This document shows, in pieces, positions 1 to 45,281 of a stretch of 45,281 nucleotides of DNA. Numbering within the stretch: position 1 is the first letter of the stretch; each line of letters begins with the position of its first letter. The stretch comes from Acidobacteriaceae bacterium (GTDB taxonomy: Bacteria > Acidobacteriota > Terriglobia > Terriglobales > Acidobacteriaceae), in NCBI GenBank assembly GCA_025934135.1, contig JAICYR010000005.1, positions 1 to 45,281 on the forward strand. The letters are read 5' to 3'. The notes beneath the pieces were generated by a model. It saw only the letters and a program-made list of their open reading frames with translations, was not told where the DNA came from and searched no databases. Made by a program: the position numbers and the translations under genes.

Positions 1-937
1 AGATCACCTGCCCGTCAGTCCACGGCCCTGTCGAAGTCGGCGCGCTCTTCAGCAGTATCTTCCGCGAAAAGCCGTCCGGCTCAAACATCACCGCGAGCCA
101 CTTGTGCAACTCCGGATGATACACAATCGACAATTCCGGGCTGCCCTTCTTCATTACTTCCCGCGCGCTCGCCGGATCAAAACCCTTCTTCCACTTCCCA
201 TCACGCGTCAGATATTCCAGATTCCCCTTCGGATCGTTCAACCCATTCAGCGGAATCCGCGACGCAAGCAGCGGCCTCGTTCCCGTTTCGTACAGCGCGA
301 AGATTTCCGCATTGCCGCCTGTCACTGCTGAGGTAGCCGAGGGATAGGCCTTCGCTTCATCGGCAACCAGCGGGAAGTACTTGACCTCCCACTTCAGCGG
401 ATCCGGCCCAAGGTTGGACAAGCGCGCCAGGTCTGTTCCGCACGTTGCGAACGCCATCGCCGCGCTCTCTGCAGGCGCGGGTCGAACACACAGCAGCGTG
501 ATCCACACATCGGAACCCGCCCGAAAGCCACCCATCGCCCAGTAATAAGTGCCCGGTCGCTGCTCATGGAAGAACGACTCCGGCTGCCCCGTAGCATCGC
601 GGCGAATGAAGTAGTTGACCTTCCACTTACCCGCCTCGCAGGTCGAAATCCCCAGGCTGCTGTGGACCATCACCGGAATCTCGCCATGAACCACGCGCTG
701 TTTGCCGTAAAGGGTATCGCCGAAAATCCAGAGGTCGCGTCCATCCTTCAGCGGAATCGAATAGCCCACGTCCGCGCCCTGCCAGCCATTTGTAATACCG
801 GCCTCCAGCGGAAAATTCGGCGTGCAGGAAGCATCGCGCCCGGTCGCCGCCCACGCGCCGCTACATGAAAAAGCGACGAAAATTGCCAGCGCCAGCCAGG
901 CCCTGATTGGGCCGCGATGAAGATTTTGATTCCGCAT
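1..937 (-). CDS. DUF4185-type secreted protein, C-terminus cut by window edge
   Basis: This reverse-strand frame enters the window at base 1 without a stop, so only the first 312 codons are present. The ATG at 937-935 follows a GAGGTGG ribosome-binding stretch (945-951). Residues 13-31 form a signal peptide; Cys25 lies inside it but without a good lipobox. The mature part contains GWQGADVGYSIPLKDG and then LWIFGDT, the pattern I associate with DUF4185, a beta-propeller family resembling five-bladed glycoside hydrolases; later YYWAMGG and WLAVMFEP fit repeated propeller blades. It probably acts outside the cytoplasm on a carbohydrate, but no catalytic residue can be assigned from the fragment. 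It is divergent from the EamA permease that follows. Family assignment is recognition of pattern, not a search. Confidence 0.75.
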   Translation of the reverse strand, partial: MRNQNLHRGPIRAWLALAIFVAFSCSGAWAATGRDASCTPNFPLEAGITNGWQGADVGYSIPLKDGRDLWIFGDTLYGKQRVVHGEIPVMVHSSLGISTCEAGKWKVNYFIRRDATGQPESFFHEQRPGTYYWAMGGFRAGSDVWITLLCVRPAPAESAAMAFATCGTDLARLSNLGPDPLKWEVKYFPLVADEAKAYPSATSAVTGGNAEIFALYETGTRPLLASRIPLNGLNDPKGNLEYLTRDGKWKKGFDPASAREVMKKGSPELSIVYHPELHKWLAVMFEPDGFSRKILLKSAPTSTGPWTDGQVI

Positions 938-1094
938 GATGATCGCCACCTCTTGATAGATAAAAGTCCGTATCGGCCAGAAACAAAACTTCAGCCGGAT
1001 TGTTTTGCCACTCGACAATCATAACCGGATTGAAAGAGCCGAAGCTCCAGCCCCTCGAACATTCCCACAGGCGCAGCCAAATAAACTAGAAACA

Positions 1095-2009
1095 ATGCCT
1101 TGCGAACTCAAGATGCGTAGCCCCTTCGCCATCAGCCTTGCGGGCTATGGTTCCTGCGCGCTAGCGGGAACCTGCTGGGGCACCGGCTTCTACTTCGGCA
1201 AAATCGCGCTCACAGAGCTCAACGTAGGCCACATGGTCCTTTACCGCTTCCTCTTCGCGTGCCTCGGACTTCTGCCCATGGTCCGCCTTCCACGCTTCAG
1301 CCGCAAAGACTGGCTCCTGCTGCTGATTGCCGCGTTCCTCGGCATCCCGGTCCAGTTCATGGTCCAGTTTTATGGCCTCTCCTTTACCACCGTGAGCCAT
1401 GCCGCCCTCATGGTCGGAACCATGCCCGTGATCCTCGCCGTCGGAGCCAGCATTTTCACCCATGAACGGCTCGACCGCAAAGGGTGGCTTGCCCTTATCG
1501 GCTCCACCATCGGCGTCACGCTCATCACACTCGGAGGCGCCCGTCAGAGCGCCGCCCACGGCCCCTCGCTGGCCGGCGACCTCCTCGTCGTCCTCTCGCT
1601 CATCATTGCGTTGGCGTGGATCCTGATCAGCCGCGACCTGATGCACCGCAACTCGCCTCTGGCCGTCACCACCTGGACCATCCTTCCGGGCACCGCCATG
1701 CTCGCGCTTTGGGTCTTCCTGATGGACGGGCCGCCGCCCGTCCACGGCATCACCAATCAGGTCTGGATCGCCTGCGCCGCCGGAGGCCTGCTCTGCACCT
1801 CCGCCGCAATGTTCCTATGGAACTGGGGCATTCACCACGTTCCCGCCTCGCGCGCCGGAGTGTTCCTCAACATCGAGCCTGCCCTCGGCTCCATCCTCGG
1901 CGTGGAGTTATTGGGAGACAAACTCGGACCTGACGCCTGGCTTGGAGGCGCCCTCATCCTCGCCGCCGCCATCGTCCTCACTACCACCGGCAAATCGCAA
2001 CCGAAATGA
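1095..2009 (+). CDS. EamA-family (DMT superfamily) permease
   Basis: This is a polytopic inner-membrane protein of about 304 residues with roughly ten hydrophobic segments arranged as two EamA repeats. Typical sequences are the first helix with GTCWGTGFYFGKIA, the VQFYGLSFTT stretch in repeat 1, and the repeat-2 ending FLNIEPALGSILGVELLGD. EamA proteins export metabolites, amino acids or drugs; the substrate cannot be told here. The open frame extends upstream to a TTG at 1005, but that extension is hydrophilic and lacks a ribosome-binding site, so I chose ATG 1095; ATG 1113 is also possible. The prolyl oligopeptidase gene starts 108 bases downstream. A diverged copy of this gene's last 180 bases lies beyond that peptidase (4450-4630), which is unusual. 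Confidence 0.85.
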   Translation: MPCELKMRSPFAISLAGYGSCALAGTCWGTGFYFGKIALTELNVGHMVLYRFLFACLGLLPMVRLPRFSRKDWLLLLIAAFLGIPVQFMVQFYGLSFTTVSHAALMVGTMPVILAVGASIFTHERLDRKGWLALIGSTIGVTLITLGGARQSAAHGPSLAGDLLVVLSLIIALAWILISRDLMHRNSPLAVTTWTILPGTAMLALWVFLMDGPPPVHGITNQVWIACAAGGLLCTSAAMFLWNWGIHHVPASRAGVFLNIEPALGSILGVELLGDKLGPDAWLGGALILAAAIVLTTTGKSQPK

Positions 2010-2117
2010 TTCTGGAATAAACATGAACCTGCACCTGCGCCACCTTGTTTCCCTACTCCGGCAATATCTCGAAAAAAATTTCTGCAAGTCCTTGACGCGA
2101 GGTATATTCTTTCCGCC

Positions 2118-4391
2118 ATGCCTCGGAAAGTAAGCTTTTTCTCCGCCTTTTCTATCGGTTGTGTCGCCCCTGCGCTCGCCGTCGTCGCCTTGCTGCCGTT
2201 GCCGGCTCGCGCCCAGGTTCAGCCGCCGCTACAAAAGCCGCCCCTCGCCGCGGTGCACCCTGTATCCGACAACTACTACGGCCAGACCGTCGTGGACCCC
2301 TACCGCTGGCTAGAAAACCTCAAATCGCCGGAAGTCAAAAGCTGGATGCATGCCCAAGCCGGCTACACGCGCAGCGTCTTTGACAGCATGCCCGGCCGCA
2401 AAGCCTTCGCCGCCGAAATGGAGCGCTACATCAACGCGCCGGACGTAACTATTTCCGACGTTCAGATCGCTGGCCCCTACATCTTCTACCGCATGCGCCG
2501 CCGCTCCGACAATCAGGCCAACCTCTACGTTCGCAATGCCTCTGGGGGCTCCGGACGTCTGCTGCTTGACGTCGAAGCCCTCAGCAAGCCCGGCCACCAC
2601 ATCTCCCTCGATCATTACAGCCCCAGCTACGACGGCAAATACGTCGTCGTCGGGCTTTCCGCCGGGGGCTCCGAGTTGCAGACCGCACACATCCTGGAGA
2701 CGGCCACCCGCCGGGAGCTGCCTGAGCAACTCCCCCGCTACGAGGGCGGCAACTTTTCGCCCAACAACAAAACTTTCTACTATCTGCAACTCCAGAAGCT
2801 TGCGCCCAACGAGTCGCCGCTCGACAAGTTCCGCCGCCCAATGGAGTATAGCCACGTCCTCGGCACGCCCGTAGCCGACGACAAAGTGGTGCTTGGCGAA
2901 GGAATCTCGCCGGACATCGCCGTCGCCGATTATCAGTTTCCCATGGCCGTTCCCGTTCCCGGCTCAAGATACGCGCTCGCCATCGTGGTACCCGGTGTTG
3001 GGACTTTTCGTGACGTCTATATCGGAGACCCGAGCGCCCTCGTAACCCATAAGGGCTGGCGTAAAGTTGCCGACCTCAAGGATAAAGTGACGGACTTCGC
3101 TCTCCAGGGCAACAACCTCTACCTCGTCAGCTTCGACGGAACCATGAACGGCAAGCTCCTCCGCGTCAACGCTGCTAACCCCGACCTCAGCAAGGCCCAG
3201 GTCGTCGTTCCTGCCAGCAATCTTGTCTTCAGTGGAGGATTCATCGGCAGCGATGTAGTCCACCAGGCGTCCGACGCTCTCTACCTTCGAGTCATCCAGA
3301 AGGGTCAGGGCCGTGTCCTCCGCGTACCCTACGGCCCCAACGCAAAGTTCACCATGCTCACCCAACCCGGCGACCTCCAAGTGGACAGCGTTTCCACCGC
3401 GCAAAATGTTTCCGGCGCCCTGCTGCGCCTCGAGTCCTGGACCCAGCCCGGCGACTACTATCGCTACAACTCCGCAACCAGCACCTCCGTCGCCACCGGC
3501 ATTCAGCCGCCCAACCAAATCGATCCCAACAACCTCGACGTGCGCGAAGTCGAGGCTCGCGCCGCTGACGGCACCATGATTCCGCTGTCAATCCTTTACA
3601 AGAAGGGTCTCGTCCTCAACGGACGCAATCCAACCATGCTCATCGGCTACGGGGCCTACGGGGACGCGATGATGCCTGGCTATCCGCGCCGCGAGATGGC
3701 CTGGATGGAGCGCGGAGGCATCCTGGCTGTCGCCCACGTACGCGGCGGAGGCGAGCTCGGGGACGCCTGGCATCTGGCTGGCTATAAAGCCACCAAGCCC
3801 AATACCTGGAATGACTTTATCGCCACCGCCGAGTACCTCATCAGTCACAACTACACCAACCCGGCTCACCTCGGCATCTGGAGCGGGAGTGCCGGCGGCA
3901 TCCTTATCGGCCGCGCCATCACTACGCGCCCCGACCTCTTCGCCGCTGCGCTCGACACGGTCCCCTGCTCCGACGTGGTCCGCCAGGAAACCGGAGCCAA
4001 CGGGCCCGCCAATATTCCCGAATTTGGCTCCATCAAAACAGAAGCAGGGTTCAAAGCTCTCTACGCCATGAGCGCCTATTATCACGTGGAACCCGGAGTG
4101 AAATATCCCGCCGTCCTCGTCACCGCCGGAGCCAACGACCCTCGCGTCGATCCCTGGCAGGGAGCCAAAATGGCCGCTCGTCTCGAAGCCGACACCGCCA
4201 GCGGTCACCCCGTTCTCTTCCGCGTCAACTACGATGCGGGCCACGGACTTACTGACACCGTCCACCAGCAGGTTTCAGATTGGACCGACTACTTCACTTT
4301 CCTCTACTGGAACTTCGGCGACGCAAACTTTCAACCCGCCGCCCTCCAGGCACACCACGGTTCGGCAACCACAACCCACGCCGCGCAATAG
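2118..4391 (+). CDS. Secreted prolyl oligopeptidase family serine peptidase (S9A)
   Basis: The product of 757 residues would cut short proline-containing peptides in the periplasm. Residues 1-33 are a signal peptide ending in ARAQ. An N-terminal POP motif (DPYRWLEN, near residue 60) leads into the seven-bladed propeller, and the catalytic alpha/beta hydrolase domain takes up the last third. The triad is complete: Ser591 in SGSAGG, Asp674 in ANDPRVD and His709 in DAGHG, with GGGELGDAW before the nucleophile as in S9A enzymes. Length is usual for a secreted POP. The ATG at 2118 follows shortly after a TATATT box at 2103-2108, so the leader may be very short. The gene sits between the full permease gene and the permease fragment. 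Confidence 0.92.
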   Translation: MPRKVSFFSAFSIGCVAPALAVVALLPLPARAQVQPPLQKPPLAAVHPVSDNYYGQTVVDPYRWLENLKSPEVKSWMHAQAGYTRSVFDSMPGRKAFAAEMERYINAPDVTISDVQIAGPYIFYRMRRRSDNQANLYVRNASGGSGRLLLDVEALSKPGHHISLDHYSPSYDGKYVVVGLSAGGSELQTAHILETATRRELPEQLPRYEGGNFSPNNKTFYYLQLQKLAPNESPLDKFRRPMEYSHVLGTPVADDKVVLGEGISPDIAVADYQFPMAVPVPGSRYALAIVVPGVGTFRDVYIGDPSALVTHKGWRKVADLKDKVTDFALQGNNLYLVSFDGTMNGKLLRVNAANPDLSKAQVVVPASNLVFSGGFIGSDVVHQASDALYLRVIQKGQGRVLRVPYGPNAKFTMLTQPGDLQVDSVSTAQNVSGALLRLESWTQPGDYYRYNSATSTSVATGIQPPNQIDPNNLDVREVEARAADGTMIPLSILYKKGLVLNGRNPTMLIGYGAYGDAMMPGYPRREMAWMERGGILAVAHVRGGGELGDAWHLAGYKATKPNTWNDFIATAEYLISHNYTNPAHLGIWSGSAGGILIGRAITTRPDLFAAALDTVPCSDVVRQETGANGPANIPEFGSIKTEAGFKALYAMSAYYHVEPGVKYPAVLVTAGANDPRVDPWQGAKMAARLEADTASGHPVLFRVNYDAGHGLTDTVHQQVSDWTDYFTFLYWNFGDANFQPAALQAHHGSATTTHAAQ

Positions 4392-4449
4392 ACCGCGCGA
4401 GATTCGTGAGAACGACAGGGTTGAAAGCAGCAAAAAGCGCGAGGGGAGC

Positions 4450-4630
4450 ATTCCCCCTCGCGCGCCGGAGTCTTCCTCAACATCGAGCCTGCCCTCGGCT
4501 CCATCCTCGGCGTCGAGCTATTGGGAGACAAACTCGGCCCTGACGCCTGGTTTGGTGGCGCGCTTATTCTCGCAGCCGCCATCGCCCTCACCACCACGGG
4601 CAAAGTCGAACCGGAAATGGTTTTGGAGTG
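4450..4630 (+). pseudogene. Truncated copy of the EamA permease 3' end
   Basis: Bases 4461-4600 match 1851-1990, inside the intact permease gene, at about 91% by hand count (13 differences in 140 aligned bases). The frame is open and would give RAGVFLNIEPALGSILGVEL and onwards to a TGA at 4628-4630, about 60 residues. There is no start codon, no ribosome-binding site and no 5' two thirds of the gene. Most differences are at third codon positions, and the fragment runs past the intact gene's stop because of small indels. This says the copy diverged under selection as a real gene before it was truncated. It lies in the 250-base gap between the peptidase and the convergent VWFA gene. Confidence 0.85.
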
Positions 4631-4643
4631 AAGCAGACCGACT

Positions 4644-6308
4644 TCAGCGCACCGTCAGCGGAATATTAAGCGTGCCCAGCCGATAGCTGCTCATATCCCA
4701 CACGCCCAGCCGCAGCCGGTAGTCTCCCGGCTTCAGCGCAAGCGTTAGCCCAAACTGAATGCCGGCCTTGGCCACCTGCCGATACTGCTCCGGGGTAAAG
4801 TCCAGCTTCAGCACGGTCGAGGTTTGCCGAGGCTTCTCCGGCTGCTTTGCGTCCTCATGCAAGGTCGCCAGCACCACCAGCAGCCTGCCATGACGAATCC
4901 CCGCCGCATCCGTCGTGAAGTGAACTTCCTCAGGCTTGATCGTTGTCTTGATTACGAAATATGGATTCTGCTTGTCCGGCGGAACCACCTCGCTCGTCAG
5001 CCGCAGCATGGTCGCTTCCGGAGCAGCCGGCTGAAGCGCCAAATTCAGCTCCTTCGCCGGGTTAGCCTCCACTGCATTTTCCGGCGTTGCATAATAGCCG
5101 CGCCGGTAACTCAGCGAATATCCATGCGCCGCAAGATTAATCTTGATCTTCCTGTACGCCCCATTCCATTTGCTGTTCTGTGGAATATATGCCAGCGTGT
5201 AGTAATTCGACCCGTCCTCGAAGCCCTTCCGCAGCGCATCCGCAAAGTCATTGGTTCCGTAGTAAGCCTCTCCGCCCGTGGTGTCGGCCAGGCTGTTCAT
5301 CATGTCATGCAGGCTCGCGCGCTGCTGGAACAGTTGCTCCTGGCTGGTCATGCCGCGCGCCTCCGGTCCCATGCCGCTGGCGTCCACCCCGGTCAGCAGA
5401 ATGGGATACACCGCGATCTGCGCATCGGCCAGGCTTTGGTTCGCCTCGGCAATGTCCTGCGTGTTCATGACACCGGGAATCGGCGCCGACTTCAATGCAT
5501 TACTTCCTGTAATGGAAGCGGCCAGTTCGTGAATCTCCAGAGTCGGACCGCCGTACAGCGGAAACCGGTCGGCCAGCCAATACAGATTTTTCCGCCCCGG
5601 ATAGCCGCTCACCGCCGCCGCTATTTCTCTGAGCGCCTCCTGTGTGATGTCAATCGCACGCTGCATTTCGTCACCGGCTTCCAGAAGTTGCCCGTCCGCA
5701 GCGGCGCTTGCACCCGAAGGGCTGCGTCCGATGGCGGCCTGAAATGCCGACACAAAATCGCTGCTTCGCTGACGGCTCCCAGTCGTCGGCGCGGTCGAGG
5801 ATGCCAGTTGCATCGCTTTGGCCGCTGCAACCAGGCGATCGGTGCTGCCGGTAAAGTTCTGGAGAATGTGCAGCCGCGTGTTCAGAACAAACAACGCTGT
5901 CTGGTGCCCCGGCGGCAGCGCCTCGAGGAAATGGATCATCTGCTTCCGCGCATAAGGCTGGTCCTGCGAAGCCGTGTTGCAGAAATCGAACAGGACGATG
6001 TTCACCGAGTTCGACACCAGCCCCACATTCGAGAACTCGGTCTCGCTCGGCGGTGTCTCCGCCACGCTGGAGAAGTCGTGCGTGTGATCCGCAAAATAGG
6101 AGATGGTCTGCGGCTTGCCGTTCTCCCGCACGCCGAAGTCTTTCTCCGAAAGTCCGCGTACCAGCCGCCCCGCCGCGTCCCTCACCACCACGTCAACGTA
6201 AACAATGCGGCTGGTCACATGCAGGGTATCCGGCGCTGACTGCTGCGACAGCGCAACCACCGGACTCATCAGCACCGCAAGCGCAACGCTAATTCGGAAA
6301 GCGATCAT
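4644..6308 (-). CDS. Secreted VWFA-related protein (Acidobacteria type)
   Basis: The protein has 554 residues with a signal peptide in residues 1-21. Its mature start, around VTSRIVYVDVVVRDAAGRLV, followed by GLSEKDFGVRENGKPQ, is the hallmark of the VWFA-related family found mainly in Acidobacteria (I believe TIGR03436). A von Willebrand A-like region follows: NIVLFDFCNT stands where the metal-binding strand is expected, and later KNLYWLADRF. The C-terminal part (YTLAYIPQNSKWNGAYRKI, then RRGYYA) is also typical of the family. The role is unknown; such proteins are exported and may mediate binding. The gene faces the peptidase and permease fragment, and reads away from the DnaC-like gene upstream. 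Confidence 0.88.
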   Translation of the reverse strand: MIAFRISVALAVLMSPVVALSQQSAPDTLHVTSRIVYVDVVVRDAAGRLVRGLSEKDFGVRENGKPQTISYFADHTHDFSSVAETPPSETEFSNVGLVSNSVNIVLFDFCNTASQDQPYARKQMIHFLEALPPGHQTALFVLNTRLHILQNFTGSTDRLVAAAKAMQLASSTAPTTGSRQRSSDFVSAFQAAIGRSPSGASAAADGQLLEAGDEMQRAIDITQEALREIAAAVSGYPGRKNLYWLADRFPLYGGPTLEIHELAASITGSNALKSAPIPGVMNTQDIAEANQSLADAQIAVYPILLTGVDASGMGPEARGMTSQEQLFQQRASLHDMMNSLADTTGGEAYYGTNDFADALRKGFEDGSNYYTLAYIPQNSKWNGAYRKIKINLAAHGYSLSYRRGYYATPENAVEANPAKELNLALQPAAPEATMLRLTSEVVPPDKQNPYFVIKTTIKPEEVHFTTDAAGIRHGRLLVVLATLHEDAKQPEKPRQTSTVLKLDFTPEQYRQVAKAGIQFGLTLALKPGDYRLRLGVWDMSSYRLGTLNIPLTVR

Positions 6309-6408
6309 GATTTTGGACCGCCAATAATGTGTGGATAACGAGACAGCTAAGAATAGCCCCCTAACGCTTGCAAGAACAGAGCTTCAGAAACGCCGGGATG
6401 GCCAGTCC

Positions 6409-7164
6409 TCAGCCGAATCTTGCCCGGCCCACGCCTCTTCGGAAGTCCGCTCCGCTCATCTGTATCGTGACGCACATCTCGGCCAGGCGCGAGCGCATGC
6501 GTTCGCCAATGCGGTCGCCGAGCGTCTCATCCCTCACCGCATTGCGCGGCCCCGTCGCAACGCCGCCCGGAGGAGCATCCGCGTAGTTCGTCGTAATGAT
6601 GGTGGTCCGCCGGTCGTTGTAGCGTGTGTTCAGAATGTGCGCCACCGTGTCCCACACCCATTCGGTCGGCTTCGCCGCGCCTAGCTCGTCCAGCACCAGC
6701 ACCTCGGCCTCAAACACCGGACGCAAAATCTCCAGCTCCGTCGTCGCCACCTGCGGGTTGTACGAATGCTGAATCTGCTTCAGTAACTCGCGATAGTCGC
6801 AGAAAAGCCCCCGCACGCCCTTCTCCACAACCAGCGAGTGCAGGATGCCAACCGCAAGATGCGTCTTGCCTACGCCGATTGATCCCGTCAGCAGAAGCCC
6901 GCGCCCTTCCGTCGTCACCGGATAGCCATCCACAAATTGCCGAGCGATCAGGCGCGCCGCTACCAGCGATGGATCAGTCCCAAAATCTGTGTGATAGCTC
7001 TCAAACATGCAGTGCTGGTAACGCTTTGGTATCCGCGCCCGCTCCAGCAGCGAGTCTATCCGCACCTGTTGACGGCAGTCGCAGGCCTCAGCGGCAAACC
7101 GCCCATCGGCGCGCCTCGCCACCACCATCCCCATCCCATCGCACTTTGCACAAACGGCCATCAT
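6409..7164 (-). CDS. DnaC/IstB-like ATPase with N-terminal zinc ribbon, possible helicase loader
   Basis: This AAA+ protein has about 251 residues. The N-terminus carries CAKC and CDC cysteine pairs about 20 residues apart, a likely zinc ribbon. It is followed by a Walker A motif (TGSIGVGKTH), a Walker B motif (VLVLDELGA) and an IITTNY sensor, as in DnaC and IstB. DnaC loads the replicative helicase DnaB on DNA; IstB supports IS21 transposition. There is no istA-like transposase or terminal repeat nearby, so a chromosomal helicase loader is the better reading, and dnaB is 8 kb away on the same strand. The open frame begins at a TTG (7170); I chose the ATG at 7164, with 7161 equally possible. 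Confidence 0.85.
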   Translation of the reverse strand: MMAVCAKCDGMGMVVARRADGRFAAEACDCRQQVRIDSLLERARIPKRYQHCMFESYHTDFGTDPSLVAARLIARQFVDGYPVTTEGRGLLLTGSIGVGKTHLAVGILHSLVVEKGVRGLFCDYRELLKQIQHSYNPQVATTELEILRPVFEAEVLVLDELGAAKPTEWVWDTVAHILNTRYNDRRTTIITTNYADAPPGGVATGPRNAVRDETLGDRIGERMRSRLAEMCVTIQMSGADFRRGVGRARFG

Positions 7165-7253
7165 TCCCAAGCCAAGTATCGCAGATCACCGAATCCTACT
7201 CAGCGTAGGAAAACACGACCGTTCTGTGCAGCACTCATCCCAATCTCTATTCC

Positions 7254-8318
7254 CTATTTACCCACGTTTTTATCCAGAAACTTCGCCATCACTCCTAGCG
7301 CCTCCCGCGCTTCGGGCAGTTCCACGTGATACCAGAAGGCATGCGGAAGCCCATCAAACACCACCATCGGAGCCTCGACTCCCGACTCGTAAAAGTGCCG
7401 TTGCAGATTCGCCGTCCCGCTTAACAACATGTCTCGCGTAGCCGTCACAAAAAGCGTCGGCGGAAACCCATGCACATCCGCGAACAGCGGAGACAGCACC
7501 GGATCGCGCGGATTCGTCTTGCCCACATAATCCGCGTCGTGTGTCGCGCCCGCCGTCGGCACATCCAGGTGCCCTGATAGACCGTTCAGCGCATACATGG
7601 CCCGCGAGTCGCCCTCCCGGCTGAAGTCTCCCAGCCCGGAGAACACACCCAGCGCCGCCGGCAGGGGTAGCCCAAGCTGCTTCAGCCGCACCGCCACTTC
7701 CGCCGTCAGAATCGCACCCGCCGATGTTCCATACAGCCCAATATGGTTGGCCGGATATGTCTTCAACAACTCTTTATAGACGGCCACCGTGTCATCCACA
7801 TCCGCAGGGAACGGATGCTCCGGGGCAAGCCGGTACAGCACCGATATGACCTTCGTCTTCGTGAGGTTCGCAATCGGAATGCTCTCCACCAGCGATCCCG
7901 AATCCGAATTGAACCCGCCGCCGTGAACGTTCAGCATCACGCGGTCGCGGTTCGCCGCCGGGGTGTCCAGCGGAGTGACAATCCGTACCGGCACGCCCGC
8001 AATCCTGGACATCGACATGTTGACCGGATACACCGCCCGCATGGCCGCGCCGGCCCGCTTCTGCCAGGCGTCCGTTCTGCCGCGGCGCTGCGCCAAAGTC
8101 TCTGGTACGGCCGCATCAGACACCTGCTGCCCAACCCACGCCTTCGCCTCCGGACTCAGGCTCTCCGGAACTGGAACGACCCGCGTCACATGCGCCGTCC
8201 CTTGCGCGTCGATCACGCTCGTGTCCTTCCGCGGGCCCGTCCGCGTTCTCGTCTGCTGCGCGAATCCCATCGACGAACCAGCCACAGCCAGCGCCAGCAC
8301 ATATGCAATCAGCTTCAT
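7254..8318 (-). CDS. Secreted alpha/beta hydrolase, HSL-type esterase
   Basis: The 354-residue product begins at ATG 8318, eight codons inside the open frame, because GAGGAGAAAAGG sits directly in front of it and the protein then begins with a clean signal peptide (MKLIAYVLALAVAGSSMGFA). The hormone-sensitive-lipase signature HGGGF forms the oxyanion hole. The nucleophile is the serine in GTSAG, followed by Asp in TRDML and His in GLPHAFW. Enzymes of this family hydrolyse short acyl esters or steroid-like acetates; the substrate is not deducible. It is divergent from rplU, and the putative rplU promoter lies in the shared upstream region. Confidence 0.88.
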   Translation of the reverse strand: MKLIAYVLALAVAGSSMGFAQQTRTRTGPRKDTSVIDAQGTAHVTRVVPVPESLSPEAKAWVGQQVSDAAVPETLAQRRGRTDAWQKRAGAAMRAVYPVNMSMSRIAGVPVRIVTPLDTPAANRDRVMLNVHGGGFNSDSGSLVESIPIANLTKTKVISVLYRLAPEHPFPADVDDTVAVYKELLKTYPANHIGLYGTSAGAILTAEVAVRLKQLGLPLPAALGVFSGLGDFSREGDSRAMYALNGLSGHLDVPTAGATHDADYVGKTNPRDPVLSPLFADVHGFPPTLFVTATRDMLLSGTANLQRHFYESGVEAPMVVFDGLPHAFWYHVELPEAREALGVMAKFLDKNVGK

Positions 8319-8410
8319 CCTTTTCTCCTCAGAGACTTCCATCCGAGACTACCTGAGCCTGACGCGGCCCATCCACAACAACTCGCTCCAGACCTATCGC
8401 CAGTCCCCCA

Positions 8411-8440
8411 TTGACCACTTGCCCGCCCGCCCGGTAAACT
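8411..8440 (+). promoter_or_regulatory. Candidate sigma-70 promoter for rplU-rpmA
   Basis: TTGACC at 8411-8416 and TAAACT at 8435-8440 are separated by 18 bases. Transcription from here would give a leader of about 140 bases before rplU. The sequence fit is reasonable but not checked experimentally. Confidence 0.45.
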
Positions 8441-8587
8441 TATCTGGTTCGGCGATTCTGTTTTTCGCCCCAGGGCATACCCCGCTCACTCCGCAAGTTG
8501 AGTTCGAGCGCGACCGCCCGGGCGAGCATGTTTCGGCCCAGCCAGAGAAAGTTTTAGGCGTCTGCCCGGCAGGCGCTCGGAGGAATT

Positions 8588-8914
8588 ATGTACGCGGTCA
8601 TCCGCACCGGTGGAAAGCAGTATCGCGTCGCACCCGGCGACGTAGTGAAGATTGAAAAGGCGGCAGCCGACGAAAATGGCTCGCTCGAATTCAGCGACGT
8701 GCTCTCGTTCTCGGGCGAAGCCGGCTCCCTGGGCCGCGCGTCCGGCGCGAAGGTCGTCGGAACTGTGGTCGGCGTGGGCCGTGGCGACAAAATCCTGGTC
8801 TTCCACCTCAAGAGGAAGAAGCAGTACAAGAAGCTGCAAGGACATCGCCAGAGCTTTACCGCAGTCCGCATCGACTCGATTCAGGTGGACGGCAATACTT
8901 ACAGCGCCCAGTAG
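8588..8914 (+). CDS. rplU: 50S ribosomal protein L21
   Basis: The protein has 108 residues, the normal length for bL21, which binds 23S rRNA in the large subunit. It starts MYAVIRTGGKQYRV and has the family signature FHLKRKKQYKKLQGHRQ, with the C-terminal RIDSI strand. A strong ribosome-binding site (CGGAGGAATT) lies just before the ATG. It is the first gene of a two-gene operon with rpmA, 24 bases downstream. The usual third partner, the GTPase gene obg, is not here: a terminator closes the operon after rpmA. Confidence 0.98.
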   Translation: MYAVIRTGGKQYRVAPGDVVKIEKAAADENGSLEFSDVLSFSGEAGSLGRASGAKVVGTVVGVGRGDKILVFHLKRKKQYKKLQGHRQSFTAVRIDSIQVDGNTYSAQ

Positions 8915-8938
8915 CGACTGAGATAAGGATTCAGGAAA

Positions 8939-9202
8939 ATGGCACACAAAAAAGGATTAGGAAGCTCGAAAAACGGCCGCGACTCCAACGCGCAGCGGCT
9001 CGGGGTCAAGGCGTTCGGAGGCCAACTGGTCACTGGCGGCTCCATCATCGTCCGGCAGCGCGGGACACCGCTCAAGGCCGGCCCGAACGTGGGACGCGGC
9101 AGCGACGACACACTCTTCGCCAAGGTCGATGGACGGGTCAAGTTCCGCGACCGTGGACGCCTCGGCCGCTTTGTCGGCATAGAGCCTGTCTCCGCCAGCT
9201 AA
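8939..9202 (+). CDS. rpmA: 50S ribosomal protein L27
   Basis: The protein has 87 residues and begins [17 protein letters not shown], the standard bL27 N-terminus that reaches towards the peptidyl-transferase centre. It lacks the cleavable extension found in Firmicutes. The glycine-rich core [19 protein letters not shown] is typical. It is cotranscribed with rplU and followed 19 bases later by a rho-independent terminator. Confidence 0.98.
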
Positions 9203-9221
9203 GCAATTCCACCTATTATAG

Positions 9222-9249
9222 AAAGGCGCGGCCTCAAGCCGCGCCTTTT
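9222..9249 (+). terminator. Rho-independent terminator of rplU-rpmA
   Basis: AAAGGCGCGGC (9222-9232), loop CTCAA, then GCCGCGCCTTTT (9238-9249) give an 11-pair perfect stem with a T run, right after the rpmA stop. It may also end the convergent gene at 9269. Confidence 0.9.
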
Positions 9250-9268
9250 CTCTTCCCAGTTGGAACGC

Positions 9269-9955
9269 TTACTTGCGGAGCATCTCGGGATGTTCGCCGA
9301 AGCGGTAGACCAGGCCCACGGAGATGGTGAACTGCTCGTGCAGCCCGGCCCCTCCGAAGTCCGTCAGCGTGGCGTCCGGTGAAATGCGGAAGACCAGCCG
9401 TGGCGAGCGGTTCAGGTCAATCGAACCTCCAATGGCACTGGCAAAGGTCATCTGGTTATTGAAGAAGCCCACGTTCGCCGGCGGCACGGGGTTGTTGTTC
9501 TGATCCTGAAGCGCGCGATCGAAGTAGCCGTAGGCCCCGCCAACCAGCGCGTGGAACAGTATGGAACCGTGAATGTTGCTGGGACCGCGATACTCCGGCC
9601 CGACCAGAAACATGTGTTCGCTCACAAACGGGCCTTCAATGCCATAGGGATTTGGAGCCACGCCGCTGGTTCCGTAATACCCGCGGCCATTGGCCGCCAG
9701 CGCCCATCGCGGAGTGAAGAAGCGCGCCGCCTGCAGATCGAATCCGCCGAGATTGGCGCCCTGAATCAGGTTCGGCCCGGCGTTGAAGTGAGAGTAAGCG
9801 AGGCCGCCATAAACTTCCCAACGCCAGTCATAACGGACGTTGGCCAGTGTGTTATTGGGCGCGACCGTGGGCTGCGTGTACTGCGCCCGGGCCACAGGAA
9901 TCATGCAACAGAGCAGCGCAAACGCCGCTCCCACAGAAAACAGACTCTTCCGCAC
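9269..9955 (-). CDS. Outer-membrane beta-barrel protein
   Basis: The product of about 228 residues has a signal peptide ending in ARAQ. The mature part alternates hydrophobic and polar residues in strands with aromatic ends (VYGGLAYSHFNAG, RNSPR-like turns, QFTISVGLVYRFGE), the look of an eight-stranded OmpA-like barrel. The open frame begins at a TTG (10051) and has an ATG at 10000, but only the GTG at 9955 gives a textbook signal peptide (RKSLFSVGAAFALLCC) and has a GGAGG (9967-9971) in front, 11 bases away; I chose it. The function may be structural or adhesive. A second barrel gene lies divergently at 10324. Confidence 0.75.
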   Translation of the reverse strand: MRKSLFSVGAAFALLCCMIPVARAQYTQPTVAPNNTLANVRYDWRWEVYGGLAYSHFNAGPNLIQGANLGGFDLQAARFFTPRWALAANGRGYYGTSGVAPNPYGIEGPFVSEHMFLVGPEYRGPSNIHGSILFHALVGGAYGYFDRALQDQNNNPVPPANVGFFNNQMTFASAIGGSIDLNRSPRLVFRISPDATLTDFGGAGLHEQFTISVGLVYRFGEHPEMLRK

Positions 9956-10323
9956 TTCCAGACGAACCTCCAAAATGTCCCGTAATCTTCCACGATACAT
10001 GGAGCGCGCGGATTCTGTCTTGCGCGACTGGTGACGTCCGGCATTCTTCAAATGCCACGCCCAGACTGGACTGCGCGCGCCGCGTCGTAGGTGGTGGCGG
10101 TCTGATCGAAAACGGCTTCGGTATGCGAATTTGTCATGGTCCGTGGTTCTGTTGATGCTATCAAGTCCAAATGATTGCGCGATTTAGCTGAGGCGGGCAA
10201 ATGGCTCTTGAGTCGCAAAATCGGGCCTACCGGGAGAGATGTGCGAGCATCCCACTGATTAAGGCCGCGTTAAGTGACCTTTCACGTTCAGCACGTCCTA
10301 TCGCCCCTTGAAGGAGTACTGGA
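9956..10323. other. Intergenic region between two divergent barrel genes
   Basis: About 370 bases with no convincing gene on either strand. It must hold the promoters of both outer-membrane barrel genes, but I could not single out a well-matched promoter. The right end carries the AAGGAG ribosome-binding site of the gene at 10324. Confidence 0.5.
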
Positions 10324-10929
10324 ATGAAACGCATTGCCGTAGCTTTTGGGCTCAGCCTGTTCTTCATGATGCCATCGTGGCTGATGGCGCAGGGATACCA
10401 CAGAAACCACGGGGAAATTGGCGTCTACGCCGACTACTTGCACTTCGCTCCCGGCAACTATGACAACAACTTTGTAGGCGTCGGCGGACGGGTGGCGTTC
10501 AATGTACATCCAAACATCGCCCTTGAGGCGGAAATGAATTACGACTTCGCGCGCAATTTCACCACGCCGTTTAATAACGGAGTCACCACCGCGTTTGTGA
10601 AGACCAAGGTGCGTCCCCTGACCGGGCTGTTCGGGCCTAAATTCCAGATCGGCACATCCAGCGCTTTTCGCGCATTTCTGGAAGGCAAGGTCGGGTTTAT
10701 TGACTTCAGCACCAGCAACAATGCCCAGCAGGTTACGGGAGGCACCTTCACCGCCGCCATCGGTGGCATCGGCGGAGGCGGCACGCATTTGGCGGTCTTC
10801 CCTGGTGGGGGCATTGAGGGCTTCTGGGGACCAATAGGTCTGCGGCTGGACGTGGGTGATGAAATCTACATGGCTGACGGAGTCAACAACAACCTGAGAG
10901 TCACGTTCGGTCCGACCATCCGGTTCTGA
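10324..10929 (+). CDS. Outer-membrane beta-barrel protein
   Basis: The product has 201 residues with a signal peptide (MKRIAVAFGLSLFFMMPSWL, cleaved after MAQ). The rest reads as amphipathic strands with turns: GEIGVYADYLHF, FVGVGGRVAFNV, NIALEAEMNYDF and a C-terminal strand LRVTFGPTIRF ending in phenylalanine, the usual outer-membrane insertion signal. A glycine-rich loop (AAIGGIGGGGTH) is notable. It resembles OmpA/OmpX-like single barrels. The start is set by AAGGAG seven bases upstream. A hairpin terminator follows at 10941. Confidence 0.8.
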   Translation: MKRIAVAFGLSLFFMMPSWLMAQGYHRNHGEIGVYADYLHFAPGNYDNNFVGVGGRVAFNVHPNIALEAEMNYDFARNFTTPFNNGVTTAFVKTKVRPLTGLFGPKFQIGTSSAFRAFLEGKVGFIDFSTSNNAQQVTGGTFTAAIGGIGGGGTHLAVFPGGGIEGFWGPIGLRLDVGDEIYMADGVNNNLRVTFGPTIRF

Positions 10930-10940
10930 CCTATCTGCTT

Positions 10941-10985
10941 CGCGTGCGTGGCCGCACCACGAAAAAGGTCGCGCACGCGCTTATT
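10941..10985 (+). terminator. Terminator-like hairpin after the barrel gene
   Basis: CGCGTGCGTGGCC (10941-10953) pairs with GGTCGCGCACGCG (10967-10979), 13 pairs including two G-U, followed by TTATTT. It lies 12 bases after the stop of the barrel gene and just below the 3' end of tRNA-Phe on the other strand. Confidence 0.6.
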
Positions 10986-11000
10986 TGAAGACCGGCAGGG

Positions 11001-11075
11001 TGGTGGCCAGAGACGGGATCGAACCGCCGACGCCGGCCTTTTCAGGGCCGCGCTCTACCACTGAGCTATCTGGCC
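11001..11075 (-). tRNA. tRNA-Phe (anticodon GAA)
   Basis: The reverse strand gives a complete 75-base cloverleaf: acceptor GGCCAGA/TCTGGCC, D arm GCTC-AGTGGTA-GAGC, anticodon arm CGGCC-CTGAAAA-GGCCG with GAA in the middle of the loop, T arm GGCGG-TTCGATC-CCGTC, discriminator A and an encoded CCA. All arms pair well. Confidence 0.96.
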
Positions 11076-11212
11076 TCGGAGTGAATTTCCAAGGAATTTG
11101 GAAGGAAAGCGCCGTGTTTGCGTCAACGGCGACTCGTCTCAGTATAGCAAAAGAAAATCGCGCGTTCCGAGTTGTGACCGCAGGCGAAATCGAGTCGCGC
11201 GCGCCGCCGGTT

Positions 11213-11722
11213 TCAGCGGAATGCTCCGCTGGTAATAGGTCTCTTCGCCATTCCCCGATCCATCGCTTCATTGGCCAGGCGGTCGGCTTCGCGATTCTTG
11301 TTTCGCAGCACATGCTGGATTTGGAAGAAATTCAGTCCCTCGATGCGGCGCTTTGCCTCCTCGTAGAGCGGGCGCAGGTCGGGGCTTTTGACCTTGTACT
11401 GCCCCTTGATCTGCTTGACCATCAACTCGGAGTCGGAGACGACGCGCAGGCGCGGATGGTCGTAACGAAGGGCGAATTCGAGGGCGGCGAGCAGCCCGGA
11501 GTATTCGGCGAAATTGTTGGTGCGAATGCCGAGGAATTCGCTCAATTCGGCCAGCTTGCGCCCGCGCTCGTCTTCAATGTAGACGCCGAATCCGGAAGGG
11601 CCGGGATTGCCGCGCGCTCCTCCGTCACAAAACGCTGTGATGGTATTGAGGGCGGCCGGTTGGACAGGCGGATCGGCGGGCCAGAGCAGGGTGGCTTGCG
11701 GCGGCTTGGTTCTTGGGGGCAT
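11213..11722 (-). CDS. rnhA: Ribonuclease HI family protein
   Basis: The 169-residue product would degrade the RNA strand of RNA-DNA hybrids. After a proline-rich N-terminal extension of about 27 residues, the RNase H fold begins with FCDGGARGNPGPSGFG (first catalytic Asp). It continues with NNFAEYSGLLAAL (catalytic Glu), VVSDSELMVKQIKG (second Asp) and NREADRLANEAMD (last Asp). This is the short YpdQ/RnhA-like form without the basic protrusion of E. coli RNase HI. The gene lies upstream of tRNA-Phe on the same strand, 138 bases apart. A role in clearing R-loops or primers is family knowledge. Confidence 0.9.
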   Translation of the reverse strand: MPPRTKPPQATLLWPADPPVQPAALNTITAFCDGGARGNPGPSGFGVYIEDERGRKLAELSEFLGIRTNNFAEYSGLLAALEFALRYDHPRLRVVSDSELMVKQIKGQYKVKSPDLRPLYEEAKRRIEGLNFFQIQHVLRNKNREADRLANEAMDRGMAKRPITSGAFR

Positions 11723-12130
11723 GGGATGAGTTTACCCAAGCAGCAAAGAAGAATGTGTTGAAATCAGGTGCGGCCAATCGGGCGCACGTATCAAAGTCAT
11801 CAGCGTCATCAGCGTGGACGGCCCGGCGAACAGGAATCCGCCCACGCTCGACAGCAACAATTTCCCCAATGGCTGGGTTAATTACTATAGAAGTGATCTG
11901 TGGAGCGCGGTGGCGTATTTTATCTCGATGCGCCAACCAACAACTTGCCGCCCATTGCTCCTGTCGAGGAGCGGCTGCGGAGGAGATCCTCCTGGCGCGG
12001 GAAGTGATGATTCCACGCAGAATGTTTGTTTTTTTGGTTTGAGGCTAACTATTTTTTGAAAGCCGCGTCTGCACTTGTAAGGACTGGTCTGCCTCGATTT
12101 AAGCGTGCCGGTCCGAAGGAGAGTTTCTGA
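11723..12130. other. Intergenic region between rnhA and the sigma factor gene
   Basis: About 400 bases with no gene I can support. It holds a 9-base tandem repeat (GTCATCAGC twice, 11796-11813) and a small palindrome GGAGGAGATCCTCC near 11980. The right end has AAGGAG before the sigma-factor start. Promoters for both divergent genes must lie here but none is clear. Confidence 0.5.
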
Positions 12131-12802
12131 ATGCCCATTGACGCACTGCGTATTTCTCCCCCCGCGTCGACCCAGTCCAGCGCTGGGCGTTGCCGGATTC
12201 AATCTTCGCGAATGGATTCAGAGGCCCGCGCGCTTGAAAACGACCTGATTCGCGAAGCCCAGCAGGGTTCGCGCACAGCCTTTGACGCTCTGGTGCGTCA
12301 ATATGATCAGGCGGTCCTGCGGCTGGCCCTGCACCTGACCGGTTCCGAACAGGACGCCGAAGACATTCATCAGGAGGCGTTTCTCAAGGCTTACCGGTAT
12401 CTGGCGAATTTCCGGTTCGAGTGCTCGTTCTACACGTGGATATACCGGATCGTGACCAACCTGTGCCTGGACCTGCTGCGTAGAAGGAAATCGCGTCGTG
12501 AGGACCAGGCGGTACTGATTGATTCGAGCGGCGAGGAGATGGATCTGCTGAATAACGTCTCGGACGAGCGGGCCAGCGCTAACCCCGACCGCGAGCTGAA
12601 CCGGAAGTTTTTGGGCGAGCGGATCCTGTCGGCGTTGGACCAACTGACTCCGCGGGAACGGATGGTTTTCGAGTTGAAGCACTACCAGGGTCTGCGTCTG
12701 CGCACGATTGGCGAAATGCTGAACACCACGGAAGAGACAGCCAAAAACACGTTGTTCCGCGCGACCAGGAAGCTGCGGGCGAATTTGGCCCAGGTGAGAT
12801 AA
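12131..12802 (+). CDS. ECF-type RNA polymerase sigma factor
   Basis: The protein has 223 residues, with sigma region 2 (LTGSEQDAEDIHQEAF, then FYTWIYRIVTNLCLD) and region 4 (LTPRERMVFELKHYQG with the helix-turn-helix TIGEMLNTTEETAKNTLF). No region 3 is present, so it belongs to the extracytoplasmic-function group. The first ATG at 12131 has AAGGAG nine bases upstream, which supports a 27-residue N-terminal extension; an internal ATG at 12212 would give a more typical start. The anti-sigma gene begins 110 bases downstream on the same strand, so the pair is likely cotranscribed and the factor held inactive at the membrane until a signal arrives. Confidence 0.92.
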   Translation: MPIDALRISPPASTQSSAGRCRIQSSRMDSEARALENDLIREAQQGSRTAFDALVRQYDQAVLRLALHLTGSEQDAEDIHQEAFLKAYRYLANFRFECSFYTWIYRIVTNLCLDLLRRRKSRREDQAVLIDSSGEEMDLLNNVSDERASANPDRELNRKFLGERILSALDQLTPRERMVFELKHYQGLRLRTIGEMLNTTEETAKNTLFRATRKLRANLAQVR

Positions 12803-12912
12803 AGACCAGAGGCCGGCGTTCAGCGATCAGGAAGAAATGAAAGAAGAGCCTTGGAGAATCGAGGCCGGGACAGGTTCGGAAATTTTTAGGCTTGTGAGCA
12901 AAGGAATCAACC

Positions 12913-13878
12913 ATGAAATGCGAGTTGGCGCAGGAAAAGATTGCTCTGGCGGCGTGGGGCGAGCTTCCCGAAGACCAGCGGGCGCAACTCGAGCAGCACC
13001 TTGCCGAGTGCGTGACTTGCAGCAGTGAAATGGAAGCGGTTGAGGCGCTGACCAAGGCCATGTCTTTGCTTCCGGTCGAGGAACCCTCGGCCAATTTGAT
13101 GGCGCGCACGCGCCTCAAGCTGGAAGCAGCCCTGGACGCGCTTCCGCGAGAGAATTGGCTGGTGCGGCTCACGCAAAGCTTTTCGCTCGGGATGGCCCGG
13201 CTGCGGTCCGCTCCGCTGGCCGCTTCGATTCTGCTGATATTGGGAATTTTGGCCGGAGGCTATGGCGGCTATCGCGCGGGACTGCATGTTCACGACACGG
13301 CGCAGACGGCGCTGATTTTGCAGGCCGCGCAGCAGCATGACACCAATGCCAAAATCGCCAGCGTCAGCAGCATTGTCCAGGTGCCGAACTCCAAGACTGT
13401 GGTCGTCAATTACAACCGGCTGGTTCCGGACTCGATTCAGGGATCGCCGGATGATCCCCAGATTCGCCAGCTTCTTCTGCTGGGCGCGCGCAACCGCGTC
13501 AATCCGAGTGTTCGGGACAACTCCGTCGGGCTGCTGGCGGAAGAGTGCCGCACGGGACGGCAATGCAACGATGGCCCAGTCCGCAACGCGCTGATGGTGG
13601 CCATGCTCTACGACAAGAGTCCGACGGTGAGGATGAAGGCGCTGGATGGTCTGCAATCCTACGTGGAAAATGACCTGAGCGTGCGCGACGCTGTGTTGGA
13701 GGCGCTGATGAACGACTCCGACGCGCAGATTCGCGCGCAAGCCATCGGGTTTTTGACGCCGGTTGAGGCCGACTCCAGCGTGCGCGAGGTACTGCACACC
13801 GTCGCCATGCAGGACGATAATCCCCACATCCGCGATGTGTCGCAGCAGGTGCTGGCCGCCGCGCCGCAGATGCAGTAG
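12913..13878 (+). CDS. Membrane anti-sigma factor with zinc-finger and HEAT-like repeats
   Basis: The 321-residue protein starts with a ZAS/zf-HC2 domain: Cys3, then His29-x3-Cys33-x2-Cys36 in EQHLAECVTC. A membrane helix follows at about residues 97-119 (LAASILLILGILAGGYGG). Residues 150-320, predicted periplasmic, carry HEAT-like helical repeats: DDPQIRQLLLLGARN, SPTVRMKALDGLQSY, DAQIRAQAIGFL and NPHIRDVSQQVL. The cytoplasmic zinc finger should bind the sigma factor encoded just upstream; the HEAT domain is a plausible sensor. The stop codon lies within a 37-base repeated element (13876-13912). Confidence 0.9.
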   Translation: MKCELAQEKIALAAWGELPEDQRAQLEQHLAECVTCSSEMEAVEALTKAMSLLPVEEPSANLMARTRLKLEAALDALPRENWLVRLTQSFSLGMARLRSAPLAASILLILGILAGGYGGYRAGLHVHDTAQTALILQAAQQHDTNAKIASVSSIVQVPNSKTVVVNYNRLVPDSIQGSPDDPQIRQLLLLGARNRVNPSVRDNSVGLLAEECRTGRQCNDGPVRNALMVAMLYDKSPTVRMKALDGLQSYVENDLSVRDAVLEALMNDSDAQIRAQAIGFLTPVEADSSVREVLHTVAMQDDNPHIRDVSQQVLAAAPQMQ

Positions 13879-13912
13879 GACTGGCCGTCCAGGCAAACGC
13901 GCCTTCGGCGCA
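13876..13912 (+). repeat. Two-hairpin repeat starting at a stop codon, copy 1
   Basis: TAGGACTGGCCGTCCAGGCA, then an ACGCGCC-TTC-GGCGC hairpin (13899-13911). It begins with the TAG stop of the anti-sigma gene. A second copy at 27499-27535 also begins at a TAG stop. Its second stem differs in sequence but still pairs. Confidence 0.8.
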
Positions 13913-13934
13913 TGCTATCTGAGCCAGCCAAGTT

Positions 13935-15104
13935 TTACGCGAATACCAAGCATTGCGGGCGTGAGATCGGGAAGGTCTTCCCGTTCTCGGCGAGGCGGCC
14001 TGTTTTTGCGTCGCGCGCGAAGACGGCGATGGTGTCTCCCACCTGATTCGCAACCAGCAGATATTTTTCCGAAGGATCGAGCGCGAGATCGCGCGGAACC
14101 GCGCCTCCGCTGCCGGTGCGGGCCAGAAACGTGAGCTTGCCCGTCCCCGGATCGACGGCAAAGCTGTCGATGCAATCGAGGCCGCGATTGGCGGCGTAGG
14201 CATAAAGTCCGTCGCGGGTAATCACAATGTCGCAGCCGGTGGAAGTCGGCCCGTTGTAGTTCTCAGGAATCAGACTGAGCTTCTGGACTAGTTCGAGTGC
14301 GCCATTACTCGCGTGCCAGCGCAGCACCTGAACGCTGGAGTCCAGCTCATCGACGCAATAGGCGAACTTGTCGTTGGGGTGGAAGCGTAGCGCGCGCGGG
14401 CCGGATGCGGGAGCGGACTTCCACAGCGACGGATCGTTGGGCGTGAGCTTCGCGGTTGCTGCATCGAGCTTGTAAATGTGGATGCAGTCGAGGCCGAGGT
14501 CATTCACGTAGAGATAGCGATTATCCGGCGAAGGAGTGACGCGGTGCGCATGCGGAGCTTCTTGCCGGTCGGCCACCGGTCCATGACCCTGATACTGGAA
14601 GTGCGAAACGATCTCGCTCAGGCGGCCTGAATCTTCTATGCGAAACGACGACGCGCTGCCGCCATTGTAGTTGGCGCAGAAAACCGAGCGCCCGGTGTGG
14701 TCGGTCGAGACATAGCAGGTGCCGGTGCCTTCAGCGACGACCGCGTTCAGCGGAGTCAGCTTGGCTCCATTGACCGCGAAGGCCGTGACTCCGCCACTTT
14801 TCTTCCCATGAAATTCTTCCGTCTCGTTGGCGGCATAGAGATGCTTTTTGTCCGGAGCGAGCACAAGGAAAGTGGGCATCTCGACTTCGGCGGCAAGCGC
14901 CTGCTCGCTGAGTTCGCCGGTATCCGAGTTCCAGTGGTAGGTGTAAATGCCCTTGCTGGTGCCCGGAGTGGTCTGGGTTCCAACAAACAGCAGATGCTCT
15001 TTGCTCATCTTTTCCTTTGCCCAGGCGCGCGCCGCAAATGGCGCAATCGCCATACCCGATACAAACTTCCGCCGGTCGATGATGGTAGCCATGCCAACCA
15101 TCAT
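13935..15104 (-). CDS. Tat-exported lactonase-type beta-propeller protein
   Basis: The 389-residue product resembles the 6-phosphogluconolactonase (Lactonase, PF10282) family. Repeats such as LAPDKKHLYAANE, SPDNRYLYVNDLGLDCIHIY, HPNDKFAYCVDEL and LDPSEKYLLVANQ form seven blades. The N-terminus has a Tat-like signal (DRRKFVSGMAIAPFAARAWA), so it is exported and unlikely to be the cytosolic enzyme of the pentose phosphate pathway. ATG codons at 15104, 15101 and 15092 are all possible; none has a strong ribosome-binding site, and 15092 would place the twin arginines closer to the start. It lies 35 bases downstream of dnaB on the same strand. Confidence 0.88.
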   Translation of the reverse strand: MMVGMATIIDRRKFVSGMAIAPFAARAWAKEKMSKEHLLFVGTQTTPGTSKGIYTYHWNSDTGELSEQALAAEVEMPTFLVLAPDKKHLYAANETEEFHGKKSGGVTAFAVNGAKLTPLNAVVAEGTGTCYVSTDHTGRSVFCANYNGGSASSFRIEDSGRLSEIVSHFQYQGHGPVADRQEAPHAHRVTPSPDNRYLYVNDLGLDCIHIYKLDAATAKLTPNDPSLWKSAPASGPRALRFHPNDKFAYCVDELDSSVQVLRWHASNGALELVQKLSLIPENYNGPTSTGCDIVITRDGLYAYAANRGLDCIDSFAVDPGTGKLTFLARTGSGGAVPRDLALDPSEKYLLVANQVGDTIAVFARDAKTGRLAENGKTFPISRPQCLVFA

Positions 15105-15139
15105 CGCCGATCAGTGAGATGCGCGCCAGTGCTGGCCGC

Positions 15140-16537
15140 TCAGTAATCTCCGCCGTCGCCATAAGAGAGGTTTTCGAACCGCGTGCATTTCGAGAGATAA
15201 GCCAGATGCACCGAACCTGTTGGGCCGTTGCGCTGCTTGGCGATAATGATTTCCGCCCTGTTGGCTGTGTCGGGATCGGGCTGGCCGTTTTCATCGCGAT
15301 TGTAGTAGCTCTCGCGATGGATGAACGCCACCACATCGGCATCCTGTTCAATCGATCCGGATTCGCGCAGGTCTGAGAGCATGGGCTTTTTGTCTCCGCC
15401 GCGCTGCTCGGAGGCGCGCGAAAGCTGCGACAGCGCGATGACCGGTACGTTGAGTTCCTTGGCCAATGCCTTCAGTCCGCGCGAGATTGACGACACTTCC
15501 TGGGTGCGGTTTTCATAGCGCTTCTGGCCGGTGCCGCCCGTGCTGCCGCTCATCAGTTGCAGGTAATCGATCACGATCAAGTCGAGTCCGCTGCGCATCT
15601 GGCGCAGGCGGCGAGCTTTGGCGCGCATCTCCGTCAGCGAAATGCCCGGCGTGTCGTCGATATAAATTTGAGCTTCCACCAGCCGCTCCAGCGCGGAGGT
15701 GAGTTTCTCGTGGTCGTCCCGGCCCAGAAAGCCTTTCTGAATTTTCTGTGAATCCACCAGCGCCTCGGATGCCAACATGCGGCGTAGCAGCGACTCCTTG
15801 CTCATTTCCAGTGAGAAGACGGCGACGGTCTTGCCTCCGCGCACCGCGGCGTTTTGCGCAATGTTGATGGCCCATGCGGTTTTTCCCATCGAGGGCCGTG
15901 CCGCGATAATGACAAGCTCCGAGTTTTGCAAGCCGCTGGTCATTCGATCGAATTCGTCAAAGTGCGTGGCCAGCCCGGTGACTTCGCGCCCCTGCTTATA
16001 AAGGTTGTCGATGGAGCCGAAGGAGTCGCGGACGATTTCCGGAATACCGGCGAAGCCATTGGTAATTCCCTTCTCTGTGACCTCGAGCAGGTTGGTCTCG
16101 GCGGTGTTCAGGACATCGATGGCCCCCTCGCTCTGGTCAATGGCGCGGGTGATGGAGTCCGAGCATATACGTATGAGCTGCCGCAGCAGCGACTTGTCCT
16201 TGACGATGCGGACGTAGTCCTCAACCGAAAGGCGGTGCGGCAGACCTTCGATCAACGAAGCAAGATAGGCGACACCGCCTACCGCCTCGACCTCCTTGCG
16301 GCGTGCCAACTCTTCGGTCAGCGTTACGATATCGACGGCGCGGCCCGCATCGATCAGGTCGGCCATTCGGGCGAAGACGCGCTGGTGCGAATCCAGAGCG
16401 AAGTCCTCGGCGTGCAGCTTCTCCGCCGCTTCGTTGTAAGCGTGGTTGTCGAGCATGATCGCGCCCAGAATCAGGCGCTCGGATTCGATGGAGGCGGGGA
16501 GTCCGCGCTCAAAGGAAATATCCGTTGGAGTGGCCAT
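15140..16537 (-). CDS. dnaB: Replicative DNA helicase DnaB
   Basis: The 465-residue protein has the N-terminal DnaB domain (PASIESERLILGAIMLDNHAY) and the RecA-like motor. The Walker A is AARPSMGKTAWA, the Walker B LIVIDYLQLMSG, and the late motifs DVVAFIHRESYY and RNGPTG-VHL are also in place. It unwinds DNA ahead of the replisome as a hexamer. No intein is present in the Walker A region, a common site for inteins in dnaB. The gene is followed by the lactonase gene on the same strand. The DnaC-like ATPase at 6409 could be its loader. Confidence 0.97.
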   Translation of the reverse strand: MATPTDISFERGLPASIESERLILGAIMLDNHAYNEAAEKLHAEDFALDSHQRVFARMADLIDAGRAVDIVTLTEELARRKEVEAVGGVAYLASLIEGLPHRLSVEDYVRIVKDKSLLRQLIRICSDSITRAIDQSEGAIDVLNTAETNLLEVTEKGITNGFAGIPEIVRDSFGSIDNLYKQGREVTGLATHFDEFDRMTSGLQNSELVIIAARPSMGKTAWAINIAQNAAVRGGKTVAVFSLEMSKESLLRRMLASEALVDSQKIQKGFLGRDDHEKLTSALERLVEAQIYIDDTPGISLTEMRAKARRLRQMRSGLDLIVIDYLQLMSGSTGGTGQKRYENRTQEVSSISRGLKALAKELNVPVIALSQLSRASEQRGGDKKPMLSDLRESGSIEQDADVVAFIHRESYYNRDENGQPDPDTANRAEIIIAKQRNGPTGSVHLAYLSKCTRFENLSYGDGGDY

Positions 16538-16658
16538 AGAGTTTAGTTTAGGCTGGAACTCCCGCTTTCAGCCCCTTATGAAAACCCGCCATTTCTGTGC
16601 GAAACAGGCCATTGATTCCGCGCCGCATTTATGATGGCTCAAAGAGGTCTTTTAGCCC

Positions 16659-17177
16659 TTGAAGATACGACGGAACATGATTGCTCCGGCTGCCGCCCTG
16701 TTGCTTGTCGCGGCCGCCCTCGTTCCCCCCGCGCTCGCACAGCAGGACAACCAAAACGACTCCCAGGTCGCCGCATTCCAGAAGATCGAAGACCAGTGGA
16801 GTACGGCCCTCGTTAACCATGACCAATTCACGCTGGAAACGATTCTGGACGCCAACTTTGTTGATGTTTCATCGACCGGCGAAATCAGCAGCCGCAATCA
16901 GATGGTGGCCGCCATGTTTGAGAACGGTGTGCCCCGCGTGCAGACCATTCGGCAGAAGGTGGACAACGTTCGCATCATTGAAGACGTTGCCATCGTGAAC
17001 GGGACCTATGCGGAGACCACGAAGTTGAACGGCGTCGAACGCGCGGAGCAAGGCGTATTCACCCATATCTATCAGCGTGCCCGCGGCGTATGGAAATGCG
17101 TGCAGTCGCAGCGTACCGCGCTTCCGCAGTCGGCCATCGAAGGGAAGAAGTCCCATAAGAAGAGATCCCTGTTCTGA
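16659..17177 (+). CDS. Exported DUF4440 / SnoaL-like protein
   Basis: The product has 172 residues with a signal peptide to ALAQQ. The mature part (IEDQWSTALVNHDQFTLETI, then FVDVSSTGEISSRNQMV and later GVFTHIYQRARGVWKCVQSQ) fits DUF4440, an NTF2-like fold that binds small ligands or acts as an enzyme. I chose the TTG at 16659 because it supplies the basic residues (KIRR) expected before the hydrophobic core and has AGAGG upstream; ATG 16677 would leave a signal peptide without charge. Its stop overlaps the alr start (TGATG), so the two are translationally coupled. The functional link to alanine racemase is not known. Confidence 0.78.
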   Translation: MKIRRNMIAPAAALLLVAAALVPPALAQQDNQNDSQVAAFQKIEDQWSTALVNHDQFTLETILDANFVDVSSTGEISSRNQMVAAMFENGVPRVQTIRQKVDNVRIIEDVAIVNGTYAETTKLNGVERAEQGVFTHIYQRARGVWKCVQSQRTALPQSAIEGKKSHKKRSLF

Positions 17178-18319
17178 TGAGTCGTCCTGTGTGGGCGGAG
17201 ATTTCCCGCTCGAAGCTGCTCCATAACTTTCGCCTGCTGCGCTCGCTGGCCGGGCCCGCCGAGTTGCTGCCGGTGGTCAAGGGCAACGGATACGGCCACG
17301 GCACGGCTGCCTGTTCACGTGCGCTGGCCGCCGATGGCGCTCGGTGGCTCGCTGTGACAAGCGTGGAAGAGGGCGTCACCGCGCGGGCCGCATGTCCGGA
17401 AATCGACATTCTCGCGTTGTCCGGAGTATGGCAGGGCGATGCGGACGCGGCGCTGGCGCATCATCTCACTCCTGTTGCGTGGGAACCGGCGCAATTGGAT
17501 GAGGCGGCGCGACCCGGCAAGCAGATGCCGATTCATCTGGAGATTGACACCGGAATGTCGCGGCAGGGCGTGCAGCCTGAGGCGCTTTCCGCGCTGCTGG
17601 ATCAACTGCGGGCGACTCCATGGTTGCGGCTTGACGGCGTGTTGACGCATTTCCACTCGCCGGAGATTTTGGACAGCCCGGCAACCGGAGAGCAGTTTGC
17701 GCGCTTCGCAACTGCTGTGGACATGATTTTCGCCCGAGGACTGCGGCCCCGCTGGCTCCATGCCGGCAATTCGACTTCCGTGCTGTTTCCGGGACCGGCC
17801 GCTCTAGTCAAACTGGCCGGGAAGCATGGCGCCAAGGCCATGCTGCGCCCCGGTCTCTCCTTATATGGATACGCTCCGCGATTCACCGGCGGCGATGGCC
17901 CGGATTTTGCAGGCAAGCTCCAGCCGGTGCTGGCTTGGAAGTCGCGGGTGGCCTCGCTCCGCACCATCGAGGCGGGAGAATCCGCCGGATACTGCGCCAC
18001 TTTCCGCGCAATCCGCCGCACCCGGCTGGCTCTGCTGCCGGTGGGCTATGCCGACGGGCTGAGCCGGTTGCTTTCGGGCCGCGGCACGGTGCTGCTGCGG
18101 GGTCGGCGCGCGCCCATCGCGGGCCGAGTCTCGATGGACCTGACCATCGTTGACGTGACCGATATTCCCGGCGTGGAGATTGGCGATGAGGCTGTCCTAA
18201 TCGGCTCGCAGGGCCCGGAGACCATCACAGCTTATGACCATGCCGACCTTATTGGAACCATCCCATACGAAATTCTGTGCAACATCAGCGCGCGTGTGCC
18301 CCGCGTGGAGGTGGATTAA
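17177..18319 (+). CDS. alr: Alanine racemase
   Basis: This PLP enzyme of 380 residues interconverts L- and D-alanine for peptidoglycan synthesis. The PLP lysine is Lys35 in VVKGNGYGHG; most relatives read VKANAYGHG, so two alanines are replaced by glycine. The second catalytic residue is Tyr272 in SAGYCATF. MPIHLEIDTGMSRQGV, MLRPGLSLYG and GRVSMDLTIVDVT are further family signatures. Translation is coupled to the preceding gene through TGATG. An alpha/beta hydrolase gene starts 4 bases after the stop, so the three genes look like one operon. Confidence 0.96.
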   Translation: MSRPVWAEISRSKLLHNFRLLRSLAGPAELLPVVKGNGYGHGTAACSRALAADGARWLAVTSVEEGVTARAACPEIDILALSGVWQGDADAALAHHLTPVAWEPAQLDEAARPGKQMPIHLEIDTGMSRQGVQPEALSALLDQLRATPWLRLDGVLTHFHSPEILDSPATGEQFARFATAVDMIFARGLRPRWLHAGNSTSVLFPGPAALVKLAGKHGAKAMLRPGLSLYGYAPRFTGGDGPDFAGKLQPVLAWKSRVASLRTIEAGESAGYCATFRAIRRTRLALLPVGYADGLSRLLSGRGTVLLRGRRAPIAGRVSMDLTIVDVTDIPGVEIGDEAVLIGSQGPETITAYDHADLIGTIPYEILCNISARVPRVEVD

Positions 18320-18322
18320 CGC

Positions 18323-19543
18323 GTGACGACAAGACGAGGTTTATACGCGCGCTGGATGTATCGCTGGGAAACGGCGCTGACCACGCGCGACGAAAATCGC
18401 GTGGTGCGACCGGTTGAGTGGGGCTTCGACTGCCTTCAGGACTTCATCACCAGCGCGGGTCTCGAAGAAACCCTGGCCAATACCCCAAATGAGGAAGCGG
18501 CCATGGTCGCTCTGAACGCGGCGATAGTCGAACGCAGCGACGAGTTCTATGGCTACGAGCGGCCGTCCGACTTTGTCCTGGAGGAGCGCGCTCCGCAGCT
18601 TTTCCCCACCAATGTCCGTCCGGAGACGCTGCGCCGTGATGCGGAGCTGAAGCGCAAGGCGGCCGCCGGTCTGCTCAAGCCGGCCCGGTTCCTGCGCTTC
18701 ACCTCGCCGGTGAGGACCGGCCATCCTGAAAATGACCGCGTAAACGCGCGCTGGTTCCCAGCGCCGGGAGAGCCGAAGCAGGCCATCATCGTGATGCCGC
18801 AGTGGAACGCGGACGCGTTCAGCCATAACGTGCTTTGTTCGCTCTTCAATCGCTTTGGCGTTTCCGCCCTGCGGCTCAGCATGCCTTACCACGACGCCCG
18901 GCGGCCCGCCGAACTGGAGCGGTCTGACTATGCGGTAAGTTCCAATATCGGCCGCAATATTGCGGCCTGCCGACAGGCGGTGTTGGATATCCGCTGCTGC
19001 CTGGACTGGCTGGAGGCGCAGGGATACGAGCAATTTGGGATCCTTGGCACCAGCCTCGGCTCGTGCTACGCCTTCATTGCGAGCGCCCATGACCCACGCA
19101 TTGAGGTCAACGCCTTTAATCACGCCTCAACGGCCTTTGGCGATGTGGTGTGGACGGGCCAGAGTACGCGGCACATTCGCCAGGCGTTTCAAGACGCGGG
19201 GCTCACCCAGGAACGGCTGCGCAAGGCGTTCGCTGCGGTCAGCCCGGTCAGCTACATGCGACGCTTCGCCGCGCTCCCAAAGAAGGTGCTGGTGGTCCAC
19301 GCGCGCTACGATTTGTCGTTTCTGGAGCAATACTCGCTGGAGGTGTTGCGAAGCTTCAGCGAACTGGGTGTGGACTACATCTCCAAGGTGCTGCCCTGCG
19401 GGCACTACACCACCGGCGAGACGCCTTACAAGTTCCTGGACGGCTGGTATCTGGGCTCATTCGTACACTCAGCTTTCCGGCAGCTTCGGGAAGGAGCGGC
19501 GGAGTGGCAGGGCTATTCGCAAAAAAATCAAGAACTTCCGTGA
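18323..19543 (+). CDS. Alpha/beta hydrolase, ABHD18-like
   Basis: The 406-residue protein begins at a GTG four bases after alr. It has the alpha/beta hydrolase features of the ABHD18-type family (my recognition, not searched): an early strand [19 protein letters not shown], then [14 protein letters not shown], a nucleophile elbow [11 protein letters not shown], an Asp in HARYDLSF and a His in [11 protein letters not shown]. There is no signal peptide, so it is cytoplasmic or peripheral. The substrate is unknown. The short gap to alr suggests cotranscription, perhaps in envelope metabolism, but this is inference. Confidence 0.78.
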
Positions 19544-19667
19544 TCGGTGTGGCATTTCTTCTGGTAGACTAAATCCCGCGTCAGGTCCGAACCGGATTCC
19601 AGCAGTTTTTGTGATTGCAAGACTCCGTTTCCTTCCAGCGCAATTCATAATAGGAAACAGCAACACA

Positions 19668-19868
19668 ATGGAACAAGGTACTGTGAAGTGGTTTAACGAC
19701 GCAAAAGGGTTCGGCTTCATCTCCCGCCAGAATGGGGAAGATGTCTTCGTGCATTACTCTGCCATTTCTTCGAGTGGCTTCAAGAGCTTGCAGGAGGGTC
19801 AGGCCGTGCAGTTTAACGTCGTGAAGGGGCCGAAGGGCTGGCAGGCATCGGACGTCCAGCCTCTCTAA
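19668..19868 (+). CDS. Cold-shock domain protein
   Basis: The 66-residue protein is a single OB-fold cold-shock domain: [15 protein letters not shown] (RNP1) and DVFVHYSAI (RNP2) are intact, with [15 protein letters not shown] at the end. Such proteins bind single-stranded RNA and melt structure in mRNA. The ATG at 19668 follows TAGGAA. The gene has a free-standing 124-base leader after the hydrolase stop; a regulatory leader is common in this family but I see no clear element. It lies in the same frame as a longer overlapping open frame that is not real. Confidence 0.95.
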
Positions 19869-19951
19869 TGACGCACGCAGTTTAATACGTTACATGGAGA
19901 TACACCATTTGGGGCGGGCTTAGGCTCGCCTCGAATGCTTTCAGAGGCCAG

Positions 19952-21166
19952 ATGCTTCAGGCCGCGGTCCACGCCGTCTACTCGCTCCCGCCAGACAAGC
20001 TTGTCAAGGCCGTCGCGCTGGCCCACGCGCGAACCATCGCCTACTTCGGAGGGACCGCCTGGACGATCTTTGTCCTGTGGCTCCTAGTACGGGTCCGGCT
20101 CGGGCCGGCCATACGAGACCTGGCTGCGAAGGCGAGCCGAAAGGCCTGGGCGCAGGGGATGGTCGCCGCACCGATCTGGCTGGTGGTGCTGGTACTTATT
20201 GGCCTGCCCGTTTCGCTGTACATGCACACGGTGAACCTGCACTACGGCCTCTCGGTTGAGCCGTGGACAATGTGGTGGGGCGATTTCGGCAAGTCGGCGG
20301 CGCTGACTGTGATCTTTGGAACCATCGCGCTATCTGTGCTTTACGCGCTCATCCGGCATTCGACGCGCCGCTGGTGGCTATGGTTCTGGGTGATCTGCCT
20401 GCCGGTTGAGGTGGCGGCGGTCTTCCTCGTGCCCATCGTGATTGATCCCATGTTTAACCATTTCTCGCCCTTGGCCAAGACGGATCCAGCTTTGGTTCAA
20501 CAACTTGAGAAGGTGGCGGCACGCGGAGGGCTGCACATCCCGCCCAGCCGCATGTACGTGATGGACGCCAGCGCCAAAGTTACGGGGCCGAATGCCTATG
20601 TGACCGGCTTCGGTGCCTCAAAGCGGATCGTGGTGTGGGACACGACGATTCGGAAAGTACCGCAGGATGAGATACTTGCGATCTATGGACATGAACAGGG
20701 GCACTACGTCCTGCACCATATCCAGAAGGGCATGGCCTTCTCGGCGGCCGTCATGCTGGCCTTCTTCTGGTTCGCGTACCTGCTGTTCACCTGGCTGGTA
20801 GGCCGGTTCGGCGGCAGGTGGCGCATCCCGTCGGTGGCGGACTGGTCCTCGCTCGGCGCGCTGCTGCTGGTGGTCACGGTGCTGAGCTTCCTGGCCGATC
20901 CGGTGGGGAACGCCTTCAGCCGCCACATAGAGCACCAGGCCGATGTCTATGGCGAGGAGGTCATCCACGGCCTTGTTCCCAATCCGCAGGCGACCATGTC
21001 CGAGTCGTTCCAGCGGCTCGGGGAACTCTGGCTCGACCTGCCCGATCCCAATGGGTTCGTGGTGTTCTGGACCTACAGCCATCCCCCGACATCGAGCCGG
21101 ATGAGGTTCGCGGCGGAGTACGATCCGTGGGTGCCGGGTTCGCGGGCGCCGAAGTTAGTGAAATGA
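19952..21166 (+). CDS. M48 family zinc metalloprotease (Ste24-like)
   Basis: The 404-residue membrane protease has several hydrophobic segments in its first half and a zinc site His247-Glu248-x2-His251 (YGHEQGHYVLHH). A third ligand glutamate is likely in SRHIEHQADVYG. This is the layout of Ste24/CAAX prenyl protease-type M48 enzymes, which in bacteria take part in envelope protein quality control. The C-terminal HPPTSSRMRFA is a family mark. The ATG at 19952 follows AGAGG. It appears to be transcribed alone; a 600-base repeat-rich gap follows. Confidence 0.93.
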   Translation: MLQAAVHAVYSLPPDKLVKAVALAHARTIAYFGGTAWTIFVLWLLVRVRLGPAIRDLAAKASRKAWAQGMVAAPIWLVVLVLIGLPVSLYMHTVNLHYGLSVEPWTMWWGDFGKSAALTVIFGTIALSVLYALIRHSTRRWWLWFWVICLPVEVAAVFLVPIVIDPMFNHFSPLAKTDPALVQQLEKVAARGGLHIPPSRMYVMDASAKVTGPNAYVTGFGASKRIVVWDTTIRKVPQDEILAIYGHEQGHYVLHHIQKGMAFSAAVMLAFFWFAYLLFTWLVGRFGGRWRIPSVADWSSLGALLLVVTVLSFLADPVGNAFSRHIEHQADVYGEEVIHGLVPNPQATMSESFQRLGELWLDLPDPNGFVVFWTYSHPPTSSRMRFAAEYDPWVPGSRAPKLVK

Positions 21167-21385
21167 ACCCGCGTCAAATTTTCCCACTCTCCTTTATTTT
21201 GTTTGGCTTAGAGGCTAACCGGAGCTGCAAGTCAGCCTGTATCAATGAGTTGCGGCTAAGTCAGCCTTTTTCAATCAGTTATGAACTCCTTGTGACCCAG
21301 CCAAGCCGTTAACCGGGCTTGAACCACTCATGGATAGGAGCGCGTTCCTGTGGTCCGGAATTGGTCGCTTGAAACAAAAAAATTC

Positions 21386-21541
21386 TGATCCCGTAAACAA
21401 AGGACTTAACAAATTTGATCCTGTAAACAAAGGACTTATGAGAGCCTCGTCCTGGAACGGCAAACATAGAGAAATTTTGATTCAAAATCGCAAAATCTAG
21501 AAAACAAAGGACGATTTTGCAAAATCTAGAAGACAAAGCAC
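21386..21541 (+). repeat. Four degenerate ~30-base direct repeats
   Basis: TGATCCCGTAAACAAAGGAC (21386-21405) recurs at 21416-21435 with one change, a period of 30 bases. GCAAAATCTAGAAAACAAAG (from 21490) recurs at 21519 with a period of 29. All four share the core AACAAAG or ACAAAG followed by G/C-AC. They lie in a 626-base region (21167-21792) with no convincing gene. Confidence 0.75.
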
Positions 21542-21612
21542 TTAGTTGGGGAGAGAGCTCCCTTGTCCCTAAAATCGAAAAGCGCGGCCGTGTGTGGCTG
21601 CGCTCTTTCTTC
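21536..21612. repeat. Dispersed hairpin repeat AAGCACTTAGTT..., copy 1
   Basis: The unit starts AAGCACTTAGTTGGG and runs to a stem (GCGCGGCC-GTGTGT-GGCTGCGC around 21582-21603) flanked by AAA and TTT, which also looks like a weak terminator. A diverged second copy is at 22683-22750. The two flank the DUF1772/HxlR pair. Confidence 0.6.
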
Positions 21613-21792
21613 AATTTCTCTCCTATATCTATTGTACCGAATTGAGAGAAATTAACTGCATGGGATAAGTTACTGAGTCGGGATGAGTTAGTGGAGAATA
21701 GGGGTTGACAATCAAAATTCCCAACCGATTTCTTTGCCCTCCCTTTTATGGCTGGACTCCGCTTCCTCGCGGGTAACCAGGGGAACGCCCGG

Positions 21793-22239
21793 TCAGATTC
21801 CAATTCCGGCCAGGAAGAAGATCATGGCGATTACGAGAAGGGAGACCCGCACCCGATGCAGGGAATCCCACTTTCGGAGTTCCCGTTGAGCGCTTTCCGT
21901 GAATCCATTCGCGTCCATCCGGACCATGCGGTTGTTGATTGGCACGAGGGACAGCAGAGAAAGCGCGATCGCGGCGCCCCAGAAAACGATGGCGATAGCG
22001 AGTAGCCCAAATAGGGCCCCATGCCGATGGCTGATCGTCTCCGAGACAAGCAGCAGCAGGCCCGCGATATACCAGACGGGCATTGCCCTGCCGAGCCGGT
22101 GTCCAAAGAGGGGAAAGGCCCTGGCTTGGGCCGCAAGATCGAGCTTCCAAACAACCGGGTTTATGAAAGCCGACACCGCGAGCTCGACGCCGATCAGAAG
22201 GCCAATGCACAGGATTGTTGCGATATTCAAAAGGTCCAT
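21793..22239 (-). CDS. DUF1772 (anthrone oxygenase-like) membrane protein
   Basis: The 148-residue product has four hydrophobic segments: LNIATILCIGLLIGVELAVS, a second near WYIAGLLLLVSE, a third at ALFGLLAIAIVFWGAAIAL and a fourth at VSLLVIAMIFFLAGI. The motif PINNRM after segment three is typical of DUF1772, which includes anthrone oxygenases and many proteins of unknown role. The open frame extends further upstream, but AGGAG at 22246-22250 points to the ATG at 22239 (or 22242). It is divergent from an HxlR regulator with a palindromic site between them, so it is probably that regulator's target. Confidence 0.82.
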   Translation of the reverse strand: MDLLNIATILCIGLLIGVELAVSAFINPVVWKLDLAAQARAFPLFGHRLGRAMPVWYIAGLLLLVSETISHRHGALFGLLAIAIVFWGAAIALSLLSLVPINNRMVRMDANGFTESAQRELRKWDSLHRVRVSLLVIAMIFFLAGIGI

Positions 22240-22275
22240 CATGCGCTCCTGTGACTCAGACGCCGCAGATGCGTA

Positions 22276-22313
22276 TACTGACTCATAATGTCGTACTGAC
22301 AAAAATGTCAGTA
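22276..22313. promoter_or_regulatory. Probable HxlR operator
   Basis: TACTGAC (22294-22300) and GTCAGTA (22307-22313) form a perfect 7-base inverted repeat with six bases between. A further TACTGAC lies at 22276-22282, 18 bases upstream. The site sits between the divergent DUF1772 and HxlR genes and touches the regulator's start codons. Confidence 0.65.
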
Positions 22314-22670
22314 ATGGAACAGGATGCAAAAATGCCAGCTTCAAAGAAGGAGATCTCCGCATGTCCGATCGACGCCATGTTGTCCGTGGTTGACGGACGA
22401 TGGAAAGGGACAATCCTGTGGCGGCTTTCCGAGGGTCCCCTGCGCACGAGCGAATTGCGCCGCAGCATTCCCGGTATTACGGAGAGAATGCTGATCCGGC
22501 ATCTGCAGGACCTTGTTCGCGATGGAATTCTCGTCCGGCATCAGGAAAACGAGGTGCCCCCCTGCGTGCGGTATTCAATTTCGAAATATGGGTGGACTCT
22601 TGTGCCGGTGTTGGAAGCAATTTGTGCGTGGGGTCGTACCCACCTTCAGCGTCTGAATCGAGCTGGCTGA
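22305..22670 (+). CDS. HxlR-family transcriptional regulator
   Basis: The product of about 121 residues is a winged-helix regulator: CPIDAMLSVVDGRWKGTILW, then SEGPLRTSELRRSIPGI, RMLIRHLQDLVRDGI (recognition helix) and the wing YSISKYGWTLVPVLEAI. The cysteine at the start of the domain (SACPID) is conserved in HxlR proteins and senses electrophiles or oxidants in some members. Starts at ATG 22305 or 22314 are both possible; neither has a clear ribosome-binding site. It is divergent from the DUF1772 gene and likely represses both it and itself through the palindrome at 22294-22313. Confidence 0.9.
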   Translation: MSVMEQDAKMPASKKEISACPIDAMLSVVDGRWKGTILWRLSEGPLRTSELRRSIPGITERMLIRHLQDLVRDGILVRHQENEVPPCVRYSISKYGWTLVPVLEAICAWGRTHLQRLNRAG

Positions 22671-22682
22671 ATTTCAGGACTG

Positions 22683-22750
22683 AAGCACTTAGTTTGGGAT
22701 CGACTTCTGTGTTCCCCAAAAGCCAAAAGGCGCGAGCCCAACAGCTGCCT
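22683..22750. repeat. Dispersed repeat AAGCACTTAGTT..., copy 2
   Basis: AAGCACTTAGTTTGGG is followed by a stretch with TGTTCCCCAAAAGCCAAAAG and GCGCG, parallel to TTGTCCCTAAAATCGAAAAG and GCGCG in copy 1. It lies in the 269-base gap between hxlR and the HEPN gene; the rest of that gap shows no gene. Confidence 0.55.
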
Positions 22751-22939
22751 ACAATTGAATTTCCTTCTATTTCAACGAGTGATTTGGCCCTGTTGGCAGC
22801 AGTTGAGATTCGGGGCGGAAGTTCGATGGACGTGGGCGGCTTGCGGCGATCTAAGATTTGACGGAGCCGGCCTCGGAACTTGATGATCTGAACACAATTC
22901 CTCGCACTCTCAAGAAGCATAGGAATAGAAAAGGATTCC

Positions 22940-24046
22940 ATGTCCGATCGCTCCGAACTGATCAGCAGGATTCTGCGTACCTGGGACTTCAGTGAAGAAG
23001 GCCGCCGATACCTTGGGTGGCTGCTCCAGGCTGAGGCCGAGAAGCTCGACGGCGGCGCTGTCCTTCGGGAGGCGGTCCTCGATGTGATGGAGGACGACCT
23101 GCAGCTGATTGAGATGCGACGACAAAAGCAGGAAACCGGTTTGGAGGAATTGCTCTCGTCGCTCCCATCTAAGAAGCGCGAGAAGATTCAAGAAGCAACC
23201 AACCGCATCAATGCGTCGCTCCGTCAACAGGCGGAGTCGTGGATGCAGCAGGCGCACTCACTGCGCGAGATTCGGAACGCGCTTAATTGGGATCGGCTGG
23301 AGACATTGAAAGTCGTATCTGAGCTGATTGATTTTCAACCCGCCGATGAACTCACTTCAATCCTCAAGGGGCATGAAGTAGCTCAGGAGGTCGCCTCGGC
23401 GGTTGCCGCGCTCAGACGCACGCGCACGGAAGAAATCGATATTGAGGCTCGATGGAAAGTCCACTCCTCGGAAAATCCGTGGACGGAGATGGTCGAAAAG
23501 ATCGCAAATAACCCGGGAGAGAGCTGGTTCGACGATTATCGCGAAAAGCTTGACCGTTATTACGCGCAGGAGACTGTCAAGCGTTTGGACGGCGTGATCG
23601 ATCGCGCAGCAGCCTTGGCCCCAGTCAAGCTCGCAGTCAAGGATCCCATCGTGAGCCAGTTGTTTCAGGAAGCACACAATGTCTATCTGCATGGATTCGA
23701 TGCCGCCGCAATCGCGCTTTGCAGGAGCCTGATCGAACACGCTCTTAAGGACAAGCTGTCTCGGGGAGGTCGAGAGGGGCTTGAAGTCCTTATCACTACC
23801 GCCTATAACAACAAGCTGCTCGGCAGCGGGCCCATTAAGGATGCGAGAACTGTGCAGAAAGCGGGGAACAAGATCATGCATAACGTAGCCAACCTGCAGC
23901 ACAGCGCCCAAGCGGTTCTCGATTCCACGCGAAGCGTTCTGAATGAGCTTTACGGAATGGCGGCGACACCACAGGAGACCGATCAGGGGAACTCAGGCGA
24001 CACCAAGGACAGTCGTAGGCGGGTGTCTATCCAACCAACTCCCTAA
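22940..24046 (+). CDS. HEPN/DUF4145-like protein, possible RNase or defence factor
   Basis: The 368-residue protein has no signal peptide or membrane helix. The first half is charged and helical (SSLPSKKREKIQEATNRINA) with no family I recognise. The last third (DPIVSQLFQEAHNVYLHGFD, then AAAIALCRSLIEHALKDKL and KIMHNVANLQ) fits DUF4145, a HEPN-fold domain. Arg262 and His267 in RSLIEH match the R-x4-H pattern of active HEPN ribonucleases. Such proteins occur in toxin-antitoxin and phage-defence loci. It stands alone in a repeat-rich stretch. The ATG at 22940 gives the expected start but has only a weak ribosome-binding site. Function is inference. Confidence 0.65.
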   Translation: MSDRSELISRILRTWDFSEEGRRYLGWLLQAEAEKLDGGAVLREAVLDVMEDDLQLIEMRRQKQETGLEELLSSLPSKKREKIQEATNRINASLRQQAESWMQQAHSLREIRNALNWDRLETLKVVSELIDFQPADELTSILKGHEVAQEVASAVAALRRTRTEEIDIEARWKVHSSENPWTEMVEKIANNPGESWFDDYREKLDRYYAQETVKRLDGVIDRAAALAPVKLAVKDPIVSQLFQEAHNVYLHGFDAAAIALCRSLIEHALKDKLSRGGREGLEVLITTAYNNKLLGSGPIKDARTVQKAGNKIMHNVANLQHSAQAVLDSTRSVLNELYGMAATPQETDQGNSGDTKDSRRRVSIQPTP

Positions 24047-24135
24047 AGGTCCGTGATGAATTTCAGTTGGCGCATCATCGCAACTCGTTCATTGAGTGGC
24101 GCGGGGCTTTAAAGGTTCTCCCATGATTTGTTGTT

Positions 24136-24175
24136 CCCCACTCAACCCAAAAACAGGGTTGAGTGGGCCACCCGG
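24136..24175. repeat. Palindromic repeat ending CACCCGG, copy 1
   Basis: CCCACTCAACCC (24137-24148), loop AAAAACA, GGGTTGAGTGGG (24156-24167), then CCACCCGG. The stem is a perfect 12 pairs. Its right end, TGGGCCACCCGG, matches TGGGGCACCCGG of the element at 24947, while the stem interior differs. The region 24047-24328 contains this, the next repeat and no gene. Confidence 0.7.
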
Positions 24176-24220
24176 CAGGGGGCAACGGCTGCTCAGTGGA
24201 TTGGGGCGGAAGACTTTTCC

Positions 24221-24286
24221 CTCAGCGGCTAAAGCCACGCGGAATCTGAGTCGCTCAATGGACGGCCTGAAGGCCGTCCCCTTCAG
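24221..24286. repeat. Double-hairpin repeat with TGAA loop, copy 1
   Basis: CTCAGCGGCTAAAGCC (24221-24236), a spacer, then GGACGGCC-TGAA-GGCCGTCC (24260-24279), an 8-pair stem with a TGAA loop. The second copy is at 30676-30733, with the same spacing and loop but a different stem. Confidence 0.75.
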
Positions 24287-24328
24287 TTAGGGCAGAAGCG
24301 CCAACCCACCCCCTCGCGCAAAACGGCA

Positions 24329-24823
24329 CTACGGCGTCGAGGAGGTTGCGGGAGTGGTGAGCAGTTTGAGCTGGATGATCAGTCCGTGGATTGCAGCGGC
24401 GTAGTTTTTTTCCGCGGTGGTTTGGAGGAGCGCTCCGTGGATGGGTCGGGTGAAAGCCCAGAGCAGGAAATGGGATTTGGCGTCGTAGATTTTCAGTTCG
24501 ATCTGCGGTGAGTAACATTGGGGCATTCCGCTTGAGCAGAGGTTGATGGGCGCAGTGGCACGAACGATGAGAACAAGATCGGCGTCTTCAGGGGATGAAA
24601 CCAGTTGCCAGTGTCCCCACGCCTTAAGAGCGGCGTAGGTGGAATTGTAGGGCTCGTTCATCGGGTACTGAAATTCTTCTACGGATTTAAGGTCGGCTCC
24701 GCCGTTGGCGAGGAAGACCTTGTGCGCGGAGAGGATGGGCGCTGGGATAGGTGCGGATGGAGCTGCTTGTGTAGCGGCGAAGGCCGGGGAAATGAGAACC
24801 AGTAAGGCTGCCACGAAATTCAT
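24329..24823 (-). CDS. Exported protein of unknown function
   Basis: The 164-residue product has a signal peptide (MNFVAALLVLISPAFAATQ). The mature part includes LVSSPEDADLVLIVRATAPI, a CSSGMPQC cysteine pair, QIELKIYDAKSHFLLWAFTR and a hydrophobic C-terminal helix. The 'DADLVLIV ... D-A-K-S ... LLW' pattern is similar to DUF4136-like envelope proteins, but I am not sure of the family. The open frame continues 32 codons upstream; I chose the ATG at 24823 to give a clean signal peptide, and a GTG two codons earlier is also possible. It lies 123 bases downstream of the ECF sigma gene on the same strand and could belong to its regulon. Confidence 0.6.
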   Translation of the reverse strand: MNFVAALLVLISPAFAATQAAPSAPIPAPILSAHKVFLANGGADLKSVEEFQYPMNEPYNSTYAALKAWGHWQLVSSPEDADLVLIVRATAPINLCSSGMPQCYSPQIELKIYDAKSHFLLWAFTRPIHGALLQTTAEKNYAAAIHGLIIQLKLLTTPATSSTP

Positions 24824-24946
24824 CTTCACGTTTGTGCTCGACTTTCTGGGCGACGGGTCGGGTCGCGCTCGAAGATGCAGATATAGATACTGACGCGGCG
24901 GCTTTGAAGGGAGTTTCAAGGGACAGCGGTGAGCGGACGGCGATCA

Positions 24947-24994
24947 ATCCCACCCTTTGCGCAAAAGCGGCGCAAAGGATGGGGCACCCGGATT
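24947..24994. repeat. Palindromic repeat ending CACCCGGATT, copy 2
   Basis: ATCCCACCCTTTGCGC, a 7-base loop, then GCGCAAAGGATGGGGCACCC, with CGGATT and five T in a row after it (one T shared). The 14-position stem (24949-24983) has a single C-A mismatch. It starts right after the stop of the ECF sigma gene in the direction of transcription. Confidence 0.8.
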
Positions 24995-24998
24995 TTTC

Positions 24999-25547
24999 TC
25001 AGTGTTTGCAGGTGCAGTCGATGCAGTGGTGGGTGGCGCAGGTTCCGCAGATGGCGGTGAGCTGTTTGGCGACGGCTTTGCGCGCGCGGTGGAGACGCAC
25101 GCTGGCGTTATTCGCAGTCGTGTGCTGCGCGTGGGCGAAGGCTTCAACCGACTCGCCGTGGAGATCGACCTGCTCAATGGCGGCGCGGTACTCCGGCTTG
25201 AGGGACTGGACGGCTTCGTTGACGCAGGCGCAGACCTCGGGCTGTATCTCCGGCTCGTAGCCTTCCTTCCATTCGGCGGCCCATGAGTCCATGGCGCGGG
25301 AGTCTGAGGCCTGGCGGCGGTAGTGGTCAGTAATGGCATTGCGGAGGATGCGGTAGAACCAGGCGACGGAGCTTTCGGCTTCACGCAACTGCGCGCCGCG
25401 CTCGATGGCTTTGAGGTAGGCGGCCTGGAGGATGTCCTCGGCGGCGGGGCCGTCGACGCGGTTGCGCAAAAATTGCAGGAACCGGCTATGCTGCCCGGCA
25501 AGGCCGGCGACTGTGTCTTGAGTTGAGGGCGAAGTTTGTGAGGTCAT
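24999..25547 (-). CDS. ECF sigma factor with Cys/His-rich C-terminal tail
   Basis: The 182-residue protein has sigma region 2 (AAEDILQAAYLKAIERG, then VAWFYRILRNAITDHYRR) and region 4 (LKPEYRAAIEQVDLHGESVE, with the recognition helix in HTTANNASVRLHRARKAV). The last 16 residues are unusual: Cys167, Cys170, His173, His174, Cys175, Cys178, Cys180 and His182, a dense set of metal ligands or redox thiols. There is no anti-sigma gene beside it, so the tail may itself sense the signal. Upstream in the same direction is a 50-residue peptide with ten cysteines that shares the motif C-x-D-C-x-C with the tail. ATG 25547 is chosen; the frame runs further but the extra part overlaps the peptide gene. Confidence 0.85.
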   Translation of the reverse strand: MTSQTSPSTQDTVAGLAGQHSRFLQFLRNRVDGPAAEDILQAAYLKAIERGAQLREAESSVAWFYRILRNAITDHYRRQASDSRAMDSWAAEWKEGYEPEIQPEVCACVNEAVQSLKPEYRAAIEQVDLHGESVEAFAHAQHTTANNASVRLHRARKAVAKQLTAICGTCATHHCIDCTCKH

Positions 25548-25560
25548 GGTGAAGCGGTCT

Positions 25561-25608
25561 ATCCCACCCTTCGTGTGATAACCACACGAAGGATGGGGCA
25601 CTCGGATT
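25561..25608. repeat. Palindromic repeat ending CACTCGGATT, copy 3
   Basis: ATCCCACCCTTCGTGTG, loop ATAAC, CACACGAAGGATGGGGCACT then CGGATT. The stem (25563-25597) keeps the same C-A mismatch as copy 2 while the inner pairs differ, which shows compensatory change. It lies between the Cys-rich peptide gene and the sigma gene, inside their probable transcript. Confidence 0.8.
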
Positions 25609-25623
25609 AGTGCTGTTTCCATG

Positions 25624-25776
25624 TTATGCGTGCTGGTCGTGTGTCGTTGTGGCGCAGGCGCAGTCGGTGCAGGGGCAGGGCGGCGGGCAAAAGCAGCCTC
25701 CTTCTCCACAGTGGCAGGCGCTGGGCGCGCAGGAACAGGTTTGGGTTGGGGCGGTGGCGTCGGTTTTCTGATTCAT
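25624..25776 (-). CDS. 50-residue cysteine-rich, metallothionein-like peptide
   Basis: A short gene on the reverse strand, ATG 25776-25774 to TAA 25626-25624, with a good ribosome-binding site (AAGGAGATTCCACC) before the ATG. The 50 residues include ten cysteines at 14, 16, 21, 23, 28, 30, 34, 36, 39 and 41, arranged as five CxC pairs (CSC, CHC, CFC, CPC, CAC). Histidines sit at 22, 46 and 49. This is the density of a metallothionein, though I do not recognise a known family. It has no signal peptide. The motif CTDCAC near its end mirrors CIDCTC in the tail of the ECF sigma factor encoded 77 bases downstream, so they probably share a metal, a redox cue or a partner. Confidence 0.75.
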   Translation of the reverse strand: MNQKTDATAPTQTCSCAPSACHCGEGGCFCPPPCPCTDCACATTTHDQHA

Positions 25777-25850
25777 GGTGGAATCTCCTTTCCTTCTGCA
25801 TGTGCTGACGCGGGAGGAGGGAGAATCTTACAGTTGGTGGCGGAAATTTT

Positions 25851-27077
25851 TCAGGCGGCGTCGTCGTTCTCGGCGATGGGGGAAACGGCGAGGACTGGTG
25901 AGGCGGTCTGTTTCGGCTCGGGCGGTGCGGGGGGTGGAGGCGGAGAGGCTAGCGAAGGATTTTCGCGCGGGCGGCGGCGCTGGCGTCGGCGACGAATGTA
26001 GAGGGCCATGAGGAAGAGCGCGGGCAGGGTGATGATGTCGAGCGTGAGGGCGGCGGGGCCACTGATGTGGAGCAGGTCTCCGGTGACGAGGGCGAGGCCG
26101 ATGAAGACAAAGAAGAGGTGCCAGCAGAAGACCTCAATGGAGGCCTGACCGAACATGATGAGCGGCTCGTGGGTGATGGCGCGGGCGATGGCTTTGCGAA
26201 TCCACCAGAAGAGCACGATATAGGCGGCGATGTTGATGACGCGGAGCGAGCCGAGCTGCCACTTGTCCAGCAGGACTCCGAAAGACTGCTGGCCCCAGTG
26301 GGGGCCGAACCAGCCGTGGCGGATGCCGAGGAAGATGCCGCAGACGGCGATCGAGACGGGAATGGTCCAGCGGGGGAGACGGCGGAGGGGGAATTCTCCC
26401 ATAGCGAACTTTGCGCCGAACCAGAGGCCGACGATCCAGACGGTTTGCCAGGCGAAGAGGTCGAAGGCACCATTGGCGGCGATGGGCATATTGAGGTGGG
26501 CGACGCGGGAGATCCAGAGATCGACGGCCTGCCGGAGGCCGAACTGCGCGGCCACCCATAGAGCGGCTGATGCCGCGAGGATCCAGTTCCAGCCGATGCG
26601 CCGCGCGAGGGAGAGAAGGGGCGGCGTGAGGAACAGGAAAATGATGTACATCGGCAGAATGTCAAACAGCGGCGGGCAATAGATAAGCGCCGCAGACGCG
26701 ACGGTGGCCCGCACGGGATGCGCGATGAAATACGTGAGCAGGTTGAGGATGGCGACGCGATGCGCGTCGACGGCGATGGCCGCCGCAATGGTAAAAAGCA
26801 GGGCGAGCAGGATGAGTTGATAGAAGTAAATCCGGAGCGAGCGCCGCCAGAGCTTGCGCCAGACGGCGGATTCGTCCTGCATGATTTTGCGGTAGTAGAT
26901 GAGGCCGGTGAGCATGGCGGATAGGCCGACGAACCCCTCGGCGGCAGAAATGAACCCGATGGGCTGATTGGCCCAGTCGCTCAGGACGGTGGGCAGGTGC
27001 GCCATCACCATCAGGATGAGAAAAAGACCGCGCAGCGCGTCAAGTTCGGGGCGGCGCTTAGGTTTGGCAGAAGTCAT
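25851..27077 (-). CDS. OpgC-like polytopic membrane protein
   Basis: The product of about 408 residues begins MTSAKPKRRPELDALRGLFL and has about ten membrane segments. RPELDALRG at the first helix and the SAAEGFVGLSAMLTG stretch are characteristic of the OpgC family (PF10129), membrane acyltransferase-like proteins; E. coli OpgC succinylates osmoregulated periplasmic glucans. The C-terminal 40 residues are basic, then proline-rich (PPPPPAPPEP) and probably disordered. The open frame extends to 27176, but the ATG at 27077 matches the family start. It is divergent from the HIT gene. The substrate is unknown. Confidence 0.82.
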   Translation of the reverse strand: MTSAKPKRRPELDALRGLFLILMVMAHLPTVLSDWANQPIGFISAAEGFVGLSAMLTGLIYYRKIMQDESAVWRKLWRRSLRIYFYQLILLALLFTIAAAIAVDAHRVAILNLLTYFIAHPVRATVASAALIYCPPLFDILPMYIIFLFLTPPLLSLARRIGWNWILAASAALWVAAQFGLRQAVDLWISRVAHLNMPIAANGAFDLFAWQTVWIVGLWFGAKFAMGEFPLRRLPRWTIPVSIAVCGIFLGIRHGWFGPHWGQQSFGVLLDKWQLGSLRVINIAAYIVLFWWIRKAIARAITHEPLIMFGQASIEVFCWHLFFVFIGLALVTGDLLHISGPAALTLDIITLPALFLMALYIRRRRQRRRPRENPSLASPPPPPAPPEPKQTASPVLAVSPIAENDDAA

Positions 27078-27138
27078 GCTCAAGGGGTTAGACGCCGCGC
27101 AGGGAGGGTGGAGTTGGCGCGAGGGCCAGAGGAGTGCG

Positions 27139-27501
27139 ATGCTGGGTAACATGAGTTCGGACTGCATCTTCTGCAAAATCGCGGCGGGAGAGATTCCCGC
27201 AAAGAAGCTCTATGAGGACGACCAGGCGGTGGCCATCGCGGACATTGATCCGAGAGCGCCGCTGCATGTGCTGGTGATTCCGAAGCAGCATATTGCGTCG
27301 CTGGCAGAGGTGGGCGCGAGCGATAAGGAGAAGCTGCTGGCCGGGCATTTGCTGGGCGTGGCCAACCAGCTTGCACGCGAGCAGGGGCTGAGCAAGGGCT
27401 ACCGGGTGGTCATCAACATTGGGCCGGACGGCGGGCAGACGGTGGACCATCTTCATGTTCACCTGCTGGGCGGGAGGACGATGCACTGGCCTCCGGGCTA
27501 G
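27139..27501 (+). CDS. HIT-family (HinT-like) nucleotide-binding protein
   Basis: The 120-residue protein starts MLGNMSSDCIFCKIAAGEIP and carries the histidine triad DHLHVHLLGG, with PKQHI and GYRVVINIGPDGGQ as supporting motifs. HinT-type enzymes hydrolyse nucleoside phosphoramidates such as adenylated lysine. Length is normal. The long open frame upstream is not coding: GGAG at 27131-27134 points to ATG 27139. The TAG stop lies inside a repeated two-hairpin element (27499-27535). Confidence 0.93.
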   Translation: MLGNMSSDCIFCKIAAGEIPAKKLYEDDQAVAIADIDPRAPLHVLVIPKQHIASLAEVGASDKEKLLAGHLLGVANQLAREQGLSKGYRVVINIGPDGGQTVDHLHVHLLGGRTMHWPPG

Positions 27502-27535
27502 GACTGGCCGTCCAGGCACACGCGGCTTCGCCGCC
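27499..27535 (+). repeat. Two-hairpin repeat starting at a stop codon, copy 2
   Basis: TAGGACTGGCCGTCCAGGCA, then a hairpin GCGGC-TTC-GCCGC (27522-27534). The first 20 bases equal copy 1 at 13876. The second stem has swapped pairs relative to GCGCC-TTC-GGCGC but is still perfect. It begins at the TAG stop of the HIT gene. Confidence 0.8.
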
Positions 27536-27576
27536 TTTCCGAATTCGGCACAAGTGGCCCTCCCGCTGGTCGGGAA

Positions 27577-28170
27577 CTAGGGTGCTTTGGATACGAACGT
27601 GTTTCCGTGGATTACGAATCGATGCGGGTTTTCGACGGCCTTGCGGATGCCGATGCGAGGAGTGGCGGTGATTTTTTCGGGGCGGAAGCCGTCGTCCTGA
27701 ATTTGCAGATCAGAGGCCGGGTCGGTGAGGTCGAGTCCGTTGTGGGTGGCGCGGGTGATGGCGAGGGCCTGGCAGAGGCGTCCAGGGCCTGAGGCGAGCA
27801 TTTTAGGTTTTGCCGGAGAGAGGCCGCGAAGGCGGGCCATGGTGTCTAACCCGGAGAGTGGTTCCAGTGCGCGGATGAGGACGCATCCGGCCTGGCCCTC
27901 CGGTTCGCAGGAGACGTTCACGCAGGAGTGCATTCCGTAGATGAAGTAAACGTAGGCGTGGCCGGGAGGCCCGAAGAGGACGGCGTTGCGGGCGGTCTTT
28001 CCGGCGGCGGAGTGGGCCGCAGGATCGTCCTTTCCGAAGTAGGCTTCGACTTCGACAATGCGTCCGGCGAGGCGCTGACCGCGGATGCAACTGACCAGAA
28101 CTTTTCCGAGAAGTTCGCGGGCGACGGCGTCAGGAGAGCGGGAGAAGAAGCTGCGGGGAAGCAAGGTCAT
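27577..28170 (-). CDS. DNA-3-methyladenine glycosylase (AAG/MPG family)
   Basis: The 197-residue enzyme removes alkylated purines from DNA. It has RSFFSRSPDAVARELLGKVL at the start and GRIVEVEAYFGKDDPAAHS, which carries the catalytic glutamate region. AVLFGPPGHAYVYFIYGMH and NVSCEPEGQAGCVLIRALEP follow, all typical of the alkyladenine glycosylase fold (PF02245). Length is usual for bacterial members. The open frame continues to a TTG at 28212 through a tandem repeat; I chose ATG 28170, which lacks a clear ribosome-binding site. The gene is convergent with the HIT gene. Confidence 0.94.
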   Translation of the reverse strand: MTLLPRSFFSRSPDAVARELLGKVLVSCIRGQRLAGRIVEVEAYFGKDDPAAHSAAGKTARNAVLFGPPGHAYVYFIYGMHSCVNVSCEPEGQAGCVLIRALEPLSGLDTMARLRGLSPAKPKMLASGPGRLCQALAITRATHNGLDLTDPASDLQIQDDGFRPEKITATPRIGIRKAVENPHRFVIHGNTFVSKAP

Positions 28171-28186
28171 AAGGAATAGCTTAAAA

Positions 28187-28228
28187 GCGGTCAGCAAAAA
28201 GGCGGTCAGCAAGGGAGCGGTCAGCTAG
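28187..28228. repeat. 15-base tandem repeat, three copies
   Basis: GCGGTCAGCAAAAAG (28187-28201), GCGGTCAGCAAGGGA (28202-28216) and GCGGTCAGC (from 28217, then diverging). The third unit contains the stop codon of the four-helix-bundle gene. An inverted match, TTTTGCTGACCG, lies at 28679-28690 on the other side of that gene. Confidence 0.8.
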
Positions 28229-28607
28229 ACGCCGGTTGGCGGGGCTTGGGTTGTTGCAATGTCCTTATCAGTCCATTCAGCATCCGGCCAATTTCGGCGC
28301 TTTCGGCGAGCAGTCGGCTCAAGTCGCTTCTTGAGATATATCCAACATTCTCCGCCAATTCCAGTTGCGTTTCCAATTCATAAAGTGAGCCTCGCGCCTG
28401 GCTCAGAAAAACGGCGAAACTCCGATCACTGAGCCGTCCGTGCCCTTCGGCAATATTGCTCGGAATGGAAACGGCGGCGCGGCAAAGCTGGCTGGTTAGC
28501 CCGAACATCTCTCTTTTGGGAAAATCCTGTGTGGCCGAGTAGATATTGCGGGCGAGCTTCATTGAACGCTGCCATACCAGCAGATCCCGGAAATAACGAG
28601 TCTTCAT
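28221..28607 (-). CDS. Four-helix-bundle protein (23S rRNA intervening-sequence type)
   Basis: The 128-residue product begins MKTRYFRDLLVWQRSMKLAR and contains FGLTSQLCRAAVSIPSNIAE and GHGR, the hallmark of the IVP-like family (TIGR02436), followed by FLSQARGSLYELETQLELA. Members were first found in insertions within 23S rRNA genes and are common as single genes in accessory DNA; the function is unknown. ATG 28607 is the family start, 13 codons inside the open frame. The gene is bracketed by inverted copies of CGGTCAGCAAAA, which suggests it arrived as a unit. Confidence 0.9.
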   Translation of the reverse strand: MKTRYFRDLLVWQRSMKLARNIYSATQDFPKREMFGLTSQLCRAAVSIPSNIAEGHGRLSDRSFAVFLSQARGSLYELETQLELAENVGYISRSDLSRLLAESAEIGRMLNGLIRTLQQPKPRQPASS

Positions 28608-28723
28608 CGTGGATCTAGGGGATACGAATTCAGCAGTGTCCCGCAAGAGTACACAAGTACCTAATTCACTAACCGCAGTTTTGCTGACCGTTTCATAGCT
28701 GACAAATTTTTAGTTGCCCGCTT

Positions 28724-29182
28724 CTACTGTTCCTTCAGTGCGGCAAGAACTTCTTCGGCGTGACCCTCGGGCTTGACCTTGGGGAAGATTTTGAGCAGCT
28801 TCTGGTCAGGGCCGATGAGGAACGTCGTCCGCTCGATGCCGATGACCTTTTTGCCGTACATATTTTTCTCTTTCAAAACGTCAAACTGTTTGCAGACCTT
28901 TTCGTCGACGTCGGCGAGCAGGGGATAGGGGAGGTCGTACTTTTCCCTGAACTTGCGCTGGGCCTTGGGTGTGTCGCGGGAGATGCCGAGGACGACGGCT
29001 CCGGCCTGCTGAAGCTTCTTGAAGGTGTCGCGGAAGCCGCAGGCCTCAATGGTGCAGCCCGGCGTATCGGCCTTAGGATAGAAAAAGAGGACCACAGGCT
29101 TGCCCGCAAAGTCACTTAGATGAACGGTCTGTTCCTGGTCGTCCTGAAGGGCAAAATCGGCAACTTTCTTATGCAGTTCCAT
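28724..29182 (-). CDS. bcp: Thiol peroxidase, Bcp/PrxQ type
   Basis: The 152-residue peroxiredoxin reduces hydroperoxides using thioredoxin. VVLFFYPKADTPGCTIEACG holds the peroxidatic cysteine and the resolving cysteine five residues later, the PrxQ pattern. GISRDTPKAQRKF and RTTFLIGPDQKLLKIF are further marks. ATG 29182 is preceded by AGGGAG nine bases upstream, so it is preferred over ATG 29200. The gene is divergent from a secreted protein whose ATG is 69 bases away. Confidence 0.95.
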   Translation of the reverse strand: MELHKKVADFALQDDQEQTVHLSDFAGKPVVLFFYPKADTPGCTIEACGFRDTFKKLQQAGAVVLGISRDTPKAQRKFREKYDLPYPLLADVDEKVCKQFDVLKEKNMYGKKVIGIERTTFLIGPDQKLLKIFPKVKPEGHAEEVLAALKEQ

Positions 29183-29251
29183 CGGCTTATTCTCCCTCAT
29201 AAACCCAAACTGGCGCGGCGTTTTCCCTCAATTGCGCGTCATATAGATGCT

Positions 29252-30646
29252 ATGCCACGAGCCGGCAATGCGGCAAAACAGACGATTCTGACCATGGCGG
29301 CACTGGCGCTGGCGCTGGCGCCCTCCGCGCGCGCCCAATACGTGGGTAATGTGGACACAAGCAAGAGCAAAGGGCCGACGCTGAGGGCGACGGCAGTGCT
29401 GGAATACACGGGAGACCTGGAGAAGCCGACCGCGAGCCGACTGGTGCCGATTGCGGTGTGGGACGGCGAGCGTTACCAGCCCGGCGGCCTGTATATGGCG
29501 CAGCCCGTTCCGCTCACCGTGCTGACGGGGACCCAGTATGTGCTGGAGGATGCGGGCACGCCCAAGGGCCTGTTCGATGTGAAGGCGGCGGCTGATGTGA
29601 ACGGGTCGTGGATTGCGATTGGGAATTACCAGAAGCCGCCCACGCCGAAAGAGGCGAAGCTGAAGGCGTCGCGGCATCCGCCGGTAATTGTGGATGACAG
29701 CAAGCCGCACTTCGCTCACGTTCCGACAGGAGATACGAAGGAGGGCGCGACCAGCGCGAAGGCTGAAAACAGCGCTCCGCCGGTCGATCCGGACCGTCCG
29801 ACGCTGCATCAGCGCAGCGGAGAACAAAGCGGTGGCCAGAATACGGAGGCCACGAACCCCGCGCCGCCGATTGATCCTGACCGGCCTGTTCTGCGCGAAC
29901 CAGCGAAACCGGCGGCGGGAGCGCAGCAGCAGGCGAGCAACAATGGGGCCCCTGAAACCGTGACCCAGGCCGTCGATCCGAACCGTCCGCATCTGGAATA
30001 TGGGAAGCCGTCGGAGCAGGAGTCACTCGGCGCGCCTGAGAAGGTGATTGCCACGCTCGCCGGACCGCAGCCGGAGATAGAGCAGATCGCCGCTGTGTCG
30101 GATGCGGCAACGCGCCAGCCGCACTCCTATGAGTATTCGTGGAGCAGCCCCGAGGACGAAAAGAAAATGCAGGGCGAGGTGGAAGCCGTTGCCCAGCAGT
30201 TGCTGGCCGCGTCGGAGCCGAAGCCGTTCGGGGAGGTAAAGAGAGTAAGCAGCCACCGCCGGAGCAAATCCAGAAAAGCCGCCAAGCCGGCGAAGCCCAC
30301 CCTGCCCACTCTGGCGGATGAGCAGTTCAAGGCTTACGAACTTTCCTATGGAGGCGGAGCGACGCTGGTCTTCTCTGCCACGGAAGGCCAGGGTGCAGCG
30401 GCCCGCTACATCACGCTGATCGCGCAGCCGGACTTCAATGGAACTCCCATTGTGCTGTTTAAGCAGATTACGTCGGAGCGCGATTTGAACATTGTTCCAC
30501 GCATGAAGCTGATTGATGCGGTGGACACCGATGCCGATAACCGCGCCGAGCTGATCTTCGCGCTGGAGAACAACACGGGGCGGCACTACGCGATTTATCG
30601 CGTGGCGGATGGGGCGGCGGAGCAGGTGTTTGCGAGCGGCAGCTAG
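29252..30646 (+). CDS. Secreted protein with DPDRP repeats, function unknown
   Basis: The product of 464 residues has a signal peptide ending in ARAQ. An N-terminal globular part (residues 25-130) includes ERYQPGGLYMAQPVPLTVLT. A low-complexity middle carries three related motifs: PPVDPDRPTL, PPIDPDRPVL and AVDPNRPHL, separated by 25-40 residues of Gln, Ala and Pro. A C-terminal domain follows after a basic hinge (RRSKSRKAAKPAKP). It contains LIDAVDTDADNRAELIF, which resembles a calcium-binding or FG-GAP-like loop, and ends HYAIYRVADGAAEQVF. I do not recognise the family. The frame extends upstream of ATG 29252 across the bcp start, but that part is not coding. Confidence 0.7.
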   Translation: MPRAGNAAKQTILTMAALALALAPSARAQYVGNVDTSKSKGPTLRATAVLEYTGDLEKPTASRLVPIAVWDGERYQPGGLYMAQPVPLTVLTGTQYVLEDAGTPKGLFDVKAAADVNGSWIAIGNYQKPPTPKEAKLKASRHPPVIVDDSKPHFAHVPTGDTKEGATSAKAENSAPPVDPDRPTLHQRSGEQSGGQNTEATNPAPPIDPDRPVLREPAKPAAGAQQQASNNGAPETVTQAVDPNRPHLEYGKPSEQESLGAPEKVIATLAGPQPEIEQIAAVSDAATRQPHSYEYSWSSPEDEKKMQGEVEAVAQQLLAASEPKPFGEVKRVSSHRRSKSRKAAKPAKPTLPTLADEQFKAYELSYGGGATLVFSATEGQGAAARYITLIAQPDFNGTPIVLFKQITSERDLNIVPRMKLIDAVDTDADNRAELIFALENNTGRHYAIYRVADGAAEQVFASGS

Positions 30647-30675
30647 AAGCGGAGTTGGTAAGGCGGGCGGCGGCC

Positions 30676-30733
30676 CTCAGGGGCTAAAGCCCATTTCCTT
30701 CCGCATCTTTTTCGGCACGGCTGAAGCCGTGCC
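30676..30733. repeat. Double-hairpin repeat with TGAA loop, copy 2
   Basis: CTCAGGGGCTAAAGCCC (30676-30692), a spacer, then GGCACGGC-TGAA-GCCGTGCC (30714-30733). Spacing from CTCAG to the second stem is 38 bases against 39 in copy 1. It lies in the 130-base gap between convergent genes. Confidence 0.75.
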
Positions 30734-30779
30734 CTGATACAAAACATTCAAGAAATGCGCATTAAAAAAGGCGTGATGC

Positions 30780-31733
30780 TCATTCGCTTTTTAGCTTTTC
30801 CTCGATGAGTTTTGCAGTGTCTCCCGTGATACCTGCTTCGTCGCCGAACCCCTTCAGCCAATTCACGTCGGGTTCGCGGCGGAACCATGTGAGTTGGCGT
30901 TTGGCGTAATTGCGATGTCCCTGCTGGGCGGCGGCGATGGCCGTCTGGAGGGATATTTGTCCGCGCAGCACGGCGCGGGCCTGGCGGTAGCCGAGCGAGT
31001 CGAAGGCGCGCGGCGATTCGCCATATTTTTCGATCAGCGCTCGTGTTTCCTCAATTAATCCGTCGGAGATCATTTGCGCGGCGCGGTCGTTGATGCGCTG
31101 GTAAAGCGCGTGACGCGGCGGGTCGAGACCGATGCGGAGAATGCGGAATCCGCGCAGCGGCTCGCGGCCTTCTTTCCACGCCTCGGACATGGGGCGGCGT
31201 GCGGCGAGCGAGACCTCGATAGCACGGATGAGCTTCGGAATATCGTTGGCATGAATGCGCGCTGCTGAGGCCGGGTCGAGGCGCACGAGGACGCGATGGA
31301 GCCAACCGGCGGTGTGGCGCGTGTGGCTGCGCTCCAGCCGAGTACGAATTTCCTGCGAGCGCTGCGGCCCGGCGAACAGGCCTTGCAGAAGCGCGCGCAA
31401 ATAAAGCCCGGTTCCGCCAGTGACGATGGGCAGGCGGTCACGCGATACGATGTCGCGAATTGCCTGGCGCGCGCGGCGGGCGTAGTCGCCAGCGGTGGAG
31501 TGTTCGTCGGGGGAATAAATATCGATGAGGTGATGCGGGACACGTGCCCGCTCCGCGAGCGAGGGTTTGGCAGTGCCGATCTCCATGCCGCGATAGACGG
31601 CGACGGAATCGCAGCTTACGATTTCTCCGTTAAACCGTTCGGCTAGCGCGAGCGATAAGGCCGTTTTCCCGCTTGCGGTTGGGCCAAGAAGAACGACCAG
31701 CAGCGGGTCTTGTCTCACCAGAACCGCCACCAT
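30780..31733 (-). CDS. miaA: tRNA dimethylallyltransferase
   Basis: The 317-residue enzyme adds a dimethylallyl group to A37 of tRNAs reading UNN codons. It has the P-loop LGPTASGKTALS, SCDSVAVYRGMEIGTAKP, HHLIDI, IVTGGTGLYLRALLQGL and the C-terminal KRQLTWFRREPDVNWL, all diagnostic of MiaA. The length is normal. Its ATG (31733) lies within the preceding small membrane gene, so translation is probably coupled. Confidence 0.97.
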   Translation of the reverse strand: MVAVLVRQDPLLVVLLGPTASGKTALSLALAERFNGEIVSCDSVAVYRGMEIGTAKPSLAERARVPHHLIDIYSPDEHSTAGDYARRARQAIRDIVSRDRLPIVTGGTGLYLRALLQGLFAGPQRSQEIRTRLERSHTRHTAGWLHRVLVRLDPASAARIHANDIPKLIRAIEVSLAARRPMSEAWKEGREPLRGFRILRIGLDPPRHALYQRINDRAAQMISDGLIEETRALIEKYGESPRAFDSLGYRQARAVLRGQISLQTAIAAAQQGHRNYAKRQLTWFRREPDVNWLKGFGDEAGITGDTAKLIEEKLKSE

Positions 31734-31849
31734 CCGGGCGGAAAGATGTTATGAAGGTTGGCCCGGAAGAGAGCGACGACCAGAATTGCCGCCGCGATGA
31801 GGAGCAGCCCGAATGCCTGCCGCTTGCGCAGATGTTCGCGGGCGTCCAT
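31715..31849 (-). CDS. 44-residue single-helix membrane peptide
   Basis: A short gene whose product begins MDAREHLRKRQAFGLLLIAA, has one membrane helix (residues 13-29, continuing ILVVALFRA), and ends in a tryptophan-rich tail, PPGWWRFW. It starts 11 bases after the stop of the TonB-like gene and overlaps the start of miaA by 19 bases. That tight packing in one direction supports it as a real gene, perhaps a partner of the TonB-like protein. No family is recognised. Confidence 0.6.
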   Translation of the reverse strand: MDAREHLRKRQAFGLLLIAAAILVVALFRANLHNIFPPGWWRFW

Positions 31850-31859
31850 GTAGGGCCTG

Positions 31860-32942
31860 TTACTCCTGCCCCGGCTGAATGTTGTAGAGGAAGATGAAGC
31901 GCAACTCCAGATAGGGGCCCTTGAAGTCCTTGGGCAGCGGTGGATAGCCCGCATAGGTGATGCCCGCCCAGGCCGCCTTGTCCAGGGAAACGTCTCCCGA
32001 GGGCAGTTCAAGGTGCATGGAGCCCGGAGCGATGGAGCCGTCGGGCAGAATCTTGAACCGGATTCCGACTTTGCCCTGCTTGTTCAGGGGAGGCCGCGCC
32101 GCCTCGGGAATGATGGGATACCACGCCTTCTTGGTGTCGTAGATGACGCGCTGGATATATGGGCCAAAGTCCACACCCATGGTGTCGCTGAGGATGTTGA
32201 CCGCTCCCTGCTCGCCCGCATGTTCGGAGGGCGCGTTCGCACCCATGTCTCCGCCGTACTGCCCGGAGCGGGCCGCGTTGCGCGCCATCTGCTGAATCTG
32301 CTGGCCGGGGGTGCTTGCGCCCGTCCGGAAGTTGGGCTTGGGGGCCTCGGGCGCAGGGGCCTGGACCTGGCTTCGGACGTTGGACGGCAGCGGCTGCGCG
32401 GGAGGCTTGGGCTGGGCTTCCGCCTTGGCAGCCTGCCGGGGCTGGTTCTGGGCCTGAGGAGCGGGCTGCTGAGCGAGTTGCGGAGGAGCGGGTCTGGGGG
32501 CGGGGCGTCCGGGAGGCTTAGGCTCGACGAGCGGCGGCTTTTTGTTCGGAACAGGATGCGGTGATTCGGCCCGATGGTTCTTATTGGAGATGACGGGGGT
32601 CGGCTTCGTGGGCGTGATGGGCTTGATATTGTCGGGGGTCTCCAGATACGTCAACTCTTTAGGGTGCTGACGCAGATAAGCCGCGTTGTCGCGCACGAAG
32701 ACGCGCTGGTGGAAGATGTACTTTGGGCCATAGAGGATGAACCAGAGCAAAATGAGGTGGACGATGATTGCAATCCAGAACTTTTCGCGCAGGCTTACCC
32801 AGTTGCGGTTGCCCTCCAGGTCCTCAATAACCGACAGCAGGTCGTGCGTGTCGTAATTTTCGTAGCGGTTGGCCCCTTTAAGGCGAGGAGGTTCGGGCGG
32901 CGCGCCGGGTGGAGGACTGGTTGGGACTTCAGTAGTCGGCAT
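31860..32942 (-). CDS. TonB-like energy transducer / TonB C-terminal domain protein
   Basis: The 360-residue protein has a cytoplasmic N-terminus of about 55 residues and one membrane helix (WIAIIVHLILLWFILYG). A long proline-, alanine- and glutamine-rich periplasmic linker (residues 105-225) follows. The C-terminal domain has VIYDTKKAWYPIIPEAARPP, GKVGIRFKILPDGSI and DKAAWAGITYAGYPPLP, the TonB C-terminal fold. Such proteins couple inner-membrane energy to outer-membrane transport, but no ExbB/ExbD genes are in the window. The small membrane gene and miaA follow directly. Confidence 0.9.
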   Translation of the reverse strand: MPTTEVPTSPPPGAPPEPPRLKGANRYENYDTHDLLSVIEDLEGNRNWVSLREKFWIAIIVHLILLWFILYGPKYIFHQRVFVRDNAAYLRQHPKELTYLETPDNIKPITPTKPTPVISNKNHRAESPHPVPNKKPPLVEPKPPGRPAPRPAPPQLAQQPAPQAQNQPRQAAKAEAQPKPPAQPLPSNVRSQVQAPAPEAPKPNFRTGASTPGQQIQQMARNAARSGQYGGDMGANAPSEHAGEQGAVNILSDTMGVDFGPYIQRVIYDTKKAWYPIIPEAARPPLNKQGKVGIRFKILPDGSIAPGSMHLELPSGDVSLDKAAWAGITYAGYPPLPKDFKGPYLELRFIFLYNIQPGQE

Positions 32943-33061
32943 TGAAAAACGCAGTAAACGGCAAAGACTCGGAAGCCCGCAGCCGATATCGTTATTCTCT
33001 CACCCTTTGCGGGGTTTCCCTATGCGGAAATGCGCGAGTTCTGCCATTACAATCGACCCAG

Positions 33062-33565
33062 ATGATTCCCGCCGCCATCCTGACCGTGAGCGACTCGTGC
33101 TTTGCGGGCGAGCGCGAGGACCTGTCCGGCCCCGCTGTGGCCCGCGTGCTGGAAGCGCATGGGTTCGAGGCCGCCGAGGTAGTTTTGGTTCCGGACGAGA
33201 AGGCCGCCATTGAAGAAGCGCTACGGGGCGCGGCGGCACGCGCCCGGCTGGTGGTGACCACCGGCGGCACCGGAATCTCCGCCCGCGACGTGACTCCGGA
33301 GGCCACCCGCGCCGTCTGCGAGCGAGTACTCGACGGGGTTTCTGAGCGGATGAGGGCCGCCGGACTGGGGGAAACTCCATTCGCATCGTTGAGCCGCGCG
33401 GTGTGTGGGACGCTGGGGCAAACGCTGATTTTGAACCTGCCGGGCAGTCCGCGCGGGGCCGTGACCTCGCTGGAAGCCGTGCTGCCAGTCGTGCGGCACG
33501 CGTTGGATCTGCTGGCCGGGAAGACCGCGCACGGGCCTGAATCGCGCGACAGGGGTTCGGCGTGA
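33062..33565 (+). CDS. MogA/MoaB-family molybdenum cofactor protein
   Basis: The 167-residue protein begins MIPAAILTVSDSCFAGERED and has the molybdopterin-binding motifs LVVTTGGTGISARDVTPEAT and LPGSPRGAVTSLEAVLP. MogA adenylates molybdopterin; MoaB is a close homologue, and the two cannot be separated by eye. The open frame starts 40 codons upstream, but ATG 33062 is the family start. Its TGA overlaps the GTG start of the next gene (GTGA), so the two are translationally coupled. No other cofactor genes are nearby. Confidence 0.9.
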   Translation: MIPAAILTVSDSCFAGEREDLSGPAVARVLEAHGFEAAEVVLVPDEKAAIEEALRGAAARARLVVTTGGTGISARDVTPEATRAVCERVLDGVSERMRAAGLGETPFASLSRAVCGTLGQTLILNLPGSPRGAVTSLEAVLPVVRHALDLLAGKTAHGPESRDRGSA

Positions 33566-34197
33566 AGGAGCTGATCCACCTCTACAAAAAATACAGCGCA
33601 CTTCTCCTGGCCTTCTTCAAACCGCTCGGGTATTGGGGAATCGGCGTGCTGGCGATTGTGGATTCAAGCTCCATCCCCATGCCGATGGACGCCTTTATTG
33701 CGTACTACGCCTGGCACGACTCGCACCGGTTTTATCTTTACGTGCTAACCGCCGCGGTTGGATCGGCGATTGGCGGGCTGGTTCCCTACTTCATAGGGCG
33801 GGCTGGAGGCGAGCTTTTTTTGCTAAAGCGCATCAATCGGCAGAAATTCGACGCGCTGCGGCACAGATTCGAGCATCAGGAGTTTGCCGCGATCCTGATT
33901 CCGTCGATGCTGCCGCCGCCGACTCCGTGGAAGCTGTTCGTCTTTGGCGCAGGTGTTTTCGAGATGCGGGTTTGGAGCTTCATGCTGGCGGTGTTCGTTG
34001 GCCGCGTCATTCGCTTTGGAGTGGAGAGCCTGCTGGTGATCCACTACGGCCCGCAGATTCTGCACTCTTTCTCCGCGCACACGCTGGCAGCGAGCATTGT
34101 GATCGGTGTCCTGATCGCGCTGGGTGTTGTGTATTACATATTCAGGGTCAGAAGAAAAAAACGGAAGAAGCAAGCCGAACACGCCGAATCAAACTGA
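33562..34197 (+). CDS. DedA/VTT-family membrane protein
   Basis: The 211-residue inner-membrane protein starts at a GTG that overlaps the mog stop by four bases. It has about five hydrophobic segments. The motif region LVPYFIGRAGGELFLLKRIN and the proline-rich re-entrant loop SMLPPPTPWKLFVFGAGVF are typical of the VTT (DedA/YqaA) family, whose members scramble or translocate lipids such as undecaprenyl phosphate. The C-terminus is very basic (VRRKKRKKQ). Coupling to a molybdenum cofactor gene is not explained by known function. Confidence 0.88.
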   Translation: MKELIHLYKKYSALLLAFFKPLGYWGIGVLAIVDSSSIPMPMDAFIAYYAWHDSHRFYLYVLTAAVGSAIGGLVPYFIGRAGGELFLLKRINRQKFDALRHRFEHQEFAAILIPSMLPPPTPWKLFVFGAGVFEMRVWSFMLAVFVGRVIRFGVESLLVIHYGPQILHSFSAHTLAASIVIGVLIALGVVYYIFRVRRKKRKKQAEHAESN

Positions 34198-34950
34198 GGG
34201 TTGCAACCCTGTGCCTTGTGTCCTGAGCCCTGGTCTCTGCATTTCCGCGACCGTGATGAAGCGGGCCCTGTCGCGCCACCGCTCCAGCAGAGCGGCTGTG
34301 GCGGCGATGGTACGGGAGCGGTCCACGCCGATGCCGCTGTGGCCGCCGTCGTGCAGCAGCAGGTTCGATCCCCTGCCGCGACGCTGGTTGTGGGCGATGC
34401 CACGCTCCATCCTTTGCAGAAGGCCCTCGGCGGGAATTGGTTTCCAATCAAACGCCATGACGTTCCACAGCACTGGAACCAGGCCTAGTTCTCGCGCGAT
34501 GCGCAGCACGGCGGGTCGACGCGCTCCATAGGGTGGACGGAAGTACCGAACCCGCTCGCTGAGGATGTCTTCGAGCGCGGCATTGGTTGAGGAAAGCTCT
34601 TCCCGGATACGGGCCGGCGGCTGGAAGATAAGCCGGGGATGGGTCCAGGTGTGATTGCCGATGGTGTGGCCGGCGTCGTGGATACGACGGACTAAATTCG
34701 GACGCTGCCGGGCGAATCGCCCGATGAGAAAGAACGTGGCCTGTGCATTGTGCTGGGCCAGGATGTCGAGGAGGCGCTCGGTGTGGCCGTCGTTGGGGCC
34801 GTCGTCGTAGGTAAGGGCGATTTCGCCCGGATCGTCGCCGGCGATCAGTGTTCGCCCAAAGATTTGAGACTGCGGCCACATGCCTGCGTAGAAGTATCCG
34901 CCCACGAGAAGGGCTGCCCCGGCGGCGGAAAGTGCAAGCGAACCACGCAT
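34189..34950 (-). CDS. Polysaccharide deacetylase (NodB homology, CE4)
   Basis: The product of about 253 residues has an N-terminal membrane anchor (SLALSAAGAALLVGGYFYAG) and a NodB domain in the periplasm. Motif 1 is ALTYDDGPN with the catalytic and metal-binding aspartates. Motif 2 is TIGNHTWTHPRL with the two metal histidines, motif 3 RYFRPPYGARRP, and the C-terminal LLLHDGG carries the last histidine. It would remove acetyl groups from peptidoglycan or another glycan. ATG 34950 is chosen over 35001 because it gives a compact anchor; neither has a clear ribosome-binding site. Its stop overlaps the convergent DedA gene by nine bases. Confidence 0.92.
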   Translation of the reverse strand: MRGSLALSAAGAALLVGGYFYAGMWPQSQIFGRTLIAGDDPGEIALTYDDGPNDGHTERLLDILAQHNAQATFFLIGRFARQRPNLVRRIHDAGHTIGNHTWTHPRLIFQPPARIREELSSTNAALEDILSERVRYFRPPYGARRPAVLRIARELGLVPVLWNVMAFDWKPIPAEGLLQRMERGIAHNQRRGRGSNLLLHDGGHSGIGVDRSRTIAATAALLERWRDRARFITVAEMQRPGLRTQGTGLQPSV

Positions 34951-35040
34951 AAAGCCAGTGTAATGGGCAAAGCCGGACGAGAGCGGTTCCGCAAGGAACA
35001 TCCGCCACGCGCGAAACTCGCATCAGTCATTCAGAGATTG

Positions 35041-35829
35041 ATGATGCTTACCGACCTGATACCGTTCGAGCATTTTCCCGGCGATAAGTCACTCGCACGC
35101 CGCGCCAGAATCAAGGGGCAGAAGGTGCTCTATTACCTGCTGACCGGATATTGGAACACCGGCGAGCGGCTGCATCCGTTTTTTGTGACGAACAACTACG
35201 TGAACCATCTGCGGGTGTATCAGTACATCAGCCAGTTCACCGCGGGTAAGCAGGCGCTGGACGTGGGCTGCGGCGTGGGCTATGGAACCGCGCTGCTGGC
35301 CAGAACTGCCGCCCGTGCTGTAGGTATCGACATTTCGCAAAAGGCAGTGAATGAGGCGTTCCGGCTGTATCCGGCGGGAGAATTTCTTCAAATGGATGCC
35401 GAGAACATGACGTTTCCCGACCAGAGCTTCGATGTGATTGTGAGCACTGAGAATTTTGAGCATCTGCCGAATCAAGCGAAGCATGTGCAGGAACTGGCGC
35501 GGGTGGTGCGTCCCGATGGCTTCTGTTTCGTCGCGACGCCCAACCCGGAGCTTTTCGTCGGGCAGAATAATCCGTTTCATACGAAGGAAAACACCTACTC
35601 CGAGCTGAGGGATTTGTTGTCGCGGTGTTTTCGAGAAGTTGAGATTGTGGAGCCTACCCGGGTTCCGACCAGTCCGGCGGGCAAGGCCGCGCATGAAGAG
35701 CGGTTCGCGCGAGGCGAGCATGGAACGCTGGTCACGCCGGAGCTGGAGATTTTTGGGCGAAAAGTCGACCAGACGTTTCTCTCCAATACGCACAGCTTCC
35801 ACTGCTTCGCACGAGGGCCTGTTGCGTGA
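35041..35829 (+). CDS. Class I SAM-dependent methyltransferase
   Basis: The product of about 262 residues has motif I ALDVGCGVGYGTALLA, the acidic strand AVGIDISQ, QMDAENMTFPDQSFDVIVS (motifs II and III) and VVRPDGFCFVATPNPELFV, a Methyltransf_11-type fold. The substrate cannot be told; a small molecule, lipid or sugar is likelier than DNA. The open frame goes far upstream, overlapping the divergent deacetylase gene; I chose ATG 35041 (35044 equally good), with 34963 as another option. It is followed 48 bases later by hisS in the same direction. Confidence 0.85.
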   Translation: MMLTDLIPFEHFPGDKSLARRARIKGQKVLYYLLTGYWNTGERLHPFFVTNNYVNHLRVYQYISQFTAGKQALDVGCGVGYGTALLARTAARAVGIDISQKAVNEAFRLYPAGEFLQMDAENMTFPDQSFDVIVSTENFEHLPNQAKHVQELARVVRPDGFCFVATPNPELFVGQNNPFHTKENTYSELRDLLSRCFREVEIVEPTRVPTSPAGKAAHEERFARGEHGTLVTPELEIFGRKVDQTFLSNTHSFHCFARGPVA

Positions 35830-35877
35830 AGTGCTGAAAACTCCCTGATATTCTGAAGTCTCACCCGAGATTTCTTG

Positions 35878-37497
35878 ATGAGCACTTTGAAAGCAGTTCG
35901 CGGCACGAGGGACCTTCTGCCGCCCGAAACCGATCTCTGGAACCGCGTGGAGGCGACGGCGCGGCAGGTCTTTGCCCGCTACAACTTCGGCGAGATCCGC
36001 ACGCCTGTGTTTGAGGACACGCAGCTTTTCGCGCGCGGCGTGGGCGAAGAGACGGACATCGTCTCGAAGGAGATGTACACGTGGGAGGACCGCGAGCGGT
36101 TCGATGCTCGTGCGATGAGGGAGGCGTGGCTCTCCCGAGACCCAAACTTCTTTAACTCACGGACAAACGTGAGAACGACGGAATCAACAATCGATCTGAT
36201 AGTCCAGCGTCCGGGAGTCCTTTTTGAAAAGCCGGTCAAAGTCGTTGAACTCGTGAATTTCAGGCCGACCATTCGGCAGCAGGACATCGACGATCTCAGG
36301 AAAATTGTCCACCGGTATTCACCCGAAGATCCTGCTGCTCAGAAGATCGGATTCTTGGTTGTTCCTTCACAACGAAACGCCGACTTGGCCACCAAGGAAC
36401 ACACGAGCAAGGACAAGGTCGTTGTCGTGCCGATTTCAGGGAAATTCTTCCAGTCCTCGCAGTCGCTGACGCTGCGGCCTGAGAATACGGCCGGGGTGGT
36501 CCGTGCCTACATTGAGTACAAGTTGGGCGAGAGCGGGCTGCTGCAAAAGCTCTTCTACATTGGGCCGCAGTTCCGGCGGGAGCGTCCGCAGAAGGGCCGC
36601 TATCGGCAGTTCTGGCAGATTGGGGCCGAGGTGATCGGGCCGCCCAGCGCAGGGTCGGAGTCTCCGGTGCGCGATGCCGAAGTGCTGGAGATGCTGGCGA
36701 CTTTTCTCGATGAGTTGGGGATCACCGGCTGGACGCTGGTGCTGAATTCCGTCGGCTCGGCGAATGATCGGCCACGCTACATTGCCGCGCTGCGCGAGGC
36801 GCTGAAGGACAAAGCTCCGAAGATGTGTGCCGACTGCCAGCGGCGCGCGGAGACAAATCCGCTACGTGTGCTCGACTGCAAGGTTCCGGAGGACCAGCCG
36901 ATTATCGAAACGCTGCCCCGAATCGCGGATTATCTGGATGAGGATTCGCGCGCGCATTTTGCCACGGTGCTGGCGGCGCTCGATGCCTGCGGTGTGAAGT
37001 ATGAGGTGAATCCCCGGCTGGTGCGCGGGTTGGATTACTACACGCGAACGGCGTTTGAGTTTACGCACGGCGGATTGGGCGCGCAGAACGCTCTGCTCGG
37101 CGGCGGTCGCTATGATGGGCTGTCAGAAGCGATTGGCGGGCCGAAGGCTCCGGGGATTGGGTTCGCGATTGGGCTGGACCGGCTGATTCTCACGCTTCAG
37201 GCGCAGGAGCAACAAGCGGTCACGCTGGCTGATGCGTACATTGCTCCGCTGGGCGAAGCGCAGAATTCGGCAGCTCTGGAGTTGGCGCGCGAACTGCGCC
37301 GGGCCGGGTTGCGGATTGAATTGGGCGACGGCAGTTTCCGGCTGAAAAAGTCTTTCGAGACCGGCGACAAGCTGGCGCGGAAGATTGTGCTGCTGGGCGA
37401 GGATGAGCTTCGCTCCGGTATTCTTACGGTGAAGGATTTCGCTTCAGGCGAGCAGACGAAAGTGCCGCGCGAGGAGTTGGCGAGTCATCTACGCTGA
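35878..37497 (+). CDS. hisS: Histidyl-tRNA synthetase with a ~119-residue internal insertion
   Basis: The enzyme charges tRNA-His. Its 539 residues exceed the family's usual 420-450. Class II motifs are present: VRGTRDLLPPE at the start, motif 2 RRERPQKGRYRQFWQIGAEV, the histidine-specific LVRGLDYYTRTAFEF and GGGRYDGL, and motif 3 GIGFAIGLDRL, followed by the anticodon-binding domain from about residue 440. The excess lies between EMYTWEDRER (to residue 74) and SQSLTLRPENTAG (from 194), where relatives have only a short turn. The frame is unbroken, so a longer protein should be made. The ATG at 35878 is preceded by a TTG that I did not use. Codon use and GC content of the insertion differ from the rest. 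Confidence 0.93.
   Translation: MSTLKAVRGTRDLLPPETDLWNRVEATARQVFARYNFGEIRTPVFEDTQLFARGVGEETDIVSKEMYTWEDRERFDARAMREAWLSRDPNFFNSRTNVRTTESTIDLIVQRPGVLFEKPVKVVELVNFRPTIRQQDIDDLRKIVHRYSPEDPAAQKIGFLVVPSQRNADLATKEHTSKDKVVVVPISGKFFQSSQSLTLRPENTAGVVRAYIEYKLGESGLLQKLFYIGPQFRRERPQKGRYRQFWQIGAEVIGPPSAGSESPVRDAEVLEMLATFLDELGITGWTLVLNSVGSANDRPRYIAALREALKDKAPKMCADCQRRAETNPLRVLDCKVPEDQPIIETLPRIADYLDEDSRAHFATVLAALDACGVKYEVNPRLVRGLDYYTRTAFEFTHGGLGAQNALLGGGRYDGLSEAIGGPKAPGIGFAIGLDRLILTLQAQEQQAVTLADAYIAPLGEAQNSAALELARELRRAGLRIELGDGSFRLKKSFETGDKLARKIVLLGEDELRSGILTVKDFASGEQTKVPREELASHLR
36100..36456 (+). other. In-frame foreign insertion within hisS
   Basis: These 357 bases code residues 75-193 of the synthetase. 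Hand count over 36121-36420 gives 155 G+C in 300 (52%), against 116 in 180 (64%) for lines 36001-36060 and 36481-36600. The encoded domain looks mixed alpha/beta: a first helix ARAMREAWLSRD, strands around TTESTIDLIVQRPG and VKVVELVNFRPT, a helix QQDIDDLRKIVHRY, then KIGFLVVPSQRNADL and DKVVVVPIS. The D-L-I-V, E-L-V and following helix recall a restriction-endonuclease-like fold, but the usual lysine of ExK is absent, so this is only a likeness. No intein motifs are seen. Confidence 0.8.
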
Positions 37498-37501
37498 TCG
37501 A

Positions 37502-37963
37502 TTACTTCTTTGATTTTTCTGCATAGGCTTGCATCCACTCTTGCAAGAGCCGGTTCGCCTCTTCCTTTGAAACATCGTCGGGCCAACACCCTTTGAATGC
37601 CGCGATAAAAGTGTCGGTGCGCTGTCGAAGCAATTCCCATTGCGGATCGACCAGAACTTCGGCTGGATTCAACAATTGCGGTGTAGCTGAGCAGAACCTG
37701 GTGAATTCATCTTGAAATTGATGGATTGCGATTTCCTGAACCGGCGTGAAGGTGCTTGCAAACGCTTCGACAAAACCGTCCAGAACATAATCATCAACTG
37801 TGTTAATCAATTCGTCGGGATGCTCCCAAAGATTCCAAGTACCCGCCCGCCAGCGATCTTCCTGCATTTGTTTGTTAGCGATGGCCTCGGCGGCCTCCAA
37901 TAGATTAGAAATCCAGCGCTGCGGGGTCATCGGCGAGCTATTCGAGACAGCCATGACATTCAT
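37502..37963 (-). CDS. Protein of unknown function between hisS and aspS
   Basis: The product of about 153 residues is soluble and acidic in its middle, with tryptophans in QRWISNLLEAAE, TWNLWEHPDEL and LLQEWMQAYAE. I recognise no family; size and composition would suit an immunity-type protein, but nothing proves it. It is convergent with hisS, ending 4 bases after the hisS stop. Two sampled lines give about 51% GC, well below its neighbours and close to the hisS insertion, so it may be acquired. The frame opens at GTG 37972; ATG 37963 or 37954 are likelier starts, none with a clear ribosome-binding site. Confidence 0.6.
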   Translation of the reverse strand: MNVMAVSNSSPMTPQRWISNLLEAAEAIANKQMQEDRWRAGTWNLWEHPDELINTVDDYVLDGFVEAFASTFTPVQEIAIHQFQDEFTRFCSATPQLLNPAEVLVDPQWELLRQRTDTFIAAFKGCWPDDVSKEEANRLLQEWMQAYAEKSKK

Positions 37964-38040
37964 GAATAGCACAAGCCATTTTTGTCTGCAAAGATTCAGT
38001 ACACTGGAACAAAGATCTTGATCTCATTAGGAATGAATCA

Positions 38041-39909
38041 TTGCTGGACCTTTTAGGCACACTTACACGCACTCATACTTGTGGCGAGCTTCGCGCCGCT
38101 GACGCTGGAAAATCGGTCGTGCTGCTTGGCTGGGTCAACCGCCGCCGCGACCACGGCAACCTCATTTTTCTTGACCTGCGCGACCGCTACGGCATTACGC
38201 AGATCGTGCTGGACAAGGAAGTGGGCGAGGCCGCTCATGCCAAGGCCGAGCACTCGCGGCCTGAGTATGTAGTCGCCGCCGTGGGCAAGGTGCGGTTGCG
38301 CGACAAGGATGTGATCAATCCCAAGATGCCCACGGGCGAAGTCGAAATTGTCGCCAGTGAGCTGCGCATTTTGAATGACGCGAAGGTTCCGCCGTTTTCG
38401 CCTTCGGAAGAGGCCATTGGCAACGAGGAAGTGCGGCTGAAGTATCGCTACATTGACCTGCGCCGGCCGGAGATGCAGCGCAACTTCGAGGTGCGGCATA
38501 AGGTTGCGCTGGCGGTGCGTGAGTATTTGTCGGGCGAGGGATTCTTTGAGATTGAAACGCCGTTTATGACGCGCTCCACACCCGAGGGCGCGCGCGATTA
38601 TCTGGTGCCCAGCCGCGTGCATCCCGGCGAGTTTTACGCGCTGCCGCAGTCGCCGCAATTGTTCAAACAGATACTCATGATCTCCGGTATGGACCGCTAC
38701 TTCCAGATCGCGCGCTGCTTCCGCGACGAGGACCTGCGGGCCGACCGCCAGCCCGAGTTCACGCAGATCGACCTGGAGATGACCTTTCCGCAGCAGGAGA
38801 CGATTTTCGGAGTGGTGGAAGGTTTTATGGCTGCGGCGTTCAAGGCAGTGGGAATCGACCTGCCTGTGCCCTTCCCGAAGATTAGCTACGACGAGGCGAT
38901 GCGGAACTACGGCATCGATAAGCCCGACCTGCGGCTGCCGGGGCTGGCCGATGTGAAGGCCGCGTTCACGGCGGAGAACCTTGCCGCGCTGGTGATTGAT
39001 CCGAACCTGCCGGTGGTCGCGCTGCGGATTCCCAAAGTCGGCGAGCTATCTCGCAAGGAGCGCGACGACAACAAGCCGCTCTTCGATCAGCGAAAGGGCG
39101 CGAAGTACATTGATGACCTGAAGCGGCTGGAGAAGGGCTTTCCCGAGGCCGCCGCGAAGGTGCGGGAGTTGGCAGGGGCCGAGGCCGACGACCTGCTCAT
39201 CATTGTTGCGGGAGATGCGGCCACGCACATTCAAGCGTCTGACACGAAAACGCCGGGGCGGCTCTCGGAACGCGAAATCGCGGTTTACTCCGCTGCTGGA
39301 AATTTCCGCGTGGAGCTGGCGCGCAAATACGCCGAGCGGCACGGAGCGTTTGCCGTGACGGATGGTGTTGTGACCGATGAGGGCCGGAACACCGGCATTG
39401 TGGATGGCTCGAAGGCTTTTCGCCCAATTTGGGTGACGGATTTCCCCATGTTCGAGCATGATCCAGAGACCGGCAAGTGGATGCCGGCGCATCATCCTTT
39501 CACTTCTCCGCATGAGGAAGACATGGACCGGCTGGTTTCCGATCCGGCGTCGGTGCGCGCGCGCTACTACGATCTGGCGATGAATGGGCTGGAGCTTGGG
39601 TCGGGGTCGATTCGTATTCACCAGCAGCAGGTGCAGCAGGAAATCTTTCGCGCGCTCGGCATGTCGGATGAAGAGGCAAAGGCGCGGTTTGGATTCTTCC
39701 TTGAAGCGCTGCAATACGGAACCCCGCCGCACGGCGGCATCGCGCTGGGGCTCGACCGGCTGGTGATGATTCTGGCCGGAGCGAACAGCCTGCGCGAAGT
39801 CATCGCGTTCCCGAAGACGGCCAAGGCCATCGACCTGATGGTGGACGCGCCTACTCCGGTGAGCGAGCAGCAGCTAAGGGAGCTGCACATAAAGCCGACG
39901 AAAGGGTGA
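38041..39909 (+). CDS. aspS: Aspartyl-tRNA synthetase
   Basis: The 622-residue class IIb enzyme has the N-terminal OB-fold for the anticodon (VVLLGWVNRRRDHGNLIFLD). Motif 1 lies around EGFFEIETPFMTRSTPEGAR, and motif 2 in ARCFRDEDLRADRQPEFTQI. A bacterial GAD domain occupies roughly residues 310-430, and motif 3 is GGIALGLDRLVMILAG. It is about 30 residues longer than E. coli AspRS, with the difference in the middle. Whether it also charges tRNA-Asn cannot be read by eye. The start is a TTG at 38041, with AGGA about 13 bases upstream; no in-frame ATG fits. It is divergent from the unknown gene at 37502. Confidence 0.95.
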   Translation: MLDLLGTLTRTHTCGELRAADAGKSVVLLGWVNRRRDHGNLIFLDLRDRYGITQIVLDKEVGEAAHAKAEHSRPEYVVAAVGKVRLRDKDVINPKMPTGEVEIVASELRILNDAKVPPFSPSEEAIGNEEVRLKYRYIDLRRPEMQRNFEVRHKVALAVREYLSGEGFFEIETPFMTRSTPEGARDYLVPSRVHPGEFYALPQSPQLFKQILMISGMDRYFQIARCFRDEDLRADRQPEFTQIDLEMTFPQQETIFGVVEGFMAAAFKAVGIDLPVPFPKISYDEAMRNYGIDKPDLRLPGLADVKAAFTAENLAALVIDPNLPVVALRIPKVGELSRKERDDNKPLFDQRKGAKYIDDLKRLEKGFPEAAAKVRELAGAEADDLLIIVAGDAATHIQASDTKTPGRLSEREIAVYSAAGNFRVELARKYAERHGAFAVTDGVVTDEGRNTGIVDGSKAFRPIWVTDFPMFEHDPETGKWMPAHHPFTSPHEEDMDRLVSDPASVRARYYDLAMNGLELGSGSIRIHQQQVQQEIFRALGMSDEEAKARFGFFLEALQYGTPPHGGIALGLDRLVMILAGANSLREVIAFPKTAKAIDLMVDAPTPVSEQQLRELHIKPTKG

Positions 39910-39933
39910 GGGGCGTGCCAGTCGCCCCCTCGA

Positions 39934-42072
39934 TTATTTGGGCGTATTAGCCGCGACTGATGATGAGCCTTCAGCCGGATATCCGTGTAACTGCGGCCCC
40001 ACCACGTTAGAGAATTCGTAGTTTTCGCGGCGGTCCGCGTCAATGGTCCAGAACATGGCGCCGATCATGCCGGGATATCCGGAGGGCTGGCGCAGTTTGT
40101 AGGTCACGCTTTGCGGGGCCTTTCCGGTAATGATGTACTGCATCGCCCCGGTCACGCGCTCGGGAGTTGCCGGGCCGACGAGAAATCCCACCGCGATTTT
40201 GTCGGCGGGCACGGGCGGGAAGAACTCTCCATGGCCGCCCACATTGAAGCCATGCAGGAGGAGTTCCGTCATAGCGGCGTCGTAATCGACTGAGCCGAGT
40301 TGATAGATTTCGCCATCGAGGCCCTGCAGCGGAGGCGTGTTGTAGTCCTGCACGTCGACGAACGAGAGTATGTCGCGCGTGCCCCAGAGCAGCGGGAGAT
40401 ACGTGCCGAACTGGCCACCGTAGCCCGGATAGCCGCCGGGAATCTGCGTGCCCTCAGGCACCAGCGTCAGCATGAAGCTGGGGCCGAAGTGGTCCCGCAG
40501 TTGGTGCAGCCCCGCGATGAGATATACGATGGAAGGGGTTTTCGGATGCCGGAAGTCGGTGTCGCCGGGATCCAGCGCCAGAGACGGCGACTCGAAGTCG
40601 AGGTCGACGCCGTCGAAGCTGTAGTCCGAAACGATTTGCGTGACGGAGTTCACGAAGTTGGGAATGCTCGACTTCTGCGCGAGGGTGAAATATTCACCGC
40701 CGCCGCCGAGCGAGATCAGCACCTTTTTGCCCTGGCCCTTGAGCCATGCAATGTCTTTTTTCATCTGCGCCAGGTCGATATCGGGCCGCACGTGGAGTTG
40801 CAGCGTGCCCTCGGGGGCTTGATGGTTCACGTTGGCGAAGGCCACGATGATGACGTCCCACTGCGGAGAGACATCGCGCAGACGAAGGATGGTCCCGTTG
40901 GGACCGCTGCCGGTCCAATAGCCGATGAGCTCGTGTCCGTTGCTCGCGCCCGACGATGGGGCTGCCGCAACTGCCGGAGGAGGCGCTATTTTGGGCGGGC
41001 TTTCACGAACCATACGGCGAGGGAAGGCGGGGCATGGCGTCGCCGCCGCCCGGAGAAGCGAGGCATCCGGGAAGCTGTACTGGCCGCTCGCGCCCGTGTA
41101 CCAACCGATGAGCGCCACGTTGGCAAGATGCCAAGTTGTGCCATGCGCATGAACGGTCAACGCCGGGTTGGCGGGCAGGTCGCTGCGGCGGTTCGTGTCC
41201 AGCGGGTCCGCGAGTATGTACCGCGTCGCCGGAGCGGTGCCGCCGCATCCATGATTTTCAGAGTTCGGCGTCTTTGGCCACCCCCAAGCGGGGACCGTGT
41301 TTTCTGTTGCAGGCAGCGGCTGCTGGCGGCTGGGATGAAGCAACGGATCGTGCAGAGGATTTTTGACCCACTCGGCAAGCTGCTCAGTGAGTGGCTGAAT
41401 GTCGCGCTGTTGCACGAGCGGCGGTGTGGTTCCGAGATAGGACGCGAGGACAAATGAGTTGCCGGTGGCCTCATCAACTCCGTGCGTGCCCCATGAGCAG
41501 CACACGGTCGCATCACCATAGGCGTAGTAGCCGGTGTTGCTGGTGATGGCGATGATGAGCTTCCCCTGCTGGCGCGGAATCTGTTTGAAGATGGCCCTCT
41601 GCACGTATTCAAGATCGGCCATGCCGAGACGTGTTTTTGTGCTCTTCGATGTGAGCACGTAGCCGTAGCCAGCGGGGATTTCGATGGTCACGGGATGGAT
41701 CTCAGGCTTTCCGAGCAACGTGTGCCATTCGCCCGCGGTTCCCGTGGTCGCGCGCAGCATGGCGTCCACGTACTGCGTTGTTTCCTTCGGCCCGAATGAG
41801 GCGTTTGAAAAGACCGGCGAGCGCAGGACCCGCGTGACGTCTTCTTTTGCGTCGAGCGTCTGCTGGGTTCTGCCCGCCGCCGCATCGAACACAAGCCGCA
41901 CGGGCACCAGCACCGTCGGAATCACGGTCGTGCCGCCCTGCGCCGGATCGTGCCCGGGAAGTGTCACGGAGCTTTTGTCGCTGTTGTACCGAAAGGTAGG
42001 CGCGGTTTGTGCGTAAACTAGCCCGCTCGCAAAGACGAGGAAAATAATCAGCAGCCATTGTCTGAATTTCAT
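39934..42072 (-). CDS. Secreted two-domain GH18 (chitinase-like) protein
   Basis: The 712-residue protein has a signal peptide ending VYAQ. Residues 20-370 form a domain I do not recognise, with TVIPTVLVPVRLVFDAAAGR near its start and VCCSWGTHGVDEATGNSFVL. A Pro/Ala/Ser linker follows at about 370-388. Residues 388-690 are a GH18 barrel: ELIGYWTG, KKVLISLGGGGEYF and the catalytic DGVDLDFE with acid Glu494, plus a late MIGAMFWTIDADR. GH18 enzymes cleave beta-1,4-GlcNAc linkages in chitin or related glycans, so peptidoglycan or fungal chitin are candidates. GGAGGAGCAGAT precedes the ATG. It is the last gene of a four-gene reverse operon, 30 bases after the beta-lactamase-like gene. Confidence 0.88.
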   Translation of the reverse strand: MKFRQWLLIIFLVFASGLVYAQTAPTFRYNSDKSSVTLPGHDPAQGGTTVIPTVLVPVRLVFDAAAGRTQQTLDAKEDVTRVLRSPVFSNASFGPKETTQYVDAMLRATTGTAGEWHTLLGKPEIHPVTIEIPAGYGYVLTSKSTKTRLGMADLEYVQRAIFKQIPRQQGKLIIAITSNTGYYAYGDATVCCSWGTHGVDEATGNSFVLASYLGTTPPLVQQRDIQPLTEQLAEWVKNPLHDPLLHPSRQQPLPATENTVPAWGWPKTPNSENHGCGGTAPATRYILADPLDTNRRSDLPANPALTVHAHGTTWHLANVALIGWYTGASGQYSFPDASLLRAAATPCPAFPRRMVRESPPKIAPPPAVAAAPSSGASNGHELIGYWTGSGPNGTILRLRDVSPQWDVIIVAFANVNHQAPEGTLQLHVRPDIDLAQMKKDIAWLKGQGKKVLISLGGGGEYFTLAQKSSIPNFVNSVTQIVSDYSFDGVDLDFESPSLALDPGDTDFRHPKTPSIVYLIAGLHQLRDHFGPSFMLTLVPEGTQIPGGYPGYGGQFGTYLPLLWGTRDILSFVDVQDYNTPPLQGLDGEIYQLGSVDYDAAMTELLLHGFNVGGHGEFFPPVPADKIAVGFLVGPATPERVTGAMQYIITGKAPQSVTYKLRQPSGYPGMIGAMFWTIDADRRENYEFSNVVGPQLHGYPAEGSSSVAANTPK

Positions 42073-42102
42073 ATCTGCTCCTCCGGTTCCCGCATAGCGG
42101 GA

Positions 42103-43089
42103 TCATTTTTGTTCCGGTTGGGATCCCCAGTCCTCGACGATAGCCCGGGTGAGATGGGCGATGAGGACTTCGGCCTGGTTGTCTGCCGTCCAACTGGTGT
42201 CGGCATTGTCGTGAGTGAAGGCCGAAATGATGATGGTTCCATGCTTGGTGAAGACAACGCCCACGTCATTGCGAACATGATTGAGCGAGCCGGTCTTATT
42301 GGCGATGTCGGTGATGCCCGCGGGCGGGTTGTCGCCTTCGAGATAGCGGGGAATGCCATCGCGATAGAACTGGACCTTGAGCATGTGGAGCGCGGCGGAG
42401 CAGAGTTCCTTGTCGGTGGGGACTCCGGCGGCGGCGGCGGGCGCGGGCCCGAGATTGCAGGTTGCGAACCTCTGCATGAGCTCAGCCATTTCGCGAGCCG
42501 TGGTTTTGCTGAGCCCGAACTGCTTCTGGTCGGCAGGCATGGGGCCGGTGGCGGGCTTAAAGACTTCCCTGTAAAGCCAGGTATTTTTCAGGCCGAGCGA
42601 GACGAGGCGGTCGTCCACGCTTTTGATTCCCACGTACTCCATGGAAAGATTGGCCGCTGTGTTATCGCTGAGCGCGATCATGAGCGTGAGCGCGTCCTTG
42701 AAGGTGATGTGCAGCGGCGTATCGAAGAAAAGCAGCACGCCCGAGCCTTCCACCTGGTCGTCGTGATGCAGCGTCAGAGGATCATTGAAATGGACGCGCC
42801 CGGCGCGAATCTGCTGCAGCGCTTCGTACAAAATGGCCAGCTTGATGACCGACGCGGTCTGGACAGGCTGGTCGGCATTGATGGCAACGGTGCGTCCGGT
42901 GGCGAGATCGTGAGCGTAGAAGGAGACATCGCCGTGAAAGCCCGAGATCATGGACTGCAGCTTCGCCGTGAGTGCGGCGTCGGGCTGGACATCGGTCTTG
43001 GCATCGGTCTGGGCCGGGGCCGTACAGGCGATGCTGGCAATGATGGATAGAAGAAGAACAGCACGAATCCGCCGGAGCCGTGGGATCAT
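42103..43089 (-). CDS. Class A beta-lactamase-like serine hydrolase
   Basis: The 328-residue exported protein has all three active-site elements: Ser80-V-I-Lys83 in TASVIKL, Ser141-Asp-Asn143 in ALSDNTAANL and Lys265-Thr-Gly267 in ANKTGSLNH. An omega-loop glutamate of class A enzymes is not evident; Glu175 in YREVFKP is a poor match. The signal peptide (VLLLSIIASIACTAPAQ) includes a cysteine at 22 but not an ideal lipobox. The ATG overlaps the epimerase stop (ATGA), so they are coupled. Given the operon, action on murein peptides is as likely as on beta-lactams. Confidence 0.85.
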   Translation of the reverse strand: MIPRLRRIRAVLLLSIIASIACTAPAQTDAKTDVQPDAALTAKLQSMISGFHGDVSFYAHDLATGRTVAINADQPVQTASVIKLAILYEALQQIRAGRVHFNDPLTLHHDDQVEGSGVLLFFDTPLHITFKDALTLMIALSDNTAANLSMEYVGIKSVDDRLVSLGLKNTWLYREVFKPATGPMPADQKQFGLSKTTAREMAELMQRFATCNLGPAPAAAAGVPTDKELCSAALHMLKVQFYRDGIPRYLEGDNPPAGITDIANKTGSLNHVRNDVGVVFTKHGTIIISAFTHDNADTSWTADNQAEVLIAHLTRAIVEDWGSQPEQK

Positions 43090-44225
43090 ACGGAAGCGCC
43101 CTGGCGCAGCGTGAGGCCCAATCCGGGGCCGGTGGGAAGAATGAGTTTTCCGTGGTCAACCTTGACTCCGATATAAGGGTCATTGCTGATCAGCAGGTCT
43201 CCGTCAAGATCGATGAAGTCCACGAGAGGCGCCAGATGCGCCGCCGCGGTGATGGAGCAGGAACTCGAAACCATGCAGCCGATCATGACTTTGAGATTGC
43301 AGGCGCGGGCAATTTCAATCCAGCGATGGCCTTCCAGTATGCCTCCGGCCTTGTCGAGCTTTACGTTGACGCCGTCGTAAGCCTCGGTGAGCTTGGGAAT
43401 CATCGACGCCTGCGTGCAGGCCTCGTCCGCGATGATGGGCAGGTGGACCTTGCTGCGCACATACTTTGTCTCTTCGATCATGTGCGCGGGCATGGGCTGC
43501 TCCACCAGCACGATTCCCTGCTTTTCGAGCCAGTTGATTTTGCGGATTGCCTCTTCCTTGTCGGTCCAGCCTTCGTTCGCATCCACGCGAATGGGCTTTT
43601 TGGTGACGCTGCGGACGGCCTCGATGGTGGCCTCGTCGGTCTTCAATCCGACTTTGACTTTGAGAATGGGAAAATCTTTTGCCTCGCGAGTTTTCTCCCG
43701 CGTGATTTCCGGAGTATCGATGCCGATGGAGAAATCGGTGACGGGAGCGTCGGCGGGATCCAGACCGAAGAAGCGATAGAGCGGCATGTCCATCTTTTTG
43801 CCGAGCCAGTCGAAGAGTGCGATATCGACAGCGGCCATGGCGGCGCGCTCATGGTCTCCGAGTCCGTGGCGGATTGCGGCAAGCGTCTTCACATAGCTCC
43901 ACGGATCGCGTTCGGCGATGCGGTCGCTGATAGCGTCGATGGCCTTCTTCGCCTGCTCGGGATACTCCTTATAGCGAACTATGGGCGCGCCTTCGCCATA
44001 GCCGGTAGCGCCGTCGCGCTGGTATTGGACATGCACCGTGTCGCGATAGGTGCTGGAGGACATGACGGTAGTCCAGGTGTGACGCAGCATGAGCCGCTTC
44101 AGCTCGCAGTGAACTGAAGCAGAATGCGGTGTCGCATCCCTCATGGCGGCGAATGTCCCGCGCGGGGCGACAGCGGCCAGGCTGGACGCGCCCGCGAGCT
44201 TGAGCCAATCTCTGCGATTAATCAT
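43086..44225 (-). CDS. Tat-exported dipeptide (L-Ala-D/L-Glu) epimerase
   Basis: The 379-residue enolase-superfamily enzyme has the paired catalytic lysines of the muconate-lactonising group: Lys189-x-Lys191 (LKVKVG) and Lys289 (VNVKLDKAGG). Metal ligands are Asp215 (DANEGW), Glu242 (VEQP) and Asp267 (ADEA). The C-terminal DLDGDLLISND supports L-Ala-D/L-Glu epimerase, which reverses the murein dipeptide for reuse. Unusually, the N-terminus is a Tat signal (MINRRDWLKLAGASSLAAVA), so it is predicted to act in the periplasm, whereas known epimerases are cytosolic. It overlaps both neighbours by four bases and follows the NlpC/P60 gene. Confidence 0.9.
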   Translation of the reverse strand: MINRRDWLKLAGASSLAAVAPRGTFAAMRDATPHSASVHCELKRLMLRHTWTTVMSSSTYRDTVHVQYQRDGATGYGEGAPIVRYKEYPEQAKKAIDAISDRIAERDPWSYVKTLAAIRHGLGDHERAAMAAVDIALFDWLGKKMDMPLYRFFGLDPADAPVTDFSIGIDTPEITREKTREAKDFPILKVKVGLKTDEATIEAVRSVTKKPIRVDANEGWTDKEEAIRKINWLEKQGIVLVEQPMPAHMIEETKYVRSKVHLPIIADEACTQASMIPKLTEAYDGVNVKLDKAGGILEGHRWIEIARACNLKVMIGCMVSSSCSITAAAHLAPLVDFIDLDGDLLISNDPYIGVKVDHGKLILPTGPGLGLTLRQGASV

Positions 44226-45142
44226 TTGATTCTCCTTGCAGCCACCAACAGTCTTGTCCAGGGTTGATCGTCGAGCACGCTGATCTGAACGCCAGGATGA
44301 TCGTGGGTGGTGTCGTGAATGAATTTGCCGTTACCAATGTACATGCCGGTGTGGGTGATCTTCGACGGGCTGGAGCCGAAGAAGAGCAGGTCCCCCGGTT
44401 GCAGGTCCGCGCGTTTTACCGGGACCACACGGCTCCAGTCGGCTTGCAGGCCCGCGTCCCGCGGCATCTCAATGCCACGCTGGCGCTCCAGCATCTGTGT
44501 GAACCCGGAGCAGTCGAAGCCAAAGCTGGAGACGCCGCCCCAGGTGTACGTAGTGCCGAGGAAGCGGCGCGCTAAATTAATGTCCTGGGGAATGCTGAGT
44601 GGGGCGGAGTCCGTGGTGATGTCGCCGCGCTGCACCCAACCAGTGTTGCCGTCGACCAGGCGGACATGTATCCAGCGCCCGGTTTTGCCGGTTTGGTCGG
44701 GCGCGAGTTCGAGCCGGGCCTCCCATGGGAGGCGCAGGACCGGAGCGTGCTTTGTTACATCGGGATCGCGGTAGACATTCGCGCTGAGTTCCGCCACCTG
44801 GATTGTTTTTGCATCCGGTGTGTAGGTGGTCTTGTGGATGTCGATGACCGCGTCCGCCGAGACCCATCCTGTGTAGTTGTCAGCTGTGCGGATGTTGTAC
44901 CAACCATTCTGGCTCGCGAGCTCGGTCACGCCGGTACCGTAGATTGCCTGTGAGACCACGTCGCTGTCGCCGCTTGGATGGCGGTGCATATCGATGACCG
45001 GTCTGGCGACAACCAGGTCTGGATGAGATACCGATTGCTGTGCAAACGAGGGCGCGGTCGCCAGCATAAGGACGAGCAACAGCGTCGCGAGTTGCCATCG
45101 TGGACGAGCGGGCAAACGTTTCGTCCAGTCATTTCGTTTCAT
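44222..45142 (-). CDS. SH3b-NlpC/P60 murein endopeptidase (YkfC-like)
   Basis: The 306-residue exported enzyme has a signal peptide ending SFAQQ and two SH3b-like domains (about residues 42-105 and 112-175). The NlpC/P60 domain follows: Cys211 in FDCSGF, His264 in KITHTGMYIG, and a third polar residue in the THDHPG region. The layout matches B. subtilis YkfC, which cuts the gamma-D-Glu-diaminopimelate bond and frees L-Ala-D-Glu. The ATG at 45142 follows AAGGAG. It is the first gene of the four-gene operon and overlaps the epimerase start by four bases, which fits a reaction series. Confidence 0.93.
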   Translation of the reverse strand: MKRNDWTKRLPARPRWQLATLLLVLMLATAPSFAQQSVSHPDLVVARPVIDMHRHPSGDSDVVSQAIYGTGVTELASQNGWYNIRTADNYTGWVSADAVIDIHKTTYTPDAKTIQVAELSANVYRDPDVTKHAPVLRLPWEARLELAPDQTGKTGRWIHVRLVDGNTGWVQRGDITTDSAPLSIPQDINLARRFLGTTYTWGGVSSFGFDCSGFTQMLERQRGIEMPRDAGLQADWSRVVPVKRADLQPGDLLFFGSSPSKITHTGMYIGNGKFIHDTTHDHPGVQISVLDDQPWTRLLVAARRIK

Positions 45143-45281
45143 CAACGTCAACTCCTTCCCCGCGCCTACCGGAAGCGGCGAACTCTGAGAGTGTGCCGTC
45201 CGGAACGATAAAATCCGGTTACATAAAGTGTGGCCTTGCCGGTGTTGGAAAAAATAACCTGCCTAATACGCAGCAGCGGAG

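Follow-up and report, generated by a model that had tools for sequence, protein, structure and literature searches.

The window, meaning the whole 45,281-nucleotide stretch of DNA analysed here, carries a histidyl-tRNA synthetase gene (hisS) whose frame reads open from 35875 or 35878 to 37497. Its product matches the Pfam families tRNA-synt_His and HGTP_anticodon (E 1.8e-38 and 5.4e-13, respectively) and aligns with E. coli HisRS (1kmm; phmmer E 1.5e-109). The aspS gene (38041–39909) lies just downstream, and a small ORF (37502–37972) occupies the opposite strand between hisS and aspS. The features considered in this study are:

35878–37497, + strand: hisS, histidyl-tRNA synthetase of 539 aa including the insert (open frame with the two Pfam matches)
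36061–36099, + strand: 5′ arm of the host hairpin, which runs through EMYTWEDRER to the left junction (nucleotide-level comparison with empty alleles)
36100–36456, + strand: in-frame insert of 119 codons, a predicted nuclease-dead domain of PD-(D/E)xK fold that replaces the five-residue turn AQSEK of the empty hairpin (alignment to 102 empty hairpins; AlphaFold2, AF2; Foldseek and VIA)
36127–36129, + strand: Trp of insert helix 1, the sole residue invariant across all 36 distinct inserts (column conservation)
36193–36195, + strand: Asp of insert strand β2 (TIDL), where PD-(D/E)xK proteins have their PD Asp; Asp in 11 of 36 inserts (alignment tally; AF2 strand order)
36256–36264, + strand: Asn-Phe-Arg of insert strand β3, at the place of (D/E)xK, with the catalytic Glu and Lys lost (V-x-F core columns, β3-to-helix spacing and the VELK copy in genome G080)
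36457–36492, + strand: 3′ side of the host hairpin (SQSLTLRPENTA), starting at the right junction and resuming at E. coli residue 75 (comparison with empty alleles)

The 119 codons between EMYTWEDRER and SQSLTLRPENTAG are in frame, contain no stop and have no counterpart in E. coli HisRS, in agreement with a preliminary description of this DNA that reported a hisS lengthened by about 119 codons without frameshift or stop. Window residues 3–73 and 194–539 align to the contiguous E. coli residues 4–74 and 75–420 (phmmer, 1kmm), and the two aligned blocks meet at E. coli residues 74/75, the turn of the EMYTFEDRNGDSLTLRPE hairpin; because the flanking blocks align to adjoining residues, the insert lies exactly in the DR-NG-DS turn, which bears out the earlier placement at a hairpin turn between motifs 1 and 2. 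The window hairpin measures 133 residues against 19 in 102 of 146 distinct proteins from relatives, a net gain of 114 codons in which 119 replace about five (A-Q-S-E-K).

The window HisRS has the motifs of a functional bacterial enzyme: class II motifs 2 and 3, TLRPE, HisA and HisB. All carriers of the insert have an intact motif 2 and TLRPE, and HisA, HisB and motif 3 are likewise intact apart from contig-truncated copies and one HisA pattern variant, in line with the earlier proposal that a domain could be held here without breaking the catalytic core. In carrier genomes whose match extends across the insert, HisRS is matched once at E ≤ 1e-10, and none of the carriers showed a second HisRS. 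Since the motifs are intact and the carriers have a single HisRS, the domain must be compatible with essential function.

No splicing element was found. No C-terminal His-Asn precedes the right junction and no Pfam or NCBIfam intein family matches; searches of 35700–37700 against Rfam returned no group I or group II intron up to E 1.

Predicted fold and loss of the catalytic pair

The insert was earlier taken, from its sequence, to be a folded α/β domain, and structure prediction for two inserts agrees with this. The AF2 model of the window insert, built from the natural alignment (pLDDT 86, pTM 0.80), has the order helix, three strands, helix, strand, helix, strand. Foldseek placed EndoMS/NucS at the top of the matches to this model (E 9.7e-4), followed by MspJI, SfsA, Can2, HamA, XisH, BamHI and others of the PD-(D/E)xK fold, and VIA likewise returned EndoMS/NucS as the best match (Z 9.8 and 9.7). 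The insert of Bryocella, which is ~24% identical to that of the window and was modelled separately (pLDDT 82), gave Foldseek matches in which RNase H-like integrases were mixed with PD-(D/E)xK proteins, and a second look with VIA placed EndoMS first (Z 9.6), with Rpb5, VRR_NUC, Hjc and TSEN chains lower in the list. Most of the other entries in the VIA lists are also structures of PD-(D/E)xK type, some of them catalytically dead, as Rpb5 is. VIA values near 8 may reflect common arrangements, and weight is therefore placed on the consistency of the list and on the agreement of two models that draw on largely overlapping alignments and are only partly independent. Both modelled inserts are thus predicted to contain the α-β-β-β-α-β core of the PD-(D/E)xK superfamily; together with the absence of the domain from near relatives, this supports the suggestion that it is foreign and possibly a captured nuclease-like domain.

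Relatedness to known families is faint at the level of sequence. The window insert alone has no Pfam match, and the EndoMS/NucS family profile (PF01939) matches no insert significantly, with a best E of 0.15 in one insert only and nothing for the window. That insert, from genome G321, has weak NucS_C and Endonuc_Holl Pfam matches (E 0.15) and a phmmer match to P. abyssi NucS (2vld; E 1.2) over the same region, none of them significant. An hhalign comparison between the insert profile and a single acidobacterial NucS-like protein, a template without alignment depth, was also not significant. Nineteen inserts compared with Pfam, NCBIfam, PHROGs and PADLOC gave scattered weak matches only, a PDB sequence profile search returned chance matches, and a viral structure library returned mostly unnamed small proteins and no lead.

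Active PD-(D/E)xK nucleases have an Asp in β2 and (D/E)xK in β3; the window insert retains the β2 Asp and has V-N-F-R in β3. Of 36 distinct inserts, 3 have Glu at the Glu site of β3 and 1 has Lys at the Lys site, in a register inferred from near-invariant V-x-F columns, spacing to the following helix and hydrophobic alternation rather than from residue-level structure superposition. The (D/E)xK pair is kept in only one of the 36. Single entries may be misplaced, as the automatic alignment sets VEIG of the G321 insert out of register, and yet the overall loss of catalytic residues is clear. Related inserts have the same dead residues in common. V-E-L-K is intact solely in the G080 insert (L059; G080:C120:41286-41606), which is the best candidate for a still active nuclease.

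These residues bear directly on the possibility that the insert is a relic of homing without splicing. A small PD-(D/E)xK nuclease would have cut the empty hisS at its conserved turn and been copied in by repair; the turn tolerates the domain, so neither intron nor intein would be needed, and most copies would have decayed and been lost by conversion with empty alleles, while a few may be active. PD-(D/E)xK is indeed a known homing-endonuclease family (PMC3943268), homing elements, inteins and group I introns among them, are directed at conserved sites within conserved genes and pass through a cycle of invasion, decay and loss (PMC2814812), and one copy, that of G080, has an intact V-E-L-K. 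Against it stands the absence of the catalytic Glu/Lys pair from 35 of 36 copies, with dead residues common to related inserts, which implies that spread continued without cutting; the window copy itself lacks the residues for cleavage. On balance we consider this origin unlikely, though it is the main rival to the reading preferred below.

Distribution, gain and loss within the Acidobacteriaceae

An insert profile search found homologous inserts at exactly this hisS codon in 33 of 398 sampled Acidobacteriaceae genomes, representing 14 of 79 genera. The position holds wherever sequence context was read, and every carrier that was read has its insert in frame and without interruption. Every credible profile match among the 398 genomes falls in hisS at this one codon; the inserts form a single family, of common ancestry, at a single site. 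Three of the carriers are isolates (Terracidiphilus gabretensis S55, Granulicella sp. dw_53 and Bryocella elongata DSM 22489), and all named carriers are Acidobacteriaceae or otherwise unclassified Acidobacteriota. Genomes sampled from elsewhere in the order and class lack the insert, and no convincing homologue was found elsewhere in the sampled family genomes or, in a profile search of 396 genomes across the phylum, outside Acidobacteriaceae. Three weak matches outside the family in the latter search (E 0.002–0.006) were rejected as chance, falling in an aldehyde-oxidase-like gene or in antisense or short frames at their loci. Viral contigs, phages and plasmids searched with the insert alone yielded nothing. 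Thus no free-standing or intron- or intein-borne homologue was found in the searched sets, a further point against a homing relic. Two family genomes, G116 (C65 and C159) and G016 (C36 and C81), have two separate hisS-like matches each.

Seven same-genus genomes that possess a hisS have the empty hairpin, EMYTWEDRARAQSEKxQSLTL; the preliminary description had held that its reading would fail if all close relatives carried the same segment, which they do not. Hairpin length is bimodal in the 146 distinct family proteins, with 19 residues in 102, 117–149 in 32 and 26–55 in 10. The ten genes of intermediate length (L128, L136, L140, L025, L030, L120, L153, L177, L161, and L163) have short, unrelated-looking inserts at the same turn, among which L136/L140 and L161/L163 form two mutually similar pairs. 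These could be remnants or independent insertions; decay from longer inserts was considered, and their sequences give no proof of it.

In a tree of HisRS cores, built from 144 rows after the insert columns had been taken out, the insert is scattered almost at random. The 31 carriers need 26 presence changes, compared with a mean of 28.4 for shuffled labels, and well-supported branches force at least 16. In a two-state likelihood comparison, gain plus loss was better than gain only by 11 log units and than loss only from a carrier ancestor by 24, although gain and loss rates are rough since the sample is enriched in carrier genera and many branches are weakly supported. This near-random pattern speaks against an ordinary lineage-specific domain inherited vertically, and loss from a carrier root fits far worse. 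A chimeric assembly might be suspected because the window is one contig of an incomplete genome (completeness 88%) that is broken into 300 contigs; isolates have versions of the insert of their own, however, and because homologous inserts occupy the same codon in 33 of 398 family genomes, isolates included, a chimera is excluded in practice. Contradicted already by the tree, the likelihood fit and the isolate copies, vertical inheritance or misassembly is highly improbable.

The insert and core phylogenies are uncoupled. The cores of L001, L033 and L034 are 88–89% identical and their inserts 27–30%; L082 and L091 have 88% identity in the core and 19% in the insert; and L039 and L049 have 71% in the core and 72% in the insert. 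At synonymous sites, L094 and L206 are saturated in the insert with a core divergence of 0.77, and L004 and L213 differ by 1.78 in the insert with a saturated core. The junctions are sharp and flanks were not imported: no imported flank was detected between L096 and L170 (carrier versus empty, 93% core nucleotide identity), in which no difference is seen over the 25 codons preceding the junction, and a recombination-tract scan gave no sign of HisRS flanks travelling with the insert. Because the insert replaces a conserved turn, an empty allele is not easily made by simple deletion, and loss is more likely to proceed by conversion with an empty allele. The domain comes, goes and swaps between related species far faster than the surrounding enzyme evolves. 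One fixed site, patchy presence, movement across species and sharp junctions are all in keeping with a homing relic; patchy presence and recurrent gain are also what a selfish element would be expected to produce.

Constraint on the domain and its possible role

The GC content of the window insert is 52% compared with 63% in the core of the gene, close to an earlier hand count of about 52% and 64%, and its GC3 is 0.62 compared with 0.75. Insert GC3 is lower than core GC3 in all 36 distinct carriers, much diverged inserts included (means 0.55 and 0.77), and therefore inserts either settle too briefly to take on the composition of the host gene or derive from a pool of lower GC content; a source pool was not found. 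Low GC3 in every copy also accords with a homing relic. For most measurable insert pairs dN/dS is 0.10–0.21, and third positions change most; the insert is thus a selected protein domain, and purifying selection of this kind counts against a relic of homing. Three close species (the g80 trio L038, L039, and L046) carry related inserts and are separated by non-carriers in the core tree. In this trio dN/dS is ~0.5 in the insert versus 0.08–0.10 in the core, which fits relaxed constraint as well as it fits diversification.

If the hairpin tip simply tolerates extra sequence, the domain could have entered once and drifted between hisS alleles by homologous recombination as a passenger without function. 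The same turn accepts unrelated short inserts in 10 of 146 proteins (hairpins of 26–55 residues), and the HisRS motifs are unaffected. However, the long inserts are all of one fold family rather than random sequence, they evolve under constraint as judged by dN/dS, and their GC3 has not adjusted to the host despite much divergence. A neutral passenger is accordingly rather improbable.

We read the insert instead as a horizontally exchanged, unspliced, nuclease-dead PD-(D/E)xK accessory binding domain at the tip of the HisRS motif 1–motif 2 hairpin, nearest to the catalytic domain of EndoMS/NucS, a reading that we rank as the most likely and to which we give about as much credence as doubt. The domain would be made as part of the enzyme and fold outward from the hairpin, leaving catalysis untouched; it would pass from one hisS allele to another as a short recombination cassette, being kept for what it binds, not for cutting. 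As an accessory surface on HisRS it might shield the enzyme from an antagonist or dock a partner, and if the advantage of such a surface changes quickly, alleles would turn over and diverge. Net charge of the inserts has a median of 0 and pI a median of 6.5, and because the inserts are uncharged on average a protein partner appears more likely than a nucleic acid, although the window insert itself is basic (pI 9.9) and would fit nucleic-acid binding.

A homing relic accounts for site specificity, patchiness and the origin of the fold equally well as a binding domain does, but must explain the spread of copies without catalytic residues. A related version seems to us unlikely: a non-splicing homing nuclease, aimed at the conserved turn of an essential enzyme, would be tolerated there in frame as a folded domain, become inactive once fixed and give way to newer versions, the V-E-L-K copies of G080 type being its still active form. 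The domain may thus be regulatory, a binding module or a selfish relic.

Comparison with known systems

Essential synthetases are thought to acquire domains seldom and to retain them. Here a housekeeping enzyme gains, loses and exchanges a small domain across species, with almost no phylogenetic signal left and no splicing device, which implies either that HisRS in soil Acidobacteriaceae is under some unrecognised selective pressure or that mobile nucleases can live in proteins without introns or inteins; both alternatives are directly testable because soil bacterial isolates with and without the domain exist. The preliminary description knew of no HisRS insertion at this point, and no report of one was found in the open-access (PMC) literature, represented mostly by titles and abstracts. 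What is new relative to that description is an exchangeable family, limited to this Acidobacteriaceae site, mostly dead and uncoupled from the phylogeny of its host gene. Although the fold itself is familiar, we know of no earlier description of a nuclease-dead domain that is unspliced and exchangeable at one site of a synthetase.

The insert resembles the C-terminal nuclease domain of EndoMS/NucS (PF01939; PDB 2vld, 5gke, 5gkj) in fold, strand order and length; this domain is the best structural match of both modelled inserts and a weak sequence match of one insert over the same region. It differs from EndoMS/NucS in having no significant sequence homology, in the loss of (D/E)xK from 35 of 36 copies, in the absence of an N-terminal domain and in lying inside an aminoacyl-tRNA synthetase. 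The RNA polymerase Rpb5 jaw and the structural subunits of tRNA splicing endonuclease, which serve as parts of essential complexes, have likewise kept the fold and lost catalysis; however, dead domains of the Rpb5 type are fixed and universal in their lineages, whereas the HisRS insert is patchy and exchanged.

Other class II synthetases contain extra domains with editing or tRNA-binding roles, including INS of ProRS, GAD of AspRS and N2 of ThrRS, and these, unlike the insert, are stable and clade-wide. We know of no class II synthetase domain at this HisRS hairpin, or of one exchanged like a cassette. Rickettsia palindromic elements are non-spliced, in-frame coding insertions of about 45 residues, repeat-based and present in many genes; they share with the insert the absence of splicing and tolerance by the host protein, but the insert is one folded domain family at one site in one gene. 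Inteins and group I introns with homing endonucleases share with it a single site in a conserved essential gene, a patchy distribution, horizontal movement and decaying nucleases (PMC2814812, PMC3943268), whereas the insert has no splicing element and the host protein keeps the domain.
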